Source: Virgisporangium aliadipatigenens
GTDB taxonomy: Bacteria > Actinomycetota > Actinomycetes > Mycobacteriales > Micromonosporaceae
Direction of reading: 5' to 3'
Assembly (NCBI RefSeq): GCF_016863615.1
Contig: NZ_BOPF01000003.1
Location: forward strand, 372,001-436,000
Length of the DNA stretch: 64,000 nucleotides
Positions 1-64,000 of the stretch are shown one piece after another. Under the pieces are notes generated by a model that made no database searches, was not told the DNA's origin, and saw only the letters and a list, made by a program, of their open reading frames with translations. Position 1 is the stretch's first letter. Every line of letters starts with the position of its first letter. The position numbers were made by a program, and so were the translations under genes.

Positions 1-2536
1 TCACCCCGCCGACGGTGAACGTCGCACCGCCCGGCAGGTCCAGCGCGTCCACGCGCTTCTGCAGTTCGGTGCTCGTGGCGCCCACGTCCGACCCGGTCGC
101 CTTGCCCGTCACGCTCACGCTCGAACTGCCGTCGATGCGCGTCAGCGCCACCGGCCGCGCCACTTCCCTGATGTCGGCGAGGTCGTCCAGCGGCCGCACG
201 CCGAGCGGCGTGGGCACCGGCAGGGCCTTCAGCCCGTCCACGTTCGCCGGCGGGGTGCCCAGGCGCAGCACCACGGCCTGCTGTTCGCCGTCGACGGTCA
301 CCTGCCCGAGCGGGCTGCCCCGGAACGCCGTCGCGACGAGCTGGCCGATCGCCTGTTCCGACAGCCCGTAGCGGGCCGCGGCCGCCCGGTCGACGGTCAC
401 CTCCACCCGCGGCACGTTGTCCGAACGCGACGTCTTCACGTCGGTCACGTCGGGCGTGCCCGCCATCGCGGCGCGCACCATCTCGGTCGCCTTCTCCAGC
501 GAGTCCTGGTCCGGCGCGCGCACCACGATCTCCAGCTGGTCGGCGTTGAACCCGCTGCCGCCGCCCCCTTCGCCGAAGGTCAGTTCGCCGAGACCGGCCA
601 TCCCGTCGAACTTCTTCCGCAGGTCCGCCTCGACCTTCCCGGCGTCGGCGTCCTCGTCGAGCGCGATCGAATACGTGGCCTCGTTTGCGCCCGCGCCCCC
701 GCCGGCGAACGGGTTCCCGCCGCCCCCGCCGACCGTCGCCTGGTACGACTTCACGCCGTCGGTGTCGGCGAGCACGCCCTCGACCTTCTTCGCGGCGGCG
801 TCGGTGCCGGCGAGGCCGGTGCCGATCGGCAGCTTCTGCGTGATGGCCAGGGTGTCCTCGCCGGACTGGTCGATGAAGTTCGTCTCCAGCCGGGACGCGA
901 GCCCGAACGTGCCGACGAGGACCAGCAGCCCGATGGCGAGCGTGGCGACGCGGCGCTTCGTGGCGAAGCGGATCACCGGCAGGTAGGCGCGCTGCAGCGG
1001 GCTGCGCAGCTCCTTCTCCTCCGCGATCCGCCGCACCTGCTCGGCGTCCCCCTTCGGCGGCTTGAGGAACCAGTACGCCAGCACCGGGATGATCGTCAGC
1101 GACACGAGCAGCGAGGCGAGCAGCGCCACGGCCACCGTCACGGCGAACGGCGCGAACAGCTGCCCCACGAACCCGCCCACCAGCGCGATCGGCGCGAACA
1201 CGGCCACGGTCGTCAGCGTCGAGGCGACCACCGCGCCGCTGACCTCCCGCACGCCGTCGAGGATCGCGTCGCGCTTGTCCTCGCCGTAGCCGAGGTGCCG
1301 CTTGATGTTCTCCAGCACCACGATCGAGTCGTCGACGACCCGGCCGACGGCGATGGTGAGGGCGCCGAGCGTCAGGAGGTTCAACGAGTAGTCGGCGAAC
1401 CGCAGCGCGATCAGCGCGACCAGGACCGACAGCGGGATGGAGACCGCCGTGACGATCGTCGAGCGCAGCGAGAGCAGGAAGACGAGGATGACCAGCACGG
1501 CCATCGCGAGCCCGAGCAGGCCCTCCGTGGTGAGTCCCTCGATGGAACGCTCCACGAACGGCGCCTGGTCGAAGATGACGGTCAGCTTCGCGTCGCCGCC
1601 GAGCTTCTTCTCCAGGTCGGCCAGCCGGTCGCGGACCTCCTCGGAGATGGCCACCGCGTTGCCGTCCGGGCTGGCCGTGATGGAGATGCCGAGGCTCGGC
1701 GTGCCGTTGGTGCGGGTCAGCGAGGTGGCCGGGGCGAGCTGCCGTTCGACGGTCGCGACGTCGCCGAGGCGCACCGGCGCGGGCAGCGGCGCCCCGGCCG
1801 GCACGAGGTAGAGGTCGCGCAGGTCCTCCAGGGTGGCGATGCGCGTGCCCACCTGGACGGCGAGCGTCTTGTCCCCGGAGGCGACCGCGCCGGCCGGGAC
1901 CGCGACGCCGTTGACCCGCAGGGTGTTGCCGATCGCGCTCGCGTCGGCCTTGGCGGCCGCCAGCTTCGCGACGTCCGGCGTGATCACCACGTTCCGGGTC
2001 CGCGCGCCGGTCACGGCCACCTCGCGCACGCCCTCGATCTCTTTCAGCTCGGGAACGGTGGATCGTTCGAGCTGCTCGGCGAAGGCCCGCTCGTCCCCGG
2101 GGGAAGCCGCGGCGAGCACGATCGCCGGGAAGTCGTCGGTGCTGCCGGCGAAGACGCTGGGATCGACGCCCTCGGGCAGCTGCGCGTCGACGCGGTTGAG
2201 CGCGCTCTGCAGCTTCGACACGGCGTCGTCCAGATCGGTGCCGAACTCGAACTCGACCTGCACCGTCGCGAAGCCCTCGCGCGACGTGGAGGTGACCCCG
2301 CTCAGCCCGGGAACGCCCTGGATCGCCGTCTCGATCGGCACGGTGACCTGTTCCTCGACGATGTCCGGAGACGCGCCGGCGTAGGCCGCTGAGATGAACG
2401 CCGCCGGGAACTCCAGCGACGGCAGCAGCTGCTGCTTGAGCGCGGGCACGGTGATCAGGCCGAAGACGGCCACGATCAGCGCACCGAGCGCCACGAGTGA
2501 ACGGTTGGCCAGGCTGAACCTGGCGAAGAACGACAT
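1..2536 (-). CDS. RND-family efflux permease (HAE1/AcrB-like), 3' end missing
   Basis: This is an inner-membrane proton-driven resistance-nodulation-division pump subunit; the C-terminal part lies beyond the left edge. The reverse strand is open without a stop from an ATG at 2536 to base 1, about 845 codons. The N-terminus (MSFFARFSLANRSLVALGAL) is the usual short cytoplasmic stretch plus first transmembrane helix. A long extracytoplasmic porter region follows (residues about 40-330), then a cluster of helices (about 340-540) containing the family's helix-4-like segment GRVVDDSIVVLENIKRH, and a second porter domain carrying a Gly-rich loop around residues 605-620. The length and the two porter halves fit the RND superfamily. 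A MarR regulator is divergent across 140 bp and is the obvious candidate controller. No membrane-fusion partner is visible, as is usual for actinobacterial single-gene RND pumps. The substrate cannot be told. Confidence 0.93.
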   Translation of the reverse strand, partial: MSFFARFSLANRSLVALGALIVAVFGLITVPALKQQLLPSLEFPAAFISAAYAGASPDIVEEQVTVPIETAIQGVPGLSGVTSTSREGFATVQVEFEFGTDLDDAVSKLQSALNRVDAQLPEGVDPSVFAGSTDDFPAIVLAAASPGDERAFAEQLERSTVPELKEIEGVREVAVTGARTRNVVITPDVAKLAAAKADASAIGNTLRVNGVAVPAGAVASGDKTLAVQVGTRIATLEDLRDLYLVPAGAPLPAPVRLGDVATVERQLAPATSLTRTNGTPSLGISITASPDGNAVAISEEVRDRLADLEKKLGGDAKLTVIFDQAPFVERSIEGLTTEGLLGLAMAVLVILVFLLSLRSTIVTAVSIPLSVLVALIALRFADYSLNLLTLGALTIAVGRVVDDSIVVLENIKRHLGYGEDKRDAILDGVREVSGAVVASTLTTVAVFAPIALVGGFVGQLFAPFAVTVAVALLASLLVSLTIIPVLAYWFLKPPKGDAEQVRRIAEEKELRSPLQRAYLPVIRFATKRRVATLAIGLLVLVGTFGLASRLETNFIDQSGEDTLAITQKLPIGTGLAGTDAAAKKVEGVLADTDGVKSYQATVGGGGGNPFAGGGAGANEATYSIALDEDADAGKVEADLRKKFDGMAGLGELTFGEGGGGSGFNADQLEIVVRAPDQDSLEKATEMVRAAMAGTPDVTDVKTSRSDNVPRVEVTVDRAAAARYGLSEQAIGQLVATAFRGSPLGQVTVDGEQQAVVLRLGTPPANVDGLKALPVPTPLGVRPLDDLADIREVARPVALTRIDGSSSVSVTGKATGSDVGATSTELQKRVDALDLPGGATFTVGGV

Positions 2537-2676
2537 GACCGGCGATCCCCCAGAAGGTTAGTCTTCGCCGAACAGTTTGCCTCATCCGTAGTATTGCCCA
2601 GGGACGGGGTCGGCGGTGTACGTTCCCGTAACACGGCTGAGAACGGGCTGAGAATGCTGGGAAAGGGGCGGGCACC
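2537..2676. promoter_or_regulatory. Divergent promoter region, RND pump / MarR
   Basis: This 140-bp gap separates the two divergent starts and must carry both promoters. It contains the short palindrome TTCGCCGAA (2564-2572) and the weak dyad TACG-TTCC-CGTA near 2618-2632. Either could be a MarR site, but neither is long enough to be convincing. Confidence 0.4.
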
Positions 2677-3144
2677 TTGACCGTCCGGGCGGACCTGACC
2701 GCGCGGATCGTCGCGACGCAGGATCGCCTCCAACGACTGCTCGCCGCCGATCCCGCCAACCCGCTGATGCGTTCGACGCTGACGATGCAGCAGCTCAAGG
2801 CGCTGCTCGTGGTCTCCCAGACCGACGGTGCCGCCGGGCAGGACCTGGCCGCCGCGATGGGCGTGGGCCTGGCGACCGTCACCGGCATCGTGGACCGCCT
2901 GGTCGCCGCCGGCATGGTCGAACGCCGCGAGGACCCGAAGGACCGCCGGGTGCGCCGGGTGCTGCTCACCGACGCCGGCCGCCGGACGGTCGACGGCATC
3001 GTGACCGCCGGCCGCCTGGGCCTGGTGACCCTCCTCGACCGCCTCGCCGAGGACGACCTGGCCGTCGTCGAACACGCGATGCAACTGCTGACCGCGGCCG
3101 CGGAGCAGAACGCCTGCGCGCCACCGGCCCCCCACCGCGCTTGA
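2677..3144 (+). CDS. MarR-family transcriptional regulator
   Basis: This is a 155-residue winged-helix DNA-binding protein, probably a dimeric repressor of the divergent RND pump gene. The central part shows the MarR wHTH: a helix-turn-helix around residues 50-80 (QDLAAAMGVGLATVTGIVDR) followed by the wing with the family signature ERREDPKDRRVRRVLLT, where the D-x-R pair is diagnostic. The N- and C-terminal helices form the dimer interface. The start taken is TTG at 2677, preceded by a GGGAAAGGGG-type ribosome site; no better ATG or GTG lies nearby. The ligand is unknown. The pump/MarR divergence suggests a lipophilic drug or phenolic inducer, but that is inference. Confidence 0.9.
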   Translation: MTVRADLTARIVATQDRLQRLLAADPANPLMRSTLTMQQLKALLVVSQTDGAAGQDLAAAMGVGLATVTGIVDRLVAAGMVERREDPKDRRVRRVLLTDAGRRTVDGIVTAGRLGLVTLLDRLAEDDLAVVEHAMQLLTAAAEQNACAPPAPHRA

Positions 3145-3544
3145 CCGGCCGGGCCATCCTGGGCCGGTGCGCTACACCCGCGAGGAACGCGGCGAGATGG
3201 CCGTCGCCGGCAGCCTCCTGTACGGAATGGTGCTGATCTTCCCGGCCTCCTACGTCGCGTGGCGCTCCGACGGCGACCTCTGGTGGATGGCGCTGGTGCC
3301 GGTGACCCTGGGCGCGCTGCTGGGCTTCGTGTTCCCCGGACCGCTGCTGCGCCTCAGCGGCGACCGGCGATCCCGGGGCGGCGACGACGTGGACGTCGAC
3401 CTCCCGGACGGCGACAGCGGCAGCGGCGACTGAACGGGCCCGGCCTCAAGTGGTGGGGACATCCGCAGCTCATTCCTCGCGATGACCTGCGTTACGCCCC
3501 ACCACTCGCTTGACGGGCCGCGCCACCCTGGCCGTGTGCGCTAC
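3131..3544 (+). repeat. Tandem duplication unit boundaries upstream of the two small membrane genes
   Basis: The DNA just before copy 1 (about 3131-3175, including the last codons of marR) and before copy 2 (about 3499-3544) is similar: both read cccacc...cgcttgac-ggccg-gccaccctgg...gtgcgctac. The duplication that made the two paralogues therefore included a piece of the marR 3' end and the gene's promoter, which places the event at this locus. Confidence 0.6.
3167..3433 (+). CDS. Small two-helix membrane protein (tandem copy 1)
   Basis: This 88-residue protein is not recognised as a named family. It has a charged N-terminus (MRYTREERGE), two transmembrane helices (about residues 11-30 and 38-60) joined by a short loop with WWMALVPV, the turn FPGPLLR, and an acidic Asp/Gly tail. 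It is a clear paralogue of the next gene (3536-3859), and both share the turn GALLxFxFPGPLLR. The start is GTG 3167. No Shine-Dalgarno is seen and a weak -10-like hexamer ends 6 nt upstream, so it may be leaderless. It lies 22 bp after the MarR gene. Function unknown. Confidence 0.7.
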   Translation: MRYTREERGEMAVAGSLLYGMVLIFPASYVAWRSDGDLWWMALVPVTLGALLGFVFPGPLLRLSGDRRSRGGDDVDVDLPDGDSGSGD

Positions 3545-3859
3545 GACTGGGAGACCCGCGGCGACCTGGTGCTGATCGGCGGATTCCTGTACGGCTTCGT
3601 GCTGCTCTGCCCGGTCGGCCTCGTCGCCGCGACGGTGGACGAGCCGCCGTGGTGGTACGTGTTCCTGCCGGTGGCGCTCGGCGCGCTGCTGGCGTTCCTG
3701 TTCCCCGGGCCGCTGCTGCGGTTCCTGGACGAGGAGCCGGGGCCGGTGTGGCGCCGCGCCCGCCCCGACGAGGAGTGGGGCGCAGGCCTCCCGGAGCACG
3801 GTGGCACCGACTCCGGCGGCGACGGCGGTCACGACTTCGGCGGCGACGGCGGGGACTGA
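3536..3859 (+). CDS. Small two-helix membrane protein (tandem copy 2)
   Basis: This is a 107-residue paralogue of the protein at 3167-3433. It has the same N-terminal MRY, two membrane helices (about residues 10-30 and 38-60) and the turn FPGPLLRF. The tail is longer and Gly/Asp-rich, with GGDGG repeats. GTG 3536 is chosen because its first residues align with those of copy 1 and because the duplicated upstream DNA ends here; an in-frame ATG at 3482 would add 18 residues with no counterpart. The 3' end overlaps the convergent hydrolase gene by 31 bp. Function unknown; probably an accessory envelope protein. Confidence 0.68.
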   Translation: MRYDWETRGDLVLIGGFLYGFVLLCPVGLVAATVDEPPWWYVFLPVALGALLAFLFPGPLLRFLDEEPGPVWRRARPDEEWGAGLPEHGGTDSGGDGGHDFGGDGGD

Positions 3860-4740
3860 GGCTCCGCCAGGAATTCCTCGATGCGGCGGGCAAGTTCCGC
3901 GGGGTTGTCCTCGGCGATGTGGTGGCCCGCCTCGATCGGCCCGCCCCGCAGGTCCGGCGCCCAGTCGCGCCACACGGCGAGCGGATCGCCGTACAGGTCG
4001 GCGAGGTCGTCGCGGGTCGCCCACATGACCAGCGTCGGGCAGGAGATCACCCGCCCGGCCGCGCGGTCGGCGTCGTCGTGCGCGCGGTCGACGGTCATGC
4101 CGGCGCGGTAGTCCTCCATCATCGCGTGCACCGTGTCGGGGTCGTGGATCGCGCGGCGGTAGTCGGCGTAGTTCTCGGCGCCGAGGTCCTCCTCGCGCGC
4201 GAGGTACCAGGCGTCCGGGTCGGCGTTGATGACGCGTTCCGCCGGCTTCCTCGTCTGCGCGAAGAAGAACCAGTGCCACCACTCCCGGGCGAACCGGGCG
4301 TCGGCGCGGCGCAGCGCCTCACCGATCGGCACGGCGTCGAGGACGGTGAGGCGTTCGACGCGGTCGGGGTGGTCGAGCGCGGTGCGCAGCGCCACGTAGG
4401 CGCCCCGGTCGTGTCCGACGACGGCGAACCGGTCGTGCCCCAGGGCGGTCACCAGCGCCGCGACGTCGGCGGCCATCGCCCGCTTCGAGTGCGGTTCGTG
4501 GTCCACAGTGGACGGTGGCTTGTCGGACTGCCCGTAGCCGCGCAGGTCCGGGCAGATGACGGTGTGCCGCCGCGCCAGCAGGGGCGCGACGGCGTACCAG
4601 GTCGTGTGCGTGCGGGGATGACCGTGCAGCAGGACGACGGGTGGGCCGTCGCCGGGGTCCTCGGCGGCACGGTGGCGCACCCGCAGGCGCAGCCCGTTGC
4701 CGACGTCGATCCGGTCCAGTGCGAAGCCCTCGAAGAACAT
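3829..4740 (-). CDS. Alpha/beta-fold hydrolase, haloacetate-dehalogenase-like
   Basis: This is a 303-residue soluble alpha/beta hydrolase. The oxyanion-hole motif HGHPRTHTTW sits near residue 39, the nucleophile elbow VVGHDRGAY near residue 113 (Asp nucleophile, so dehalogenase or epoxide-hydrolase chemistry rather than Ser-esterase), the acid in VLDAVP, and the catalytic His in AGHHIAED near the end. Against fluoroacetate dehalogenases it keeps Asp-Arg of HDRG, the WHWFF halide-pocket His-Trp and the Tyr of DYRAG. However, the second substrate-carboxylate Arg (D-R-G-G-R in that family) is Tyr here. I therefore expect a related hydrolase with a different or neutral substrate. ATG 4740 is the start. 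It lies 20 bp downstream of the MFS exporter gene on the same strand. Confidence 0.85.
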   Translation of the reverse strand: MFFEGFALDRIDVGNGLRLRVRHRAAEDPGDGPPVVLLHGHPRTHTTWYAVAPLLARRHTVICPDLRGYGQSDKPPSTVDHEPHSKRAMAADVAALVTALGHDRFAVVGHDRGAYVALRTALDHPDRVERLTVLDAVPIGEALRRADARFAREWWHWFFFAQTRKPAERVINADPDAWYLAREEDLGAENYADYRRAIHDPDTVHAMMEDYRAGMTVDRAHDDADRAAGRVISCPTLVMWATRDDLADLYGDPLAVWRDWAPDLRGGPIEAGHHIAEDNPAELARRIEEFLAEPQSPPSPPKS

Positions 4741-4760
4741 GCGGGCCGGTTACCCCAAGA

Positions 4761-6161
4761 TCAGTGCGCCGAAGCGGGTGCCCGCACCTCGGCCGGGGCC
4801 GTCTCGCGGACCAGCGCCAGGACCAGCAGCCCACCGACGACGCCGAACCCGGCCGCCACCAGATACGCGTGATCGAGCGCGGTCGCGTAGGCCGCCCGCG
4901 GCCCACCGGCCGGGTGCCCCTCGACGCCGTCGCGGAAGACCAGGCCCAGCACGGCCACGCCGAGCGCGTACCCCAGCTGCCGGAACGTGTTCAGCGCGCC
5001 CGCCGCCATCCCCCCGCGTTCGGCGGGAACGGAGGCCATCACGGCGGAACTGAGCACCGGGATCGACACCCCGACGCCGATCCCGCCGACGACCAGCCCG
5101 GGCAGCACCGCCCACGCGTCGGACGACGCGTCCAGGACGGCCTGCGCGGCGGAGCCCGCGGCGACGAGCAGCAGCCCGACGCCGATCGGCAGCCGTGGCG
5201 CGACGTTCGCCAGGAACCGCCCGGACAGCCCGGACGACACGAACGCCGCGGCCGCCATGGGCACGAGCGCCGCCCCGGCCCGCACCGGCCCGAGGCCCAG
5301 CACCTGCTGCAGCCACACCGACGTGTACGCGAGGATCGCGAACGCCGACGCCATGAGCAGCGCCCCGGCGAGCATCACGGCGACGAACGACGGCCGCCGG
5401 AACAGCGCCAGGTCCAGCATCGGCTGCGGCCGTCGGTTCTCCACGACCACGAACGCCACCGACGCACACGCGGCCACCGCGAAGGCGAGCAGTGTCCGCC
5501 CGGCGGTGAACCCGCGGTCGCCGGCCTCGATCAGCCCGTACGTGAGCGCACCGGCGGCCGCGGTGAAGAAGAGCATCCCCCACGGATCGGGCCGCGCCCC
5601 GTCGGCCCGCCGGGACTCGGCCACCACGGCCAGCGTCAGCACCACGGTGATCACGCTGACCGGCAGGTTGACCAGGAAGATGGCGCGCCAGTCGAGATGT
5701 TCGGTCAGCAGCCCGCCGAGGATCGGCCCGGCCGCGGCGGCCGCCCCGTTGACGGCCCCCCACACCCCGAACGCCATCCCGCGGTCCCGGCCCCGGTACG
5801 TGCTGTTGAGCAGCGCCATCGTCGTGGCGAACATGGCCGCGCCGCCGAGCCCCTGCGCGGCGCGGGCGGCGATGAGCGTGGCCGCGTTCGGGGCGAGCCC
5901 GCACGCCAGCGAGGCCAGCGCGAAGAAGAGCAGCCCGGCGACGTACACCCGCCGTCGCCCGAGCAGGTCGGCGAGCGAACCCGCCCCGAGCAGCAGCGCC
6001 GCGAGCGCGAGCGCGTAAACGTCCATCACCCACTGCAGCTCGGAGAAGGACGCCTTGAGATCACCCGCCATGTCGGGCAGGGCGACGGTCACGATCGTGA
6101 CGTCGACGAGGAGCATGAACGCCCCGAGACAGACCGCCACCAGCGGCCACCATTTGCGCAT
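4761..6161 (-). CDS. MFS transporter, DHA2 (EmrB/QacA-type) multidrug exporter
   Basis: This is a 466-residue integral membrane proton antiporter. The first helix starts at once (MRKWWPLVAVCLGAFMLLVD) and holds the DHA2 hallmark L-D-x-T-I-V-x-V-A-L-P. Motif A is seen as GSLADLLGRRRVY (about residue 75) and motif C-like Gly/Pro-rich packing as AAGPILGGLLTEHL (about residue 150). The helix count is about 14, as in DHA2. ATG 6161 is preferred because the first helix begins right after it; an upstream in-frame extension of 39 residues would run into the divergent regulator's promoter. It probably forms an operon with the hydrolase downstream and is probably controlled by the divergent Lrp-type gene. 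The drug substrate is unknown. Confidence 0.9.
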   Translation of the reverse strand: MRKWWPLVAVCLGAFMLLVDVTIVTVALPDMAGDLKASFSELQWVMDVYALALAALLLGAGSLADLLGRRRVYVAGLLFFALASLACGLAPNAATLIAARAAQGLGGAAMFATTMALLNSTYRGRDRGMAFGVWGAVNGAAAAAGPILGGLLTEHLDWRAIFLVNLPVSVITVVLTLAVVAESRRADGARPDPWGMLFFTAAAGALTYGLIEAGDRGFTAGRTLLAFAVAACASVAFVVVENRRPQPMLDLALFRRPSFVAVMLAGALLMASAFAILAYTSVWLQQVLGLGPVRAGAALVPMAAAAFVSSGLSGRFLANVAPRLPIGVGLLLVAAGSAAQAVLDASSDAWAVLPGLVVGGIGVGVSIPVLSSAVMASVPAERGGMAAGALNTFRQLGYALGVAVLGLVFRDGVEGHPAGGPRAAYATALDHAYLVAAGFGVVGGLLVLALVRETAPAEVRAPASAH

Positions 6162-6246
6162 GGGCCGAACGATGACCGATCTTGCGCGCGAACTCCCAAC
6201 CAAGAGCCCGAGGCTGGCGGATTTCGACACTGGATACAGTTCTGGG

Positions 6247-7227
6247 GTGGAACTCGACACGCTCGACCGGCAGATCATCCACGCGCTGCGGATCGACAGC
6301 CGGGCGCCGTTCAGCCGGGTGGCGGAGGTGCTCGGGGTCTCCGACCAGACCGTGGCGCGGCGCTACCGCCGGATGCGCACCGCCGGCGTGGTGCGGGTGG
6401 TGGCCGGCGTGGACCCGATCCGGTTCGGGCACGGCAACTGGCAGATCCGGCTGCGCACCACCCCGGACGCCGCCGTCGCGGTCGCCGACGCGCTGGCCCG
6501 CCGCGACGACACGGCCTGGGTGCACCTGCTGTCGGGCGGCACCGAGATCACCTGCGTGATGCAGGCCTGGTCCGCGGCCCAACGCGACGCGCTGCTGCTG
6601 GAGAAGCTGCCCCGCACCGGGCGGGTCCTCGACATCGTCGCCCAGAACGTGCTGCACATCTTCCCGCTCGGCCCCGAGGGCTGGGGCAACTCGGCCGTGC
6701 TCGGGCCCGAACAGGTCGAGGCGATGCGGCCGTCGCACGCGCCGGTGGAGGCTCCGGTCGTTCTCGAGGAAGGAGATCTGGAAATGCTCGGGGCGCTCGC
6801 GCGCGACGGACGTCTCCCGTACGGCGAGCTCGCCGCGGTCACCGGCCGCTCCGAGTCGACCGTGCGGCGCCGGATGGACCTGCTGCGCGCGAGCCGCGCG
6901 ATCTACTTCGACCTGGAGATCCACGTCGGCGTCCTCGGCTTCCACACCGAGGTCCGGCTCTGGCTGTCGGTGCCGCCGTCGCGGCTGGTCGAGGTGGGGG
7001 AGACCATCGCGACCCACCCGGAGGTGGCGTTCCTCGCGGCCACGACCGGGCGGACCAACCTGACCGTCGCGGCCATCTGCCGGGACACCCGCGACATGTT
7101 CCGATATCTGACGGAACGGGTCGGCGCGATCGACGCCATCCAGACGGTGGAGTCGGCACCGGTCATCCGCACGATCAAGCGCGCCGGTGCGCTGCTGCCG
7201 CGGGGCGGGCCCCGTACGGGGACCTGA
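6247..7227 (+). CDS. Lrp/AsnC-family regulator with two HTH/ligand-binding halves
   Basis: This 326-residue DNA-binding protein is built of two Lrp-like units. The first has an AsnC-type HTH (LDTLDRQIIHALRIDSR, then VSDQTVARRYRRMR, residues about 2-55) and a RAM-like region. The second repeats the pattern from about residue 178 (LEMLGALARDGRLPYGELA, then SESTVRRRMDLL) with another RAM-like domain. The double length compared with about 150 residues for classic Lrp is typical of an actinobacterial subgroup. GTG 6247 starts exactly at the HTH. A TACAGT hexamer at 6235-6240 ends 6 nt before it, so the mRNA is probably leaderless. It faces the MFS gene across 85 bp and is the likely regulator of it. 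Confidence 0.87.
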   Translation: MELDTLDRQIIHALRIDSRAPFSRVAEVLGVSDQTVARRYRRMRTAGVVRVVAGVDPIRFGHGNWQIRLRTTPDAAVAVADALARRDDTAWVHLLSGGTEITCVMQAWSAAQRDALLLEKLPRTGRVLDIVAQNVLHIFPLGPEGWGNSAVLGPEQVEAMRPSHAPVEAPVVLEEGDLEMLGALARDGRLPYGELAAVTGRSESTVRRRMDLLRASRAIYFDLEIHVGVLGFHTEVRLWLSVPPSRLVEVGETIATHPEVAFLAATTGRTNLTVAAICRDTRDMFRYLTERVGAIDAIQTVESAPVIRTIKRAGALLPRGGPRTGT

Positions 7228-7242
7228 ACGGGACCCGCCCCG
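7201..7242. terminator. Bidirectional hairpin between convergent genes
   Basis: CGGGGCGGGCCCCGT (7201-7215) pairs with ACGGGACCCGCCCCG (7228-7242): 15-bp arms, one mismatch, 12-nt loop. The loop includes the stop codon of the Lrp gene. No U-tract follows, as usual in actinomycetes. It sits between two convergent genes. Confidence 0.7.
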
Positions 7243-7249
7243 GGGGTCT

Positions 7250-7795
7250 CTACCGCCGGCGCGCGGCGGCGTACCGGTTGACGGCCGGCAGGAAGAACAG
7301 CACCACCGCCACCAGGCTCAGCACGATCGCCAGCCCGTCGAGCGCGATCGTGGCCGTCGGCGCGACATCGAACATGACGAGCCCGTTCGCGCACCAGCTG
7401 CCCACCAGGAACAGCGTGGCCACGATCCGCGCCCACAGCGCGCCGTTGCGGGCGGCGAGGACGAACGCGAGGGTCAGCACCGCCGAGAAGACGCCGGAGT
7501 AGCCGCGGATGCTGAGCGTGGTGGCCGCGTCGTCGATCGCCTGCTGGACGATGGCGCCGCCGGCGCTGCTGTCGAGGCCGACTTCCGCCAGCTCCTTGTC
7601 GGCGGTCTCCTGGGCGAGGTCCTGCGCGCTGACGATCAGGAGCACCGCACCGATGAGCGTGAACAGCGCCGACGCGACGCCGGCGAAGAAGGCCGCGGTC
7701 AGTACCCCCGGCCGGGACGGCGGCGCCGCCGGAGTCGCGTACGCCGGTGGGGAGGTCGAGGGGTAGCCGGGAGTCGGATAGCCGGGAACGGACAC
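7250..7795 (-). CDS. Four-helix membrane protein with proline-rich N-terminus
   Basis: This is a roughly 181-residue membrane protein of unknown role. The first 30 residues are Pro/Tyr/Thr-rich (VPGYPTPGYPSTSPPAYATP), then come about four hydrophobic helices: one near the tail's end, a second and third around an internal loop holding ETADKELAEVG, and the last before the basic C-terminus NRYAAARRR. GTG 7795 is chosen because GGAG lies about 10 nt upstream. Another GTG at 7852, directly abutting the monooxygenase stop, is possible and would add 19 residues. It is co-oriented with and immediately downstream of the FAD monooxygenase gene, so probably co-transcribed. Confidence 0.65.
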   Translation of the reverse strand: MSVPGYPTPGYPSTSPPAYATPAAPPSRPGVLTAAFFAGVASALFTLIGAVLLIVSAQDLAQETADKELAEVGLDSSAGGAIVQQAIDDAATTLSIRGYSGVFSAVLTLAFVLAARNGALWARIVATLFLVGSWCANGLVMFDVAPTATIALDGLAIVLSLVAVVLFFLPAVNRYAAARRR

Positions 7796-7852
7796 GCTTG
7801 CTGCACTCCTTGATGAGGGGTTGCCCGGGCGATGGGCGCCGCCCGGTGACAC

Positions 7853-9028
7853 TCATCCCTGCGTTCCAGCCCGTTCCACCGCGTTCCAACTCCCCTTCCC
7901 GCGCCGGCGGGCGAGTGTCGAGACGCCGCGGGCGGCGAGGTTGCGCGCCGCGAGCCCGGCCCCGGTGCCCGGCACCAGCAGCCCGCCGATGAGCCCGATC
8001 CGCCGCTGCCTCGGCCCGACCAGTTTCCGGTGCGCCGCCTCGTACCTCCCGAACGCCTCCGCCGGCTCGTCCGGGTGGACCGCCAACGCCGCCGCGAGCG
8101 TGTGCGCGCCGGCCATCGCAAGGCTCGACCCCTCGCCGAACAGCGACACGCACGAGGCCGCGTCGCCGAGCAACGCCACCCGGCCGCGCGCCCAGGAGTC
8201 CAGGTGTACCTCGCTGACCACGTCGAAGTACAGGTCGTCGGCGGCGCGCACCGCGTCGAGCAGTTCGGGGACCCGCCAGCCCAGGCCGGCGTGCGCGTCG
8301 AGGACGATCTTCTTCTGCACGGCCGGGTCGCGGTGGTCCACGTCCGTCGGCGGCCTGCCCCGGAAGATGAACGCCGCGCCGCCGGTCCCGCGCGCCGGGT
8401 GGATCGCGATCAGCCGCCCGGGCGCGTTGTACAGGACGACCGAGTCGGGATCCGTCACCAGCCCCGGCAGCGCCAGCGTCGCGACGAACATGTCCCGGTG
8501 CCGCACGAACGTCGGCTCCGGCCCGAACACCAGCCGCCGCACGTGGGAGTGCAACCCGTCGGCCCCGATCACCAGGTCGAACCGGCGCGGCGCGGCCCGG
8601 TCGAACGTCACGTCCACCCCGTCGGCGTCCTGGGTCAGCGTCGTGATCGTCTCGTCGAACAGGAACTCGGCGTCGCCGCGGGCCGCCTCGTACAGCAGGT
8701 TGGCGAGGTCGCCCCGCGGCACCTCGAACTCCTTGGCACGGTCGGACTGCATCGGTATCCGCGCGATGGGCCTCCCGTCCGTCGCGAGCACCGTCATGGA
8801 CCGCGCGTGGGTGGCGGCCGCCTGGAGCGCGGGCACGATCCCCATGCTCTCGGCGACCGGGAACGCCGGCCCGTGCACGTCGACGGGATTGCCGCTGGAG
8901 CGCAGCCCCTGCGACCGCTCCACGACGGTCGCCGAGAACCCGTGCCTGGCCAGCCAGAACGCGAGGGTGGGCCCGGCCACGCCGGCACCCGAGATCAGAA
9001 CGCTTCGCTTTCGGTGAGCACTTCCCAT
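7853..9028 (-). CDS. FAD-dependent monooxygenase (PHBH/TetX-type)
   Basis: This 391-residue flavoprotein hydroxylase uses NAD(P)H and O2. The ADP-binding Rossmann motif GAGVAGPTLAFWLARHG is at residues about 12-28, and the second FAD motif GRVALLGDAASCVSLFGEG with the diagnostic GD is near residue 290. The substrate-domain sheet lies between them. The family hydroxylates aromatic or polyketide-like compounds or inactivates drugs; the substrate here is unknown. ATG 9028 is used; the in-frame extension upstream lies in the operator region. The gene is divergent from a TetR gene across 93 bp with a clear dyad, so it is most likely repressed by that TetR protein and induced by its substrate. Confidence 0.88.
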   Translation of the reverse strand: MGSAHRKRSVLISGAGVAGPTLAFWLARHGFSATVVERSQGLRSSGNPVDVHGPAFPVAESMGIVPALQAAATHARSMTVLATDGRPIARIPMQSDRAKEFEVPRGDLANLLYEAARGDAEFLFDETITTLTQDADGVDVTFDRAAPRRFDLVIGADGLHSHVRRLVFGPEPTFVRHRDMFVATLALPGLVTDPDSVVLYNAPGRLIAIHPARGTGGAAFIFRGRPPTDVDHRDPAVQKKIVLDAHAGLGWRVPELLDAVRAADDLYFDVVSEVHLDSWARGRVALLGDAASCVSLFGEGSSLAMAGAHTLAAALAVHPDEPAEAFGRYEAAHRKLVGPRQRRIGLIGGLLVPGTGAGLAARNLAARGVSTLARRRGKGSWNAVERAGTQG

Positions 9029-9059
9029 GCCGCGAACCGTACCCGCACTCAGTGCAGAA

Positions 9060-9082
9060 ATGCAATGGATGCAAACTTGCAT
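9060..9082. promoter_or_regulatory. Probable TetR operator between monooxygenase and tetR
   Basis: ATGCAA-AC-TTGCAT (9069-9082) is a dyad with perfect 6-bp arms. The left half-site ATGCAA is repeated at 9060-9065. The element lies midway between the divergent starts, as expected for a repressor controlling both genes. Confidence 0.6.
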
Positions 9083-9121
9083 TCACTGCTGATCCGCATC
9101 GGATGCCTTAGGGTGTGATCC

Positions 9122-9718
9122 ATGTCAGTCCGCGACCGCAAACGGGCCCGCACCAGGGAGGCGCTGGTGGCGGCCGCCGCCGACCTGTTCGAGCGCCGCG
9201 GCTACGAACGCACCACCGTGGCCGACATCGCCGCCGCGGCCGACATCGGCACCCGCACCTTCTTCAGCTACTTCGCCAGCAAGGAGGAGCTGCTCTTCCC
9301 GGAGACCGACGCCCGCCTGCGCGCCGCGCTGAAGGTCATCGACGAGCGCGAGCCCGACGAGGAGCCGGCGACCGTCCTGCTGCGCGCGCTGCGCCGGGTC
9401 GGCGACGACAGCGACGACCTGGTGAGCCCGCTCGCGGCGCTGCGGCTGCGGCTGGTGCTGGAGGTGCCGGCCGTGCGGGGGAGGGCGCTGCAGATCCAGG
9501 CCGACGCGCAGAAGGAGATCGCGCGTCACCTCGCCGCGGCGTACCCCGACCGGCTGGACGAGGTGACCGCCGCCGCGCTGGTGGGGGCGTTCGTGGGCGC
9601 GGTGCAGGGGGCGCTCCAGGCGCTTTTCGACCGCGAGGGCCGTCCCGAGGACGCCGCGATGCTCCAGGACGCGGTCCGCCGCGCCACGGCGGTGGCGCTA
9701 GCCCCCTGGACCACCTGA
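9122..9718 (+). CDS. TetR-family transcriptional regulator
   Basis: This is a 198-residue repressor. The N-terminal TetR HTH spans residues about 10-56: KRARTREALVAAAADLFERR, then TTVADIAAAADIGTRTFFSY, ending in the typical FSYFASKEELLF. The C-terminal ligand domain is all-helical and unspecific. ATG 9122 follows a TAGGGT hexamer (9109-9114) by 7 nt without a ribosome site, which suggests a leaderless mRNA. It probably represses itself and the divergent FAD monooxygenase through the ATGCAA dyad. Confidence 0.92.
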   Translation: MSVRDRKRARTREALVAAAADLFERRGYERTTVADIAAAADIGTRTFFSYFASKEELLFPETDARLRAALKVIDEREPDEEPATVLLRALRRVGDDSDDLVSPLAALRLRLVLEVPAVRGRALQIQADAQKEIARHLAAAYPDRLDEVTAAALVGAFVGAVQGALQALFDREGRPEDAAMLQDAVRRATAVALAPWTT

Positions 9719-9830
9719 CCTCGCTGCATCGGCGGGGACGTCCCGGGCTTTCGGCCTAGCCTCCTAGGATGGATTAGGCGGCGGGACGCCGCTCACGCGG
9801 CCGACGGCCGCACCGCAAAGGGGCAGCGAT

Positions 9831-10574
9831 TCAGAGGAGGGCGGCGACCGTCGCCACCGCGCAGGCCACCACCAGCACGCCGAGCGCGAAGCGTTCGTAG
9901 CGGGTCACGTCGAGGCGGTCGTGGACGAGCCGTCCCGCGAAGTACCCGGCTACCACCACGCCGACCAGCAGCGGCCAGTGCGCGGGAACCCGCAACGTGC
10001 CGGCCGCCCAGAGGGTGGCGACGCTCGGGGGTGTTCGGGCCAGGGAGAGGGCGATCAACGTGTCGCGCGTGCGCCGGGGCGGGTAGCCGCGCCCCAGCAG
10101 GTACAGCACGACCGGCGGCCCGCCGAGGGTGGTGGCGGTGCTCAGCGCGCCCGACGAGAGGCCGGCCGACGCCGGGAGCCACCAGCGGTCGGGCAGGTGC
10201 ACCGGGCGTTCGCGGCGGGACATCCACACGCGGTGCGCCACGGCCACGAGCACGGCCCCGGCGACCAGCAGTTGCAGCGCCGTCGCCGGCAACGTCTTCA
10301 GCGCCACCGCGCCGAGCACCAGCCCCGGCAGGCTCCACAGCCCGATGACGAGAACGTCGCGCCAGACCGGTTGCGGCCTACGGCGTTCGGCCACCATGAC
10401 GAGGATGTCGACGACCGTGCCGGTGGCGACGATCGTGCTCACGGCGGCCTGCGGCCCGATCAGCGCGGCGAGCACCGGTGCGCTCAGCATCGCGAAGCCG
10501 AACCCGGTCGACGAGTGCAGCGACGCGCTGAGGAGGAGCGCCGCCGCGACCACGAGCAGTTCCCACAGCGGCAA
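9831..10574 (-). CDS. TauE/SafE-family membrane transporter
   Basis: This is a 247-residue polytopic protein of the sulfite/organosulfonate exporter family (DUF81). Two homologous sets of helices are seen, each beginning with the family's Gly/Ser-rich turn: STGFGFAMLSAPVLA (about residue 22) and SGALSTATTLGGPPVVLYLL (about residue 130). About eight helices in all. TTG 10574 is taken as the start because GGGGGG lies just upstream and because a farther GTG (10664) would overlap the divergent PAP2-like gene. The transported substrate is unknown. It stands alone, divergent from the PAP2-like gene. Confidence 0.82.
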   Translation of the reverse strand: MPLWELLVVAAALLLSASLHSSTGFGFAMLSAPVLAALIGPQAAVSTIVATGTVVDILVMVAERRRPQPVWRDVLVIGLWSLPGLVLGAVALKTLPATALQLLVAGAVLVAVAHRVWMSRRERPVHLPDRWWLPASAGLSSGALSTATTLGGPPVVLYLLGRGYPPRRTRDTLIALSLARTPPSVATLWAAGTLRVPAHWPLLVGVVVAGYFAGRLVHDRLDVTRYERFALGVLVVACAVATVAALL

Positions 10575-10624
10575 CCCGGACCCCCCGATCCCCTGCGCTG
10601 AACGCGGTGCGGCAGCATCGACGG

Positions 10625-11236
10625 GTGTCCACCGCGATCGATGCTGCGCCGCCCACCCTCGCACAGCGCCTGGCGCGGCTCGTCACGGAGGTGTTCGCGC
10701 CGGCGATCTGGGCGGCGGCGATGCCGTTCGTCATGGCGGTGCACGGGGCGTCGAGCGTGCTGGCCGGGGTGGCGTGGGGCGCGTTCGCCGTGGTCTTCAC
10801 GGCGGCGGTGCCCTACGCGATCATCTGGTTCGGGGTGCGCCGGGGGACGCTGACGGACCATCACATCGGGCAGCGCGAGCAGCGCCGCAAGCCGCTGCTG
10901 ATGGGACTGGCGGTGGTGCTGCTGGGGATCGCGGCGCTGGTGGTGCTGCGGGCGCCGCGCGAGCTGATCGCCATGGTGGTGGTGATGTTCGTGGTCGGGC
11001 TCGGCGCCACCGCCGTCAATCACTACTGGAAGCTCAGCATCCACGCGGCCGTCGCGTCGGGTTCGGTGGCGGCGCTGGTGCTGGCGTTCGGGCCGGTATG
11101 GCTGGCCGGGGCGGTGCTGGTGGCGCTGGTCGGATGGTCCCGGGTGGTGCTGCGGGACCACACGACCGCGCAGGTGCTGGTGGGGGCGGTAGCGGGCGCG
11201 GTTTCGGCGGGGCCGACGTTCGCGCTGATGGTCTAG
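10625..11236 (+). CDS. PAP2-like (phosphatidic acid phosphatase-type) membrane protein
   Basis: This 203-residue protein has about five transmembrane helices. Two conserved loops resemble the PAP2 phosphatase signature: KLSIHAAVASG (SxHA, about residue 142) and WSRVVLRDHTTAQV (SR...DHT, about residue 175), with an upstream basic stretch REQRRKP. These residues would bind and hydrolyse a lipid or polyprenyl phosphate at the membrane face. GTG 10625 is preferred; GTG 10607 would add six residues. The last 80 bp are partly duplicated 6.2 kb downstream (17392-17474), which suggests this gene's 3' end marks the edge of an inserted segment. Confidence 0.75.
   Translation: MSTAIDAAPPTLAQRLARLVTEVFAPAIWAAAMPFVMAVHGASSVLAGVAWGAFAVVFTAAVPYAIIWFGVRRGTLTDHHIGQREQRRKPLLMGLAVVLLGIAALVVLRAPRELIAMVVVMFVVGLGATAVNHYWKLSIHAAVASGSVAALVLAFGPVWLAGAVLVALVGWSRVVLRDHTTAQVLVGAVAGAVSAGPTFALMV
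11154..11232 (+). repeat. Direct repeat, left copy (3' end of PAP2-like gene)
   Basis: Bases 11154-11178 are identical to 17392-17416 (25 bp), and 11213-11232 are identical to 17451-17470 (20 bp). The 34-bp stretch between them has the same length but diverged sequence. Both copies read in the same frame. The two copies bracket the anomalous 11.2-17.4 kb segment. Confidence 0.8.
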
Positions 11237-11873
11237 GAAACGTCGGTGACGGAGTGTCGCTTGCCGGCGGCTCACCGCTCGATGATCTGTGCTGCCGACG
11301 GTTCCAAGAGGCTCAGTTGATCAGTGACTGGGAGTATGGATGCGCCGTTGGAGGCACATGAGCCGCGACGTAGCCCGCACGCTCACCTGTCGGGGTGGCT
11401 CTCGACCCGGCGCGCTTAGTCTCCGGTCCGGGGAAGCGATCCGTGATCCAGCCGGCGACGCCCTCATCGGCCACCACTGCTGGCGCGGCGCTGGCTGGTC
11501 TCCTCGACGAAACCATCTGGACCGTCTGGGCTCAGCCGCACCTCTGGGACCCCTGGGCCGAGCGGCCCTGGAACGCTCCGTGTCCGCGACACCGCACGAC
11601 CCCATCTTCGAATGACATGCTGGACGTTCCGCAGCGCCGCCAGCCGTGAATTACATCCCGGATCGCGGCTCGACCCATCCATACTTCCGGTACGGCCTTC
11701 GTCTCGCGTAATCTCATCTTTAGGAACGCAAGGAAGTTTCACCTTGTGGCTTCATGGGGATGCAATTAGGTTCGGATCTTTCGCCAGCCTCAAGGTGCCA
11801 TTAAAATGTGTTCTCCCAACTCGTCCGCAACGGACCCTTCCCTAGGGTTGTGTCGGCGATTGGAGATCTGCAA
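11237..11873. other. Gene-free stretch at left side of anomalous segment
   Basis: No convincing gene is seen in these 637 bp. Short open frames exist (for example 11395-11649 forward) but lack codon bias, a recognisable domain or a good start. Composition shifts from the usual GC-rich DNA to clearly AT-richer sequence after about 11690. It may be decayed coding DNA. Confidence 0.6.
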
Positions 11874-12434
11874 ATGAATGTTAAACGCATTCACAAGTTC
11901 CGTGCATGGTTTTCGTCCCTCGAGGACGGTAGTAAGATTGCCGCGTGCGCCGTCGCGGCAACGGTAGTAGCGGCATTGGTTACCGGATCTGCAGTAATAG
12001 CGGCCCCCATTTTGAGTTCTATGTTTTCCGCCGCCGGGCATCGTGTGTCTCCGCCCGGGCAGCACTCGCCTTCGGGGGAAGACGTCTCGCCCGGATCGTT
12101 ACTACCTCCACAGTTTATCGACTCCGGCATGGGCGCCATTGACCTTGACGGTGGCGGGAAGGTGGATTTGGCACTCAAATTTATTGACAAATCTTGGCGA
12201 CTGACGCGTTCCGGAACCGCATTAGTTGCCGTTACCTCGGCGGCAACTAGGACTGCTTGCATCAACTCATCAAATGATTGGGGATTCACTTTGCCGCCCG
12301 AAGTAAAACATGCGTGCATCAGGACGACAGAATGTGCATATATTGCACTGGCGGTCGATCAAAGCGGATTCGATCAAAAGCTATGGACGGTTACGTTTCG
12401 ACGAAGTCAGACGTGGCAGCAAAGCGAATGCTAA
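11874..12434 (+). CDS. Hypothetical membrane-anchored secreted-domain protein, AT-rich gene
   Basis: This 186-residue protein is not recognised. It has a basic N-terminus (MNVKRIHKFRAWF), one transmembrane helix around residues 24-48 (ACAVAATVVAALVTGSAVIA), a Pro/Ser-rich linker and a C-terminal domain with four cysteines (TACINSS, KHACIRTTECAY, and the final residue), consistent with disulfides outside the membrane. ATG 11874 is preferred over an in-frame ATG at 11808, because the charged-then-hydrophobic anchor begins directly after it. The coding DNA is visibly AT-richer than its flanks, with codons such as TTA, AAA and ATA that are rare elsewhere in the window. This points to recent acquisition. 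Confidence 0.6.
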   Translation: MNVKRIHKFRAWFSSLEDGSKIAACAVAATVVAALVTGSAVIAAPILSSMFSAAGHRVSPPGQHSPSGEDVSPGSLLPPQFIDSGMGAIDLDGGGKVDLALKFIDKSWRLTRSGTALVAVTSAATRTACINSSNDWGFTLPPEVKHACIRTTECAYIALAVDQSGFDQKLWTVTFRRSQTWQQSEC

Positions 12435-12779
12435 ATCGCGGTGCGTTTGTAAGGGGTGATCCATAAAGATTCTCGCAATCAGGCTGCACTTGACCAACGC
12501 GCTCTTGGCGCGAGCGGAAGATCAACGGCACCGCCGTCGGCCACGTTCCGTAGCTCCGGGCCGATACGCGAACGTCCGGACGGCGGCATGAGCGCTCACC
12601 TGATCTTGGTCGGGATCTGGTAACGGCTGAGTCGGGTGGCATGGGTGCCAGCAGGACCGCAGGGCCAGTCCTTCAGTGATGAGCTGACCGCCGGGTGCAG
12701 CGATCGAGTTTCCAAATTCGGCGGCTCGCCACGCCAAGGCAGTTCAGAATGATACGAACGCGGCTGAGGGGGGTGTGAG
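12435..12779. other. Gene-free stretch
   Basis: These 345 bp separate two unrecognised genes. Reverse-strand frames (12522-12737) are open but show no known motif. No hairpin terminator or tRNA was found. The sequence looks like decayed coding DNA. Confidence 0.5.
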
Positions 12780-13256
12780 ATGTCGGAAGTTTCGTTTCAG
12801 ACGGTTCCTGTGCCGGACCGATATGTGCTCCGAGTCTACTCGTGCATTACAGAATGGACTGCCGAAGATCAGGCTGTGGCCGACGGGGAGGTAGGGGCTG
12901 CCGGTGACGATGAAGTTTCGCTAGACCCGTACGAGGAATCATGGTCACTTCCGGAGCCAGAAATCTGGTCGGCGAAGGATCTCAAATCCCTGTCCCAGGA
13001 TTCGGTGAAGACGGCGCGAATAGTTACTAAGATGCTCGATTTTCTCGCTACCAAGCCTGAGACGTTTCTTCGGTCCGATATCATCGGCAGGGAGATCAAC
13101 GTAAAGGCTGAGAGTGTCACCGCCGCCTTGCGCTGGCTCAACCGGTATTTCGGGTCACGGTACGGACGAACTGACCGACCCTTCACGGAGATGTACGGCG
13201 AGTATGGCGTCACGGTCGCACAGGCCAAGGCGTGGACCGACGTGCGCCAGAACTGA
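12780..13256 (+). CDS. Hypothetical protein with C-terminal winged-helix-like domain
   Basis: This 158-residue protein starts at ATG 12780 after a strong GGGGGG-type ribosome site. The first half is acidic and probably flexible (DGEVGAAGDDEVSLDPYEES). From about residue 75 (SVKTARIVTKMLDFLATKPE) a compact helical domain follows the pattern of a winged helix: SDIIGREINVKAESVTAALR as the helix-turn-helix, then WLNRYF. It resembles the small DUF6416-type wHTH proteins of actinomycetes, but I am not certain of that family. A DNA-binding or protein-binding adaptor is the most likely role. It lies in the anomalous segment. Confidence 0.6.
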   Translation: MSEVSFQTVPVPDRYVLRVYSCITEWTAEDQAVADGEVGAAGDDEVSLDPYEESWSLPEPEIWSAKDLKSLSQDSVKTARIVTKMLDFLATKPETFLRSDIIGREINVKAESVTAALRWLNRYFGSRYGRTDRPFTEMYGEYGVTVAQAKAWTDVRQN

Positions 13257-13871
13257 TTCGGCAGGTCCGTGCACTCGGTGCGAACTGATGGTCGGATCTG
13301 GGTATCTCGGGTGCGTGCGTGACTAGATCGAGACCGGAGTCTCGCTCTTGGGGTTCGTCGTTGTTGTCGGCGTCGTACACATCGTCCGGTTGAAGGGCTA
13401 CCGCCTGTTCGAGCTCAGCCGATTGAGCCCGGACAGGCGATCTCATCTGACCGATCGACGTGATGGGCGCCGGGCTGGCGCTACCGAGCGTCATCGGCCG
13501 GCGGACGTCGTTACCGACGGGATGGGCCGCGGTGCGCACACGAGGTTCTCGCCGTCCTGCTTCGCCACGATGCTCAAGGTGCCGGACCCGGCCGCGCAGA
13601 TTGCGGAGACATCGACATCCACGCGACATTCCCAGCGTGCCGTGTACGCACCAATTTCGGCAGATACGTGTACCCAGGCGCCCGAATGGCGTCGTGATCG
13701 CTTGTACACAGCGTGAGGCCCGCTCGTGGCGTCTCCCGCCTTTGCGGACGCCGTCTGAGTGGAGTCACGGTGCCCGAGTCCGCCACGTAACGGTCCTGCC
13801 GCTGCTCTGCGGCAAACTGCCTGAGCTCCCCACCGCGATGGCGGCGGCACCGGAACCGGAAGGACGCTCGG
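13257..13871. other. Gene-poor stretch
   Basis: No gene with convincing coding character is seen in these 615 bp. The forward frame 13348-13716 and the reverse frame 13491-13850 are open but have no recognisable domain and no ribosome site. This is likely remnant DNA within the decaying segment. Confidence 0.5.
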
Positions 13872-14927
13872 ATGAGGGTGGATGAGGCACGGACGCTGTG
13901 GAACGCGCAGCCGGGCTGGCTGAACACGGCGAGCTATGGGCTACCACCGCAACCGGCGTGGGATGCGCTGCAGGCGGCCCTCGCCGACTGGCGGGTCGGC
14001 GCCACGAGTTGGGAGGGCTGGGACGAGGCGACGGCCGCCGCGCGCGCCGGGTTCGCGCGGCTGATCGGGGTGCCGCACGCCGATGTCGCCGTCGGCTCGC
14101 AGGTGTCGCAGCTCATCGCGCCGGTCGCCGGCGCCCTCCCGGACGGCAGTCGAGTGGTGGTGCCGGCCGCCGAGTTCACGTCGATCCTGTTTCCGTGGCT
14201 GGTGCACAGTGACCGGCTCCAGGTCATGACCGTGCCGACCGGCGAGCTCGTGGAGACGGTGGCGGCCGGCTGCGACGTCGTCGCGTTCTCACTCGTCCAA
14301 TCGGCGAGCGGGGAGGTCGCCCGCTACGCCGAGGTCGTCGCGGCCGCGCGCTCGGCCGGTGCCATGGTGGTCGTCGACGCCTCGCAGGCGTGTGGATGGC
14401 TGCCGTTCGACGGCGGGATGGCAGACGTGGTGGTGGTCGCCGGATACAAGTGGCTGATGAATCCGCGAGGCACCGCGTACGCGTACCTGAGCCCCGCGGT
14501 ACGTGAACGGCTGCGGCCGATCGCCGCGGGTTGGTACGCCGGAGCCGACGTGCACGCCTCCTTCTACGGCCCGCGCATGCAGTTGGCCGAGGACGCCCGG
14601 CGCTTCGACGTGTCGCCGGCGTGGTTCAGCTGGGTCGGCGCGGCACCCGCGATCGCCCTCCTCGAGCGGATCGGGCTGCCGGCGATCCACCGCCACAATG
14701 TCGCGCTCGCGAACCGGTTCCTGCGCGGCCTGGGCCACCCGCCCGGCGACAGCGCGATCGTGACGGTCGACGCGCCCGACGCCGCGACCCGGCTCGCCCA
14801 GGCCGGGATCCGAGCCGCGGTCCGCGCCGGCCGGGTACGCGCGTCCTTCCACCTCTACACCACCGAAGCGGACGTCGACCTGGCGCTGGACGCGTTGAAC
14901 GGCCGATCAACGACGGGAACAGCCTGA
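13872..14927 (+). CDS. Class V aminotransferase-fold PLP enzyme
   Basis: This 351-residue pyridoxal-phosphate enzyme is of the aminotransferase class V/cysteine-desulfurase fold. The N-terminal segment WLNTASYGLPP and WEGWDEATAAARAGFARLIG are typical. The PLP-phosphate region is VGSQVSQLIAPVAGAL, the Asp that pairs with the pyridine nitrogen lies in VVVDASQACGWLP, and the Schiff-base lysine is in VAGYKWLMNPRG (about residue 197). The C-terminal small domain ends with ASFHLYTTEADVDLALDAL. Members act as desulfurases, lyases or epimerases; the substrate cannot be read. GC content and codon use are normal, unlike some neighbours in this segment. It starts at ATG 13872 with GGAAGGA upstream. Confidence 0.85.
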   Translation: MRVDEARTLWNAQPGWLNTASYGLPPQPAWDALQAALADWRVGATSWEGWDEATAAARAGFARLIGVPHADVAVGSQVSQLIAPVAGALPDGSRVVVPAAEFTSILFPWLVHSDRLQVMTVPTGELVETVAAGCDVVAFSLVQSASGEVARYAEVVAAARSAGAMVVVDASQACGWLPFDGGMADVVVVAGYKWLMNPRGTAYAYLSPAVRERLRPIAAGWYAGADVHASFYGPRMQLAEDARRFDVSPAWFSWVGAAPAIALLERIGLPAIHRHNVALANRFLRGLGHPPGDSAIVTVDAPDAATRLAQAGIRAAVRAGRVRASFHLYTTEADVDLALDALNGRSTTGTA

Positions 14928-15183
14928 CCGCGCCTGCGGCTGCCGATCACGACCGAGAACCGGTGACACCATCCGCTGGACCGAATCCGACAATCTGCTC
15001 CGGGAAGTCGTGGACGTTTCCTGAGACGCTCCCCGCCGCCGTTGTCCTACGTGCGAGCCGCTTGGTTGACGCGCGGCGGCGGTGACCGTGGCAGCGTCAG
15101 GCCACTAACCGTGAGATTTGTGAGCACCGCCTTGGCGTGTGTACGACGGTCACCGAACGCGTCATGGGGGAGGGCGCGCCACG

Positions 15184-15845
15184 GTGGTTGAGGCAGGGCC
15201 GTTCCTGCCAGAAGCGGCGCGGCGGTATCCGCACGACTACGCGCTGGTCGATGTGGAGACAACCGGCCTGAATCCGGACCAGGACCGGATCATCCAGATC
15301 GCGATCGCCCATGTCGGCTCCCACGGCGTCCTACAGCGAACCTGGTCCACGCTCGTCAATCCGGGATGCGAGCCGGGCCCGGTGCACATCCACGGACTCA
15401 CTGCACAACATCTGGCGGAAGCCCCGCCGTATGTGTCCGTTGCCGACGACCTGGGCCGGCTCCTCGACGGCCGGGTCCTGGTCGCGCACAACGCAACCTT
15501 CGACTGGCGGTTCCTGGCCGCCGAAGCACTCCGGGCCAACCACGAACTTCCGGTGTCCCGCCGGCTGTGCACAATCGCCCTCACCCGACACCTGGACCTA
15601 CCAGTCTGAAATCCTGCTCCGATTGCTGAACGCCGCCGAGCAGGTTGAGCTCGCGTTGCCGCTGATCTCCTGCGATCCGGCCGACGCCCGACGCGCCTAC
15701 CCGGGTACGCACCCCGCGCCCCCTCTGCGCGTGGGCGTACCCGGGGAGATGGATTCCGGGAAACCCGCTCGTGCAAGGGATGAAGGTCGCCATCACCGGC
15801 GACACCATTCTGGCCCGGGAAGTCCTATCGACCCGAGCCGCAGAC
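15184..15845 (+). pseudogene. Decayed exonuclease (DEDDh)-BRCT gene, paralogue of 30399-32201
   Basis: The first 142 codons (GTG 15184 to TGA 15609) read cleanly as a DnaQ-like 3'-5' exonuclease: YALVDVETTGLNPDQDRI with the metal-binding D-x-E, WSTLVNPGCEPGPVHIHGLT, and VLVAHNATFDWRFLAAEA. They closely match the start of the intact gene at 30399-32201. The frame then stops after LDLPV, at the point where about 30 codons of the intact gene (including the catalytic HDAEDD) are missing. Homology resumes in another frame (AEQVELALPLISCDPAD) and shifts again (PLCAWAYPGRW, then PLVQGMKVAITG, the start of the first BRCT domain) until about 15845. With a deletion and two frameshifts this is a dead gene, although a truncated exonuclease fragment could still be translated. 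Confidence 0.85.
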
Positions 15846-16348
15846 CCTCGCCATCTCCTACGGCGTCTCGGTCGACGACTAGCATGCGGGGCCGTACGGG
15901 CGCTGCGTCACCGGCGACAACGTTACGTTCCTCTAGGACGCCGGAGACCCTGGGGCTCCGGGATGCTTGCACTCGGCGACGGCGGTGTCGACATGGATGC
16001 GCTCACCGAGCCCGGCTTCACGCAGGCCACTGCTCCCGCAGAGTCGCCCCAGGCGTCAACGGTCATCTCGACGGTCGCGCCGGATCCGACCGAGACTCTG
16101 GTGGCGACCCGGGATGTGCCGATCCGCCTCGAGGAACGTCCGCCGATGCCACGGTCAACAGCGAAAAGGAGCCGGCGGACCGTGCGTTAACTATCCTCGA
16201 CCAGCACCTTCTCATCGAACGTGAGGTTGTTCGGAGGCACTGCTCGGGACGCGAGCAACACGCCGCCGCAGACCCCTATCGGCATCTCGCCGGCAACAGG
16301 ATTCCGTTCACCAGTACCTATCCGAGCTGATAGCCGCAGGAGCATTGA

Positions 16349-17206
16349 GTGGAATACTCGATCTCGTCCAAGCGGTTTCGGGACGAACTGCCCGACACCG
16401 CCGACGAACTTTTCTGGATCTTGTTCTACCTGGAGCCGAGAAAGAATCCTGTAGTGACGATCAGCGCTACTCGGGACGCCGACCGTTTCATCCGGGTCGC
16501 CGCCGGAGATGGCGGGCTGCTGAGCGTCACGTACCGGCACGGGACACCCGACGAGGTTCACACCGTCTCGGGCCTGGACGTACTGGCTGTCCACCAGGCG
16601 ATCGTTGCGTGCGTGCAGCGGGGCATGCAGTGGACAGCGGCTTTCGAGGAGGCGCAACGACGCGGTGACATGCGGTCGGGTGTCGTCGACTACGAGCCGA
16701 CGGGTCTCACCGTTCAGGCCGCCGTGATGGACCTCGACGTGCGTCGGCGTCGCCTGGGCCTGCCCTTCGCCGGGCCGCCGAGCCTTACCTGGGGTTCTTC
16801 GCAGGTCGTCACCGGAGACGTATGGCCACAGGCCAAGTCCACCGTGACGGTTTCGATCGAGGTCACCGCCATGAGGCGCGAGCTTGAACACGGTATCTCG
16901 ATCGCCTCGCCGGGCGGCAGTGTCCGCACAGAACGATCGCAGCCCGCCGCGGCTGAACTGATGCTGTGGCCGTCGCATGACGGTGAGAAGTTCGAAGTCG
17001 TCTGCGACGTGCCGCAAGCAGCTCTCCAGATCACCAACGTCTACATGTTCCGGACACCGACGCACTCGCGTGTGGAGCGCTGGAGTGACAACGCCGGCAT
17101 CGTGGTCGAGAGTGTGAGCGCGGCCGAGCGCATCTACCGTTGTAATCACGGCTTCACCTCACCGCCGACCTTCAACGATCTCGTCTTTCGCGCGAGAGTG
17201 GACTGA
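16349..17206 (+). CDS. Hypothetical protein, 285 residues
   Basis: Not recognised. GTG 16349 follows a GCAGGAG ribosome site. The protein looks soluble: an N-terminal alpha/beta region of about 110 residues (VEYSISSKRFRDELPDTADE, then VTISATRDADRFIRVAAGDG), a linker near residue 115, and a second mostly beta domain of about 150 residues with several Trp and two Cys (FEVVCDVPQ, YRCNHGF). No signal peptide or membrane helix is evident. It lies beside the decayed exonuclease gene at the right side of the anomalous segment. It could be an immunity-type or accessory protein, but nothing in the sequence proves it. Confidence 0.55.
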   Translation: MEYSISSKRFRDELPDTADELFWILFYLEPRKNPVVTISATRDADRFIRVAAGDGGLLSVTYRHGTPDEVHTVSGLDVLAVHQAIVACVQRGMQWTAAFEEAQRRGDMRSGVVDYEPTGLTVQAAVMDLDVRRRRLGLPFAGPPSLTWGSSQVVTGDVWPQAKSTVTVSIEVTAMRRELEHGISIASPGGSVRTERSQPAAAELMLWPSHDGEKFEVVCDVPQAALQITNVYMFRTPTHSRVERWSDNAGIVVESVSAAERIYRCNHGFTSPPTFNDLVFRARVD

Positions 17207-17375
17207 CGTCTCGTTGATCCGCTCCGCACGGCGTCGGATCGGCCTGATGGGGCCGGTTACGCAAGTGGGACGCGACTCGGCTCACCGCACGACACCGCCG
17301 TAGTTCGGCTCCTCGAACGGCAAAAACCGCTGAAGATGCAACTGCGCCGCCACGGTCACGGTGTCCCGAACCCCC

Positions 17376-17474
17376 GACCGGTTCTTCGCCGGGGACCACA
17401 CGACCGCGCAGGTGCTCGCCCCCACGCTCGCCGGTGCGGTGCTGGCCGCACCGACGTTCGCGCTGATGGTGTGA
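17376..17474 (+). pseudogene. Broken 3' end of a second PAP2-like gene (right copy of direct repeat)
   Basis: Reading from 17376 the frame gives DRFFAGDHTTAQVL...GAVLAAPTFALMV and stop, collinear with SRVVLRDHTTAQVL...GAVSAGPTFALMV at the end of the PAP2-like gene at 10625-11236. Two blocks (25 and 20 bp) are identical in DNA. Nothing upstream of 17376 matches the rest of that gene, so only the last helix and stop remain. It is either a relic of a tandem paralogue or a duplicated target site. Confidence 0.75.
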
Positions 17475-17477
17475 GAC

Positions 17478-18497
17478 CTAGGAAAGACGGCGCCGGACGA
17501 GGTGGACGGTGCCGGCTACGAGGGCGACCGCGAGCACGAGGAAGATCCCGGCCTCGATCAGTTGGAACGTCGTGAAGCGCCCGGACGGCTGATACGTCCA
17601 CAGGTTGTATCCGCCCTCGGCGGTACACCCGCCGCCACGACCGCCCTGGGCGGCACCCGGGGGAGGGGAGGCGTCGGCACCGGGCGGCGGCCGCAGGCAG
17701 AACGCGGTGCCGTTCGGCTCCTTCACCGAGCCGTCCGCGTTGTGCACGGCGGTGTCGATGACCCAGTCCCGCTTGGCCGGGTTGGGCAGCATCGGCTCGC
17801 TGGTGGTGGTCGCCACGCGGTACTCCTTCGGAGCCATCACGTTGGGCCGCACCAGGAACTCGACGACGCCCCGCACCGCGAGGAACGCCACGAACGTCGC
17901 GCCCATCGCCGGCAGCACCTTGCGCGTGACGACCCCCGCGAACGCCCCGAGCGCCACCGCGAACAGCGTGTACGCCACCGGTACCACGCCGAGCTGGTCG
18001 AAGATGAGGTAGTCCATCGGCACCACGAGCGTGCGGGTGAGCGGCCAGAGCCACCAGTTCGTCAGCAGCGCGTAGCCGGTCGCGAGCAGCAGCACGCCCC
18101 CGCCGACGAGCCCGACCTTCACGAGGAACCAGCGGGTGCGGCTGACGTCCTGGGTCCAGACGAGCCGGTGGGTGCCCTGCTCGACCTCGCGGGCCACGAC
18201 CGGCGCGCCCCAGAACATCCCCGCGAGCAGCGGCAGGAACATCAGCAGCACGCCGCCGTACGCCCAGGTCTCGTACCCGTCCGCGAACCTCTCGACGGTG
18301 CTGTTGCACTCCTGCGCGGCGCGGAACGCGACGAGCTGCGCGCCGCCCAACGCGTCGAGGCAGCCCCTGGCGCCCGAGGAGGCGAACACGTCGCGCATCC
18401 GGTTGCCCGTCGGGATGAGAACGGCGGCCAGCACGGCCAGTCCGGCGAGGCCGAAGAGGGCCTGCTTGCGGTGCTGTCGCCAGGTCAGCCAGATCAT
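17478..18497 (-). CDS. ABC transporter permease (ABC-2 type)
   Basis: This is a 339-residue membrane subunit of an ABC exporter. It begins MIWLTWRQHRKQALFGLAGL, the common N-terminus of YtrC/YtrD-like actinobacterial permeases, and has six or seven helices: residues about 17-35, 100-120, 150-170 (VGLVGGGVLLLATGYALL), 190-215 and 225-245, plus the C-terminal IEAGIFLVLAVALVAGTVHL. A large extracytoplasmic loop of about 80 residues, Pro/Gly-rich with paired cysteines, lies before the last helix. The ATG at 18497 overlaps the ATPase stop (ATGA), so the two are translationally coupled. The cargo is unknown; in this group it is often a peptide or cell-wall-active drug. Confidence 0.88.
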   Translation of the reverse strand: MIWLTWRQHRKQALFGLAGLAVLAAVLIPTGNRMRDVFASSGARGCLDALGGAQLVAFRAAQECNSTVERFADGYETWAYGGVLLMFLPLLAGMFWGAPVVAREVEQGTHRLVWTQDVSRTRWFLVKVGLVGGGVLLLATGYALLTNWWLWPLTRTLVVPMDYLIFDQLGVVPVAYTLFAVALGAFAGVVTRKVLPAMGATFVAFLAVRGVVEFLVRPNVMAPKEYRVATTTSEPMLPNPAKRDWVIDTAVHNADGSVKEPNGTAFCLRPPPGADASPPPGAAQGGRGGGCTAEGGYNLWTYQPSGRFTTFQLIEAGIFLVLAVALVAGTVHLVRRRLS

Positions 18498-19417
18498 GCC
18501 GAGCCTCCCACCCGGTGCAGGTTCCGGGGGCCGGGGAGTGTGCCGGCCCCGGCGTCGGCGAGGTACGCGAGAATGATGTCCTCCAACGACACGTCGCTGA
18601 CCGTCCACTGTGGATCCGGCCAGCCGGGTGCGGGCGCGCTGTCGTCGGTGCGCACGAGCAGGGTGGTCTGGCGTTCGGTGTGGCTCTGGCGCACCACCGC
18701 GGCGACGCCGTTGATGCTGCCGGCGTCCCGGGTCCACAGTGGACCGGTGAGGAGCCGGTGCTGGGCGACGAGTTCGTCCACGCCGCCGAGCACCTGGACC
18801 CGCCCGGCCTGCAGCAGGACGAGGTAGTCGCAGACCCGTTCGAGGTCGCCGAGCAGGTGCGAGGAGAGCAGGATGGTGGTCCCCTCGTCGGCGACCCCGC
18901 CCATGAGCGCCTGCAGGAACTCCCGGCGCGCCAGTGGGTCCAGGCTCGCGACCGGTTCGTCGAGGAGCAGGAGCCGGGGCCGTTTGGCGAGGGCCAGCGC
19001 GAGGGCCACCTGTGCGCGTTGGCCGCCGGAGAGGGCGGGCACGGGGCGGTCGACGGCGACGTTGAGGCCGTTCAGCCGTTCGAGCATCAGCGCCCGGTCG
19101 AACCGGCGGTTGAGCTTCGTGCCGAGGGTGGCCAGTTCGGTGGCGGAGAAGTCGGGGTAGAGCGGCGTGTCCTGGGCGACGAACCCGACGTCGCCGCGCA
19201 CCTTCGGGTCGCCGGGTGTGGCACCGAAGACCGAGACTGTGCCGCTGCTCGGCCCGAGGAGTCCGACCGCCAGGTGCAGCAGGGTGCTCTTGCCGGCGCC
19301 GTTGGGTCCGACGAGCGCGGCGATGCGCCCGGCGGGCAGGTGCAGCGTGCAGTCCTTCAGTGCCCAGTGTTTTCCGTAGCGCCGGCCGAGCCCGGTCGCC
19401 TCGAGTGCGGCGGTCAC
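18494..19417 (-). CDS. ABC transporter ATP-binding protein
   Basis: This 307-residue cytoplasmic ATPase energises the permease encoded by the next gene. Walker A is GPNGAGKST (about residue 37), the signature LSGGQRAQVALALALA (about residue 128), Walker B RLLLLDEPVASLDP, and the switch His LLSSHLL. A C-terminal extension of about 90 residues after VLGGVDELVAQHR is characteristic of drug/antimicrobial-peptide resistance exporters. GTG 19417 overlaps the GntR stop by 4 bp. Two copies of TCCAC(A/T)GTGGA (18604, 18733) lie in the 3' part and are read in the frame that gives WT rather than STV. Confidence 0.92.
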   Translation of the reverse strand: MTAALEATGLGRRYGKHWALKDCTLHLPAGRIAALVGPNGAGKSTLLHLAVGLLGPSSGTVSVFGATPGDPKVRGDVGFVAQDTPLYPDFSATELATLGTKLNRRFDRALMLERLNGLNVAVDRPVPALSGGQRAQVALALALAKRPRLLLLDEPVASLDPLARREFLQALMGGVADEGTTILLSSHLLGDLERVCDYLVLLQAGRVQVLGGVDELVAQHRLLTGPLWTRDAGSINGVAAVVRQSHTERQTTLLVRTDDSAPAPGWPDPQWTVSDVSLEDIILAYLADAGAGTLPGPRNLHRVGGSA

Positions 19418-19824
19418 GCTATCTCTCCCTTCGCTGCGTCGTCCTGAAATGTGGCGCGCATGGTCGTCTCGACCAGTGCCACCACGTCCTCCCGTTCGAG
19501 GCCGGCCTTGCGTGCCTTGCGTAGCCAGGCCTCCAGGTCGCGGCGCAGGGCGGCGTGGTTGGCCAGCGCCGGTCCGGCGAGGGTGCGGCGTACGAACGTG
19601 CCGACGCCCGGCCGGCCCTCGACCAGCCCTTCGATCTCCAACTGCCGGTAGGCCTTCAACACCGTGTTGGGGTTGATGGCCAGCGACTCGGAGACCTCGC
19701 GCACCTTGGGCAGTTGGTCGCCCGGGGTGAGCAGGCCGGTCCGCAGGGCCTGCCGCACCTGCTGAACGAGCTGGAGATAGGTGGCGCCCTTGGTATGGCC
19801 GTCCAGATGGAACTCGATCATCAC
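19414..19824 (-). CDS. GntR-family regulator, YtrA subfamily
   Basis: This 136-residue repressor has an N-terminal GntR winged helix: YLQLVQQVRQALRTGLLTPGD, then LPKVREVSESLAINPNTVLKAY and the wing EGLVEGRPGVGTFV (residues about 14-80). Only a short dimerisation tail follows, which defines the YtrA subfamily. Such proteins autoregulate GntR-ABC operons that respond to cell-envelope antibiotics. It is the first gene of a tightly overlapping three-gene operon with the ATPase and permease. ATG 19824 is used; the next codon is also ATG. Confidence 0.92.
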   Translation of the reverse strand: MMIEFHLDGHTKGATYLQLVQQVRQALRTGLLTPGDQLPKVREVSESLAINPNTVLKAYRQLEIEGLVEGRPGVGTFVRRTLAGPALANHAALRRDLEAWLRKARKAGLEREDVVALVETTMRATFQDDAAKGEIA

Positions 19825-19837
19825 CCCACCAAACTGC

Positions 19838-19869
19838 TTAACTATTTATCTACGATAGTAAGACAATAG
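19838..19869. promoter_or_regulatory. YtrA-type operator/promoter
   Basis: A strikingly AT-rich patch in GC-rich DNA lies 14-45 bp upstream of gntR. It holds ACTAT (19841-19845) inverted to ATAGT (19855-19859), a TATC-TAC-GATA core (19847-19857), and a further half-site AATAG (19865-19869). This matches the kind of palindrome bound by YtrA-type repressors and probably overlaps the operon promoter. Confidence 0.65.
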
Positions 19870-19893
19870 CAGTGCTGCGCGATCATGGGAAAC

Positions 19894-20370
19894 ATGGAGG
19901 ACCTGACCGTCGTGCGGGGCGACGCGACCAGCCCGCAGGCCAAGGGGCAGAAGATCATCGCCCACGTCTGCAACGACCTCGGCGGCTGGGGCAGGGGCTT
20001 CGTCGTGGCGATCTCCAGGCGCTGGCCCGAGCCGGAACGCGACTACCGCGCCTGGCATCGCGAGCGGGCACACAACGACTTCGGGCTCGGCGCCGTGCGG
20101 CTGGTCCGGGTGCGGCCCGACGTCCGCGTGGCGAACATGATCGGCCAGCGCGGCATCAGGACCGGCAGCAAGGGCCCGCCGATCCGTTACGAGGCGGTGG
20201 AGAAGTGCCTGTGGAGCGTCGGCGACGCGGCCCTGGCCGAGGAGGCGAGCGTGCACATGCCGCGCATCGGCTGCGGGCTGGCCGGCGGCAGGTGGGAGCG
20301 CATCGAGCCGCTGGTGCGGGCCGCCCTGTGTGGGCGCGGCGTCCCGGTGACGGTCTACGACCTCGGCTGA
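19894..20370 (+). CDS. Macro-domain (ADP-ribose-binding) protein
   Basis: This 158-residue single macro domain probably binds or hydrolyses ADP-ribose adducts. The N-terminal strand LTVVRGDATSPQAKGQKIIAHVCND holds the ligand-contacting GDAT and the Asn-Asp. GGWGRGFV is the Gly-rich catalytic loop. The second phosphate loop is VHMPRIGCGLAGGRW (about residue 120). The spacing fits the Appr-1-p processing/Poa1 type. ATG 19894 is preferred since GGGAA lies 4-8 nt upstream; ATG 19885 would add three residues. It is divergent from the GntR operon and 24 bp upstream of the DUF2277 gene. Confidence 0.88.
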   Translation: MEDLTVVRGDATSPQAKGQKIIAHVCNDLGGWGRGFVVAISRRWPEPERDYRAWHRERAHNDFGLGAVRLVRVRPDVRVANMIGQRGIRTGSKGPPIRYEAVEKCLWSVGDAALAEEASVHMPRIGCGLAGGRWERIEPLVRAALCGRGVPVTVYDLG

Positions 20371-20394
20371 GGAGGATCTGGCATGGTGGAGGGC

Positions 20395-20682
20395 ATGTGC
20401 CGCAGCATCCACGTTCTCCACAACTTCGAGCCGCCCGCGACCGACGACGAGGTCATGGCGGCCGCGCTCCAGTACGTTCGCAAGATCAGCGGGTCGACCC
20501 GGCCGTCGGCGGCCAACCAGGAGGCCTTCGACGAGGCGGTGCGCGCCGTGGCCGAGGCGACCCGGACGCTGCTCGACAGCCTGGTGACCAATGCCGCGCC
20601 ACGCGACCGCGAGGTGGAGGCCGCGCGCGCGAAGGCCCGCGCCGAGCAGCGCTACGGGCGCAGGCCTGCTGACGCACAGTGA
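20395..20682 (+). CDS. DUF2277 family protein
   Basis: This 95-residue protein starts MCRSIHVLHNFEPPATDDEV and continues AALQYVRKISG, the hallmark of the conserved DUF2277 family. Its function is unknown. ATG 20395 is chosen because the family begins at this MCRSI and GGAGGG-like sequence lies just upstream; an ATG at 20383 is less likely. The C-terminus is a charged helix. It follows the macro-domain gene closely and is probably co-transcribed. Confidence 0.88.
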   Translation: MCRSIHVLHNFEPPATDDEVMAAALQYVRKISGSTRPSAANQEAFDEAVRAVAEATRTLLDSLVTNAAPRDREVEAARAKARAEQRYGRRPADAQ

Positions 20683-20768
20683 CGATGCCCCGGTAGCTGT
20701 CCGAAGCGGGAGCTGACGCCGGGTAAACGTTCCGAGGGCGCGATCCTGTTGTCTTCCCTAGTCACTTG

Positions 20769-20807
20769 GGAGAAGATCCACGCGGTCGTGCATGGATGAG
20801 CTTCTCC
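20769..20807. promoter_or_regulatory. Imperfect inverted repeat upstream of protease gene
   Basis: GGAGAAG-ATCCA (20769-20780) pairs with TGGAT-gag-CTTCTCC (20793-20807), a stem of 7+5 bp with a small bulge and a 12-nt loop. It lies just before the TAGGCT -10-like hexamer of the protease gene and could be an operator, or the terminator of the DUF2277 transcript. Confidence 0.5.
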
Positions 20808-20822
20808 GTCTAGGCTCCGGGC

Positions 20823-21638
20823 ATGACTACTGACAGCGAACAGCGCCGGCCCCGCCGGAAGCTGTCCAGGCGTGCCAAGGTCATCCTGACGGCGCTGGGC
20901 GTGGTGGGGATGAGTGCCGCCGTGATCGGCCCGGTGTACGCGGTGGCCAACGGGGAACCGGTCGTCGAGGGGCAGTACCGGTTCGCGGTGAAGCTCACGA
21001 TGCCGAAGATCACCAGCCCGAGCACGGGCGCGACCCGCAGCAGCGCGTGCTCCGCCGGCCTCATCGACCGGCAGTGGATCGTCAGCGCGGGGCACTGCTT
21101 CCACGACGGCGACCGCAACCGGATCTCGGGTCCGGTGCGCTACCAGGTGATCGCGACCGTCGGCACCTCCAACGTGGCGTCCGGGCGCGGCGTCAACGTC
21201 GACGTCGTCGAGGCGTACCAGGCGCCCAACGGTGCCGACCTGGCCATCGGCAAGCTGGCGCGCCCGCTGCGCGGGTTCCCGACGCTGAAGCTGTCGAACA
21301 CGCCGCCGTCGGTCGACGACACGGTGCGCATCGTCGGGTGGGGCTGGACCGGCTCGCCGGGCACGACGGTCGGCCCTAGCGATCAGGCCTACACCGGTCA
21401 GGTCAAGGTGCTCGACGTGAACGCCACCGAGGTCGGCGTCGCCGGTTCGGAGCCGTCGCCGGTGACCGGTTGCCAGCACGACTCCGGTGCGCCGTACTTC
21501 GCCGAACGCGACCGCAGGGCCTACCTGGTCTCGGTCGAGTCCAACGGCCCCACCTGCCCGCACTCGCAGCGGGAGACGACGGCACGCGCGGACAACCTGA
21601 CGACCTGGATCCAGGACAAGATCGCCGGCAACGCGTAG
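20823..21638 (+). CDS. Secreted trypsin-like serine protease (S1 family)
   Basis: This 271-residue exported protease has an N-terminal basic tract followed by one hydrophobic segment (residues about 18-42, KVILTALGVVGMSAAVIGPV), a signal peptide or anchor. The chymotrypsin-fold domain follows: VSAGHCFHDG carries the catalytic His (about residue 96), GADLAIGKL the Asp (about 142), and GCQHDSGAPYF the Ser (about 222). The Ser loop reads DSGAP instead of the usual GDSGGP, and the residue before Asp is His. Disulfides CSAGL...AGHC are typical. ATG 20823 follows TAGGCT (20811-20816) by 6 nt, so it is probably leaderless. Confidence 0.9.
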   Translation: MTTDSEQRRPRRKLSRRAKVILTALGVVGMSAAVIGPVYAVANGEPVVEGQYRFAVKLTMPKITSPSTGATRSSACSAGLIDRQWIVSAGHCFHDGDRNRISGPVRYQVIATVGTSNVASGRGVNVDVVEAYQAPNGADLAIGKLARPLRGFPTLKLSNTPPSVDDTVRIVGWGWTGSPGTTVGPSDQAYTGQVKVLDVNATEVGVAGSEPSPVTGCQHDSGAPYFAERDRRAYLVSVESNGPTCPHSQRETTARADNLTTWIQDKIAGNA

Positions 21639-21664
21639 GCCGGAAAAGGCTGGCTGTATACAGT

Positions 21665-21696
21665 CCGGGGGCAGAGTGTATACATTCTGTCCCCGG
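21665..21696. promoter_or_regulatory. 32-bp near-perfect palindrome upstream of the OFA-type MFS gene
   Basis: CCGGGGGCAGA (21665-21675) pairs with TCTGTCCCCGG (21686-21696) with one mismatch, and the 10-bp centre GTGTATACAT is itself palindromic around GTATAC. A second GTATAC lies at 21656-21661. With no T-tract it could be a large operator for the MFS operon or the terminator of the protease gene. Confidence 0.6.
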
Positions 21697-21823
21697 ATCG
21701 GCCGTTCGGCTCGCATTAACGACCGTCGAGCGATTGCGCGGTCAACGATCAGCTGACGTGGGTATCGGGCCGATAGTTTTCGGACATCTCGATCGTGATC
21801 TCTGTGGCGAGAGAGGCCCCCTC

Positions 21824-23230
21824 ATGTCCCTGTTGTCCGCCCTCGACCGTCGGCACACCGTCGCCCCACCGGGCTACAGCCGCTGGTTGATCCCACCTGC
21901 CGCGCTGTCGGTCCACCTGTGCATCGGCCAGGCGTACGCCACCAGCGTCTACAAGAACTCCCTGATCGCGCACTTCGACGCCAGTCAGACCGCGATCGGC
22001 GTCATCTTCAGCATCGCCATCGTCATGCTCGGCCTCTCCGCGGCCGTCGGCGGCACCTGGGTCGAGCACAACGGCCCGCGCAAGGCGATGTTCGTCTCGG
22101 CGTGCTTCTGGGCCACCGGGTTCCTCGTCGGCGCGCTCGGCATCGCCACCGAGCAGCTGTGGCTGGTGTACCTCGGCTACGGGGTGCTCGGCGGCATCGG
22201 CCTCGGCATCGGGTACATCTCGCCGGTCTCCACGCTGATCAAGTGGTTCCCGGACCGGCCGGGGCTCGCCACCGGGCTGGCCATCATGGGCTTCGGCGGC
22301 GGCGCGCTCGTCGCCAGCCCGCTGTCGCGGCAGCTGCTGTCGTTCTACGACTCGTCGTACGACCCCACCAACGCGAAGTCGGTCGCCTCCGGCGGCGCGC
22401 TCGTCGCGCTGTTCCTCACGCTCGGCATCGGCTACTTCGTCGTCATGATGTTCGGCGTGTTCAACGTGCGGGTGCCGGCCGAGGGCTGGAAGCCGGCCGG
22501 GTGGGACCCGTCGACCGTCGCGGCCAAGCCGCTGGTCACCACCGCCAACGTCTCCGCCGGCAACGCGATCAAGACGCGGTCGTTCTGGTTGCTGTGGGTC
22601 GTGCTGTTCTGCAACGTTACCGCCGGTATCGGCATTCTCGAGCAGGCCAGCCCGATGATCCAGGACTTCTTCCGGGAGAACGGCACCTCGACCGTCGCCG
22701 TCGCCGCCGCGTCCGGATTCGTCGGGCTGCTGTCGCTGTTCAACATGGCCGGCCGCTTCGCCTGGTCCTCGACGTCGGACCTGATCGGGCGCAAGCCGAT
22801 CTACATGGTGTACCTCGGCGTCGGCATGGTGCTGTACGCGTTGCTGGCCGTCGCCGGGCACACCGCCACCGCGCTGTTCGTGCTGCTGGCCGGGCTTCTG
22901 CTGTCGTTCTACGGCGGCGGGTTCGCCACGGTGCCGGCGTACCTGCGGGACCTGTTCGGCACGTTCGAGGTCGGTGCCATCCACGGCCGGCTGCTCACCG
23001 CCTGGTCGGCCGCGGGCGTCGCCGGGCCGCTGATCATCAACGGGTTCCTCGACGCGCAGGGCAAGCCCGGGTCGCTGACGGCCGAGGCGTACCGGCCCGC
23101 GCTGTTCACGATGGTGGGCGTGCTGGCGATCGGGTTCGTCGCGAACCTGCTGATCAAGCCCGTTCCCGAGAAATACCACCAGCCGGCGGCGAACGCCGAG
23201 CCGACCCCGGAAGAGAGCGTGGCGCGATGA
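21824..23230 (+). CDS. MFS transporter, oxalate/formate antiporter (OFA) family
   Basis: This 468-residue, 12-helix secondary carrier belongs to the OFA branch that includes oxalate/formate and L-lactate transporters. After a cytoplasmic N-terminus (residues 1-25) come helix 1 (PPAALSVHLCIGQAYATSVY) and the OFA-typical GGTWVEHNGPRKAMFVSACFW (motif A, about residue 80). GIGLGIGYISPVSTLIKWFPD (about residue 128) is strongly characteristic of the family. A long central cytoplasmic loop lies at about 225-255. ATG 21824 is the start with GAGAGG upstream. It overlaps the next gene by ATGA and depends on it if the family rule holds. Likely substrate: a small carboxylate. Confidence 0.92.
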   Translation: MSLLSALDRRHTVAPPGYSRWLIPPAALSVHLCIGQAYATSVYKNSLIAHFDASQTAIGVIFSIAIVMLGLSAAVGGTWVEHNGPRKAMFVSACFWATGFLVGALGIATEQLWLVYLGYGVLGGIGLGIGYISPVSTLIKWFPDRPGLATGLAIMGFGGGALVASPLSRQLLSFYDSSYDPTNAKSVASGGALVALFLTLGIGYFVVMMFGVFNVRVPAEGWKPAGWDPSTVAAKPLVTTANVSAGNAIKTRSFWLLWVVLFCNVTAGIGILEQASPMIQDFFRENGTSTVAVAAASGFVGLLSLFNMAGRFAWSSTSDLIGRKPIYMVYLGVGMVLYALLAVAGHTATALFVLLAGLLLSFYGGGFATVPAYLRDLFGTFEVGAIHGRLLTAWSAAGVAGPLIINGFLDAQGKPGSLTAEAYRPALFTMVGVLAIGFVANLLIKPVPEKYHQPAANAEPTPEESVAR

Positions 23231-23349
23231 GCGAGACACCCGCGGGCCAGACGGCGCGGCTGTGGATCTCATGGATCCTGGTCGCCATCCTGCTCGGCTA
23301 CGGCATCGTGCAGACCGCGATCACGGCGGCGAAGCTCTTCACCAGCTGA
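23227..23349 (+). CDS. MFS transporter small subunit (OFA-associated micro-protein)
   Basis: This is a 40-residue single-helix membrane protein: a polar N-terminus (MSETPAGQTARLW), then WISWILVAILLGYGIVQTAI as the helix, then TAAKLFTS. The pattern RL-x4-W, LxYG(I/V), T...K/A-LF is that of the tiny subunits found directly after OFA-family MFS genes. The ATG overlaps the transporter stop (ATGA), so translation is coupled and the stoichiometry is probably fixed. It is easily missed because of its size. Confidence 0.87.
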   Translation: MSETPAGQTARLWISWILVAILLGYGIVQTAITAAKLFTS

Positions 23350-23385
23350 CCGGATGGGCCTGCCGATCGGCTAACCTCTGCCGGC

Positions 23386-24015
23386 GTGACCCACGACATC
23401 GCCGGTTCCCTCGGGATGCTGCGCAAGGCGGCCGCCGACGGCCGGATCGAACTCTTCGAGAGCGACCCGGCCACGGCGGCCGACGTGCTCGCGCGGGAGA
23501 CCGAAATCCGGCCCTACTTCGACACGATCTTCTGGAGCGCGCCGCCGTCCTACCGGGCGCTGCTGGCCGAGACGAACACCCTGTTCTGCGCGCGCGGCGA
23601 CGACGCGTTCCGCGTCCTGGACGCCGCGGACATGGCGGAGGTCAACCTCAACCTGGTGCACATGCCCGAGGGGGTCAGCCGGGACGGGGCGCGGATGCTG
23701 TCCACCAACCACCTCGTCGGCTTCGCCGCCGGACGGGGCGAGGGCGTGTGGTGCTTCGACGTGTCCAACCCCGACCTGGCCGGCGAGTACCCGGTGTACT
23801 ACCACCACCAGGACGAGCCGCGCGCCCGCTACCTCGAGGACGCGCTGTCCGAGGACCCGGCCGACGACACGCCGGACCTGCCGTCGTTCGGGGCGTGGCT
23901 CGAGGTGATGGCGCGGGCGTTCACGGCGGCGCACCCGCCGGAGTGGCTCGACGCGCTCGGCGCGCCGCGGCTGGTGTCGCTGGCCCGCAGGGGCGTTCTA
24001 CGCGTCGATTCCTAG
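23386..24015 (+). CDS. SMI1/KNR4 (SUKH)-like domain protein
   Basis: This 209-residue soluble protein is similar in layout to SUKH-superfamily proteins: PPSYRALLAETNTLFC (about residue 45), a central VGFAAGRGEGVWCFDVSNPD, the EYPVYYHHQDEPRARY segment and the C-terminal PSFGAWLEVMARAF helix. Family members are immunity proteins or scaffold-like regulators; no toxin gene is adjacent, so a housekeeping role is as likely. GTG 23386. The 3' end overlaps the convergent peptidase gene by 18 bp. Confidence 0.65.
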   Translation: MTHDIAGSLGMLRKAAADGRIELFESDPATAADVLARETEIRPYFDTIFWSAPPSYRALLAETNTLFCARGDDAFRVLDAADMAEVNLNLVHMPEGVSRDGARMLSTNHLVGFAAGRGEGVWCFDVSNPDLAGEYPVYYHHQDEPRARYLEDALSEDPADDTPDLPSFGAWLEVMARAFTAAHPPEWLDALGAPRLVSLARRGVLRVDS

Positions 24016-26025
24016 CGCGTCGAGGACGAACGCGTACGTGTCGGCGAGTTCGGCGTCGCGCTGCGCCGTCGTGGCGCCGGGGCCGTGGCCGCCGGCCGCG
24101 TCGACGCGCAGCAGCACCGGCGCCGCCGTCCCGGTCGCCCGCAGCCGCGCCACGAACTTGCCCGGCTGCCACGGCGGCAGGCGGGAGTCGTTGCGGCCGG
24201 CGGTCACCAGCACCGGCGGGTAGGCGACGCCGTCGCGCAGCCGCCGGTAGGTGTCGGAGATCAGCAGTGCGCGCAGGCCATCCGGGGTGCCGACGGTGCC
24301 GAGCTCGGGCACGTTGACCGGGCCGTTCTCGCTGAACTCGAAGCGCAGGCTGTCCAGCAGCGGCACGTTGAGCACCACGGCGCCCCACAGGTCGGGCCGG
24401 CGCACCAGGGCACCGCCGACCGGGATCCCGCCGGCGCTGCCGCCGCAGGCGACCAGCCGCCCCGGCCGCGTCCAGCCCGCGTCGATCAGGCCGGTGGCGC
24501 AGTCGATGAGGTCGGTGACGGTGTTCTCCTTGGTCAGGAGCCGTCCGGCCCGGTGCCAGTCGCGGCCGTGTTCGCCGCCGCCGCGCAGGTGGGCCACCGC
24601 CCAGACGCCGCCGCGTTCGAACCAGACGCGCCGGTGCGGCTCGTGGGCGGGGGACAGGACGATGCCGTAGGAGCCGTAGCCGGTGAGCCAGACCGGGCGT
24701 TCGCCGTCGGGGACCAGATCCGCGCGGTGGATCAGCGAGACCGGTACCTCCGTGCCGTCCCGGGCGGTCACCACCACCCGGTGGAACGTCAGATCGCCCG
24801 GCCCCTCGGCGACCTCCTCCGGCGCGAGGGTGCCCGTCGCCGGGTCGTAGCGGTACCAGGCGGCTGGCGCTGTCCACGTTCCCACGAGAAGGGCCGGACC
24901 GCCGTCGGGCAGCGACGCCCACTCCCGCAGCCCGCCCTCGACGGGCATCGGCACCTCCTCGGCGGGTCCACCGTCGAGCGGCACCCGGCGCAGCCGCGAC
25001 ACCCCGCCGTCCAGGTCGCGCACCAGCAACCGGTCGTCGACGACGCGCACCGCCTCGATCACCCGCGGGCCCTGCGGCACCACCTCCGTGACCGGCCCGC
25101 CCCCGAACGGCACCCGCAGCACCCGCCGCCGTGGCGCGTCCGCGGCGACCACCAGGTACGCGGCGTCGGGGCCGAGCGCGAACGCCACCGTCTCGTCCTC
25201 CCGCGCGGCCACCCGCCGCCACGGGCACGTGGCCGGGTCGTCGAGCGCGGCGACCGGGGCCGCGTACAGCGTGCAGTCGCGCAGCCGCTCGTCGATGCCG
25301 CCGCCGCCCAACGCGCCGTGCGCCACCAGGGCCAGCGCCCACGCCCCGCCGGGCGGCACCATGAGCAGCGGCCGGTCGGTAGGCGCGAGCGGGACGCCGG
25401 GGTGCGCGTCGGGGCCGAGCACCACCGGGTCCGCGGCCGGGTCGTCGCCGAGCCGGTGCCGCCGGGTGGCGCTGAGGTCCCGCCGGCCCGCCGCCGCGTG
25501 CGGGTACCGGTGATACAGCAGCGAACCGTCGCCGAGCCAGCTCACGTACGGATGCCACACGTCGTCGATCCGATCGGGCAGCAGCCGTCCCGTGGCCACC
25601 GACAGGATCCGCAGGGCGCTGCGCTCCGAACCACCGCCGGACAGCCCGCAGGCGACGAGCGTCCCGTCGGGCGAGGGCACGTACCAGTCCAGGCTGTCGG
25701 CGCCGGGAGCGAACAGCACCGCCCCGTCGACGGCGAGCACCGGCGCACCGCCCGCATCCGCGCGCAGGTCGAACAGCCGCCCGCCGGCGGCGACCAGCCC
25801 GTGCCGCGTCGAGCCGGCACCGGCGCTCAGTTCGCGCAGCCGCGCGTGGATGCCGGCCCGGCCGGGCAGCGCCGACAACTCCCGCGCGGCGTGTGCGGCC
25901 TCGGCGTCCAGCCACGCGTCGAACTCCGCGTCCTGCGCCTCCATCCAGCGGTACGGGTCCTCGACGGCGACGCCGTGCAGCGTCTCGCGGACCGGTGCGA
26001 CACGGGCGGCCGGCGGCAGGCTCAT
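23998..26025 (-). CDS. Prolyl oligopeptidase-family serine peptidase (S9A)
   Basis: This 675-residue cytoplasmic peptidase cleaves short peptides after proline. The N-terminus carries the family's DPYRWMEAQDAEFDAWLDAE. A beta-propeller spans about residues 70-400 (repeats such as WYVPSPDGTLVACGLSGGG). The catalytic alpha/beta hydrolase domain follows with LTGYGSYGIVLSPAHEP, the Ser in GGSAGGIPVGG (about residue 530), the Asp in AGRNDSRLPPWQ and the His in AAGGHGPG. The usual length is about 700. ATG 26025 opens with MSLPPAARV; further upstream frame extension is not conserved in character. No signal peptide. Confidence 0.92.
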   Translation of the reverse strand: MSLPPAARVAPVRETLHGVAVEDPYRWMEAQDAEFDAWLDAEAAHAARELSALPGRAGIHARLRELSAGAGSTRHGLVAAGGRLFDLRADAGGAPVLAVDGAVLFAPGADSLDWYVPSPDGTLVACGLSGGGSERSALRILSVATGRLLPDRIDDVWHPYVSWLGDGSLLYHRYPHAAAGRRDLSATRRHRLGDDPAADPVVLGPDAHPGVPLAPTDRPLLMVPPGGAWALALVAHGALGGGGIDERLRDCTLYAAPVAALDDPATCPWRRVAAREDETVAFALGPDAAYLVVAADAPRRRVLRVPFGGGPVTEVVPQGPRVIEAVRVVDDRLLVRDLDGGVSRLRRVPLDGGPAEEVPMPVEGGLREWASLPDGGPALLVGTWTAPAAWYRYDPATGTLAPEEVAEGPGDLTFHRVVVTARDGTEVPVSLIHRADLVPDGERPVWLTGYGSYGIVLSPAHEPHRRVWFERGGVWAVAHLRGGGEHGRDWHRAGRLLTKENTVTDLIDCATGLIDAGWTRPGRLVACGGSAGGIPVGGALVRRPDLWGAVVLNVPLLDSLRFEFSENGPVNVPELGTVGTPDGLRALLISDTYRRLRDGVAYPPVLVTAGRNDSRLPPWQPGKFVARLRATGTAAPVLLRVDAAGGHGPGATTAQRDAELADTYAFVLDALGIDA

Positions 26026-26128
26026 GGGGCCATCATGACTCGACGTTGAGGTGCGCGTGAGTACCGCTTGCGCCGGGCGCCGGAGTGTTGTCCGGTCAGC
26101 AGCCCCGATCAGATGCGGAACCCTCTCG

Positions 26129-27946
26129 ATGAAAGCGAAGATCGCCGTCGGCGCACTCGCCGTGCTCGCCCTCGGCGGCGGCGGTGTCCTCTGGGCGTCC
26201 GCCTCGGCCAGTGCCGCTCCCGCCGCGCCGAGCGACGTCACGTTCACCCGGGACCGCGCCACACCCGGCGACGTGACGGTGAAGTGGTCGGCGGTGCCCG
26301 GTGCCACCCGGTACAACGTGAGCGTCTTCGACGGCACCAGGAACACGGTCACCACGCTGCCGGGCGGCACGACGGCGTTCGCGCTCAAGCAGCCGTCGTG
26401 CGTGAAGCTGCGGGTCAAGGTCACCTCGCGGGACGCGTTCGGCGCCGGCGGCACCTCGGGCAACACCTACGTCGACACCACCCAGCCGGGGCCGGTGCAG
26501 GGGCTCAAGGCGGCGTTCGGGGAGGGGCAGACGACGCTGACGGCCACCTGGTCGCAACCGAAGAACCTCGGCGTGAAGCCGTCGTCGAACGGCACCCCCG
26601 ACGCCGTGCAGTACCGGGTCGACATCTTCGACCGGAACTCCGGCCGCTACCCGGGCGGCAAGTACACCGAGTTCCCCGCGCAGACGGTGACGACCACCGA
26701 CCCGACGCACACGTTCACCGGGCTCGACCCCGCGAACGGCCCCTACAAGCTGGCCGTCACCGCGGAGACCGGCGGCTACCCGACCGGGACCGACGGCGCC
26801 TCCTGCAAGAACGGCCGCACGGTGCTGACCGTCGACGACACCACCGCGACCGTGACGAGGCTGAAGACGGCCCGCACCGAGCCGACCGCCGAGGCCGTCA
26901 CGCTCACCTGGGAGAAGCCCGCCTACACCACGACGACGGCCATCACCGGATACGTGGTGCGCTACGGCGAACGGCTCAACGGGGCCGACCCGACGGCGTT
27001 CCACGAGGTGCGCGTCGTCGGGCAGTCCGTGCAGCTGCCGGCCACGCCGTTGAAGGCGTGGATGTTCCGGGTGTATCCGGTGACGGCCAAAGGCGAGGGG
27101 CTGCCGCAGACGGCGAAGCTCGACGCGATTCCGGGGCTGGAGACCAACAAGCCGGCCGTGACCGTGCGCAACACCACGAACTCCCTGCGGGTGACGCTGT
27201 CGACGGCGTCGGGCATGTTCAAGACGTTCCCGACGACGGTGGTGCGCATCAAGGAGACGCTGAACGCCGAGACCGCCTACACCGACGAGGCCACCGTCGC
27301 GCACGGGGCGACCGACTTCCAGTTCCTCGACCTGCCGCAGCGGCGCTACCTCGTGCAGGTCGTCGCCGTGAACGGCCCGAACGAGCTGACGCTGTACCGC
27401 GAGATCCGCGACCTCAACCCGGCCGGCCTGACCGGCACGGCGCTGGTCGAGGCCGACTTCACCGCGCAGCACTTCGCGGAGCCGTGGGGCACCGACGGCT
27501 ACGACCTGATGGTGAACCGCCCCTCGGCCGACATGGCGCTCTACGCCACCACGACGGAGGAGATCGGCTACCTGTGGCTGCGCGCCTCGTCGGACGGCGC
27601 GGGCCGGGTCACCGGCTACCAGGTGTCGATCTCGCGCGGCAGCGTCCACGTCGGCACCTACCGGGGCGGCGCGAAGTGCGGCGGCGACCTCGCCTCCGTC
27701 GAGTACCCCTACGCCTGGCAGGACCGCACGTCGCCGACGCACCGGATCTACGCGGTCGTCACCGGGGACACGCTGACGGTCTACAACGACTTCGACCTCA
27801 TGCTCACCGTGCCGAACCTGTCGGCGGCGCACTCGACGGTCTGCTCCGACAGCCCGGCCCCGAACGGCACCCAGGCCGGCTTCCACGTGCTGAACACGTA
27901 CACCTCCTCGAAGCTCGGCCCGAAGACCGACATCCGGGTCACCTGA
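26129..27946 (+). CDS. Secreted fibronectin type III repeat protein
   Basis: This 605-residue exported protein has a Sec signal peptide (MKAKIAVGALAVLALGGGG, cleavage near SASAA at about residue 30). At least three, perhaps four FN3-like beta domains follow (about 33-122, 125-225, 238-335, 340-430); the first has VKWSAVPGATRYNVSVFDG, the second LTATWSQPKN and VQYRVDIFD, the third LTWEKPAYT and TGYVVRYGE. A distinct C-terminal beta-rich region (about 445-605) with three Cys may bind carbohydrate or protein. There is no catalytic motif, sortase signal or membrane anchor. The likely role is extracellular binding or adhesion; the ligand is unknown. Confidence 0.82.
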   Translation: MKAKIAVGALAVLALGGGGVLWASASASAAPAAPSDVTFTRDRATPGDVTVKWSAVPGATRYNVSVFDGTRNTVTTLPGGTTAFALKQPSCVKLRVKVTSRDAFGAGGTSGNTYVDTTQPGPVQGLKAAFGEGQTTLTATWSQPKNLGVKPSSNGTPDAVQYRVDIFDRNSGRYPGGKYTEFPAQTVTTTDPTHTFTGLDPANGPYKLAVTAETGGYPTGTDGASCKNGRTVLTVDDTTATVTRLKTARTEPTAEAVTLTWEKPAYTTTTAITGYVVRYGERLNGADPTAFHEVRVVGQSVQLPATPLKAWMFRVYPVTAKGEGLPQTAKLDAIPGLETNKPAVTVRNTTNSLRVTLSTASGMFKTFPTTVVRIKETLNAETAYTDEATVAHGATDFQFLDLPQRRYLVQVVAVNGPNELTLYREIRDLNPAGLTGTALVEADFTAQHFAEPWGTDGYDLMVNRPSADMALYATTTEEIGYLWLRASSDGAGRVTGYQVSISRGSVHVGTYRGGAKCGGDLASVEYPYAWQDRTSPTHRIYAVVTGDTLTVYNDFDLMLTVPNLSAAHSTVCSDSPAPNGTQAGFHVLNTYTSSKLGPKTDIRVT

Positions 27947-27968
27947 AGGGTCAACTAGCCTCTGGCCC

Positions 27969-28754
27969 ATGGCGGACGCCGGCGCGCGGGCACTGCGATT
28001 CGTCGCGGCCCGCTGCGCCGGCGATCCGCTCGATCCGAGCCTGCGCATCACCCTGAACTTCCACCCGGACCGCACCCTGCCGGCGCTCGTCGCCGACGGG
28101 GTGTACGTGTCCCAGTTCGTCACCGGGACCAGCAACGGCGGCCTGACCGCGTACCCCGGTGGGGACCGCTGGCGCTGGGAACGGCGCATGTTCGGCGGCG
28201 CCTACGACGACGCGCCCCCGCACGCCCGCCCCGTCTACGGCGCCCTGAACTTCCGCCGCGACCCGTACGGTGCCGCGCCCCGCTTCGGTTCGGCGCACCT
28301 GCGCCTGAACGCCGCCGCGCTGCACCGGGCGACGTTCTGCTACCCGGACAGTTACCTGGAGCCGACGGACTTCGGCGTCGCGGCGCGGATGCCGCTGATC
28401 GCCCTCGCGCGGGCCGCCGCCGTGGCGGATCCGTTGGACGACTACGTCGAGGCGCACGTGCACGGCCCGGTGCGGCTGGACCGCGACATCGAGGCCGTGG
28501 TGCTCGATCCGTCCTATATGGACAGTGAGATCCCGCCGGGGTTGCCCGTCGAGTGGCATCCCGGCTTCCGGCTTCCCGTCGAGGAGTTGGTCCGGCACGC
28601 CGACTACCGGGGGCGGCGCCACGTGGACCTCGGTGTCGCGCTGGCCGTCGACGGCGTGCTGACACCAAAGCTGATCGGGGATGCCGCCGGCCGGCACGAC
28701 CCGCAGGACCTGAAGCGGGTGTGGCATCTCCTGGCGCGCTTCGGCCGTCGCTGA
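27969..28754 (+). CDS. DUF3626 family protein
   Basis: This 261-residue protein matches the DUF3626 pattern: ITLNFHPDRT near residue 27, VADGVYVSQFVTGTSNGG, AYPGGDRWRWERRMFGGAYD, the conserved VYGALNFRRDPYGAAPRFGS, then LRLNAAALHRATFCYPDS and EAHVHGP. The concentration of His, Asp and Arg in these motifs suggests an enzyme, possibly in phosphoester or nucleotide chemistry, but no activity is established as far as I know. ATG 27969 follows TAGCCT (27956-27961) by 7 nt, a leaderless layout. Confidence 0.87.
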   Translation: MADAGARALRFVAARCAGDPLDPSLRITLNFHPDRTLPALVADGVYVSQFVTGTSNGGLTAYPGGDRWRWERRMFGGAYDDAPPHARPVYGALNFRRDPYGAAPRFGSAHLRLNAAALHRATFCYPDSYLEPTDFGVAARMPLIALARAAAVADPLDDYVEAHVHGPVRLDRDIEAVVLDPSYMDSEIPPGLPVEWHPGFRLPVEELVRHADYRGRRHVDLGVALAVDGVLTPKLIGDAAGRHDPQDLKRVWHLLARFGRR

Positions 28755-28790
28755 TCCGTCATTGCGCGAGCCCACTGCGACACGCTACGG

Positions 28791-28822
28791 TTTCATGTGT
28801 AAGAAAGTTCTGACACGTGAAA
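28791..28822. promoter_or_regulatory. Operator-like inverted repeat before the ArsR-type operon
   Basis: TTTCATGTGT (28791-28800) is inverted to ACACGTGAAA (28813-28822), 9 of 10 matches, with a 12-nt spacer. The right arm overlaps the AAGGAG ribosome site of the regulator gene. This is a likely autoregulatory binding site. Confidence 0.65.
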
Positions 28823-28830
28823 GGAGTCGC

Positions 28831-29181
28831 ATGACAGCGGCGCGGCCGACCGGCGACGACCTGGTCGAGATGCTGGCCGCCCTGGCAAACCCGCTGCGGC
28901 TGCGCATCGTCGCCCGGCTGGCCCATGGCCGGGACTACGTGAGCCACCTGGCCCGCGAGATCGGGATCAGCCGGCCACTGCTGCACATGCACCTCCAGCG
29001 CCTCGAGGCCGCCGGCCTGATCACCGGCACCCTCGAGCTCTCCGAGGACGGCAAGGCCATGAAGTACTACGAGGTCACCGACTTCGACCTGCACCTCACC
29101 GCGTCGGCCGTCGCCGAGGCGGCACGCACCCTCGACGGCCCGGAGTCGGATCCGGGCCCCACCCGGAAGGAACGGCACTGA
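28831..29181 (+). CDS. ArsR-type winged-helix transcriptional regulator
   Basis: This 116-residue DNA-binding protein has an ArsR/HTH_20-like wHTH at residues about 10-85: MLAALANPLRLRIVARLAHG, SHLAREIGISRPLLHMHLQR as recognition helix, and the wing ITGTLELSEDGKAMKYYEV. It has no metal-binding Cys pair, so it responds to something other than a soft metal. ATG 28831 has a strong AAGGAG. It is the first gene of a three-gene operon in which each junction is a TGATG overlap. Autoregulation through the upstream dyad is likely. Confidence 0.88.
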   Translation: MTAARPTGDDLVEMLAALANPLRLRIVARLAHGRDYVSHLAREIGISRPLLHMHLQRLEAAGLITGTLELSEDGKAMKYYEVTDFDLHLTASAVAEAARTLDGPESDPGPTRKERH

Positions 29182-29462
29182 TGCCCCTGACCGCCGGCCC
29201 GGAGTCGTGGCCGCAGACCACGTTCGCGCTCGGCGCCATGCTGCTCGTCGTGGTGCTGGTGATCGCGATCGCGGCCACCTGGCTCGAATACCGCCGGACC
29301 AAGCTCGTCGCCCACCAGGAGGACGACCTGCGCCAGCTCGTCAAGCGCTACGAGCAGCTGTCCGAGCACACCCTCGACGCCCAGCAGCGTTGCGCCACCG
29401 ACGTCGCGGAGCTGCGCACCCGCACCGCGTCCATCGAGAAGATCCTGCGGACGGTGGAGTGA
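29181..29462 (+). CDS. Single-pass membrane protein with cytoplasmic coiled coil
   Basis: This 93-residue protein has one N-terminal transmembrane helix (TTFALGAMLLVVVLVIAIAA, residues about 13-34) followed by a charged helix with heptad pattern (EYRRTKLVAHQEDDLRQLVK and onwards to the end). It is not a recognised family. It is translationally coupled on both sides (TGATG), to an ArsR-type regulator upstream and a quinone-reductase-like gene downstream. This suggests a membrane scaffold or sensor for that system. Its coupling argues it is a real gene despite the small size. Confidence 0.75.
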   Translation: MPLTAGPESWPQTTFALGAMLLVVVLVIAIAATWLEYRRTKLVAHQEDDLRQLVKRYEQLSEHTLDAQQRCATDVAELRTRTASIEKILRTVE

Positions 29463-30409
29463 TGAAGGCGATCACGCAGCGGGTCTACGGCGCGCCGGCC
29501 GACGTGCTGACGTTCGGCGAGGTGCCGACGCCGGTCGCGAAGCCGGGCCAGGTGCTGATCCGGGTGCGCGCCGCCGGGGTCGACGCGGGCGTGTGGCACG
29601 CGGTGCGCGGCGAGGCCTACATCGCGCGGCTCTACTTCGGACTCCCGAGACCCAGGCAGCGCGTGCCGGGGCGGGACATCGCCGGCACCGTGGAGGCCGT
29701 GGGGGAGGGGGTCACCCGGTTCGCGGTCGGCGACGCCGTGTGGGCCGAACACGACGGCGCCTACGCCGAGTACGTCGCCGTGCCGCAGCAGTGGGTCGAG
29801 CCGAAGCCGGCCGGGGCGACGTTCGAGCAGGCGGCCGCGCTCAGCGTTTCGGGCAAGACCGCGCTGCAGGCGATGCGCGACGCCGCGCAGGTCGGCGCCG
29901 GCACGCGGATCCTCATCAACGGCGCGTCCTCGGGCGTCGGCGTCTACGCCGTGCAGGTGGCCAAGGCGTTCGGGGCCGAGGTGACCGGCGTGTGCAGCGG
30001 CCGCAACGCCGCGCTGGTGCGCTCCCTCGGCGCCGACCACGTCGTCGACTACACCGTCGAGGACTTCACGACGAAGAAGTACGACGTGATCTTCGACCTG
30101 ATCGGCAACCGGTCCATTGTGGAGTGTCGCCGGGCGCTGGTGCCCGAGGGGAGGCTGGTACTCGCCTTCGGCGGGGGCGGCAGGTGGTTCGGCCCGGTCG
30201 GCAAGCTCCTCGGCGCGGTCGCCACCGGACGGGCGAAGCCGTTCACCGCCGCGCGCAAGCGGGAGGACTTCGTCGCCCTGCGCCGCATGGTCGAGGACGG
30301 GACGCTCACGCCGGTCATCGACCGGACGTTCGCGCTCCCCGAGGCCGCCGCCGCCATCGCCTACGTCGAGTCCGGCCGGGCCCGCGGCAAGGTCGTTCTC
30401 ACCAACTGA
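29462..30409 (+). CDS. Zinc-independent MDR oxidoreductase (quinone-reductase-like)
   Basis: This is a 315-residue NAD(P)H-dependent medium-chain reductase. The N-terminal GroES-like domain (MKAITQRVYGAPADVLTFGE) lacks zinc cysteines. GRDIAGTVEAVGEGVTRFAVGD is the family core, and the Rossmann motif INGASSGVGVYAVQVAKAFG lies near residue 155. Such enzymes reduce quinones or enones. ATG 29462 overlaps the previous stop (TGATG), completing the three-gene operon. The 3' end overlaps the convergent exonuclease-TerD gene by 11 bp. An electrophile-response role fits the regulator-led operon, as inference. Confidence 0.9.
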   Translation: MKAITQRVYGAPADVLTFGEVPTPVAKPGQVLIRVRAAGVDAGVWHAVRGEAYIARLYFGLPRPRQRVPGRDIAGTVEAVGEGVTRFAVGDAVWAEHDGAYAEYVAVPQQWVEPKPAGATFEQAAALSVSGKTALQAMRDAAQVGAGTRILINGASSGVGVYAVQVAKAFGAEVTGVCSGRNAALVRSLGADHVVDYTVEDFTTKKYDVIFDLIGNRSIVECRRALVPEGRLVLAFGGGGRWFGPVGKLLGAVATGRAKPFTAARKREDFVALRRMVEDGTLTPVIDRTFALPEAAAAIAYVESGRARGKVVLTN

Positions 30410-32201
30410 TTCCGTGGAACGCCATGAGCCCCTCCGCACCGTCGACGAACCCGCGCCCCACGGCCCGGAAGCGCCACAGCGCACCCCGCCGGTCCACGTG
30501 CGCGAGCAGCACCCCACGCCCGGGCGGGACGGCGTCCAGCGTCGCCCGGGCGCGCACCGCACCGGCGTCGTCCCGCACCACCACCTCGATCGGGCCGGAC
30601 TCGCCCTCCGGCCGCACGGCGGCGATCGCCACGCGTGACACGTCCGGCGGCATCCGGCCGGGGCGCAGCTCCACGAGCACCTCGTGCGGGGTGTCCCGGG
30701 TCAGTTCGACCGCGCCGTCGGCGGCGGCGGGCGCGTGGCGGTGCACGAAATCCGCGTCGGCGCGCACCTGATCCTCGGTGTCCGCCAGGAACGCCAGCAC
30801 GTCCACAGTGGACCCGTCCGGACCCCGCACCGAGACCGTCCACTGCGGGCATTCCGGTGTCAGGTCCGCCTCGGCGCCCCGGGTCAGCACCACCGCCTCC
30901 CCACCCGGGCGCGCCGCATCGTCCCCGGCCCACGGCGCCGTGGCGTCGTCGGCCACGGGCGCCGGGGTGGCGGGGGCGTGCGGCGGTTGCGTGGGGCCGG
31001 TGCGGGCGGGGTCGCGGTGCCGGGGCGCCAGGGTGAGCGGGTCGCACCCGTGCAGGCCCAGGGCTTGCAGGCGCGGCCACCGGGCGTCGTCCTCGGCGCC
31101 GGGCAGCGCGACCAGGTGCGTGACCCGCGCGGTGACGTCGACGGCGGCGATCCCGCCCAGCGTTCCGATGCGGGCCCGGACCTCGGCGGCCTCGGCCGCG
31201 CTCCCGCCGACGACCAGATAGCAGCGGCCGGCCAGCGGTCCGGGCGGCGCGACGCGCGGCGGCTCCACCGGCGGCGCCTGCCGCGGCACCCCGGCCGCCA
31301 CGTCACCCAGCAGCGCCGCGAACTCCGCCTCGCTCACGACCGCCGTGCCGAAGCGCGCCGCGGCGCGCCGCTTCACGGTCGCCTCCCCGCCGTCGTCCGG
31401 TGCCGCGCCGGTGGCGGTGGGCGCCGGAAGGTCGGTGACGAGCAGGCTGGTGCGGCCGCTGACGGCGTTCATGACGTCGAGGCCGGCCCGTGCGGCGCGG
31501 GCCATCAGCAGCTCCCGGGGCTCGGCGCCCGGACCGGTGAACGCCACCTTCATCCCCTGCACCAGCGGCTGCCCCGCGCTCCAGCGGCCGGGGTACGCCC
31601 ACGGGCACAGCGGGCGCGGCGCGCGGGCCGGGTAGACGACCGGCTCGTCGTGCGGATCGCACGGGGTCAACGGAAGGCGCACCGCCAGCCGTCGCGCCGC
31701 GGCCAGGCTGTGCACCAGGATCTCGGCGAGCACGCGGGTGTCGTCCTCCGCGTCGTGCGGGCGGGACTGCGCCACGCCCCAGTGCGCGGCGAGCGAGGCC
31801 AACGACAGGCTCGGCACCGGCAGGTCCAGCCGGCGGGTGAGGGCCAGGGTGCAGAGGCGTTCGGTCACCGGCAGCGGGTGCAGTGCGCGCCGCGCCTCGG
31901 CCGCGAGGAACCGCCAGTCGAACCTCGCGTTGTGCGCGACGAGAACGCGCCCCTCCAGCAGTTCCGCCAAATGGTGGACGACCGACGGGAAGAGCGGGGC
32001 ACCGGCGAGCCGCTCGCGCGACAACCCGTGGATGTGCACCGGTCCCGGATCGATGCCCGGGTCGAGCAGCGTCGACCAGGAACGCCCCGGCGAACCGTCG
32101 GCCTCCAGCTGGATCACCGCGATCTGCAGCACCCGGTCGGCGGACGGCCGCAACCCGGTCGTCTCCACGTCCACGACCGCATACCGCCTCCGCGCGCCCA
32201 T
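30399..32201 (-). CDS. Exonuclease (DEDDh)-BRCT-BRCT-TerD fusion protein
   Basis: This 600-residue multidomain protein has, in order: a DnaQ-type 3'-5' exonuclease (residues about 7-175) with YAVVDVETTGL, HNARFDWRFLAAEA and the final catalytic pair in SRPHDAEDDTRVLAE; one BRCT-like domain (about 215-300, GMKVAFTGPGAEPRELL, then VSGRTSLLVTD); a second (about 320-400, GRCYLVVGGSAAEAAEV, then VTHLVALPG); a Pro/Ala linker; and a C-terminal TerD-like domain (about 445-598) with VLTRGAEADLT, VDVLAFLAD, DADFVHRHAP and ALWRFRAVGRGF. Exonuclease-BRCT pairing points to DNA repair; TerD domains mark tellurite/phage-stress systems. ATG 32201. A decayed paralogue lies at 15184-15845. Confidence 0.85.
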   Translation of the reverse strand: MGARRRYAVVDVETTGLRPSADRVLQIAVIQLEADGSPGRSWSTLLDPGIDPGPVHIHGLSRERLAGAPLFPSVVHHLAELLEGRVLVAHNARFDWRFLAAEARRALHPLPVTERLCTLALTRRLDLPVPSLSLASLAAHWGVAQSRPHDAEDDTRVLAEILVHSLAAARRLAVRLPLTPCDPHDEPVVYPARAPRPLCPWAYPGRWSAGQPLVQGMKVAFTGPGAEPRELLMARAARAGLDVMNAVSGRTSLLVTDLPAPTATGAAPDDGGEATVKRRAAARFGTAVVSEAEFAALLGDVAAGVPRQAPPVEPPRVAPPGPLAGRCYLVVGGSAAEAAEVRARIGTLGGIAAVDVTARVTHLVALPGAEDDARWPRLQALGLHGCDPLTLAPRHRDPARTGPTQPPHAPATPAPVADDATAPWAGDDAARPGGEAVVLTRGAEADLTPECPQWTVSVRGPDGSTVDVLAFLADTEDQVRADADFVHRHAPAAADGAVELTRDTPHEVLVELRPGRMPPDVSRVAIAAVRPEGESGPIEVVVRDDAGAVRARATLDAVPPGRGVLLAHVDRRGALWRFRAVGRGFVDGAEGLMAFHGISW

Positions 32202-32264
32202 GGATCAATTGTGCGGGCGGTCCGCCTCCGGCCGCGCGGGTCCACCGCCCATCGCTCGCCGGGG

Positions 32265-32281
32265 TTTAGCCCTGAGCGAAA
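32265..32281. promoter_or_regulatory. ClgR/PopR-type box upstream of popR
   Basis: TTTAGC-CCTGA-GCGAAA (32265-32281) is an inverted repeat with 5 of 6 matching arm positions and the 5-bp spacing of ClgR/PopR-type sites (CGC-N5-GCG core). It lies about 30 bp before the TACGGT hexamer of the regulator gene. Confidence 0.5.
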
Positions 32282-32321
32282 GGCACTGCCGCCGGTTCGG
32301 CGGGCGCCTTACGGTGTCTCG

Positions 32322-32672
32322 ATGGCGGACGTTGTTCCCTTCGGCCCTCGCGAGCGGCGCAGGCCGCTGCTGCGCACGCTCGTCGGCGACGTGCTCCGCC
32401 GGCACCGGCTGCGGCAGCGGCGCACCCTCGCCGACGTGGCGCGCGACGCCAGGGTCTCCGTGCAGTACCTGTCCGAGGTCGAACGCGGCCGCAAGGAGGC
32501 CAGTTCGGAGGTGCTCGCCGCCGTCTGCGCGGCCCTGCGCATCGACCTGAGCGACCTGCTGACCGAGATCAACCAGGACCTGATCCGCGTGGTTCCCGCC
32601 GCGCCCGTGCGCCCGATGCGGCCGGCCCGGCCGGGTCCCCGGCGCGGGGACGTGGTGCTGCTCGCGGCGTGA
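32322..32672 (+). CDS. popR: PopR/ClgR-type XRE activator of clp genes, with C-terminal LAA degron
   Basis: This 116-residue Cro/C1-type DNA-binding protein has its HTH at about residues 36-75 (TLADVARDARVSVQYLSEVE). In Streptomyces, PopR activates the accessory clpP3-clpP4 operon, and ClgR activates clpP1P2; both are degraded by Clp protease through terminal alanines. This protein ends DVVLLAA, the same kind of ssrA-like Ala-Ala tail, and it sits convergently beside a clpP pair without clpX or tig, which favours PopR. ATG 32322 follows TACGGT (32310-32315) by 6 nt (leaderless). ClgR cannot be excluded. Confidence 0.8.
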   Translation: MADVVPFGPRERRRPLLRTLVGDVLRRHRLRQRRTLADVARDARVSVQYLSEVERGRKEASSEVLAAVCAALRIDLSDLLTEINQDLIRVVPAAPVRPMRPARPGPRRGDVVLLAA

Positions 32673-32683
32673 CGGGCCGCTCA

Positions 32684-32746
32684 AGATCAAGGGGTGGTGG
32701 GTTGCACTCCTGTCGGCGTGTCGCGCCACTGAGCACCCCTTGATCT
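32684..32746. terminator. Long-loop inverted repeat between popR and clpP
   Basis: AGATCAAGGGGTG (32684-32696) is perfectly inverted to CACCCCTTGATCT (32734-32746), with a 37-nt loop. It fills the gap between two convergent genes and is most simply a bidirectional terminator. Confidence 0.65.
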
Positions 32747-32758
32747 CGAGGTCCCCGC

Positions 32759-33376
32759 TCAGCTCACCTGGGCCAGGCGGACCGGCTTCGCCTTGCGGCT
32801 GGCCACGATGCGGTCGACCAACCCGTAGTCGACGGCCTCCCGGGCCGACAGCGTCAGGATCCGGTCCGTGTCCTCGCGGATCTGCGCCGGCGGGCGGCCG
32901 GTGTGCAGGCCCAGGATCTCCTCCATCTCCGCCCGCACCTTCGCCACGTCCTTCGCCTGCACCGCCAGGTCCGGCAGCGTTCCGCGGGAACTGCTCGACG
33001 GCTGGTGCAGCGTCACCTTCGCGTGCGGCAGCACCGAACGCTTCCCCGGCGCACCCGCCGCCAGCAGCGCCGCGGCCGCCGAGACCGCCTGCCCCACGCA
33101 CGTCGTCGCCACGTCGGCGCGCACGAACTGCATCGTGTCGTAGATCGCCGTCAACGCGCTGAACGAGCCGCCCGGCGAGTTGATGTACATCTCGATGTCC
33201 GTCTCGCCGGCGGAGTCCAGGTGGATCAGCTGGGCGATGATGACGTTCGCGACGCCGTCGTCGATCTCGGTGCCGAGGTAGACGATGCGCTCCGACAGCA
33301 GGCGCGAGTAGATGTCGAACGCCCGCTCACCCGTCGGGGTCTTCTCGATGACGGTCGGGATCGTGTACTGGCCCAT
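32759..33376 (-). CDS. clpP: ATP-dependent Clp protease proteolytic subunit (ClpP4-like)
   Basis: This 205-residue serine-protease subunit forms part of the barrel-shaped Clp peptidase. The catalytic triad is visible: Ser in [13 protein letters not shown], His in [13 protein letters not shown], and Asp in [20 protein letters not shown]. The handle motif [20 protein letters not shown] is standard. Residues around the Ser (VSAAA rather than ASMG) differ from housekeeping ClpP, as in the second member of actinobacterial pairs. ATG 33376 lies 5 bp after the upstream clpP stop, so the two are one operon. PopR is the likely activator. Confidence 0.92.
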
Positions 33377-33381
33377 GGCGT

Positions 33382-34008
33382 TCAGGCCCCCAGTCCGACG
33401 GAGCGGCGCACGATCGCCGGCCGAACGTCGTCGACGCGGTCGAGGATGTGGTCGACGAGCCCGTACTCCCGCGCCTCCTCGGCGTTGAACCAGCGGTCGC
33501 GCCGGCTGTCGCGTTCGATCGTCTCGGGGGACTGGCCGGTGTGCTCGGCGGTGAGGCCGATCATCGTGGTGCCGACGCGTTCGAGCTGCTCCGCGTAGAT
33601 CTCGACGTCGGCGGCCGTCCCCCCGAAGCCCGCCGAGCCCTGGTGCATCAGGATCTGGGCGTGCGGCAGGGTGTAGCGCTTGCCCGGCGCGCCGGCCGTC
33701 AGCAGGAACTGGCCCATGCTCGCGGCGAGGCCCATCGCGAGGGTGCTCACGTCGTTCGGGATGAGGCGCATGGTGTCGTAGATCGCGAGGCCGGCGCTGA
33801 CCGAACCACCCGGCGAGTTGATGTACAGGCTGATGTCGCTGCGCGGGTCCTCGGCCGACAGCAGCAGCAACTGACCGCAGAGCCGGTTGGCGACGGGGTC
33901 GTCGACCTCCTCGCCGAGGACGATGATGCGTTGGTGCAGCAGCCGCGCGGCGAGCTGATCGTCGAGCGAACCGCCCTGCAGCACGGCCGTTCCGTTGGCG
34001 AGTCTCAT
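33382..34008 (-). CDS. clpP: ATP-dependent Clp protease proteolytic subunit (ClpP3-like)
   Basis: This is the 208-residue ClpP partner subunit. The triad: Ser in [13 protein letters not shown], His in [12 protein letters not shown], and Asp in [34 protein letters not shown] precedes them. ATG 34008 has GGGAGG 6 nt upstream; the longer frame to 34044 is unlikely. It is first in the clpP3-clpP4 operon. There is no tig upstream and no clpX downstream, unlike the essential clpP1P2 locus, so this is the accessory pair that must share ClpX/ClpC encoded elsewhere. Confidence 0.92.
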
Positions 34009-34081
34009 CTCGGGCCTCCCTGGTGGTGTCGTGGGTTCCACCATCGGCAGCGCGGGCGCGACACACCAAGCGGATCTGCTG

Positions 34082-35158
34082 TCAGCAGAGGGCGGGCGAC
34101 AGCTCCTTCGCCAGCACCACCGTCCCGTCGGGGCGCGGGTCGTCCGTGAGCGCGTAGCCCTCGCTGCGGTACAGCGCGATGTTGCGCGCGCTGCGGGCCC
34201 CGGTGAACAGCACGATCCGCCGGCACCCCGGCCCGGCCGCGTGCGCGGCGGTGCGCAGCAGCCAGCGGCCCACGCCGTGACCGCGCAGGTCGGGTACGAC
34301 GGCGAGCCGCCCGAGGTGCAGTTCGTCGTCGCGAACGTGCGTGCGCACCATGCCCAGCAGCCGACCGTCGCGCCACAGGCCGGTGGTGTCCCAGGTGCCC
34401 AGCCACTCGCCCACCTGCGTGGGTGTCTCGTGCAGCGGCGGGATGTCCAGGGTCTCGTTGACGACCGCCTCCTCGACCCAGCAGCAGCGCTGCAGCACGG
34501 TCACCTCGGCCGCGTCGTCGGGGGTCAGGCGGCGCGCGTAGCTGCCCGGGAGCGGGCCGGGCCGGGTGTCGGGGCGGGCGCGTTCGCGCATCGGCCGCAG
34601 CGCGTGGGCGAGGCGGACCAGTTCCTCCAGGACACCGGCGGCCGACGCGTCGCGGGCCGGGTCCGGGCGCAGCCGGCCCTCGTGCACGGCGTCGCGGAGG
34701 CGGATCGCGAGCGTGGCGCCGAGCGGCACGAGCCGCAGCGTGGTCACCACCTGCTTGGCGTGCTGAACGGCGCGGGTGCCGGCCGAGGTGTTGCCGTAGC
34801 TGACGAACCCGATCGGCTTCCACGCCCACTCGCGGCCGAGGAAGTCCAGCGCGTTCTTCAGCGTCGCCGGCATCCCGTGGTTGTACTCCGGCGTGACCGC
34901 GATGAAGCCGTCGGCGGCGTCGACGAGCGCGCTCCAGCGGCGGGTGTGCTCGCGGTGGTAGACGCCGCCGGACGGGTGTTCCTCCTCGTCGAGGAAGGGC
35001 AGGTCCAGGTCGCTGAGGGAGACCGGGACGAGGTCCACGCCGAGGAGGGCGGCCCGCGGGCGCAGCGTCTCGGCGAGCCAGCCCGCCACCGTGGGCCCGA
35101 GCGCGCCGGGGCGGGTACTGCAGGTGATCACGAGGACACGCACCGAGTTCGTTGACAT
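34082..35158 (-). CDS. NADPH-dependent FMN reductase fused to a GNAT acetyltransferase
   Basis: This is a 358-residue two-domain protein. Residues about 5-190 are a flavodoxin-like NAD(P)H:FMN/azo reductase: VLVITCSTRPGALGPTVAGW is the phosphate loop, VTPEYNHGMPATLKNALDFL the flavin/substrate motif and FVSYGNTSAGTRAV the third. Residues about 205-355 are a GNAT N-acetyltransferase with LGRLAVVPDLRGHGVGRWLL as the acetyl-CoA pyrophosphate loop and FTGARSARNIALYRSEGYAL. No frameshift or stop lies between them; the linker is Arg/Pro-rich. A plausible logic is reduction of a nitro or azo compound followed by N-acetylation of the amine. ATG 35158; divergent from a MarR gene. Confidence 0.88.
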   Translation of the reverse strand: MSTNSVRVLVITCSTRPGALGPTVAGWLAETLRPRAALLGVDLVPVSLSDLDLPFLDEEEHPSGGVYHREHTRRWSALVDAADGFIAVTPEYNHGMPATLKNALDFLGREWAWKPIGFVSYGNTSAGTRAVQHAKQVVTTLRLVPLGATLAIRLRDAVHEGRLRPDPARDASAAGVLEELVRLAHALRPMRERARPDTRPGPLPGSYARRLTPDDAAEVTVLQRCCWVEEAVVNETLDIPPLHETPTQVGEWLGTWDTTGLWRDGRLLGMVRTHVRDDELHLGRLAVVPDLRGHGVGRWLLRTAAHAAGPGCRRIVLFTGARSARNIALYRSEGYALTDDPRPDGTVVLAKELSPALC

Positions 35159-35200
35159 GGAAACGAAGCGTAGGTGCTAAGTTGTTTACATGTCAACGAA
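35148..35200. promoter_or_regulatory. Large inverted repeat spanning both start codons (MarR operator)
   Basis: TTCGTTGACATGGAAAC (35148-35164) is inverted to GTTTACATGTCAACGAA (35184-35200), 16 of 17 matches, with a 19-bp centre. Each arm contains the start codon and first codons of one of the divergent genes, so both proteins begin MSTN. TAAGTT (35178-35183) is the likely -10 of the MarR gene. A repressor binding here would block both promoters and starts. Confidence 0.75.
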
Positions 35201-35675
35201 CGGGCGCTGGCTGACGCCGGACGAGGAGCGGGCCTGGCGGGCGTTCCTGCGGATCATGGTCTCCGTGCGGACCGGTACGGCCCACGACCTCGCCGCGGTC
35301 GGCCTCTCCGAGCCGGACTACGAGGTGCTCAGCACCCTGTCCGAGCAGCCCGACCACGCCAGCACCCTCGGCGAGCAGGCCGACAAGATGGGCTGGTCGC
35401 GCAGCCGCCTCTCGCGGCACGCGACCCGGATGGAGTCGCGCGGCCTGGTCACCCGCGCCGAGGACCCCAGCGACGGCCGGGGCTGCGTGCTCGTGCTCAC
35501 CGCGCAGGGGCTGGCCGCCCTGGAGGACGCCGCACCGGTGCACGTCGCGTCCGTGCGGCAGCACTTCATCGACCGGCTCACCCCGCACGACCTCGCCGCC
35601 GTCGAGCGGATCGACCGGCGGCTGCACGGCACCGCGGCCGACGCTTCGGGCCCCACCGAAGGATCCGCCCCGTAG
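35190..35675 (+). CDS. MarR-family transcriptional regulator
   Basis: This 161-residue winged-helix regulator has its MarR core at residues about 45-105: LGEQADKMGWSRSRLSRHAT as recognition helix and the wing RGLVTRAEDPSDGRGCVLVL with the conserved D-x-R. ATG 35190 is 6 nt after TAAGTT and lies inside an operator arm, so the mRNA is probably leaderless and the gene autorepressed. Its obvious second target is the divergent FMN reductase-GNAT gene. It is 9 bp upstream of the PEP mutase-like gene, which may be read through. Confidence 0.92.
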   Translation: MSTNGRWLTPDEERAWRAFLRIMVSVRTGTAHDLAAVGLSEPDYEVLSTLSEQPDHASTLGEQADKMGWSRSRLSRHATRMESRGLVTRAEDPSDGRGCVLVLTAQGLAALEDAAPVHVASVRQHFIDRLTPHDLAAVERIDRRLHGTAADASGPTEGSAP

Positions 35676-35684
35676 GGTCGCCGC

Positions 35685-36479
35685 GTGACCGACAACGCCC
35701 GTACGGCATTTCGCGCCCTGCACGAGTCCGGCACGTTCGTCCTGCCCAACCCGTGGGACGCCGGCTCCGCCCGGATCCTCGAGACGCTCGGCTTCCCGGC
35801 GGTCGCCACGACCAGTTCCGGGTTCGCCGCCAGCCTCGGCCGCGCCGACCAGCGGGTCTCCCGGGACGAGTTGGTCGCGCACGTCGCGTCCCTCGCCGCC
35901 GCCGTGCGCGTTCCGGTCGCCGTCGACGCGGAACGGGGATACGCCGACGACCCCGCCGGAGTTTCCGAGACGGTGGAACTGCTCGCGGGCGCCGGAGCCG
36001 CCGGAGTGTCCATCGAGGACTACGATCCCGCGGCCGGCCGCATCGACCCGCTCGACGTCGCCGTGGCCCGCATCGCCGCCGCCGCGCGGGCCTGCGACCG
36101 GCACGGCATCGTGCTGACCGGCCGCGCCGAGAACCACCTGTACGGCGCCGGCGACCTCGACGACACGATCCGGCGGCTGTGCGCCTACCGGGACGCCGGT
36201 GCCGCGTGCCTCTACGCGCCCGGCCTCACGGACCTGGCCGACATCGCCCGCGTGGTACGGGAGACCGGCGCGGCGGTGAACGTTCTGGCGCTGCGCGACG
36301 GGCCGTCGGTGGCGCGGCTCGCCGGCGTCGGGGTCCGGCGGGTGTCGACGGGCGGCGGCCTCGCCTGGGCGGCCTACGGGGCACTCGTGGACGCCGCCGA
36401 GGAACTGCGCACCGCCGGCACCAGCACCTACCGGGACCGCGGCATCACGGCCGCCCTGCGGGGGCAGGCGTTCAGCTGA
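35685..36479 (+). CDS. Isocitrate lyase/PEP mutase-superfamily enzyme
   Basis: This 264-residue TIM-barrel enzyme forms or cleaves C-C or C-P bonds. The N-terminus FVLPNPWDAGSARILETLGF is diagnostic, followed by ATTSSGFAASLG, the Mg-binding VAVDAERGY, the acid-rich GVSIEDYDP, and LTGRAENHL; a C-terminal GVRRVSTGG completes the barrel. The usual catalytic Cys loop (KKCGH of isocitrate lyase) is absent, so it belongs with oxaloacetate-hydrolase or methylisocitrate-lyase-like members of unknown substrate. GTG 35685 follows TAGGGT by 6 nt, so it probably has its own leaderless promoter. Confidence 0.87.
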   Translation: MTDNARTAFRALHESGTFVLPNPWDAGSARILETLGFPAVATTSSGFAASLGRADQRVSRDELVAHVASLAAAVRVPVAVDAERGYADDPAGVSETVELLAGAGAAGVSIEDYDPAAGRIDPLDVAVARIAAAARACDRHGIVLTGRAENHLYGAGDLDDTIRRLCAYRDAGAACLYAPGLTDLADIARVVRETGAAVNVLALRDGPSVARLAGVGVRRVSTGGGLAWAAYGALVDAAEELRTAGTSTYRDRGITAALRGQAFS

Positions 36480-36528
36480 GAGCCGAGAGCCGAGAGGGGT
36501 CCCGGGCGGTGCGCCCTACCGTGGCGAC

Positions 36529-37179
36529 ATGCGTCGATGCGTGGTGGTGCTCCTGGCGGTGCTGATGACGGCCACCGGATGCGCACCCACCGAGCCGTCC
36601 CTGTCCGAGGGCGAGATGTGGCAGGCGTACATCCGTTCCAGCGACGTCAAGAACGACCGCCTCCCCACGCCGGGACGCGCCGCCGAGGACCGGATGGCCC
36701 ACCTCGCCTCGCTCGGAACCCCGGCGCAGATCCTCGGCGGGCTGCTGCGCACCTTCGAGTGCGAACGGGTCGAGACCTGCGAGCTGACCGCCCCGGTGCG
36801 CAGGGCCGCCGGCGGGGAGGCGCCGCTCGGCCGCTCGGTGCTGGTCAAGCACGGCGACGACGGATCGCTGGAACTGGCGACGCTGTTCGTGACGCGCGGG
36901 GACGACGGCAACCGGCTGATCGACGCCAACGGCGACACCTACACCGGGCTCCAGGACTTCCGCGAGCACAACGACCTGTTCACCGCCGAGGACACCCTGC
37001 TGACGCTGCGGGACATCACGTCCGTGCCGGGCAGCGGCGGCACCGTCGTGGTCACCGGGCACACGCCGTCGCGCACGTGGTGGTGGATCGGCGGCGGTGC
37101 CGCGCTGGTGCTCGTGCTGTTCATCGCCGCCGCGATGGTGCAGCCGATCCGCTCCCGCGACCACACAGAGCCATGGTGA
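36529..37179 (+). CDS. Membrane-anchored lipoprotein-like hypothetical protein
   Basis: This 216-residue exported protein has a signal sequence MRRCVVVLLAVLMTATGCAP with a weak lipobox (ATGC, Cys at about 18). An extracytoplasmic domain of about 145 residues with paired Cys (FECERVETCELT) follows, then a C-terminal transmembrane helix (WWWIGGGAALVLVLFIAAAM) and a short basic tail. It is not a recognised family. ATG 36529 follows TACCGT (36517-36522) by 6 nt, a leaderless layout. The double anchoring suggests a role at the outer face of the membrane. Confidence 0.68.
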   Translation: MRRCVVVLLAVLMTATGCAPTEPSLSEGEMWQAYIRSSDVKNDRLPTPGRAAEDRMAHLASLGTPAQILGGLLRTFECERVETCELTAPVRRAAGGEAPLGRSVLVKHGDDGSLELATLFVTRGDDGNRLIDANGDTYTGLQDFREHNDLFTAEDTLLTLRDITSVPGSGGTVVVTGHTPSRTWWWIGGGAALVLVLFIAAAMVQPIRSRDHTEPW

Positions 37180-37218
37180 GACCGGGCCATGGTGAACCGG
37201 GCCGCCAGGACGGCCGCA

Positions 37219-37998
37219 TCACGGACCCGGTGGACGTGGGCTCGTTCCGGCCGGGATGAGCTCCGCGAGCAGTCCCCGGCCGTCCGCGGTGAAGGGCGGC
37301 GCCGCCTCCGCCTCCCACCAGGACCGCAGCGCCGTCACGGTCTCCTCCCGGCCGGTCTTGCGATGGGTGAACGTCACCAGCCGCTCACCGGTGCGCCGCA
37401 CCACCACCCGCCCCCGCTTCGCGGTGTCCGGATAGGCCTCCCAGTCGATGCCCTTCTCGGCCCGCAGCAGCGCGACCTTCTGCGCGCCGCTGACGCCGTG
37501 CAGCCGCCGGTGCGGGAACTGCGCCAGCGCCGCCATCGTGATGGAGTTGCGCACGCAGTCCTGCTGGCGCCAGACGAAGTAGTTCGCCACCTCGACCGGA
37601 TCGTCCACTGTGAACACCCGGGCGTCGAACGTCGGCGCGCCCGCCGGCCGACGGCGCACGAGCGCGGCGGTGGCGGTGGCGGCCGCGACCGACACCATCT
37701 TCTGCACCTCGCCGCCGAACCACGGCTGGGTCGTCGGCCCGCCGAAGTCCACGGCGAGCACGCTCACCTCGTCGGACTGGACGAACGCGAACACCGCACC
37801 GGAGATCTCGTCGCACAACGCGGCCGCGACGGCGTCCATGTCGGCCATGAACCCGTAGTCGTAGGGCCGCTGCGCCCCACGCAGGTAGGTGTGGAACGCC
37901 CGCCCGTCGCAGCGCAGGATCGTGTAGGTGCGGCGCGGCAGAACGGTACGGGTGACCTCCTCGTACCCTTTCATGCGTTCGCCCAGTGGTGTGCTCAT
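37219..37998 (-). CDS. Thg1-like tRNA(His) guanylyltransferase/3'-5' polymerase family protein
   Basis: This 259-residue nucleotidyltransferase is of the Thg1/TLP family, which adds nucleotides in the 3'-to-5' direction to tRNA 5' ends. The first metal motif YTILRCDGRAFHTYLRG is at about residue 28 and the second VFAFVQSDEVSVLAVDF at about 75; both carboxylate sets are intact. Further family blocks are FDARVFTVDDPVEVANYFVW and CVRNSITMAALAQF. ATG 37998 is preferred. Bacterial TLPs are thought to repair truncated tRNAs rather than add G-1. There is no tRNA gene nearby. Confidence 0.87.
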   Translation of the reverse strand: MSTPLGERMKGYEEVTRTVLPRRTYTILRCDGRAFHTYLRGAQRPYDYGFMADMDAVAAALCDEISGAVFAFVQSDEVSVLAVDFGGPTTQPWFGGEVQKMVSVAAATATAALVRRRPAGAPTFDARVFTVDDPVEVANYFVWRQQDCVRNSITMAALAQFPHRRLHGVSGAQKVALLRAEKGIDWEAYPDTAKRGRVVVRRTGERLVTFTHRKTGREETVTALRSWWEAEAAPPFTADGRGLLAELIPAGTSPRPPGP

Positions 37999-38086
37999 GC
38001 CGGAGATCGTCGCAGCCGACCGCATCGACGGCACCGGATTTTCGCCCCGGCCAGCGCGGGCGCGGCGACAGGACGACAATCACGGG

Positions 38087-39340
38087 ATGGCCCACCCCGC
38101 CCGCACCCGCGATCTGGACGTCGTCGTCTACGGCGCCACCGGGTTCGCCGGCGCGCTCGTCGCCGCCCACCTGGCCACCCACGCCCCGGACGGGGTGCGC
38201 ATCGGCCTCGCCGGCCGTTCGGTCGAGAAGCTGCACGAGGTGCGTACCCGCCTCGACGTGGACTGGCCGCTGCTCGTCGCCGACGCGGAGGACCCGGCCG
38301 CGCTCGACGACCTCGCGACGGCCGCGCACGTCGTGGCCACCACGGTCGGCCCGTTCGCGCGGCACGGCCGGCCGCTCGTGCGCGCCTGCGCCACCAACGG
38401 CACCGACTACGTCGACCTCGCCGGCGAGGTGCTGTTCGCGCGGCAGAGCATCGACGACAACCACGAGGCGGCCCGCGAGTCCGGCGCGCGGATCGTGCAC
38501 TCGTGCGGGTTCGACTCGGTGCCCTCGGACCTCGGCGTGCACGTGCTGTACCAGCAGGTCGCCGCGGACGGGGCGGGGGAGCTGACCGACACGACGCTGG
38601 TCGTCACGCGGCTGCGCGGCGGGTTCAGCGGCGGGACGGTCGACACGATCCGGCACCAGTTGGACACCGTGCGGGGCGACCGGGCGTTGCGCCGCATCGC
38701 CGCGAGCCCCTATTCGCTCAGCCCGTCCCGCGACGACGAACCCGACCTCGGCCGGCAGGACGACTACGCCACCCTCGACGGGTCCACTGTGGACGGATCG
38801 CTGCGGGGCAGGCTGGCGCCGTTCCTGATGGCCCCGTACAACACGCGCGTGGTACGCCGCACGAACGCCCTGCGCGGCTACGCCTACGGGCGCGAGTTCC
38901 GCTACCGGGAGGCGATGAGCGTCGGCGCCTCGCCACTGTCCACTGTGTACGCCGGCGGTCTCAAGGCCGGGCTCGGTGCGATGGCGCTGGGCCTGTCGCT
39001 GCGGCCGACCCGGTACGTGCTCGACCGGCTGCTGCCCAGGCCCGGCACGGGTCCGGACGAGAAGACCCGCCGCGGCGGGCACTTCACCTGCGACCTGTTC
39101 ACCACGACGAGCACCGGCGCGCGGTACACCGCCCGGGTGCGCGCCAAGGGCGACCCCGGCTACCAGGCGACCGCCGTCATGCTCGGCGAGGCCGCCCTGG
39201 CGCTGGCCCTCGACCGCGACGCGTTGCCGCCGACGCCGGGCGGGGTGCTGACCCCGGCGACCGGCATCGGCGACGCGTACGTCACGCGGCTGCGCGCGGC
39301 GGGAATGGAGCTGTCGGCCCGCCGCCTCGACAAGAGCTAG
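38087..39340 (+). CDS. Saccharopine dehydrogenase-like / trans-acting enoyl reductase family protein
   Basis: This 417-residue NAD(P)-dependent oxidoreductase has an N-terminal Rossmann domain, VVVYGATGFAGALVAAHLAT with GLAGRSVEKL and ATTVGPFARHGRPLV, followed by TDYVDLAGEV and VHSCGFDSVPSDLGV, all typical of the saccharopine dehydrogenase-like family. In mycobacteria, members act as trans-acting enoyl reductases in lipid (phthiocerol) synthesis. The C-terminal half has a membrane-associated stretch (GGLKAGLGAMALGLSL). ATG 38087. The stop overlaps the convergent SnoaL gene's stop by 4 bp. TCCACTGTGGA occurs at 38783. Confidence 0.86.
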   Translation: MAHPARTRDLDVVVYGATGFAGALVAAHLATHAPDGVRIGLAGRSVEKLHEVRTRLDVDWPLLVADAEDPAALDDLATAAHVVATTVGPFARHGRPLVRACATNGTDYVDLAGEVLFARQSIDDNHEAARESGARIVHSCGFDSVPSDLGVHVLYQQVAADGAGELTDTTLVVTRLRGGFSGGTVDTIRHQLDTVRGDRALRRIAASPYSLSPSRDDEPDLGRQDDYATLDGSTVDGSLRGRLAPFLMAPYNTRVVRRTNALRGYAYGREFRYREAMSVGASPLSTVYAGGLKAGLGAMALGLSLRPTRYVLDRLLPRPGTGPDEKTRRGGHFTCDLFTTTSTGARYTARVRAKGDPGYQATAVMLGEAALALALDRDALPPTPGGVLTPATGIGDAYVTRLRAAGMELSARRLDKS

Positions 39341-40170
39341 GGCGTCAGCTCCGTCGCGGCCCGACCGGTCGCCGGGTCGAACGGGTACGACACCTGCTGG
39401 TGCACCATCTCCCAGCCGTCCGGCCCGCGCTGGAAGACCCGCGTGCCGCGCGACCAGTTGACGGCAACGCCGCCGTCCGGCCGCGGCACGCCCATCCGGT
39501 TGAGCCCCCAGCCGACCGCCAGGTCGCCGTCCACCAGCACGGTCAGGTCGGGAACGTCCCACGTGACCGTCTCGTCGGAGGCCGAAAGCCCCTGCCGGCA
39601 CACCTCCCGCACGGCGTCCGCGCCGACGTACGCCAGCGGCACCTCGTGCTCGTAGGAGACGACGTCGTCGGCGATGCCGGCCATGATGCCGTCGAGGTCC
39701 TTCGCGGCCGTCGCCTCGAACCAGCGCCGGTGCAGGTCCCGCACCTCGTTCTCGCCGTCGGCCCGCTCCTCGCCGGAGCGGTCGGCGAACGAGTGGTGCT
39801 CGTGGCTGACCACCCAGCGCCCGCCCTCCTTGCGTAGCCCGATCGTCAGGCGCAGCCGCTGCGCCGGATCCCGCGCGAAGTCCGCCGCCGTGCCGCAGCG
39901 CAGCAGCGCGTGCGCGAACGCCACGTCCGCACCGGCCGTCACCTCCAGCGACACGATCTCGAACGACGCGCCCCGCCGCTGGTACTCGAAGAACCCCGGC
40001 CACGTCTGCCGGTACGCGTCCCGCCCGCGCACCCCGTCGTGCGGCGGCGGCACGTCGAACATCACGATGTCCGCGGCGTGATCGGCGAGCACCCGGTCGA
40101 GGTCGCCCTCGTGCACCGCGCGCGCCCAACGTTCGATCAGGTCGCGGATCTGCTTCTCGTCGTCGTTCAT
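39337..40170 (-). CDS. Tandem SnoaL/NTF2-like domain protein
   Basis: This 277-residue protein consists of two NTF2-fold units. The first (about residues 5-130) has IRDLIERWARAVHEGDLDRV and DAYRQTWPGFFEYQ; the second (about 140-275) has VRDLHRRWFEATAAKDLDGI and EVCRQGLSASDETV, ending in WEMVHQQVSYPFDP. Such domains bind small hydrophobic ligands or act as isomerases or cyclases. ATG 40170 lies 4 bp after the stop of the ECF sigma gene, so the two form an operon. A ketosteroid-isomerase-like or sensory role with the sigma factor is conceivable, but unproven. Confidence 0.82.
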   Translation of the reverse strand: MNDDEKQIRDLIERWARAVHEGDLDRVLADHAADIVMFDVPPPHDGVRGRDAYRQTWPGFFEYQRRGASFEIVSLEVTAGADVAFAHALLRCGTAADFARDPAQRLRLTIGLRKEGGRWVVSHEHHSFADRSGEERADGENEVRDLHRRWFEATAAKDLDGIMAGIADDVVSYEHEVPLAYVGADAVREVCRQGLSASDETVTWDVPDLTVLVDGDLAVGWGLNRMGVPRPDGGVAVNWSRGTRVFQRGPDGWEMVHQQVSYPFDPATGRAATELTP

Positions 40171-40174
40171 ACCC

Positions 40175-41110
40175 TTAGGACCCCGCTGTCGCCGGCAACT
40201 CATCGGGCAGGCCGAAGTCGCGGAGATCAGCCTCCAGAAACGCCACCACCTCGACGACCCGGCTGCCGCGCAGCGACAGCACATCCAACCCGCTCTGCAC
40301 GTAGCGGCCGTCCTCCCACCGGTACGTCGCGAAGGCGAGCTGTCCGTTCGCCCGCGCCGGCAGGAACCGCCACCCCATCGGCACCACCTCCGCCAGGAAA
40401 CCGCGGATGTCCGCGCGCCCCGCGTACCAGCGCGGCAGCGGCGGCATCGAGTAGCGGGCGTCCTCGGCCAGCATCGCGACGATCGCCTCGATGTCGCCGG
40501 CCTGCCACGCCTCCGCGTACCGCCGCGCCACCGCGCGCACCCCGTCGTCGCCGAGCCCGCGCAGCGTCGCCCCCTGCGTCGCGTCCGGCAGCCGCCCGTC
40601 GAGCGCGGCGCGGGCCCGTTGCAGCGCGCTGTTGACGCCCGCGACCGTCGTGTCCAGCTGCGCCGCGACCTCCTTCGCGCTGAACCCGAGCACCTCGCGC
40701 AGAAGCAACACCGCCCGCTGCCGCGCCGGCAGGTGCTGCACCGCGGCGACGAAAGCCACCTCCACGGATTCGCGCGTCACCGCCTCGGCCTCCGGCCCGA
40801 GCCGTTCGTCCGGATAGGGTCCGAGCCACGCCACCTCCGCGACCGGGGTGTCGGCTCCGAGCTCCGTCGGCAGTTCTCTGCGGGAACGGTGGGTGAGCAT
40901 CGACAGGCACCGGTTGGTGGCGATGCGATAGAGCCACGGTCGAACGGCGTCACGGTCGGCCAGCCCGTCCAGTCCCTTCCACGCGCGCACCATCGTCTCC
41001 TGCAGCGCGTCGTCGGCGTCGTGCGTCGAGCCGAGCATCCGGTAACAGTGCGCGTGCAGCTCGGGACGCCAACGCTCCACTATGGACGTGAACTGCTCCG
41101 ATGTGGACAC
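40175..41110 (-). CDS. ECF-type sigma-70 factor with C-terminal SnoaL-like domain (SigX5/TIGR02960 type)
   Basis: This is a 311-residue extracytoplasmic-function sigma factor. Region 2 is HCYRMLGSTHDADDALQETM with RAWKGL and RPWLYRIATNRCLSML; region 4 is VAAVQHLPARQRAVLLLREV, then FSAKEVAAQLDTTVAGVNSALQRAR. Unusually for ECF factors, about 110 residues follow that fold like SnoaL/NTF2 (VARRYAEAWQAGDIEAIVAM, FLAEVVPMGWRFLPARA), a known autoregulatory extension in this group. No anti-sigma gene is adjacent. GTG 41110. The next gene encodes two further SnoaL domains. Targets are unknown. Confidence 0.9.
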   Translation of the reverse strand: MSTSEQFTSIVERWRPELHAHCYRMLGSTHDADDALQETMVRAWKGLDGLADRDAVRPWLYRIATNRCLSMLTHRSRRELPTELGADTPVAEVAWLGPYPDERLGPEAEAVTRESVEVAFVAAVQHLPARQRAVLLLREVLGFSAKEVAAQLDTTVAGVNSALQRARAALDGRLPDATQGATLRGLGDDGVRAVARRYAEAWQAGDIEAIVAMLAEDARYSMPPLPRWYAGRADIRGFLAEVVPMGWRFLPARANGQLAFATYRWEDGRYVQSGLDVLSLRGSRVVEVVAFLEADLRDFGLPDELPATAGS

Positions 41111-41201
41111 TCGGCCATCGTCCCAAAATTCGTGCGTTACGGCGTGTGTAGAGCGGGGTACGAATGCATCAACACACCAGCGCCGAACGGGAGGGAACAC
41201 A

Positions 41202-41462
41202 ATGACTCAGCTGACGACTCCGGAGACCACCACGCCGACGCGCCGCGGCGTATCGGCCGCACGGGTCTGCTCCATCGTCGGGTTCGTGTTCGCCGCGATC
41301 GCCGTGCTGTTCTTCCCGATCGTCTTCGGGCTGGTGGCGGTGATTCTCGGCGTGGTGGCCGGTGCGCTCGGCGACCGCCCGATGGGCTGGTACGCGGCGG
41401 CGGCCGGGGTGGCCGGCGGCGTGATCGGCGTGCTGCTCACGGCCGCGCTTCTCAACAGCTGA
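41202..41462 (+). CDS. Small two/three-helix membrane protein (DUF4190-like)
   Basis: This 86-residue membrane protein has a polar Thr/Pro-rich N-terminus (residues 1-17), one helix SIVGFVFAAIAVLFFPIVFG leading into VAVILGVVAGALG, and a second hydrophobic segment AAAAGVAGGVIGVLLTAALL. The Gly-rich hydrophobic pairs are like those of the DUF4190 family. ATG 41202 has GGAGGGAA upstream. A strong hairpin follows the gene. Function unknown. Confidence 0.72.
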   Translation: MTQLTTPETTTPTRRGVSAARVCSIVGFVFAAIAVLFFPIVFGLVAVILGVVAGALGDRPMGWYAAAAGVAGGVIGVLLTAALLNS

Positions 41463-41487
41463 CGTTCCTCGTAGCCGAGGGAGACCG

Positions 41488-41524
41488 GCGGCGCCGTCAC
41501 CAAGGGGAAGGGTGACGGCGCCGC
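41488..41524. terminator. Strong hairpin terminator between convergent genes
   Basis: GCGGCGCCGTCACC (41488-41501) is perfectly inverted to GGTGACGGCGCCGC (41511-41524) with a 9-nt loop, 26 bp after the small membrane gene and 26 bp before the end of the convergent Pro-rich protein gene. It can stop transcription from both sides. Confidence 0.82.
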
Positions 41525-41534
41525 GGCATGAACG

Positions 41535-41545
41535 TCCACTGTGGA
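41535..41545. repeat. Dispersed palindrome TCCAC(A/T)GTGGA (one of seven exact copies)
   Basis: Exact copies start at 4502, 18604, 18733, 30802, 38783, 41535 and 57839. Near-copies with one mismatch lie around 30114, 37606, 38943, 41077 and 61293. This copy sits in the larger 19-bp palindrome AACGTCCACTGTGGACGTT between two convergent genes; the others are inside coding regions, in more than one reading frame. Confidence 0.85.
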
Positions 41546-41549
41546 CGTT

Positions 41550-43478
41550 CTACTTCCAGGTCGGGAACTTGTCCGGCGTGATCTCGTCGATGTTGGAGTA
41601 CCGGCGCGCGGGATCCGGCATCTGGAACGTCCAGATCGAGCCCTTCGACTCGACCGCCTCCGGATGGTGCCGGAGCTTGCAGTCCTTCAGGAACAGCCCG
41701 TTGTCGGCGTCCCAATCGGTGCCGGTGGCGTAGTACAGCGTGTACTTCCGGTCGGGAACGTCCGTCATCCCGGCCTTGCCGCCACCCGAGTGCACGTAGA
41801 CCGAGCCGAACGCGACGTTGGCGCCCTCCTCGACGACCACCACCAGATAGTCCGCGGTGGTGTTGTTCTCGAACCGCAGGTCCCCGCCGCCGCGTGCCGT
41901 CGCGGGCGTCTTGAACAGGAAGCCGTTCGCCGGCCGCTCCACCTTCAGCGTCGGCGGCTGCGGCAGGAACGTGCCCACCTTGTAGCCGGCGCCCGGATCG
42001 CTCGCGGCGATCGCCTCCGCCCCGGCGCGCACCGCGCTCCCACCGGTGCCCTGCCCGACGGCCAGCCGCGCCGCGTTGAACGTGCAGTACGGGGCGGTCG
42101 TCAACGTCAGAAGATCGTCGGCGACGAGGGTGAGCGAGGTACCCATCTGCGCGTGCGCGCTCTGCACGTTCACCGGCGGCACCTGCTCGATGAACTTCTG
42201 CCGCTCGGCCCGCGTCGCCTCGGCCGCGGCCGAGGCCGTCCGTTTGACGTCCTCCACGGTCGTGGCGTCGACGATCTGCTTGTACAGCGGCGCGAGGGTG
42301 CTGTCGACGCTCGCGAGCCACTCCTTGTACTTGGCGGGCTTCATCGGCTTCGGCGAACCGGACGCGGTCGGCTCGTCGGCGGAACCGTCGCGGGACAACC
42401 ACACGATGCCGCCCACCGTGCCGGCGGCGAGCAGCACGAAGACGACGAGCAGGAGCGCGATCAGCGGCCCCCGCCTCCGCGCCGGCGGCGGCGCCCCGAA
42501 CACGGGTGCCCCGGTCGGATCCGTCCCGAACGGCGCCTGCCCGAACCCCTGCGGCGCCCCGAATCCCGGCGGCCCACCGAACTCCGGCCCACCACCCGTC
42601 GGCGGCCCCGACGCGGGCACACCCGACACGGGAGCCCCGAACATCGGCGCCCCGGTCACCGGAGCGCCCGGTCCCGCAAATCCGGGAGCGCCCGGCGCCT
42701 GCGGCGGATAGTGCGCGGGGCCGTCGGAGCCCAACGGCCCGACCGGCGGCGCGCTCGGCGTCACCAGCGGGTTCTCGATCGTCGGCGACTTCGGCCACAG
42801 CAGGCCCGACTGAGCGGCCCCTTCGGCAGCCTCCGCGCCCGCGGCACCCGATGCGGCGGGCCCGCCCTGCCCGCCCGTTGCGGCCGGCCCGCCGTGCATG
42901 GCCTGCCCGCCCAGGGCGGCCGGCGCGTTCGATGGGGCCGAGCCGCCCTGAGTGGTGGGACCGCCCGGCCATGCCGGCCCGGGCGCACCCGGGGTCGAAT
43001 AGTCGCCCGACGCCGCCGGAGCGCCGCCGGACGGGCCGCCCGGTGCGGTGGGCCATGCGGGTGCCGGCCCGCCACCGGCGGATGCGGTCGGTCCCGCCGG
43101 TCCCGTGGTCGGTGATGCAGGTCCGGCGGGCCAGCCGGGTGCTGGCACGCCGCTGGTGGGCGTGGGTGTGGCGGCCGGTCCGCCCGGTGCGGCGTGCTGC
43201 GGGGCGCCGCTGCTCTGTGCGGTGGGCCCGGCGGGCCACCCCGGGGCGGGTGTGGCGCCTGAAGTGGGCGCGGCGGGCCCGGCGGCTGCGGTCGGGCCCG
43301 CCGGCCGGTCGGTCGCGTCGCTGGTGGGCGGCGCGGCGGGCGGAGCCGCCGCCGCGTCCGGTGCGAGCGGCCCGCCGGCCGCTTCGGGGGACGTTCGTGG
43401 CGAGGGTACGCCGTCCGTCCCGGGATCCGTTGCCGCCGAATCATTTCCGCGCTGCTGCGCGGCGCCCCCGTCCGTCAC
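41550..43478 (-). CDS. Pro/Gly/Ala-rich membrane protein with extracytoplasmic domain
   Basis: This protein of about 642 residues is not assigned to a family. The first 330 residues are low-complexity and cytoplasmic, rich in Pro, Gly, Ala and Thr, with many PAGP/GWPAGP-like repeats and a run of GAPxxGAPxxG. One transmembrane helix follows (about 338-360, PLIALLLVVFVLLAAGTVGG), then an extracytoplasmic domain of about 280 residues with a helical part (YKEWLASVDSTLAPLYKQIV) and a beta-rich C-terminal part. The layout resembles actinobacterial surface or signalling proteins with disordered N-terminal tails. GTG 43478 is the first start; internal starts are possible because the tail is unconstrained. 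Confidence 0.7.
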   Translation of the reverse strand: MTDGGAAQQRGNDSAATDPGTDGVPSPRTSPEAAGGPLAPDAAAAPPAAPPTSDATDRPAGPTAAAGPAAPTSGATPAPGWPAGPTAQSSGAPQHAAPGGPAATPTPTSGVPAPGWPAGPASPTTGPAGPTASAGGGPAPAWPTAPGGPSGGAPAASGDYSTPGAPGPAWPGGPTTQGGSAPSNAPAALGGQAMHGGPAATGGQGGPAASGAAGAEAAEGAAQSGLLWPKSPTIENPLVTPSAPPVGPLGSDGPAHYPPQAPGAPGFAGPGAPVTGAPMFGAPVSGVPASGPPTGGGPEFGGPPGFGAPQGFGQAPFGTDPTGAPVFGAPPPARRRGPLIALLLVVFVLLAAGTVGGIVWLSRDGSADEPTASGSPKPMKPAKYKEWLASVDSTLAPLYKQIVDATTVEDVKRTASAAAEATRAERQKFIEQVPPVNVQSAHAQMGTSLTLVADDLLTLTTAPYCTFNAARLAVGQGTGGSAVRAGAEAIAASDPGAGYKVGTFLPQPPTLKVERPANGFLFKTPATARGGGDLRFENNTTADYLVVVVEEGANVAFGSVYVHSGGGKAGMTDVPDRKYTLYYATGTDWDADNGLFLKDCKLRHHPEAVESKGSIWTFQMPDPARRYSNIDEITPDKFPTWK

Positions 43479-43502
43479 GCCGGACAGTATGGCGCACCCG
43501 CG

Positions 43503-44468
43503 CTACCCGGCGATGTCGACGCCCGTCAACTCCGCCGACCATGCCCAGAGGCGTTCGGCCTGCGCGGGGTCGGTCGCCCAGGAGCGGACCCCGCCGGGCG
43601 CGGTGTCGTCGTCGTCCGCGATGGGCTCGGCGACCTCGCAGTCCTCCAGGTACAGCCCGCCGAGGCCGTCGAGCTGCGGCGACGTCGCGGCCCAGACCTC
43701 CGTCGCGGCGCCCTGCTGCGGTGTCTTGAACGACGGGTTGAGCCCGTTGCCGTCCTCGTCGATCCAGCCCATCGCGACCATGTCGGCCTTCGGGAGGTGC
43801 CGCTGCAACGGCGTCAGGATGCTGCCCGGGTGCACTGCGAAGGCGCGCACCCCGTGTTCGCGGGCGAGCCGGTCGAGGTGCACGGCGAACAGGACGTTGG
43901 CCGACTTGGACTGCCCGTAGGCGACCCATTTGTCGTAGCCGGTCCGCAGCCACGGGTCCTCCCAGCGGATCCCGGTGCGGCGGTGCGCGCCCGAGGAGAC
44001 GGACACGACCCGGCCGCGCCCCGGGGCGATCGCCGGCCACAGGCGGTTCACCAGCGCGAAGTGTCCCAGGTGGTTGGTGGCGAGGTGCGCCTCCCAACCC
44101 GGACCGACGAGTGTGCGTTCGGGAAGGGCCATGATTCCGGCGTTCCCGATGAAGATGTCGATCGTGCGACCGGTGGCCAGGAACCTCTCGGCGAACGCCC
44201 GCACGCTCTCCTGGTCGCCGAGGTCGAGGGTGTCGACCTCGACGGCGTCGATCCCGGCGAGCGCCTCGGAGGCCGTCTCGGGACGGCGGGCCGGGACCAC
44301 GACCCGCGCGCCGGCACGCACGAGCGAACGGGTCGCCTCCAGGCCCAGCCCGGAGTAGCCGCCGGTGATGACGGCCAGCTTGCCCGTGAGGTCGATGCCC
44401 CGGAGGACCTCGTCGGCCGTCGTGCGCGCGCCGAAGCCGGAACCGATCTTGTGTTGTTCCGTGTTCAT
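43503..44468 (-). CDS. Short-chain dehydrogenase/reductase (SDR)
   Basis: This is a 321-residue NAD(P)-dependent oxidoreductase. The cofactor motif AVITGGYSGLGLEAT (about residue 33) has the classical TGxxxGxG. IFIGNAGIMALPE is the NAG motif. Catalytic Ser is in VVSVSSGAHRRTG and YxxxK in YGQSKSANVLF (about residue 187), the arrangement seen in protochlorophyllide-reductase-like/retinol-dehydrogenase-like SDRs. The C-terminal extension is longer than in typical 250-residue SDRs. ATG 44468 is only 6 nt from a TACGGT -10, so it is probably leaderless and under a MerR-type promoter. Confidence 0.9.
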   Translation of the reverse strand: MNTEQHKIGSGFGARTTADEVLRGIDLTGKLAVITGGYSGLGLEATRSLVRAGARVVVPARRPETASEALAGIDAVEVDTLDLGDQESVRAFAERFLATGRTIDIFIGNAGIMALPERTLVGPGWEAHLATNHLGHFALVNRLWPAIAPGRGRVVSVSSGAHRRTGIRWEDPWLRTGYDKWVAYGQSKSANVLFAVHLDRLAREHGVRAFAVHPGSILTPLQRHLPKADMVAMGWIDEDGNGLNPSFKTPQQGAATEVWAATSPQLDGLGGLYLEDCEVAEPIADDDDTAPGGVRSWATDPAQAERLWAWSAELTGVDIAG

Positions 44469-44474
44469 GCCCTG

Positions 44475-44505
44475 ACCGTACGAATTGGAGTGCGCTCGAA
44501 GTCAA
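44475..44505 (-). promoter_or_regulatory. MerR-type promoter (19-bp spacer) of the SDR gene
   Basis: On the reverse strand TTGACT (44505-44500) and TACGGT (44480-44475) are separated by 19 bp instead of 17. The spacer holds the dyad TTCGAG-CGCA-CTCCAA (5 of 6 arm matches). This over-long spacer with a central dyad is the hallmark of promoters activated by MerR-family proteins. The -10 ends 6 nt before ATG, implying a leaderless mRNA. Confidence 0.72.
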
Positions 44506-44522
44506 GGTATCGAGGACGACGG

Positions 44523-46994
44523 CTATCTGTCCGGAGCGGTGACCGGGTGGTGCGGGCCCACCCGCACCGGGTCGACGTGCCAGACCCGTTCGCGGTAGTC
44601 GCGGATGGTGCGGTCGGCCGAGAAGAAGCCGCAGCGCGCCGTGTTCATGATCGACATGCGGGTCCACCGGTCGGCGTCGCGCCACGCCCCGTCCACCGCG
44701 TCCTGAGTGTCCACATAGGACCGGTAGTCGGCCATCACCAGGTACTCGTCGTGGTACAGGATCGAGTCGACCACCGACGAGAAGGCACCACGGTCGCCGC
44801 CGGAGAACGCCCCCGAGGCGATCGCGTCGACGGCGGCGCGCAGTTCGGGGTCGCGTTCGTAGAACGAGCGCGGGTCGTAGTAGCCGCGCCGCGTGCGGGC
44901 CGCCTCCGCCGCGTCCTGGCCGAAGAGGAAGAAGTTCTCGTCCCCCACGCGGTCGCGGATCTCGATGTTGGCGCCGTCGAGGGTGCCGACGGTGACGGCC
45001 CCGTTGAGCGCGAGCTTCATGTTGCCGGTGCCGCTGGCCTCCTTGCCGGCCATCGAGATCTGCTCGGAGAGGTCGGCCGCCGGGATGATCAGCTCCGCGC
45101 GGGTGACGTTGTAGTTCGGCACGAACGCCACGCGCAGCCGCCGCGACGCCACCGGATCGGCGTTGACCGCCGCGCCGACGCCGTTGACCAGCGCGATGAT
45201 GCGCTTCGCGGCGTGATAGCCCGGGGCCGCCTTGCCGCCGAAGACGAACGTGCGCGGGACCACGTCGGCCGCGGGATCGTCGCGCAGCCGGTGGTACAGG
45301 GTGACGATGTGCAGCACCTTCAGCAGCTGCCGCTTGTACTCGTGGAACCGCTTGATCATCACGTCGCACATGGCGTCGGGGTCGATGACGACGCCGGTCG
45401 CGTCCTTCACGTGCAGGGCGAGATCCTCGCGGTTGCGCCGCTTGATGTCGCGCCACCGTTCCTGGAGCGCGCGGTCGTCGGCATGGGACTCCAGGTCGGC
45501 CAGCAGGTCGAGATCCCTGAGCCACTCCTCGCCGCCGAGCCGCTCGGTGAGCAGTCCGGACAGGCGCGGGTTGGCGATGCGCAGGAACCGCCGCGACGAC
45601 ACCCCGTTGGTCACGTTGTGGAACCGCTCCGGCCACAGCTGCGCGAAGTCCCGCAGCGTCTCGGCACTGAGCAGGTCCGAGTGCAGCTCGGCGACCCCGT
45701 TGACGGCGGAACTGCCCACCACCGCCAGGTGCGCCATCCGCACGCGACGTTCGGGCTCCTCCTGGATCAGCGACATGCGGCGCTTACGGTCGTGGTCGCC
45801 GGGGAAGTGGCGTTCGACGTCGGCCAGGAAGTGGTGGTTGATCAGGTACACGATCTCCATGTGCCGGGGGAGGAGGCGTTCGACCAGGGAGACCGGCCAC
45901 GTCTCGAGCGCCTCCGGCAGCAGGGTATGGCAGGTGTAGGCGAAGACCCGGCGGGTGATGCCCCAGGCCCGGTCCCAGTCCAGGGCGTACTCGTCGACGA
46001 GCAGGCGCATCAGTTCGGCGATCGCCATGACCGGGTGGGTGTCGTTGAGCTGGATGACGACCTTGTCGGCGAAGTGATCGAAGTCCTCGTTGCGCAGCCG
46101 GAAGCGGCGCACGATGTCCCGCAGCGTGCAGGCCACCAGGAAGTACTGCTGCTTGAGGCGCAGTTCGCGGCCCAGTTCGGTGGAGTCGTCGGGGTAGAGC
46201 ACGCGGGTGATGTTCTCCACGTGGGTGACATTCTCGACGGCGTCGCCGTAGCGGCCGGCGGAGAAGTGCCCCAGGTCGAACGAGTCGCTGCTGGCCACCG
46301 CCCGCCACAGCCGGATGATGTTGACGGTCTCGGTGCCCCAGCCGGGGACCAGCATGTGGCTCGGCTCCCCGAGCACGGTCTCGCCCGGCACCCAGCGGCG
46401 GCGCGGCCCGCTCCCGTTGTAGGCCTCGGTGTGCCCGTAGAACCCCACCTCGAGCCGGTCGTCCGGCGCGGCGAACTCCCACGGTGTCCCGTAGTGCGAC
46501 CAGTCGTCCGGTAACTCCCGCTGTGCCCCGTCCCGGAACGACTGCGTGAAAATGCCGAAGTCGTACCTGATCCCGTAGCCGACCGCCGGAATGTCCGCCG
46601 TCGCCAGGGAGTCCAGGAGGCAGGCCGCGAGCCGGCCCAGCCCGCCGTTGCCCAGCCCCGGCTCGGCGTCCAGGGCGGCCAGGTCGTCGAGCGGATAGCC
46701 GAGCGCGGACGCGGCGACGCGGGCCTGCTCCCGGGTGTCGGTGTACAGCAGGTTCTGCTCGAACTGCCGCCCCAGCAGGTACTCCGCCGAGAGGTAGTAG
46801 ACGAAGCGCGGGTTTGCGGCGTAGTGCGCGGCGGCGGTGCGGGCGTACCGCTCGATCAGCCGGTCGCGGATCGTGACGGCCAACGTGTGGTAGGCGTCAC
46901 GGGCGCTGGCCGACTCGACCGTCGTACCGCGGTGGCGGTACAGGTTGGCGACCATGTTGCGCCCGAAGTCATCGGCGTTGTCGGTCACGGTCAC
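44523..46994 (-). CDS. glgP: Glycogen/alpha-glucan phosphorylase
   Basis: This 823-residue cytoplasmic PLP enzyme releases glucose-1-phosphate from glycogen or maltodextrin. Conserved blocks: [20 protein letters not shown] near residue 65, [20 protein letters not shown] near 110, [20 protein letters not shown] near 313, [11 protein letters not shown] and, near the PLP lysine, [20 protein letters not shown] followed by LDGANIEI. The length of about 820 is that of classical GT35 phosphorylases (MalP/GlgP), not the short actinobacterial GlgE-linked type. GTG 46994; a second in-frame GTG lies two codons on. It is divergent from a DevS-like kinase and near phosphoketolase, suggesting carbon-reserve use under stress. 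Confidence 0.95.
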
Positions 46995-47029
46995 GATCCT
47001 TCCGCGTGCGGCGACGATCCGTCCGATGA

Positions 47030-48805
<1,776 letters not shown>

Positions 48806-48862
48806 TCGGGTGTGCAACTGTAAGCCTTGTCCCGCAACGGTTCCGGTGATCCGATCGACCCC

Positions 48863-49306
48863 ATGAGAATACGACGGCTCTTCACGGTCCTGGCGGTGGC
48901 GGCGATGGGCGCGGTGGCGTCGCTCGGCACCTCCGCGCCCGCGTTGGCCTCCACGGCGAGTTTCGACGTCTCCGTCACGCACTCGTCGGGTGTCCTGGTG
49001 AGCCGGATGACGGGTGACTTCCGCTGGCTCAACCAGTCGGTGACCATCACCAACATCCGGCAGTACGTGAAGGGCGGCGAGTGCGCTTACGGCCTGTTCG
49101 ACGGATGGCACGACAATCCCGACGAGGCCATCTGGCTGGACACCCGCACGACGAGGGAGCGCTGCGGATCGGGCAGCGGCACCTGGTTCGAGCCGGACGA
49201 CTTCACGCTCGCCGCCGGCGATTTCGAAGGCGGCATCAACTACGTGGACATCTGGCTCAACGACGACGAGCACACGAGGTACGGCCGCACCGAGGGCAGG
49301 CGCTGA
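48863..49306 (+). CDS. Small secreted protein
   Basis: This 147-residue exported protein has a signal peptide, MRIRRLFTVLAVAAMGAVAS, with cleavage near APALAST (about residue 32). The mature part of about 115 residues is beta-rich with two Cys (GGECAYGLF, RERCGSGSG), probably a disulfide-stabilised sandwich. It is not recognised. ATG 48863 is chosen because the signal sequence begins there. It lies between the kinase and the convergent response regulator genes. Confidence 0.72.
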   Translation: MRIRRLFTVLAVAAMGAVASLGTSAPALASTASFDVSVTHSSGVLVSRMTGDFRWLNQSVTITNIRQYVKGGECAYGLFDGWHDNPDEAIWLDTRTTRERCGSGSGTWFEPDDFTLAAGDFEGGINYVDIWLNDDEHTRYGRTEGRR

Positions 49307-49311
49307 GGGCG

Positions 49312-49944
49312 CTAGTTCTTCAGGAGTTTGGACGCGAGGATGGCGGCCTGGGTGCGCCTTTCCAGGCCGAGCTTCGCCAGCAGGCTCGACACGTAGTTCT
49401 TCACGGTCTTCTCGGCCAGGAACATCCGCTGCGCGATCTCGCGATTGGTCAGCCCCTCGGCGATGTGCCCGAGGATCTCGCGTTCCCGGTCGGTCAGGTC
49501 GCGCAGCTCGTCCGGCTGCTCCGGCCCGCGCCTGATCCGTTCCAACACACGGGTCGTCACGGCCGGGTCGAGCAGCGACTGGCCGGCGGCGACCCGGCGC
49601 ACGGCGTCGATGAGGTCGGTGCCGCGGATCTGCTTGAGCACGTAGCCCGCGGCGCCGGCCATGATGGCGGCGAAGAGCGCCTCGTCGTCCTCGTAGGAGG
49701 TGAGGATGAGCGCCTTGATGCTGGGGTCGACGGAGCGGATGTCGCGGCACACGTCGATGCCGCTGCCGTCGGGCAGCCGCCCGTCGAGAACGGCGACGTC
49801 GGGGCGCAGTGCCGGGATGCGCGCGGTCGCCTCGACCACGGAACCCGACTCGCCGACCACCTCGATGTCGCCGTCGCGGGTGAGCAGCTCGCGAAGCCCG
49901 TGCCGGACCACCTCGTGGTCGTCGAGCAGAAATACCCGGATCAC
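49312..49944 (-). CDS. NarL/LuxR-type response regulator, DevR/DosR-like
   Basis: This 210-residue regulator has its receiver domain at about 1-120, with the acidic pair in [19 protein letters not shown], the phospho-acceptor Asp in [15 protein letters not shown], the Thr/Ser in [12 protein letters not shown], and Lys in [12 protein letters not shown]. The C-terminal LuxR HTH is [19 protein letters not shown], then [20 protein letters not shown] with the DevR-like [20 protein letters not shown] 49944 follows a TAGAAA hexamer by 7 nt. It partners the DevS-like kinase 0.5 kb away and probably acts on the phosphoketolase promoter opposite. Confidence 0.92.
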
Positions 49945-50009
49945 ATCAACGTTTCTACCCGGTGCGTCCGACGCCCACCAGCGCGCCGCGCGGACTCGGG
50001 ACCGTTGGC

Positions 50010-50024
50010 GGGCCGAAAGGGCCC
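50010..50024. promoter_or_regulatory. Candidate DevR-like box upstream of phosphoketolase
   Basis: GGGCC-GAAAG-GGCCC (50010-50024) is a perfect 5-bp-arm dyad 45 bp before the phosphoketolase start. It resembles the half-site pattern GGGxC...GxCCC of DosR/DevR boxes. The assignment is inference from context. Confidence 0.45.
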
Positions 50025-50068
50025 AATGACCCTGCGCCGTGGCGGTCACTCCCGGAGAATGGAATGAC

Positions 50069-52483
50069 ATGAGCATTGCGACTTCCGTCGACGAGGACCT
50101 CCGGCACGCGCTCGCCCACCCCGACGATTCCGAGGTCGCCGGGCTCGACGCCTGGTGGCGCGCCAACAATTACCTGACCATCGGCCAGATCTACCTGCGG
50201 GCCAACCCGCTGCTGCGCGAACCGCTCGCGCCCGGGCACATCAAGCCGCGGCTGCTCGGCCACTGGGGCACCAGCCCCGGGCTGTCGTTCGTCTACGCGC
50301 ACGTGTCGCGGCTGATCCGCCGCACCGGCCAGCAGGCGATCTACCTGGCGGGGCCGGGCCACGGCGGGCCGGCGCTGGTCGCCGCCGGGTACCTGGAGGG
50401 CACGTACAGCGCGACCTATCCGGCCGTCCCACAAGACGAGAACGGCATGCTGCGCCTGTTCCGCCAGTTCTCCAGCCCGGGCGGGATCCCGTCCCACGTG
50501 TCGGTCACCACGCCCGGCTCGATCCACGAGGGCGGCGAACTCGGCTACGTGCTGGTGCACGCGTTCGGGGCGGTGATGGACAACCCGGACCTGCTGGCGA
50601 TCGCCGTCGTCGGCGACGGGGAGGCCGAGACCGGGCCGCTCGAGGGCTCGTGGAAGGGCGTGTCGTTCCTGAACCCCGCGCGGGACGGGGCCGTCCTGCC
50701 GATCCTGCACCTCAACGGGGCGAAGATCGCCGGGCCGACCGTGCTGGCCCGCAAGGACCCCGACGAGGTGCGCGCCCTGCTGCACGGCCACGGCTACGAC
50801 GTCATCGAGGTCGCCGGGGACGACCTGCCGGGGATGCACCACCGGTTCGCGGCGGCGCTGGCGCAGGCGTGGGGGCGCATCCGCGACATCCAGCGGGCCG
50901 CGCGCTCCGGTTCCTGGGACGGGAGCCGGCCGCGCTGGCCGCTGATCGTGCTGCGCACGCCCAAGGGGTGGACCGGCCCGGAGTCGGTCGACGGGGTGAC
51001 CGTGACCGGCACGTGGCGTTCCCATCAGGTGCCGCTGTCGGGAGTGCGGGACAACCCGGCACACCTCGAGCTGCTGGAGAAGTGGCTGCGCTCGTACCGC
51101 CCCGAGGAACTGTTCGACTCCGCGGGCGCGCCGGTGCCGCTGGTGACCTCCGTCAATCCCGAGGGCGACCTGCGGATGAGCGCCTCGCCGCACGCCAACG
51201 GGGGCGTGCTCACCCGGGATCTCGACCTGCCGGACTTCCGCGACTACGCCGTCGACGTCGACGCGCCGGCACGCGTGCGCGCCGAGTCGACCCGCAAGCT
51301 CGGCGAACTGATGCGCGACGTGTACACCCGCAATCCCGACCGGTTCCGGCTGTTCTGCCCCGACGAGACCAACAGCAACCGGCTGGGCGCCGTCTTCGAG
51401 GTCTCCGACCGGGCGTTCATGGAACGGACCACGGCCGACGACGTGGCCGTCTCGCGGGACGGGCGGGTCATGGAGGTGCTCTCCGAGCACAACTGCCACG
51501 GCTGGCTGGAGGGGTATACGCTCACCGGGCGGCACGGGATGTTCGCCACGTACGAGGCGTTCGCGATGGTGAGCGCGTCGCAGACGGTGCAGCACGGCAA
51601 GTGGCTGCAGGAGGCGACCCGGCTGCCGTGGCGGGCCCGCGTCCCCAGCCTCAACGTGCTGCTGACCTCGACCGCGTGGCGCAACGACCACAACGGGTTC
51701 TCGCACCAGGGGCCGGGGCTGATCCAGGTCGTGCTGACCCAGCGCGGCGACGTCGCCCGCGTGTACCTGCCGCCGGACGCCAACTGCCTGCTCTCCGTCG
51801 CCGACCACTGCCTGCGGTCGCGTTCGTACATCAACCTCATCGTCATCGACAAGCAGCCGCAGCTGCAGTGGCTCACGATGGACGAGGCGATCGCGCACAC
51901 CGCCCGGGGCGCCGGTGTCTGGGAGTGGGCCGGCACCGACGACGGTTCGACCGACCCGGACATCGTGCTCGCCTGCGCCGGCGACGTCGTCACGATGGAG
52001 ACGGTGGCGGCGGCCCAGATCCTCAGGGAGCGGCTGCCCGCGTTGAAGGTGCGGGTCGTCAACGTGGTGGACCTGATGACGCTGGTGCGCCCCAAGGACC
52101 ATCCGCACGGGATGAGCCCCACCCTGTTCACCGAGCTGTTCACGGACAGCGTCGACGTGGTGTTCGCGTTCCACGGGTACCCGGGTGCGATCCACCAGCT
52201 CGTGCACGGGCGGCCCGACGCGGACCGGTTCCGGGTGCGCGGGTTCATCGAGGAGGGCACGACGACGACGCCGTTCGACATGACGGTGCGCAACAGGGCG
52301 TCGCGGTACCACCTGGTCATGGACGCCATCAACAACGCCCGGCGGCTGCCGCGCGGGGCGGCGGACCTCAAGGCCTGGTGCGAGGCGCAGCTGGCCCGGC
52401 ATGAGCAGTACGTGGTGGAACATCTGGAGGACCTGCCGGAGGTCCGGGACTGGGCCCTCGGCGACTGGGCCACCAGGGGCTGA
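50069..52483 (+). CDS. xfp: Phosphoketolase (Xfp-type)
   Basis: This 804-residue thiamine-diphosphate enzyme splits xylulose-5-P or fructose-6-P into acetyl phosphate and a sugar phosphate. Seen: [20 protein letters not shown] at the N-terminus, [40 protein letters not shown], the ThDP-binding [18 protein letters not shown] (GDGE...), [10 protein letters not shown], and ENNS-like [19 protein letters not shown]. The length (about 800) is standard. ATG 50069 has CGGAGAA upstream; GTG 50039 is less likely. It gives acetyl-P without ATP use and fits fermentative energy supply when oxygen is low, in line with the DevRS-like genes and glycogen phosphorylase nearby. Confidence 0.95.
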
Positions 52484-52513
52484 ACGCCCACCGGGCGGGC
52501 CGGGACGGTGGCG

Positions 52514-53245
52514 TCATGCCGCCGCCCGGCCGCACTGCCGGCACGGCTCGCCGGTGCCCTGTCGCAGCTGCCACGCGAACTGCCGGAACTCCTTGACGGC
52601 GATCGTGACCGGGTCGAAGCTCGACGGCCCGACAAAGCCCTGTCCGGGCAGCACCACCGTCTGGAAGAGCACGTCGGAGAGGATCACCGCGAAGTCGAGC
52701 CGGTCGTCGGCGTCGAGCGCGGCGCGCACCGGATCGGCGTCGACCAGCCGGCTGGCCCGCACGAGCGGCTCCCCGGACCAGCCGTTGTGGTGCCGCTCCA
52801 CCACTCCGAGGTCCAACGCCACCCGCAGCCGCACGCGGGCCACCTCGTTGACGTGCCGGCGGTGCTCCCGCAGCCGGGCGGCGAGCCCGACGACGAAGGC
52901 GTCGATGACGTGCATGGGCTCGACGATCCGAACCGGCATGAGCAGTCGGATGCCGTCGCCGGTGTCGGTCAGGGCCAGCGCGTCCAGGTCGAGACCCAGG
53001 TAGCGCACCAGGTCGTGCATCATCGCGTACAACTCCGAACGCATCCGGCGTTGACTCTGGTTGTCGCGTCGCGCGGATGCCGCCATGTCGGTCAGCACGA
53101 TGGTGTGCAGGCCGCGGCCGTCGACGGGGTGCGCGGCGTAGGTCTCGTGCTCGCTCCGGTCGGCCGGGATCGTCCGGTCGGGCTGAGCGAAGCCGACGGC
53201 CTGGTTGAGCGGCCGTCGCGAAGCGGGAGGGTGTCCGGTGCCCAT
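52514..53245 (-). CDS. Class III nucleotidyl-cyclase-like protein, probably non-canonical
   Basis: This 243-residue soluble protein has a central domain (about residues 45-215) that follows the class III adenylate/guanylate cyclase fold: LHTIVLTDMAASARRD holds the first metal Asp and LALTDTGDGIRLLMP the second (GDG). SGEPLVRASRLVDADP corresponds to the catalytic helix, but the transition-state Asn appears to be Arg while the later Arg is kept. Activity is therefore doubtful. The tail has a CxxC (GEPCRQCGRAAA). ATG 53245 has AAGGGAG. It is divergent from an XRE/DUF5753 gene, a common actinomycete pairing, and the two may act together. Confidence 0.72.
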   Translation of the reverse strand: MGTGHPPASRRPLNQAVGFAQPDRTIPADRSEHETYAAHPVDGRGLHTIVLTDMAASARRDNQSQRRMRSELYAMMHDLVRYLGLDLDALALTDTGDGIRLLMPVRIVEPMHVIDAFVVGLAARLREHRRHVNEVARVRLRVALDLGVVERHHNGWSGEPLVRASRLVDADPVRAALDADDRLDFAVILSDVLFQTVVLPGQGFVGPSSFDPVTIAVKEFRQFAWQLRQGTGEPCRQCGRAAA

Positions 53246-53485
53246 TGAAGACTCCCTTGTGAGGCGGTCAGCGCCGCGGCCCGCGCCGATGCGTCGCGGC
53301 GGCTGACGAGTCGACCGGTCAGGATCGACCAACTCCTATTGGGTCTGTCCAGAATGAACGAGAGCAGGCTTTGCGTGTAGCTGTACTGCAACATTGCAGG
53401 CAGAATTTTTTGCACAGTTCGCTGTACGATTTCGTTCAGGTTGTCCCGCCGTATCGCAAGCGATGCTGCTGCGTTGGAAGGTGCG
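53246..53485. promoter_or_regulatory. Divergent promoter region, cyclase-like / XRE-DUF5753
   Basis: This 240-bp gap is less GC-rich than its flanks from about 53330 to 53445. It contains the dyad CTGCAA-CA-TTGCAG (53386-53399) with perfect 6-bp arms and a T-run (53408-53413). The XRE protein is the likely binder, acting on both promoters. Confidence 0.5.
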
Positions 53486-54346
53486 ATGGACCGATACTCA
53501 CCGTCCAGCCGAGAGCGGCGCCTGGCCGATGAGCTGCGGACTCTGCGCGAGGCCGCGGGCCTCACCGGCAAGGACGCCGCCGACCGGCTGGGCTGGTCCC
53601 CGTCCAAGGTGTCGCGCATCGAGAGCGCGAGGGTCGGCATCTCGGCCGAAGATCTGGCACGTTCGCTGGAGCTGTACGACGCGTCCCCGGCGCAGGCCGA
53701 GCGGCTGAGCAGGACGGCCGAGTCCGCCCGTTCCAAGGGCTGGTGGGAGCCGTTCGCGGACCTGCTGACGGCCGACTACACCAACCTGATCAGGCTGGAG
53801 GCCGGTTCGCGGGCCGTCGATGCCTACTGCGCGGTGGTGCCGCACGCGTTGCTGCAGACCCCGGGCTACGCGGAGACCGTCATCTGTTCCTCCCGGGCGA
53901 AGCCGTCCGACCTGGAGTTCCAGCGCCGGGTCGACATGCACCGCCGGCGGCAGAATCTCCTGCGCGAGGACGGGCAGGTCCGGTTCTCGGCGGTGATCGA
54001 CGAGTCGGTGTTCCACCGGCTGCTGCCCGACCCGGCGGTCCTGCGGGCGCAGTTCACCCGCCTGGCGGAGCTCGCCGAGTGGCCCAACGTCCGGATCCAG
54101 GTGCTGCCGTTCGGCGCCGGGCTGCCGCCGGTGACGGCGGGCTCGTTCTGCATCCTGGAGTCCGAGGCGACGGGCCTGGCCGACGTCGTCTACCTGGAGA
54201 ACAAGACCCGCGCCTTCTTCGTGGACGCGGAAAGGGAGGTCTACCTCTACACGCAGGACTACACGATGCTGCAGGAAATGGCGCTGCCGCCGGACGAGTC
54301 GTTGGACTACATGCGGCGGGCCGCCGCCTCCGTGGGTAGTGCGTGA
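53486..54346 (+). CDS. XRE-family regulator with DUF5753 domain
   Basis: This 286-residue regulator has an N-terminal Cro/C1 HTH (residues about 12-65; LADELRTLREAAGLTGKDAA, then RLGWSPSKVSRIESAR). The remaining 200 residues are the DUF5753 domain, the ligand or partner module found in BldB/AbaA-like gene pairs of streptomycetes: YCAVVPHALLQTPGYAETVI, FSAVIDESVFHRLL, VRIQVLPFGAGLPPVTAGSF and VVYLENKTRAFFVDAEREV. ATG 53486 has GGAAGG upstream. It probably regulates itself and the divergent cyclase-like gene. Confidence 0.92.
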   Translation: MDRYSPSSRERRLADELRTLREAAGLTGKDAADRLGWSPSKVSRIESARVGISAEDLARSLELYDASPAQAERLSRTAESARSKGWWEPFADLLTADYTNLIRLEAGSRAVDAYCAVVPHALLQTPGYAETVICSSRAKPSDLEFQRRVDMHRRRQNLLREDGQVRFSAVIDESVFHRLLPDPAVLRAQFTRLAELAEWPNVRIQVLPFGAGLPPVTAGSFCILESEATGLADVVYLENKTRAFFVDAEREVYLYTQDYTMLQEMALPPDESLDYMRRAAASVGSA

Positions 54347-54383
54347 GCCCGCCGGACTCCGGCACGTGAACGAAGAAGGAATC

Positions 54384-55379
54384 GTGCAACGTCGCACACT
54401 ACGGCTGGGCGGTCCTGAGGTCTCCGCCATCGGCCTCGGCTGCATGCCCATGTCCGAGTTCTACGGACCCGCCGACGAGGCGTCCTGCATCAGGGCCGTC
54501 CGGCGGGCGGTCGACCTCGGTGTCACCCTGATCGACACCGCGCCCTCGTACGGCGCGAGCCGGTACGGCCCCGCGGCCAACGAGGAGATAGTCGCCCGGG
54601 CCCTGAAGGGCCGGCGCGATCGGGTGCTGCTGGCGACCAAGGTCGGCTTCGTGAAGGCCCGCGGCGGGTGGACCGTCCGCAACACCCCGGCCTTCATCCG
54701 GCGTTCGATCGACGAGTCGCTCACCCGGCTGAAGGTCGACCACGTCGACATCTACTACCTCCACCGCCGCGACCCGAGGGTGCCGCTGGAGGACGTCATC
54801 GACGCGATGGCCGGGCTCGTGGCGGCGGGGAAGGTGCGCCGCCTGGGCCTGTCCGAGGTCGGTGCCGAGACCCTCCGGCAGGCCGAGAAGATCCACCCGA
54901 TCGCCGTGCTCCAGACGGAGTACTCCCTGCTCAGCCGGCACATCGAGGACTCGGTGCTCCCCGTCGCGCGGGAGCTGGGCATCGGCGTCGTGGCGTACGC
55001 GCCGCTCGGCCGCGCCCTGCTCGCCGACGGGCTGACCTCGCTGGACGGGCTGGCGCCGACCGACCTGCGGCGTTCCCAGCCGCGCTTCCAGGGCGGCAAC
55101 CTGTCGCACAACCTCGCCCTGGTCGGCCGGCTGCGTGCGCTCGCCGCCGAGTGGGGCCGCACCCCGGCCCAACTCGCCCTCGCCTGGCTGCTGAGCAAGG
55201 GCGCGGACATCGTGCCCATCCCGAGCACCCGGCGGGTGCGGCACGTCGAGGAGAACGTCGCGGCGACCCGCATCGCGCTGACCGCCGAACAGGTGGCGTC
55301 GCTGGAGGCGGCGTGCGACCCGAGCCAGGTGCTCGGGGCGCGCAACAGTTCGGCCGGAATGGCCCTCATGGAGTGCTGA
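54384..55379 (+). CDS. Aldo/keto reductase (AKR)
   Basis: This 331-residue NADPH-dependent TIM-barrel reductase carries the full tetrad: Asp and Tyr in LIDTAPSYGASRYGP, Lys in LLATKVGF, His in DIYYLHRRDPRVP. Cofactor contacts follow in IGVVAYAPLGRALL and the C-terminal PIPSTRRVRHVEENVAA. The group is AKR13-like (YakC type), which reduces aldehydes. GTG 54384 is chosen because GAAGAAGGA lies just upstream; GTG 54366 would add six residues. It starts 38 bp after the XRE gene, so it may be read through. Confidence 0.92.
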   Translation: MQRRTLRLGGPEVSAIGLGCMPMSEFYGPADEASCIRAVRRAVDLGVTLIDTAPSYGASRYGPAANEEIVARALKGRRDRVLLATKVGFVKARGGWTVRNTPAFIRRSIDESLTRLKVDHVDIYYLHRRDPRVPLEDVIDAMAGLVAAGKVRRLGLSEVGAETLRQAEKIHPIAVLQTEYSLLSRHIEDSVLPVARELGIGVVAYAPLGRALLADGLTSLDGLAPTDLRRSQPRFQGGNLSHNLALVGRLRALAAEWGRTPAQLALAWLLSKGADIVPIPSTRRVRHVEENVAATRIALTAEQVASLEAACDPSQVLGARNSSAGMALMEC

Positions 55380-55391
55380 CGGGCCGCCCGC

Positions 55392-55523
55392 TCACCGGTC
55401 CGAGGGCGGGCCGGTGCGGCGCCAGATGATCGCCATCCCGATCGCGAGCACGGTCAGGGCGGCGACCGCGATGCCCATCTTGATGAGCCGGTCGATCAGC
55501 AGGTGGTGCAGGAGGTCGTTCAT
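55392..55523 (-). CDS. Single-helix membrane micro-protein (43 residues)
   Basis: This tiny protein reads MNDLLHHLLIDRLIKMGIAV, then a hydrophobic helix AALTVLAIGMAIIW and the tail RRTGPPSDR. Its ATG overlaps the stop of the next upstream gene (ATGA), so the two membrane micro-proteins are translationally coupled. It is not a known family. The charged face before the helix suggests a membrane-surface amphipathic part. It belongs to a unit probably repressed by the divergent TetR protein. Confidence 0.65.
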   Translation of the reverse strand: MNDLLHHLLIDRLIKMGIAVAALTVLAIGMAIIWRRTGPPSDR

Positions 55524-55702
55524 CGGCGGCGCTCCAGCCAGCGGGCGAGGAGCGCCTCGGCGACCGGCGCCACCTGATCGATGAGGGAGATGCCCCGCCG
55601 GCGCATCGCCAGGGCGACGCCGAAGGCGACGAGGGCGAGCACCACCAGTCCGGCCGCGATCAGCGCGAACCGCAGGAGCAACAGGTCCAGGACGGTTTCC
55701 AC
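55520..55702 (-). CDS. Single-helix membrane micro-protein (60 residues)
   Basis: This protein is VETVLDLLLLRFALIAAGLV (start residue Met) continuing VLALVAFGVALAM as one helix, followed by a basic cytoplasmic tail RRRGISLIDQVAPVAEALLA-RWLERRR that could form an amphipathic helix. GTG 55702 has AAAGGGGG at the right distance. ATG 55726 would place the start inside the first TetR dyad and is less likely. It is first in a two-gene operon whose promoter holds two operator dyads. Function unknown; the size and coupling recall toxin- or holin-like or transporter-accessory peptides. Confidence 0.65.
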   Translation of the reverse strand: METVLDLLLLRFALIAAGLVVLALVAFGVALAMRRRGISLIDQVAPVAEALLARWLERRR

Positions 55703-55720
55703 CGCGATACCCCCTTTATT

Positions 55721-55764
55721 TATCACGGGTGTGATACTTCCCGGACGGTATCACAGGTGTGATA
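55721..55764. promoter_or_regulatory. Two tandem TetR operator dyads
   Basis: TATCACGGGTGTGATA (55721-55736) and TATCACAGGTGTGATA (55749-55764) are the same 16-bp site with perfect TATCAC/GTGATA arms, 28 bp centre to centre. They fill the 73-bp gap between the micro-protein operon and the divergent tetR gene, so the TetR protein very probably represses both. Confidence 0.85.
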
Positions 55765-55775
55765 AAACGTGGGGC

Positions 55776-56396
55776 GTGCCCAAGCAGGTCGACCCCGACG
55801 CCCGGCGTGCCGACGTCGTCGACGCGCTCTTCCGCGTGGCCCTGCGCGAGGGGCTCCCGCGCGTCTCGCTGCGCACCGTCGCCGCCGAGGCGGAGCTGAA
55901 CATCGGCTCGCTGCGGCACTACTTCGCGAGCCAGCCCGAGCTGATGCGCTTCGCCATGAGCGCGATGCTCGACCGGGTCGCCGCCCGGCTGATGCGCCGC
56001 GTCGCGGCGGCGGCCGAGGCGGGGGACGACCCGGAGGCGTTGCGCGCCCGGGCCGTGGAGATGTTCGGGGAGTTGCTGCCGCTGGACGACGCGCGGCGCG
56101 CCGAGCTGATGATCTTCCTGGACTTCAGCGCCGCCGCCCGTACCGATCCCGACCTCGCCGACCTGGCCCGCACCGCCGCGCGCGGCGCCCGGGCGCTCGT
56201 GCGGCGGGTCCTCGGGCGGCTCGCGCGCGCCGGGGCGATCCGGTCGGACGTCGACCTCGACCTGGAGACCGAACGCCTCACCGCCCTGCTCGACGGCCTC
56301 GGCGTCAACGCCGCACTGCACCCGGATCTCGTCGACGCCGACACCTGTCTCGCCGTCGTGCGCACCCACCTGCGCCACCTCGCCCCGCCGCCCTGA
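55776..56396 (+). CDS. TetR-family transcriptional regulator
   Basis: This is a 206-residue repressor. Its HTH is at residues about 8-55: ARRADVVDALFRVALREGLP, then VSLRTVAAEAELNIGSLRHY with FASQPELMRFA, the BetI-like variant of the TetR signature. A helical ligand domain follows, with acidic/Arg patches, ending CLAVVRTHLRHLA. GTG 55776 lies 11 bp after the second operator dyad, so autorepression is expected. Its main target should be the two membrane micro-proteins. The downstream zinc alcohol dehydrogenase begins 45 bp later with its own -10-like hexamer. Confidence 0.92.
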   Translation: MPKQVDPDARRADVVDALFRVALREGLPRVSLRTVAAEAELNIGSLRHYFASQPELMRFAMSAMLDRVAARLMRRVAAAAEAGDDPEALRARAVEMFGELLPLDDARRAELMIFLDFSAAARTDPDLADLARTAARGARALVRRVLGRLARAGAIRSDVDLDLETERLTALLDGLGVNAALHPDLVDADTCLAVVRTHLRHLAPPP

Positions 56397-56441
56397 GCGC
56401 GGTCGCGGTCCCGATGAGGTGCCCCGGTTAGGCTGAGGCGC

Positions 56442-57572
56442 ATGATCAATGCCGTCGTGATGCCGAATCCGGGCGCCCCGCTGGAGACGCGCGCGTTCGA
56501 CCGTCCCGCGCTCGAGCCGGGTGCGATCCTGCTGCGCACGCTCGGCAGCGAGGTCTGCGGCACCGACGGCCACCTGTGGAAGGGCCAGCTCGCCGGCGTG
56601 CCCTACCCGATCATTCCGGGGCACGTGAGCGTCGGCGAGATCGCGGCGTTCGGGCCGGGGGAGCCGCCGCGCGACGTCGACGGCGCGCCGCTGCGGGTCG
56701 GGCAGACGGTGACGTTCCTCGACGTGTACGGCACCTGCGGGCGGTGCTGGTACTGCACGGTGGGCAAGGCGAGCACGCGCTGCCCGTACCGGAAGGTGTA
56801 CGGGGTCACCATGTCGGCCGACGACGGGCTGTACGGCGGCTGGGCCGAGTACATCCATCTCCGGCCGGGTGTGCACGTGGTGCCGCTGCCGGACGGGTTC
56901 GCGTGGCGGGCGTTCCTCGCCGGCGGGTGCGGGATGCCGACGGCGCTGCACGCGGTGTCGCTGGGGGAGATCGCGTTCGGCGACACCGTGCTCGTGCAGG
57001 GCGCCGGGCCGGTCGGGCTGTGCGCGGCGGTCCTCGCCCAGTTGCGCGGCGCGGGGCAGGTCATCGTCGTCGGCGGGCCGGACGTGCGGCTCGCCGCGGC
57101 GCGCCGGTTCGGGGCCGACCTGGTGCTCGACATCGCGACGCTCGCCGAGAGCGAACGCCTACAGGCCGTCCGGGAGGTCACCGGCGGGCGGGGCGCGGAC
57201 GTGACCATCGAGGCGACCGGGGTGCCGTCGGCGGTTCCCGAGGGGATGCGGCTCACCCGCGACGCCGGCCGGTACGTGGTCGTGGGTCAGTACACCGACG
57301 CGGGCACGGCGACGTTCAACCCGCACCTGGACCTCAACAAGAAGCACCTCGACGTGCGCGGCTGCTGGGGCAGCGACGCCGGGCACGTGTACCGGTCGGT
57401 CCGGGTGATGGCACGCTACGCCGCGCAGTTCCCGTGGACGGAGCTGATCAGCCGTGAGTACGGGCTCGACGAGGCGCAGCGGGCGTTGGCGGACGTCGCG
57501 GCGCAGCGCGTGGTCAAGGCCTTGATCGTGCCCGCACGAGACGGAACAGCGCCCGCGCCATCCGCGGCGTGA
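56442..57572 (+). CDS. Zinc-dependent medium-chain alcohol dehydrogenase
   Basis: This is a 376-residue MDR dehydrogenase. The catalytic-zinc ligands are in LGSEVCGTDGHLWKG (Cys about 39) and IPGHVSVGEIAAFG (His about 61; the usual GHE is GHVSVGE). The structural-zinc lobe has four Cys in GTCGRCWYCTVGKASTRC. The Rossmann motif is LVQGAGPVGLCAAVLAQL (about residue 183). It resembles sorbitol/threonine-dehydrogenase-type or cyclitol-type enzymes; the substrate is unknown. ATG 56442 is 7 nt after TAGGCT. Its last 59 bp overlap the convergent GH3 gene. Confidence 0.9.
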   Translation: MINAVVMPNPGAPLETRAFDRPALEPGAILLRTLGSEVCGTDGHLWKGQLAGVPYPIIPGHVSVGEIAAFGPGEPPRDVDGAPLRVGQTVTFLDVYGTCGRCWYCTVGKASTRCPYRKVYGVTMSADDGLYGGWAEYIHLRPGVHVVPLPDGFAWRAFLAGGCGMPTALHAVSLGEIAFGDTVLVQGAGPVGLCAAVLAQLRGAGQVIVVGGPDVRLAAARRFGADLVLDIATLAESERLQAVREVTGGRGADVTIEATGVPSAVPEGMRLTRDAGRYVVVGQYTDAGTATFNPHLDLNKKHLDVRGCWGSDAGHVYRSVRVMARYAAQFPWTELISREYGLDEAQRALADVAAQRVVKALIVPARDGTAPAPSAA

Positions 57573-59799
57573 TCCGGCCGTCGCTGACCAGCGGGAGGAT
57601 GCGCGGGTTGGCGTCCTTGCGGGTCTGGCTGATCAGCAGGCGGGTCACCGGGTCGTCGACGGTCCGGTTGACGACCGTCTCCGCGGTGCGCAGCACGCCC
57701 CGCAAGAGCGCCGCCGCCGCCCCCGGCATGTCCTCGAACGCGGTGTCCATCGTGTACTCCGGTGCGTCCTCCGGCACCGGACCGCCGTGCAGCGCGAGGA
57801 ACTCGTCCCGGGGGAAGCCGCCCCGCGGGTCGCGATACTCCACAGTGGACGGAAGCGTGGCGCCGTCGAGCGTGATGGTCGCGGTGGCGCGGATGTCGCG
57901 GCTGGAGGCCCCGGCGCGGATCTCGAAGGTGCCGGCCTCCACGGTCCAGCCCGTCCCCGGGACCCAATAGGCGAAGGCCCGCCGGTCGAGACGTAGCCGC
58001 ACCGTTTCGGTCCGACCGGGGTCCAGCGTGACTTTACGGAACGCCTTCAGCTCCTGCGCGGGCCGGAATCGCGCCGCCTCCTCGTCCCGCACGTAGATCT
58101 GCACGACCTCGCTACCCGCACGGTCGCCGGTGTTGGTGATGTCGACGGCCACCTCGCCCTCGTCGGAGACGGTGAGCGGGCCCCAGGAGAAGGTGGTGTA
58201 CGACAGGCCGTGGCCGAAGGGGAACAGCGGCCGCACGCCGGCGCTGTCGAAGTAGCGGTAGCCGACGTAGAGGCTCTCCCGGTACTCCACCCGGCGCGGC
58301 CCCACCGGCATGGCCGACACCGGATGATCGCCCCACCGCACCGGGAACGTCTCCGCCAGCCGGCCGCCCGGCTCCACCCGACCGGTGAGCACGTCGGCGA
58401 GCGCGCTGCCGCCGGCCTGCCCGCCGAGATACGCCTCCACCACGGCCGGAACGCCGTCCAGCCACGGCATCTCCACGGGTGCGCCGTTCTGCAGGATGAC
58501 GACCGTTCGGGTACCGGCGCCCGACACGGCCGTCACGAGCGCGTCATGGGCCGCCGGCAGCCGCAGGTGCGCCCGGTCCACGCCCTCGGTCTCCGCCGTC
58601 TCCGGCAGCCCGACGAAGACGAGCGCCACGTCGCAGTCCCGGGCGGCCGCGCGCGCCTTCGCCAGCAGCCGCGGGTCGGGGGCGGTGTCGGTGTGCCGTT
58701 CGTAGCCTTCGGCGTACACCACGTCGAACTCCTCCCGCAGGGCCGACAGCGCGTCGTCGACCCGGGGCGGGTTCATGCGTGAGCTGCCGGCGCCCTGGTA
58801 ACGCGGCTCCCGCGCGAACGCCCCGATGACGGCGAGCTTCGTGCCGGGCGGCAGGGGAAGAAGACCGTCGTCGTTGCGCAGCAGCACCGTGCCGGCCGCC
58901 GCCGCTCTCCTGGCAAGTGCGTGGTGACGGTCGAGGTCGGCAGTCGGTGCCGGTTCCGTCGAAGAACGCCGGACCAGACAGACCACCCGGCGGGCGGCCG
59001 CGGTCAGGTCCACATCGGACAGTCGCCCGTCCCGGACGGCGGCGACCACGTCCTCGTCGGTGCCCGGGAAGCCCGGCATCTGCAGGTCGCACCCGGCCGC
59101 GATCGCCGGCACCCGGTCGAACGTCGCCCCCCAGTCCGACACGACCAACCCTTCGAAGCCCCACTCGCCGCGCAGCAGGTCGGTCAGCAGCCAGCGGTGC
59201 TCGGTGCAGTGCGTGCCGTGCAGCCGGTTGTACGCGGCCATCACCGTCGCCGGCCGGCCCTCGACCACCGCCGCCTCGAAGCTCGCCAGGTAGATCTCGC
59301 GCAGCGCCCGCTCGTCGACGTAGGTGTCGATGCCGTAGCGGCGGAACTCGCAGTTGTTGACGGCGAAGTGCTTCAGCGACGCGCCGACACCGGCGCCCTG
59401 CACGCCGGCGATCCACGCGGTGGCGAGCGTCGCCGACAGGAACGGGTCCTCGGAGAAGTACTCGAAGTTGCGCCCGCAGAGCGGGGTGCGCTTGATGTTG
59501 GCGCCCGGGCCGAGCAGGACGGCGACGCCGAGCGCGCGGGCCTCGGCGCCGAGCGCGGCACCGACCTCGTGCACCAGGTCCGGGTCCCACGTGGCGGCGA
59601 GCGCGGAACCGGTCGGGAAGCAGGTGGCGGGCTCGGCGTCGTTCATCATCAGGGCGGCGGCGTCACGCGGGCGGCGCACGCCGTGCGGACCGTCCGACAG
59701 CACGATCGACGGGACGCCGCGCGCCGGCAGCGCCCGGGTCGGCCACTGGCCGTCACCGCACGTCAGCGCGACCTTCTCGGAGACAGACCAGTCGTCCAT
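57514..59799 (-). CDS. Glycoside hydrolase family 3 beta-glucosidase
   Basis: This 761-residue retaining glycosidase is probably cytoplasmic (no signal peptide). The barrel domain shows IVLSDGPHGVRRP, LLGPGANIKRTPLCGRNFEY with FSEDPFL, SLKHFAVNNCEF and the nucleophile Asp in EGLVVSDWGATFDR (about residue 226). The alpha/beta sandwich domain follows (VLLRNDDGLLPLPPGTKLAV), then a FN3-like C-terminal domain (DITNTGDRAGSEVVQIYVRD). About 90 extra residues extend beyond the usual end (EYTMDTAFEDMPGAAAALLR), as in bglB-like family members. It is likely to hydrolyse imported beta-glucosides or steroid/flavonoid glucosides. ATG 59799. Confidence 0.94.
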   Translation of the reverse strand: MDDWSVSEKVALTCGDGQWPTRALPARGVPSIVLSDGPHGVRRPRDAAALMMNDAEPATCFPTGSALAATWDPDLVHEVGAALGAEARALGVAVLLGPGANIKRTPLCGRNFEYFSEDPFLSATLATAWIAGVQGAGVGASLKHFAVNNCEFRRYGIDTYVDERALREIYLASFEAAVVEGRPATVMAAYNRLHGTHCTEHRWLLTDLLRGEWGFEGLVVSDWGATFDRVPAIAAGCDLQMPGFPGTDEDVVAAVRDGRLSDVDLTAAARRVVCLVRRSSTEPAPTADLDRHHALARRAAAAGTVLLRNDDGLLPLPPGTKLAVIGAFAREPRYQGAGSSRMNPPRVDDALSALREEFDVVYAEGYERHTDTAPDPRLLAKARAAARDCDVALVFVGLPETAETEGVDRAHLRLPAAHDALVTAVSGAGTRTVVILQNGAPVEMPWLDGVPAVVEAYLGGQAGGSALADVLTGRVEPGGRLAETFPVRWGDHPVSAMPVGPRRVEYRESLYVGYRYFDSAGVRPLFPFGHGLSYTTFSWGPLTVSDEGEVAVDITNTGDRAGSEVVQIYVRDEEAARFRPAQELKAFRKVTLDPGRTETVRLRLDRRAFAYWVPGTGWTVEAGTFEIRAGASSRDIRATATITLDGATLPSTVEYRDPRGGFPRDEFLALHGGPVPEDAPEYTMDTAFEDMPGAAAALLRGVLRTAETVVNRTVDDPVTRLLISQTRKDANPRILPLVSDGRITPRMARALFRLVRARSRP

Positions 59800-59808
59800 C
59801 CCCGCACA

Positions 59809-62220
59809 TTAGCTGTAGTCCGGGTTCTTGCCGGTCTGCACGAGGCTGCGCAGCCGGCGGCCGACGTCGCCCTCGGTGCCGGCGGCGAGCGCGTGCACCT
59901 GCTCCCGGGCGGCGGCCGCCCGCTCCGATTCGCCGGTCCGCTCGTACAGCGCCGCGGCGGCCAGCAGCGCCTGCGCCTCCTGCTGCCGGTCGCCGAGCCG
60001 CCCGAACGTCTCCACCGCCCGGCCCAGCCGCTCCAGCGCGCTGTCCAGCTTCCCCAGGTGGGCCTCGGCCTCGGCGGCGCACACCAGCGCCCGGGCGCAC
60101 CACCCGGCCCGGCCGAGCAGCATGAACCGCGCCGTCACCTCGTCCGCGATCCGGATCACGTCGTGCCACGCGCCCATCGCGAGCAGGTTGGTGGAACGCC
60201 ACATGAGCGTGTAGCCGAGCGTGGCCGCCATGGTCCCCTCGGGGTCCGGCGAGACGCGCAGGTACTCCCGGCAGTACAGCTCCGCCTGCATGAAGTACAG
60301 CTCCGACTGCAGGTGGTGCCCGAGGCCGAACAGCACCCGGCCCAGGTAGTAGCGGGCCTGCGCGACACCCGTCCCGTCGCCGGTCGTCATCATCAGATCC
60401 AGCGCGGCGCGGCACTCCTCGACGGCCCGCGCCTCCCCGGCCCGCACGTGCAGGCTGCCCAGGTACATCAGCGACCACGCCTGCTCGCGGATGTCCCGCA
60501 CCTCGCGGGCGATGCGCAGGGCGGTCTCGTGCTCGGTGAGCGCGTCGGCGACGCGGCCCTCGCAGATGTTCAGGGCCCAGCCGAGGTAGTTGCGCTGGGT
60601 GGCCTCCTCGGCACGCAGCCCGGCCGCCTGCGCCGCACGCGTCGTCAGCCCGAACACCGTCGGCCAGATCTCCGGCAGGTAGTGCAGGTCGGAGTACCAG
60701 TGCATGGCCTCGCCGACGTCGACCACCAGCCGGTGCCGCCCGGACTGCGCGGCCCGCCGCAGCGCGTCGAACCAGTGCGGCGACTCCGCGGTCAGCCAGC
60801 GCACCGCCTCGGCCCGGTTGCGCAGCGGCCGGCCCTGCGGCCACCGGCGCAGCCGCTCGGCGATGCCGCGGTCGACCTCGAAGAACGCCCCCGCGTGGAT
60901 CGCCGTCGTCAGCAGGTGCGTGACGAGCCGCTCGTCGGCGCGGCGGCGTTCCTCCGGCGGGTCGTCGTCCTCGAGCTTGCGCGCGGCGAAGAGCTCCACC
61001 AGGTCGTGCACCCGGAACCGGTCGGTGCCGGCGGGCTCCAGGAGGCTCGCCTCGACCAGCTCGTCCAGCACCTCCTCGGCGGTGTCCAGGTCGGTGTCGA
61101 GCAGCGGGGCGGCCAGGTCGGCGCCGAAGTCGGGGCCGTCCACGAGCGGCAGCCGCCGGAACAGGGTGGCCGCCGGGGGACGCAGCTGCCGGTACGACAC
61201 CTCGAACGCGCTGCGGATGGTCAGGTCGCCGGCCTTCAGCTCGTCCAGCCGCCGATGCTCGTCGCCGAGCCGGTCGACCAGCCGGGCGAGTGTCCAATGT
61301 GGACGGCTGGCGAGGCGGTTGGCGGCGATCCGCAGCGCCAGCGGCAGCCGGCCGCAGCCGTCGGCGAGCGCGCCGGTCGCCTCGGGCTCGGCCGCGCACC
61401 GGTCCGGCCCGACGATGCGCGACAGCAGCGCGGCGGCCTGGTCCTCGGCGAGAACGTCCAGGAAGATCCGCTCGTTGGCGGGCAGCCCGGCGAGGCGGTG
61501 CCGGCTGGTGACCAGCCCGAGGCAGCCGCCGACCGGCAGCAGCGGCCGCACCTGCGCCTCGCTGACCGCGTCGTCGAAGATCACCAACACGCGCCGGGTG
61601 TGTAACAGAGCGTGATAGAGGGACATCCGGTCGTCCAGATGTGTGGGGAGGCTCGACCCGCCGACACCGAGCGCCGTCAGCAGCCGCGCCAGTGCCTCGG
61701 CGGGCGGCAGGGGCCGCGCGTCGGTCCCCTGCAACGACACGAACAGCTGCCCGTCCGGGAAGCGGTCGCTGACGTCGTACCCCGCGGCGACGGCCAGGGT
61801 CGTCTTTCCGACGCCGGGCTGGCCACTCACCACCAAAAGCCCCGGAACGCCACCCTCCGCTGTCGAATCTGCGACATGTCGCACCGCCGCCAAGTCGGCT
61901 TCCCGACCCACGAACTCGGTCACGGCAGGAGGCAACGTGCACAAACTGCCGACCGGAAGGCCGTCGCCGGCCTCGTCGAGCGCACCCGCCGCCCGCAGGA
62001 ACAGCTCCAACGCGGGACCGCTCAGGCCGAGCGCGGTGCCGAGCAGCTCGGCCGAGCGCCGACGTGGCCGCGCGCGATCTCTTTCCAGGTCACCGATGGC
62101 GCGGACACTCATCCCGGACCGGTCGGCGAGTGCCGTCTGGGAGAGACCCGCGTCGGTACGGGCCCGTACCAGGGCCCGTGCGAAGCTTGACGGCGTCTCC
62201 GTCGACGGTTGCGGATGCAT
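59809..62220 (-). CDS. XRE HTH-NB-ARC-TPR regulator (STAND ATPase)
   Basis: This 803-residue signal-transducing P-loop NTPase has an N-terminal Cro/C1 HTH (residues about 12-68; ALVRARTDAGLSQTALADRS, then GMSVRAIGDLERDRAR). The NB-ARC ATPase spans about 100-370, with Walker A VSGQPGVGKTTLAVAAG, Walker B RRVLVIFDDAV, GLVTSRHRL and the GLPL-like CGRLPLALRIAANRL. A winged helix follows, then TPR-like repeats to the end (YLGWALNICEGRVADALTEH and others). The plan is that of AfsR-like regulators without the SARP domain. It lies 9 bp after the GH3 start-side end on the same strand and is divergent from another P-loop regulator. Confidence 0.9.
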   Translation of the reverse strand: MHPQPSTETPSSFARALVRARTDAGLSQTALADRSGMSVRAIGDLERDRARPRRRSAELLGTALGLSGPALELFLRAAGALDEAGDGLPVGSLCTLPPAVTEFVGREADLAAVRHVADSTAEGGVPGLLVVSGQPGVGKTTLAVAAGYDVSDRFPDGQLFVSLQGTDARPLPPAEALARLLTALGVGGSSLPTHLDDRMSLYHALLHTRRVLVIFDDAVSEAQVRPLLPVGGCLGLVTSRHRLAGLPANERIFLDVLAEDQAAALLSRIVGPDRCAAEPEATGALADGCGRLPLALRIAANRLASRPHWTLARLVDRLGDEHRRLDELKAGDLTIRSAFEVSYRQLRPPAATLFRRLPLVDGPDFGADLAAPLLDTDLDTAEEVLDELVEASLLEPAGTDRFRVHDLVELFAARKLEDDDPPEERRRADERLVTHLLTTAIHAGAFFEVDRGIAERLRRWPQGRPLRNRAEAVRWLTAESPHWFDALRRAAQSGRHRLVVDVGEAMHWYSDLHYLPEIWPTVFGLTTRAAQAAGLRAEEATQRNYLGWALNICEGRVADALTEHETALRIAREVRDIREQAWSLMYLGSLHVRAGEARAVEECRAALDLMMTTGDGTGVAQARYYLGRVLFGLGHHLQSELYFMQAELYCREYLRVSPDPEGTMAATLGYTLMWRSTNLLAMGAWHDVIRIADEVTARFMLLGRAGWCARALVCAAEAEAHLGKLDSALERLGRAVETFGRLGDRQQEAQALLAAAALYERTGESERAAAAREQVHALAAGTEGDVGRRLRSLVQTGKNPDYS

Positions 62221-62311
62221 GCGTCAATCATGCCGAACGACTCATGCATGTCGACCTTCGCCGTCGGAATTCGGCACTTTGATCGGCAGTTCGGCGGCCT
62301 CAAAACTGCCG
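62215..62311. promoter_or_regulatory. Divergent promoter with two dyads between two STAND-type regulators
   Basis: ATGCATGCGT (62215-62224) is inverted to ACTCATGCAT (62240-62249), 9 of 10 matches; the left arm contains the start codon of the XRE-NB-ARC gene. A second dyad, CGGCAGTT (62284-62291) with AACTGCCG (62304-62311), perfect 8-bp arms, lies nearer the right-hand gene. The XRE-type protein is a plausible binder of the first. Confidence 0.6.
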
Positions 62312-62372
62312 TACCGGCGGTCACCGTGCGTTGTTAGCGTGGGCCGCGTCCCGTTCGAGTCTAGGAGGTGCC

Positions 62373-64000
62373 GTGTACGTAGACCTGCGGTCGCGGTCCC
62401 TTTTGGGGGAACGGCTAAGAACCGCGCGCAGTCGCACCTTTGTGGGACGCCAGGCCGAGGTCGACCTGTTCAGGGCCGCGCTCGCCGGTGGCCCGCACGC
62501 CGTCCTGCACCTGCACGGGCCGGCCGGCGTCGGCAAGTCCGCGCTGCTGCAGCGCTTCGCCGACGAGGCGACCGACAGCGGGCGCACCGTCGTGCACGTG
62601 GACGGGCGCGCCGCGGCGACGCCGGGGGAGTTCCAGGCGCAGGCACAGGCGGCGACCGTGGACGAACGGGCGGTGCTGCTCGTCGACTCGTTCGAGCGGT
62701 GCCGGTCGCTGGAGCAGTGGCTGGCCCGGCAGTTCCTGCCGCGGGTGCCGGTCGGGGTCGTCGTCGTGCTGGCCGGGCGGGAGCCGCTCGACCCGCGCTG
62801 CTGGTCCGACCTGGGTTGGACGGAGACGCTGCGCGTGGTGCCGGTGGGCAACCTGTCGACCGGCGACGCCCGGGCGCTGCTGCGGGCGTGGCGGGTGCCG
62901 GGAGCCGCGCACGAGGCGATCCTGTCGTTCACCCGGGGGCATCCGCTGGCGCTGCGGCTGTCGGCACACGCCGCCCCTGATGAGACCGCTTCCATCTGGC
63001 AGCCGCCGCGCGACGTGGTGCGCGCGCTGCTCGCCCAGCTCGTGGGGCCGCTGCCGTCCCTGGCGCACCGCGCCGCGCTGGAGGCGTGCGCGCACGCCCT
63101 GGTCACCACAGAGGACCTGCTGCGGGCGATGTGCGCGCGGGACGCCGCCGACCTGTTCGACTGGCTGCGGCGGTTGCCGTTCGTGACGGCGGGGTCGCAC
63201 GGCCTCGTCGCCGACCCGCTGGTGCGCGAGATCGTCTCCGCCGACCTGCGCTGGCGCGACCCGCGCGGCCACGCGGATCTGCGCCGCCGGCTGCGCGAGC
63301 TCACCGCCGCGCGGGTGCTCGAGGTGCCCGACGAGGACGTCCTTCCGGCCGTAGCCGCGCTGTACCACCTGGACGACGGCATGCCCACCGGCGCCGCCCT
63401 GGAACGGGTCGTGGAGTCCGCGTTCCGGCCGACCGACGACCTCACGCCGCTGGGCGGGACGACCGCGTCGCGGGTCTACCGGTCGCAGGGCCGGCTGGTG
63501 GCCTACCTTTCCCAGCAAAGCCTGGCTTCTCAGCCGGAGTCGGACCCCTTGCTCACGACCGCCTGGGAGCACAGCCGGCGCAACCGGCCGCTGCGCCCCG
63601 GCGAACACCTGACCGTCAGCCGCTTCGCCGTGCACCCCGACGCCGATCGGGCCGTGACCGATCTCGTGCTGCTGCGGATCACGGCCGACTGGGTGCGTTC
63701 CGAGGGGCTCGCGTGGTCCTACACGGCCCTGCCGGACACCGACGCCTGGGCGCCGCTGATGGCCCGCCTCGACCAGCACCCGATCCGGGACATCGTCACG
63801 ATCGCCGGCCGCCGCTACCGGATGTACGCGCACGACTGGCGGGCCGTGCCGCACCACGTGTGGTTCGACCCGGCGCAGCGCCCCGGCCCGCAGGCCGCAC
63901 TCGCCGTGCTGTCGCAGGAGGAGTTCGACGCGGCCGTGCGGGCCGCCCTGCGCCGCTGGCACAGCCCGACCGAGTTGGCCGCCAACCCGCTGGCCGGCAG
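62373..64000 (+). CDS. AAA/STAND ATPase regulator, 3' end missing
   Basis: At least 542 residues are present; the gene runs off the right edge. GTG 62373 has an ideal AGGAGG upstream. The N-terminal P-loop module begins with RTARSRTFVGRQAEVDLFRA; Walker A is LHLHGPAGVGKSALLQRF (about residue 52), Walker B AVLLVDSFERCRSLEQW, the sensor stretch VVVLAGREPLDPRCWS, and GHPLALRLSAHAA the GLPL-like box. A helical middle follows, and the visible end (RAALRRWHSPTELAANPLAG) is like the segment that precedes a C-terminal HTH in actinobacterial ATPase regulators; whether an HTH follows cannot be seen. It is divergent from the XRE-NB-ARC-TPR gene. Confidence 0.82.
   Translation, partial: MYVDLRSRSLLGERLRTARSRTFVGRQAEVDLFRAALAGGPHAVLHLHGPAGVGKSALLQRFADEATDSGRTVVHVDGRAAATPGEFQAQAQAATVDERAVLLVDSFERCRSLEQWLARQFLPRVPVGVVVVLAGREPLDPRCWSDLGWTETLRVVPVGNLSTGDARALLRAWRVPGAAHEAILSFTRGHPLALRLSAHAAPDETASIWQPPRDVVRALLAQLVGPLPSLAHRAALEACAHALVTTEDLLRAMCARDAADLFDWLRRLPFVTAGSHGLVADPLVREIVSADLRWRDPRGHADLRRRLRELTAARVLEVPDEDVLPAVAALYHLDDGMPTGAALERVVESAFRPTDDLTPLGGTTASRVYRSQGRLVAYLSQQSLASQPESDPLLTTAWEHSRRNRPLRPGEHLTVSRFAVHPDADRAVTDLVLLRITADWVRSEGLAWSYTALPDTDAWAPLMARLDQHPIRDIVTIAGRRYRMYAHDWRAVPHHVWFDPAQRPGPQAALAVLSQEEFDAAVRAALRRWHSPTELAANPLAG

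Follow-up and report, generated by a model that had tools for sequence, protein, structure and literature searches.

Islands that split and restore a gene are recognized by the Islander criteria, which require an intact gene and a displaced 3′ fragment of it in the same orientation, 2–200 kb apart (PMC4383910). Homeologous microdiversity loci of E. coli consist of short, in-frame, highly diverged blocks of 20–500 bp between near-identical flanks; they are enriched in membrane-protein genes and contain both synonymous and non-synonymous changes (PMC2884548). Homology-facilitated illegitimate recombination has been shown in naturally competent species (PMC2884548). Here we describe a locus of the soil actinobacterium Virgisporangium aliadipatigenens in which approximately 6 kb of partly foreign, partly decayed DNA separates an intact PAP2 gene from a stray PAP2 3′ end. 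Like the tDNA islands, it shows a complete gene, cargo and a displaced 3′ fragment of the same orientation, at a length within the 2–200 kb range. Unlike them, its target is a protein gene, the interval holds no integrase and the displaced fragment is 22% different from the restored end. Like the microdiversity loci, it has an in-frame diverged block with synonymous changes between near-identical flanks in a membrane-protein gene (mismatches 0/25, 17/34 and 0/20), at 34 bp toward the short end of the described range, but those loci are defined between strains of a species at one locus, whereas here two copies reside in one genome. Joining through short identity without a dedicated recombinase, as in homology-facilitated illegitimate recombination, would fit the missing integrase.

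The locus was analyzed within a window of 64 kb, the whole stretch of DNA under study. The PAP2-like membrane phosphatase gene (10625–11236, + strand; 203 aa, GTG start) scores 25.6 bits against PF01569, slightly under the cutoff of 27.2. It carries the motif SRVVLRDHTTAQ as in relatives, and its C-terminal SRxxx(R/G)DHTxxQ motif, shared with 54 aligned relatives, places it in the PAP2 superfamily. On its left lies a divergent TauE/SafE-family permease gene (9831–10664, − strand; PF01925, E = 4.8e-29) with native codon usage. The right flank is formed by three genes on the − strand: an ABC-2 type permease gene (17478–18497) with weak ABC2 Pfam matches and orthologues across the family, convergent with the PAP2 remnant at a distance of 2 bp; an ABC transporter ATPase gene (18494–19417; PF00005, E = 1.6e-27), syntenic with the permease and GntR genes across the family; and a putative GntR-family regulator gene (19414–19824), so named in the initial annotation, with a helix-turn-helix-like N-terminus. 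The regulator is about 69–82% identical to its family orthologues, which always adjoin the ATPase. Another full PAP2 paralogue is found elsewhere in the genome (G000:C4).

It had been observed in the initial annotation that the last 80 bp or so of the PAP2 gene recur in the same orientation and frame, with identical blocks of 25 and 20 bp. The comparison bears this out: positions 11154–11232 and 17392–17470 are identical at 62 of 79 positions, with a perfect 25-bp block, a 34-bp center containing all 17 mismatches and a perfect 20-bp block. The repeat has an E value of 1.3e-11 in the genome, and the 25-mer is confined to these two sites in the window, against an expectation of 0.00 in shuffled sequence. 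The homology continues past the PAP2 stop: CTAGGAAA occurs at 11233–11240 on the left and, set apart by a 7-bp insertion (GTGAGAC), at 17478–17485 on the right, where the convergent ABC permease gene has its stop codon inside it. Since CTAGGAAA stands at both copies and at these two places only in 64 kb (0.08 expected), both copies carry the PAP2–permease junction. Beyond it, the homology is weak (p = 0.02–0.03 over 40 bp, fading with length). The left copy thus spans 87 bp (11154–11240, +) and the full right copy 94 bp (17392–17485, +), of which 84 bp (17392–17475) form an orphan PAP2 3′ end that encodes GDHTTAQVLAPTLAGAVLAAPTFALMV followed by a stop, lacks a 5′ part and reaches 23.4 bits with the family profile. 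The two copies agree at 62 of 81 positions, and neither comes as close to any relative, the highest counts being 57 and 55.

The start of the right copy is abrupt: it lacks the W[SA]Rxxx sequence that precedes this site in 54 of 54 aligned relatives, and an extension of the left-side homology upstream of 17392 (CCCG.../SR) was not significant (p = 0.65). An unfiltered profile search of 11237–20236 in six frames found nothing of a second PAP2 beyond the last 27 residues, in agreement with the original remark that nothing else of the gene is present.

The mosaic, with its alternating identical and diverged stretches, is the sole unusual feature of the locus and had already been called odd in the initial annotation. 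Clustering of the mismatches in the 34-bp center has a probability of 5e-5 under random placement, and among 44 pairs of relatives with comparable identity, none combines perfect ends with a diverged center in this way. The differences are in frame and without a stop, and nine of the 17 fall at third codon positions. The 25-bp block alone is no proof of recent copying, because it encodes the conserved PAP2 motif RDHTTAQV with GC-rich codons and is matched exactly over 23 bp in a Paractinoplanes locus (L030), although the PAP2 protein there shows just 53% identity. The 20-bp block lacks such conservation within the family, the longest run that copy 1 has in common with any relative in this block being 9 bp; judged by these alignments, motif conservation does not account for it. 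A micro-inversion at 17417–17426, whose reverse complement matches copy 1 at nine of ten bases, was also considered and was dropped because 20 of 300 unrelated PAP2 pairs (about 7%) show an equal or larger gain.

The interval had been described as AT-richer and gene-poor, and the suggested composition check agrees with this. The GC content falls to 0.54–0.60 at 11.5–13.4 kb, compared with 0.70–0.75 in the flanks, and GC3 is 0.53 in orfA and 0.66 in orfB, compared with 0.87–0.97 in flanking genes. orfA (11808–12434, +; likely start 11877) encodes an N-terminal hydrophobic segment, has the most deviant codon usage and is a near-orphan, with only marginal fragments elsewhere. orfB (12780–13256, +), likewise AT-rich, is an orphan that had no other match in 150 family genomes, 396 phylum genomes, plasmids or phages. 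A class-V aminotransferase/cysteine-desulfurase-like gene follows (13872–14927, +; PF00266, E = 4e-23); its product is 77% identical to that of one genome (G153) compared with 66–67% to those of both genus-mates, and the gene falls in a clade with another genus (g29) with support of 99/97, making it a probable xenologue on phylogenetic grounds. At 15139–15800 (+) lies a broken partial copy of a DEDDh exonuclease gene, corresponding to its N-terminal part (PF00929, E = 1.2e-15), with 67–74% DNA identity in two segments to 31534–32183, within an intact, longer relative at 30399–32201 (−). orfC (16349–17206, +; GC3 0.78) is an open gene of unknown function present in four scattered family genomes. 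Its marginal Pfam match to Chap-C and weak PADLOC match to AbiEi were taken as noise, as was a low-scoring viral Pfam family in a stop-containing frame of the interval. No two cargo genes occur together in any relative locus examined. The codon usage of orfA and orfB, their near-orphan status and the aminotransferase tree point to a foreign origin of the cargo, which is mixed. The term "decaying" used in the initial annotation suits the exonuclease copy and the gene-free stretches, but not the aminotransferase gene and orfA–orfC, all of which are open.

A six-frame Pfam scan of 11237–17391, with stops read through, detected no integrase, transposase or other recombinase domain, as the first reading had indicated for integrases. 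No plasmid, excisionase, relaxase or replication gene was found in any frame of the interval, PHROGs matches were limited to the exonuclease and the aminotransferase, no RNA family matched at E values up to 1, and no tRNA target was present within the window. Short identical direct repeats exactly at the ends, as left by transposons, were not observed either; the repeats measure 87 and 94 bp, differ by 22% in the gene part and show the 7-bp gap. A classical transposon-style target duplication is unlikely given this degree of divergence between the copies, the in-frame clustering of the mismatches and the absence of a recombinase.

The same site was searched in relatives through permease, PAP2 and TauE orthologues, and a PAP2–permease junction, with or without an island, was present in no locus examined. 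The GntR–ABC operon is widespread in the family, and PAP2 adjoins it in no relative locus examined. In the two genus-mates, both distant, the neighborhood differs from that seen here and is syntenic between them. None of the 35 other PAP2 loci has a 3′-end repeat of comparable score (best 42, compared with 73 here); that best repeat (L043) looks on inspection like GC-rich compositional similarity and was dismissed.

Taken as a whole, the locus most likely reflects an old insertion or rearrangement of an ordinary sort at the end of a gene. The initial annotation had proposed either an insertion that duplicated its target or the scar of a tandem PAP2 pair; both still lead, with some weight now given to insertion. 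We favor, with moderate confidence, insertion by recombination at the PAP2–permease junction, leaving a duplicate of the gene end. We infer a single ancestral PAP2 gene, which would have formed a compact convergent pair with the ABC permease gene, the two stop codons being adjacent or overlapping. Some 6.1 kb of mixed-origin DNA would have been joined at the PAP2 3′ end, leaving the left PAP2 complete and stranding its last 84 bp or so, with the junction, next to the permease gene on the right side. Because the differences between the copies are in frame and clustered, it is most likely that the incoming DNA carried its own diverged PAP2 3′ end and recombined through the short identical blocks, much as islands do at the ends of tRNA genes; a simple staggered duplication is a less probable course. 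The cargo would later have shed any recombinase and decayed in part. The layout supports insertion, since 6.2 kb beyond the intact gene a fragment of its 3′ end recurs with unchanged orientation, and so does the fact that the two copies resemble each other more than any relative. Weight shifts toward insertion because the duplicate spans the permease stop, the right copy starts abruptly, a second PAP2 has left no remnant and the cargo is foreign in its codon usage, near-orphan or, judged by the tree, xenologous; as no other PAP2 piece exists in six frames, no second full PAP2 gene need be assumed. Against insertion count the lack of an integrase, transposase or plasmid gene and of an empty site in the genomes examined, the weak homology beyond CTAGGAAA and the cargo, which is not one unit elsewhere. 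In addition, identical copies that drift apart should show scattered mismatches, but these are clustered.

A somewhat less probable, still serious account is that PAP2 and its downstream edge were duplicated in tandem and that the second copy changed while still functional and afterwards lost roughly its first 530 bp, either on arrival of the intervening genes or by regional deletion. The truncated neighbor-gene copy in the same orientation fits such decay, and the in-frame, often third-position differences and the score of the remnant are expected if both copies were once selected. The broken exonuclease is another partial paralogue in the same stretch, and the PAP2 paralogue elsewhere in the genome also agrees with this account. 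Tandem paralogue decay usually keeps traces of the remaining gene and scattered differences, neither of which is seen here. It requires a duplication plus a deletion, the 5′ part of the second gene has left no trace in any frame, perfect synonymous identity at the ends around a diverged center is unusual for homologues (0/44 pairs), and no relative locus examined has two PAP2 genes close together.

It is improbable that the interval is the remnant of a site-specific integrative element that had its attachment site in the conserved PAP2 motif and has since lost its integrase. The anatomy matches that of gene-restoring islands under the Islander criteria (PMC4383910), but integrase, excisionase, relaxase and replication genes are missing from every frame, the other 35 PAP2 loci lack both a comparable repeat and, in a crude motif scan, any recombinase beside the PAP2 gene, and identity beyond the core would not be expected. 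The 25-bp identical block does have the size of a core site. Less likely still in our estimation is a class of undescribed elements that integrate at the conserved PAP2 3′ motif with a replacement PAP2 end and without a recognizable recombinase of their own; if this were true, the diverged center would record recombination by way of two short anchors. Chance or codon bias, under which the right copy would be unrelated sequence or a conserved motif of the usual kind that only looks duplicated, draws on the motif nature of the 25-bp block and its match in another genus, but is hardly credible given the E value and the CTAGGAAA that follows both copies, and as a full account it is refuted by the second, 20-bp block.

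The locus does not indicate a new system and is of an ordinary kind. It exemplifies reasonably well the way in which duplicated gene ends mark old insertions in the chromosomes of actinobacteria when no integrase survives to be annotated. Its mosaic, contained within one genome, also offers a small, testable case for the origin of short, highly diverged blocks, an unsettled question for which homeologous recombination, mutation showers and selection are the candidates.

The window, bases 372001–436000 of contig 3 of the 10.3-Mb assembly, carries at 17392–17470 a direct repeat of 11154–11232, the terminal part of the intact PAP2-like gene (10625–11236, forward strand). The two copies are identical at 62 of 79 bases (E = 1.3e-11 in the genome), with perfect runs of 25 bp (block 1) and 20 bp (block 2), and 17 of 17 mismatches fall inside the 34-bp centre. 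The 25-mer of block 1 occurs only twice in the window, once per copy. The coordinates and description in the initial annotation were thus correct and the duplicate is real, but its length had been understated, as both copies continue past the 20-bp block into CTAGGAAA. In the left copy this octamer follows immediately (11233–11240), and in the right copy it follows after seven bases, GTGAGAC (17478–17485); no third site was found on either strand of the 64 kb (0.08 expected). The ABC permease gene, which runs convergently (17478–18497, reverse strand), has its stop codon and last bases in the right-hand octamer, and CTAG in the left-hand octamer supplies the PAP2 stop, indicating that the shared sequence is the junction of two convergent gene ends. 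Past the octamer, the left side resembled the end of the permease gene only weakly (p 0.02–0.03 over 40 bp), and the signal faded as the windows lengthened.

Block 1 encodes the conserved motif RDHTTAQV in GC-rich codons. It proves little alone, because a Paractinoplanes locus has a 23-bp exact match within it despite 53% protein identity. In block 2, the intact gene shared runs of at most 9 bp with any relative. The copies matched each other at 62 of 81 positions, compared to at most 57 and 55 for the copies against the best relative. Being nearer to each other than either is to any relative, they are specifically related.

The residues W[SA]Rxxx precede DHT in all 54 aligned PAP2 relatives (about ten rows duplicate a gene already in the alignment). 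In the right copy, which reads VSRTPDRFFAGDHT, the motif is absent at the proper distance. The DNA upstream of it showed no significant similarity (p 0.65), and the copy starts abruptly. An unfiltered profile search of 11237–20236 in six frames detected no PAP2 pieces besides the remnant, which agrees with the earlier claim that nothing else of the gene is present. The remnant scored 23.4 bits, compared to 29.5 for the equivalent stretch of the intact gene.

When 17 mismatches were placed at random, only 5e-5 of trials gave two longest runs totalling at least 45, and among 44 relative pairs of similar identity the maximum was 35. PAP2 is a membrane protein. The reading frame stays open, and nine of the 17 differences are at third codon positions. 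The mosaic of the duplicate does not look like what neutral drift would leave in a dead copy. Short in-frame blocks of high divergence, enriched among genes for membrane proteins, have been described in comparisons of bacterial genomes, with homeologous recombination or mutation showers discussed as causes (PMC2884548); the PAP2 mosaic resembles them in character and in type of gene. The mosaic of the duplicate is the one odd feature of the locus, and it has these described parallels. Separately, CGCCCCCACG of the right copy (17417–17426) is the reverse complement of GGTGGGGGCG at the same place in the left copy (11179–11188) at 9 of 10 bases; a local micro-inversion was rejected as not significant, with about 7% of unrelated pairs doing equally well.

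The DNA between the copies is AT-richer, as first noted, with GC dipping to 0.54–0.60 at 11.5–13.4 kb. GC3 was 0.53 in orfA (11808–12434) and 0.66 in orfB (12780–13256), compared to 0.87–0.97 in the flanking genes. Only marginal fragments of orfA were found elsewhere, with no plasmid match, and searches for orfB in the genomes of 150 family members and 396 members of the phylum, and in plasmids and phages, gave nothing beyond the gene itself. orfC (16349–17206) was present patchily, in four scattered family genomes, and was not found in plasmids; it resembled the TY-Chap C-terminal (Pfam E 0.077) and AbiEi (PADLOC E 0.0019) profiles only very weakly. The aminotransferase gene (13872–14927) is native-looking in composition. 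It is 77% identical to a gene of another genus, compared to 66–67% for both genus-mates, and in a 14-row tree it clustered with that other genus (support 99/97) away from the genus-mates, a position that may reflect hidden paralogy. The previously noted pseudogene (15139–15800) proved to be a broken copy of the N-terminal portion of a longer gene, itself intact at 30399–32201 (reverse strand), with 67–74% DNA identity. This 600-aa gene has a DEDDh exonuclease N-terminal part and a long C-terminal region judged by eye to be similar to TerD-like proteins. No other fetched locus carried two interval genes together, and the interval is thus a patchwork rather than a recognisable element.

Between orfA and orfB, the stretch 12503–12588 recurs twice elsewhere in the genome, at 82% over 86 bp (G000:C19:4287–4373, reverse strand) and 79% over 60 bp (G000:C47:55550–55609, forward strand). 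It is possibly a dispersed intergenic element and had no match in Rfam. The motif GGCATGAGCGCNNACCTGATCTTG (12583–12613) directly follows, with 22–31-bp near-exact matches in three other family genomes (L142:1501–1531, L147:1501–1532 and L148:1501–1522); a search of viral contigs with one exact form gave no match.

The GntR regulator–ATPase–permease operon (19414–19824, 18494–19417 and 17478–18497) is widespread in the family. A PAP2 gene adjoined it in none of nine fetched operon loci, and none of 35 other PAP2 loci had a comparable 3′-end repeat. The permease is 49–51% identical to those of the two genus-mates, both distant, which share one operon neighbourhood unlike that of the window. For TauE (9831–10664, reverse strand) a single good orthologue was found, which belongs to a genus-mate and adjoins other genes. 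Neither an empty site nor one with two PAP2 genes was thus seen among the loci compared. In both genus-mates an unrelated gene (L091 8991–9935; L092 9391–10341) is convergent with the same permease and ends near its end, so that the genus has more than one arrangement in which a convergent gene runs up against the end of the permease gene.

Insertion of DNA at the PAP2–permease junction in one event, to which we give about an even chance, would explain why a stranded PAP2 end lies just 2 bp away from the permease, why the octamer is shared, why the right copy starts abruptly and why the cargo is foreign. Since the copies have diverged, the incoming DNA would have come with a related PAP2 end of its own; alternatively, a block would have been replaced later. 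Islands at tRNA genes, which bring a replacement end, have been found by a layout in which the complete gene is followed by cargo and then by a displaced 3′ fragment oriented alike (PMC4383910). The locus has this layout but, with no integrase, does not qualify as one of these islands: six-frame Pfam scans of the interval, with stops read through, gave significant domains only for the aminotransferase and exonuclease and none for recombinase, transposase, relaxase or replication, consistent with the initial annotation, which saw no integrase. Decay of a tandem PAP2 paralogue is a credible but less probable origin; it accounts better than insertion for the coding-like divergence, but requires a duplication after which the first 530 bp of the second gene disappeared completely. 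It is improbable that the locus is a site-specific element, since lost, that used the PAP2 motif, and chance resemblance hardly deserves credence; a small share of the probability stays unassigned. The duplication is real, and foreign and decayed genes form a patchwork between its copies; the most likely origin of the locus is an old recombinational insertion of an ordinary kind, which may have formed in a way similar to tRNA-gene islands.
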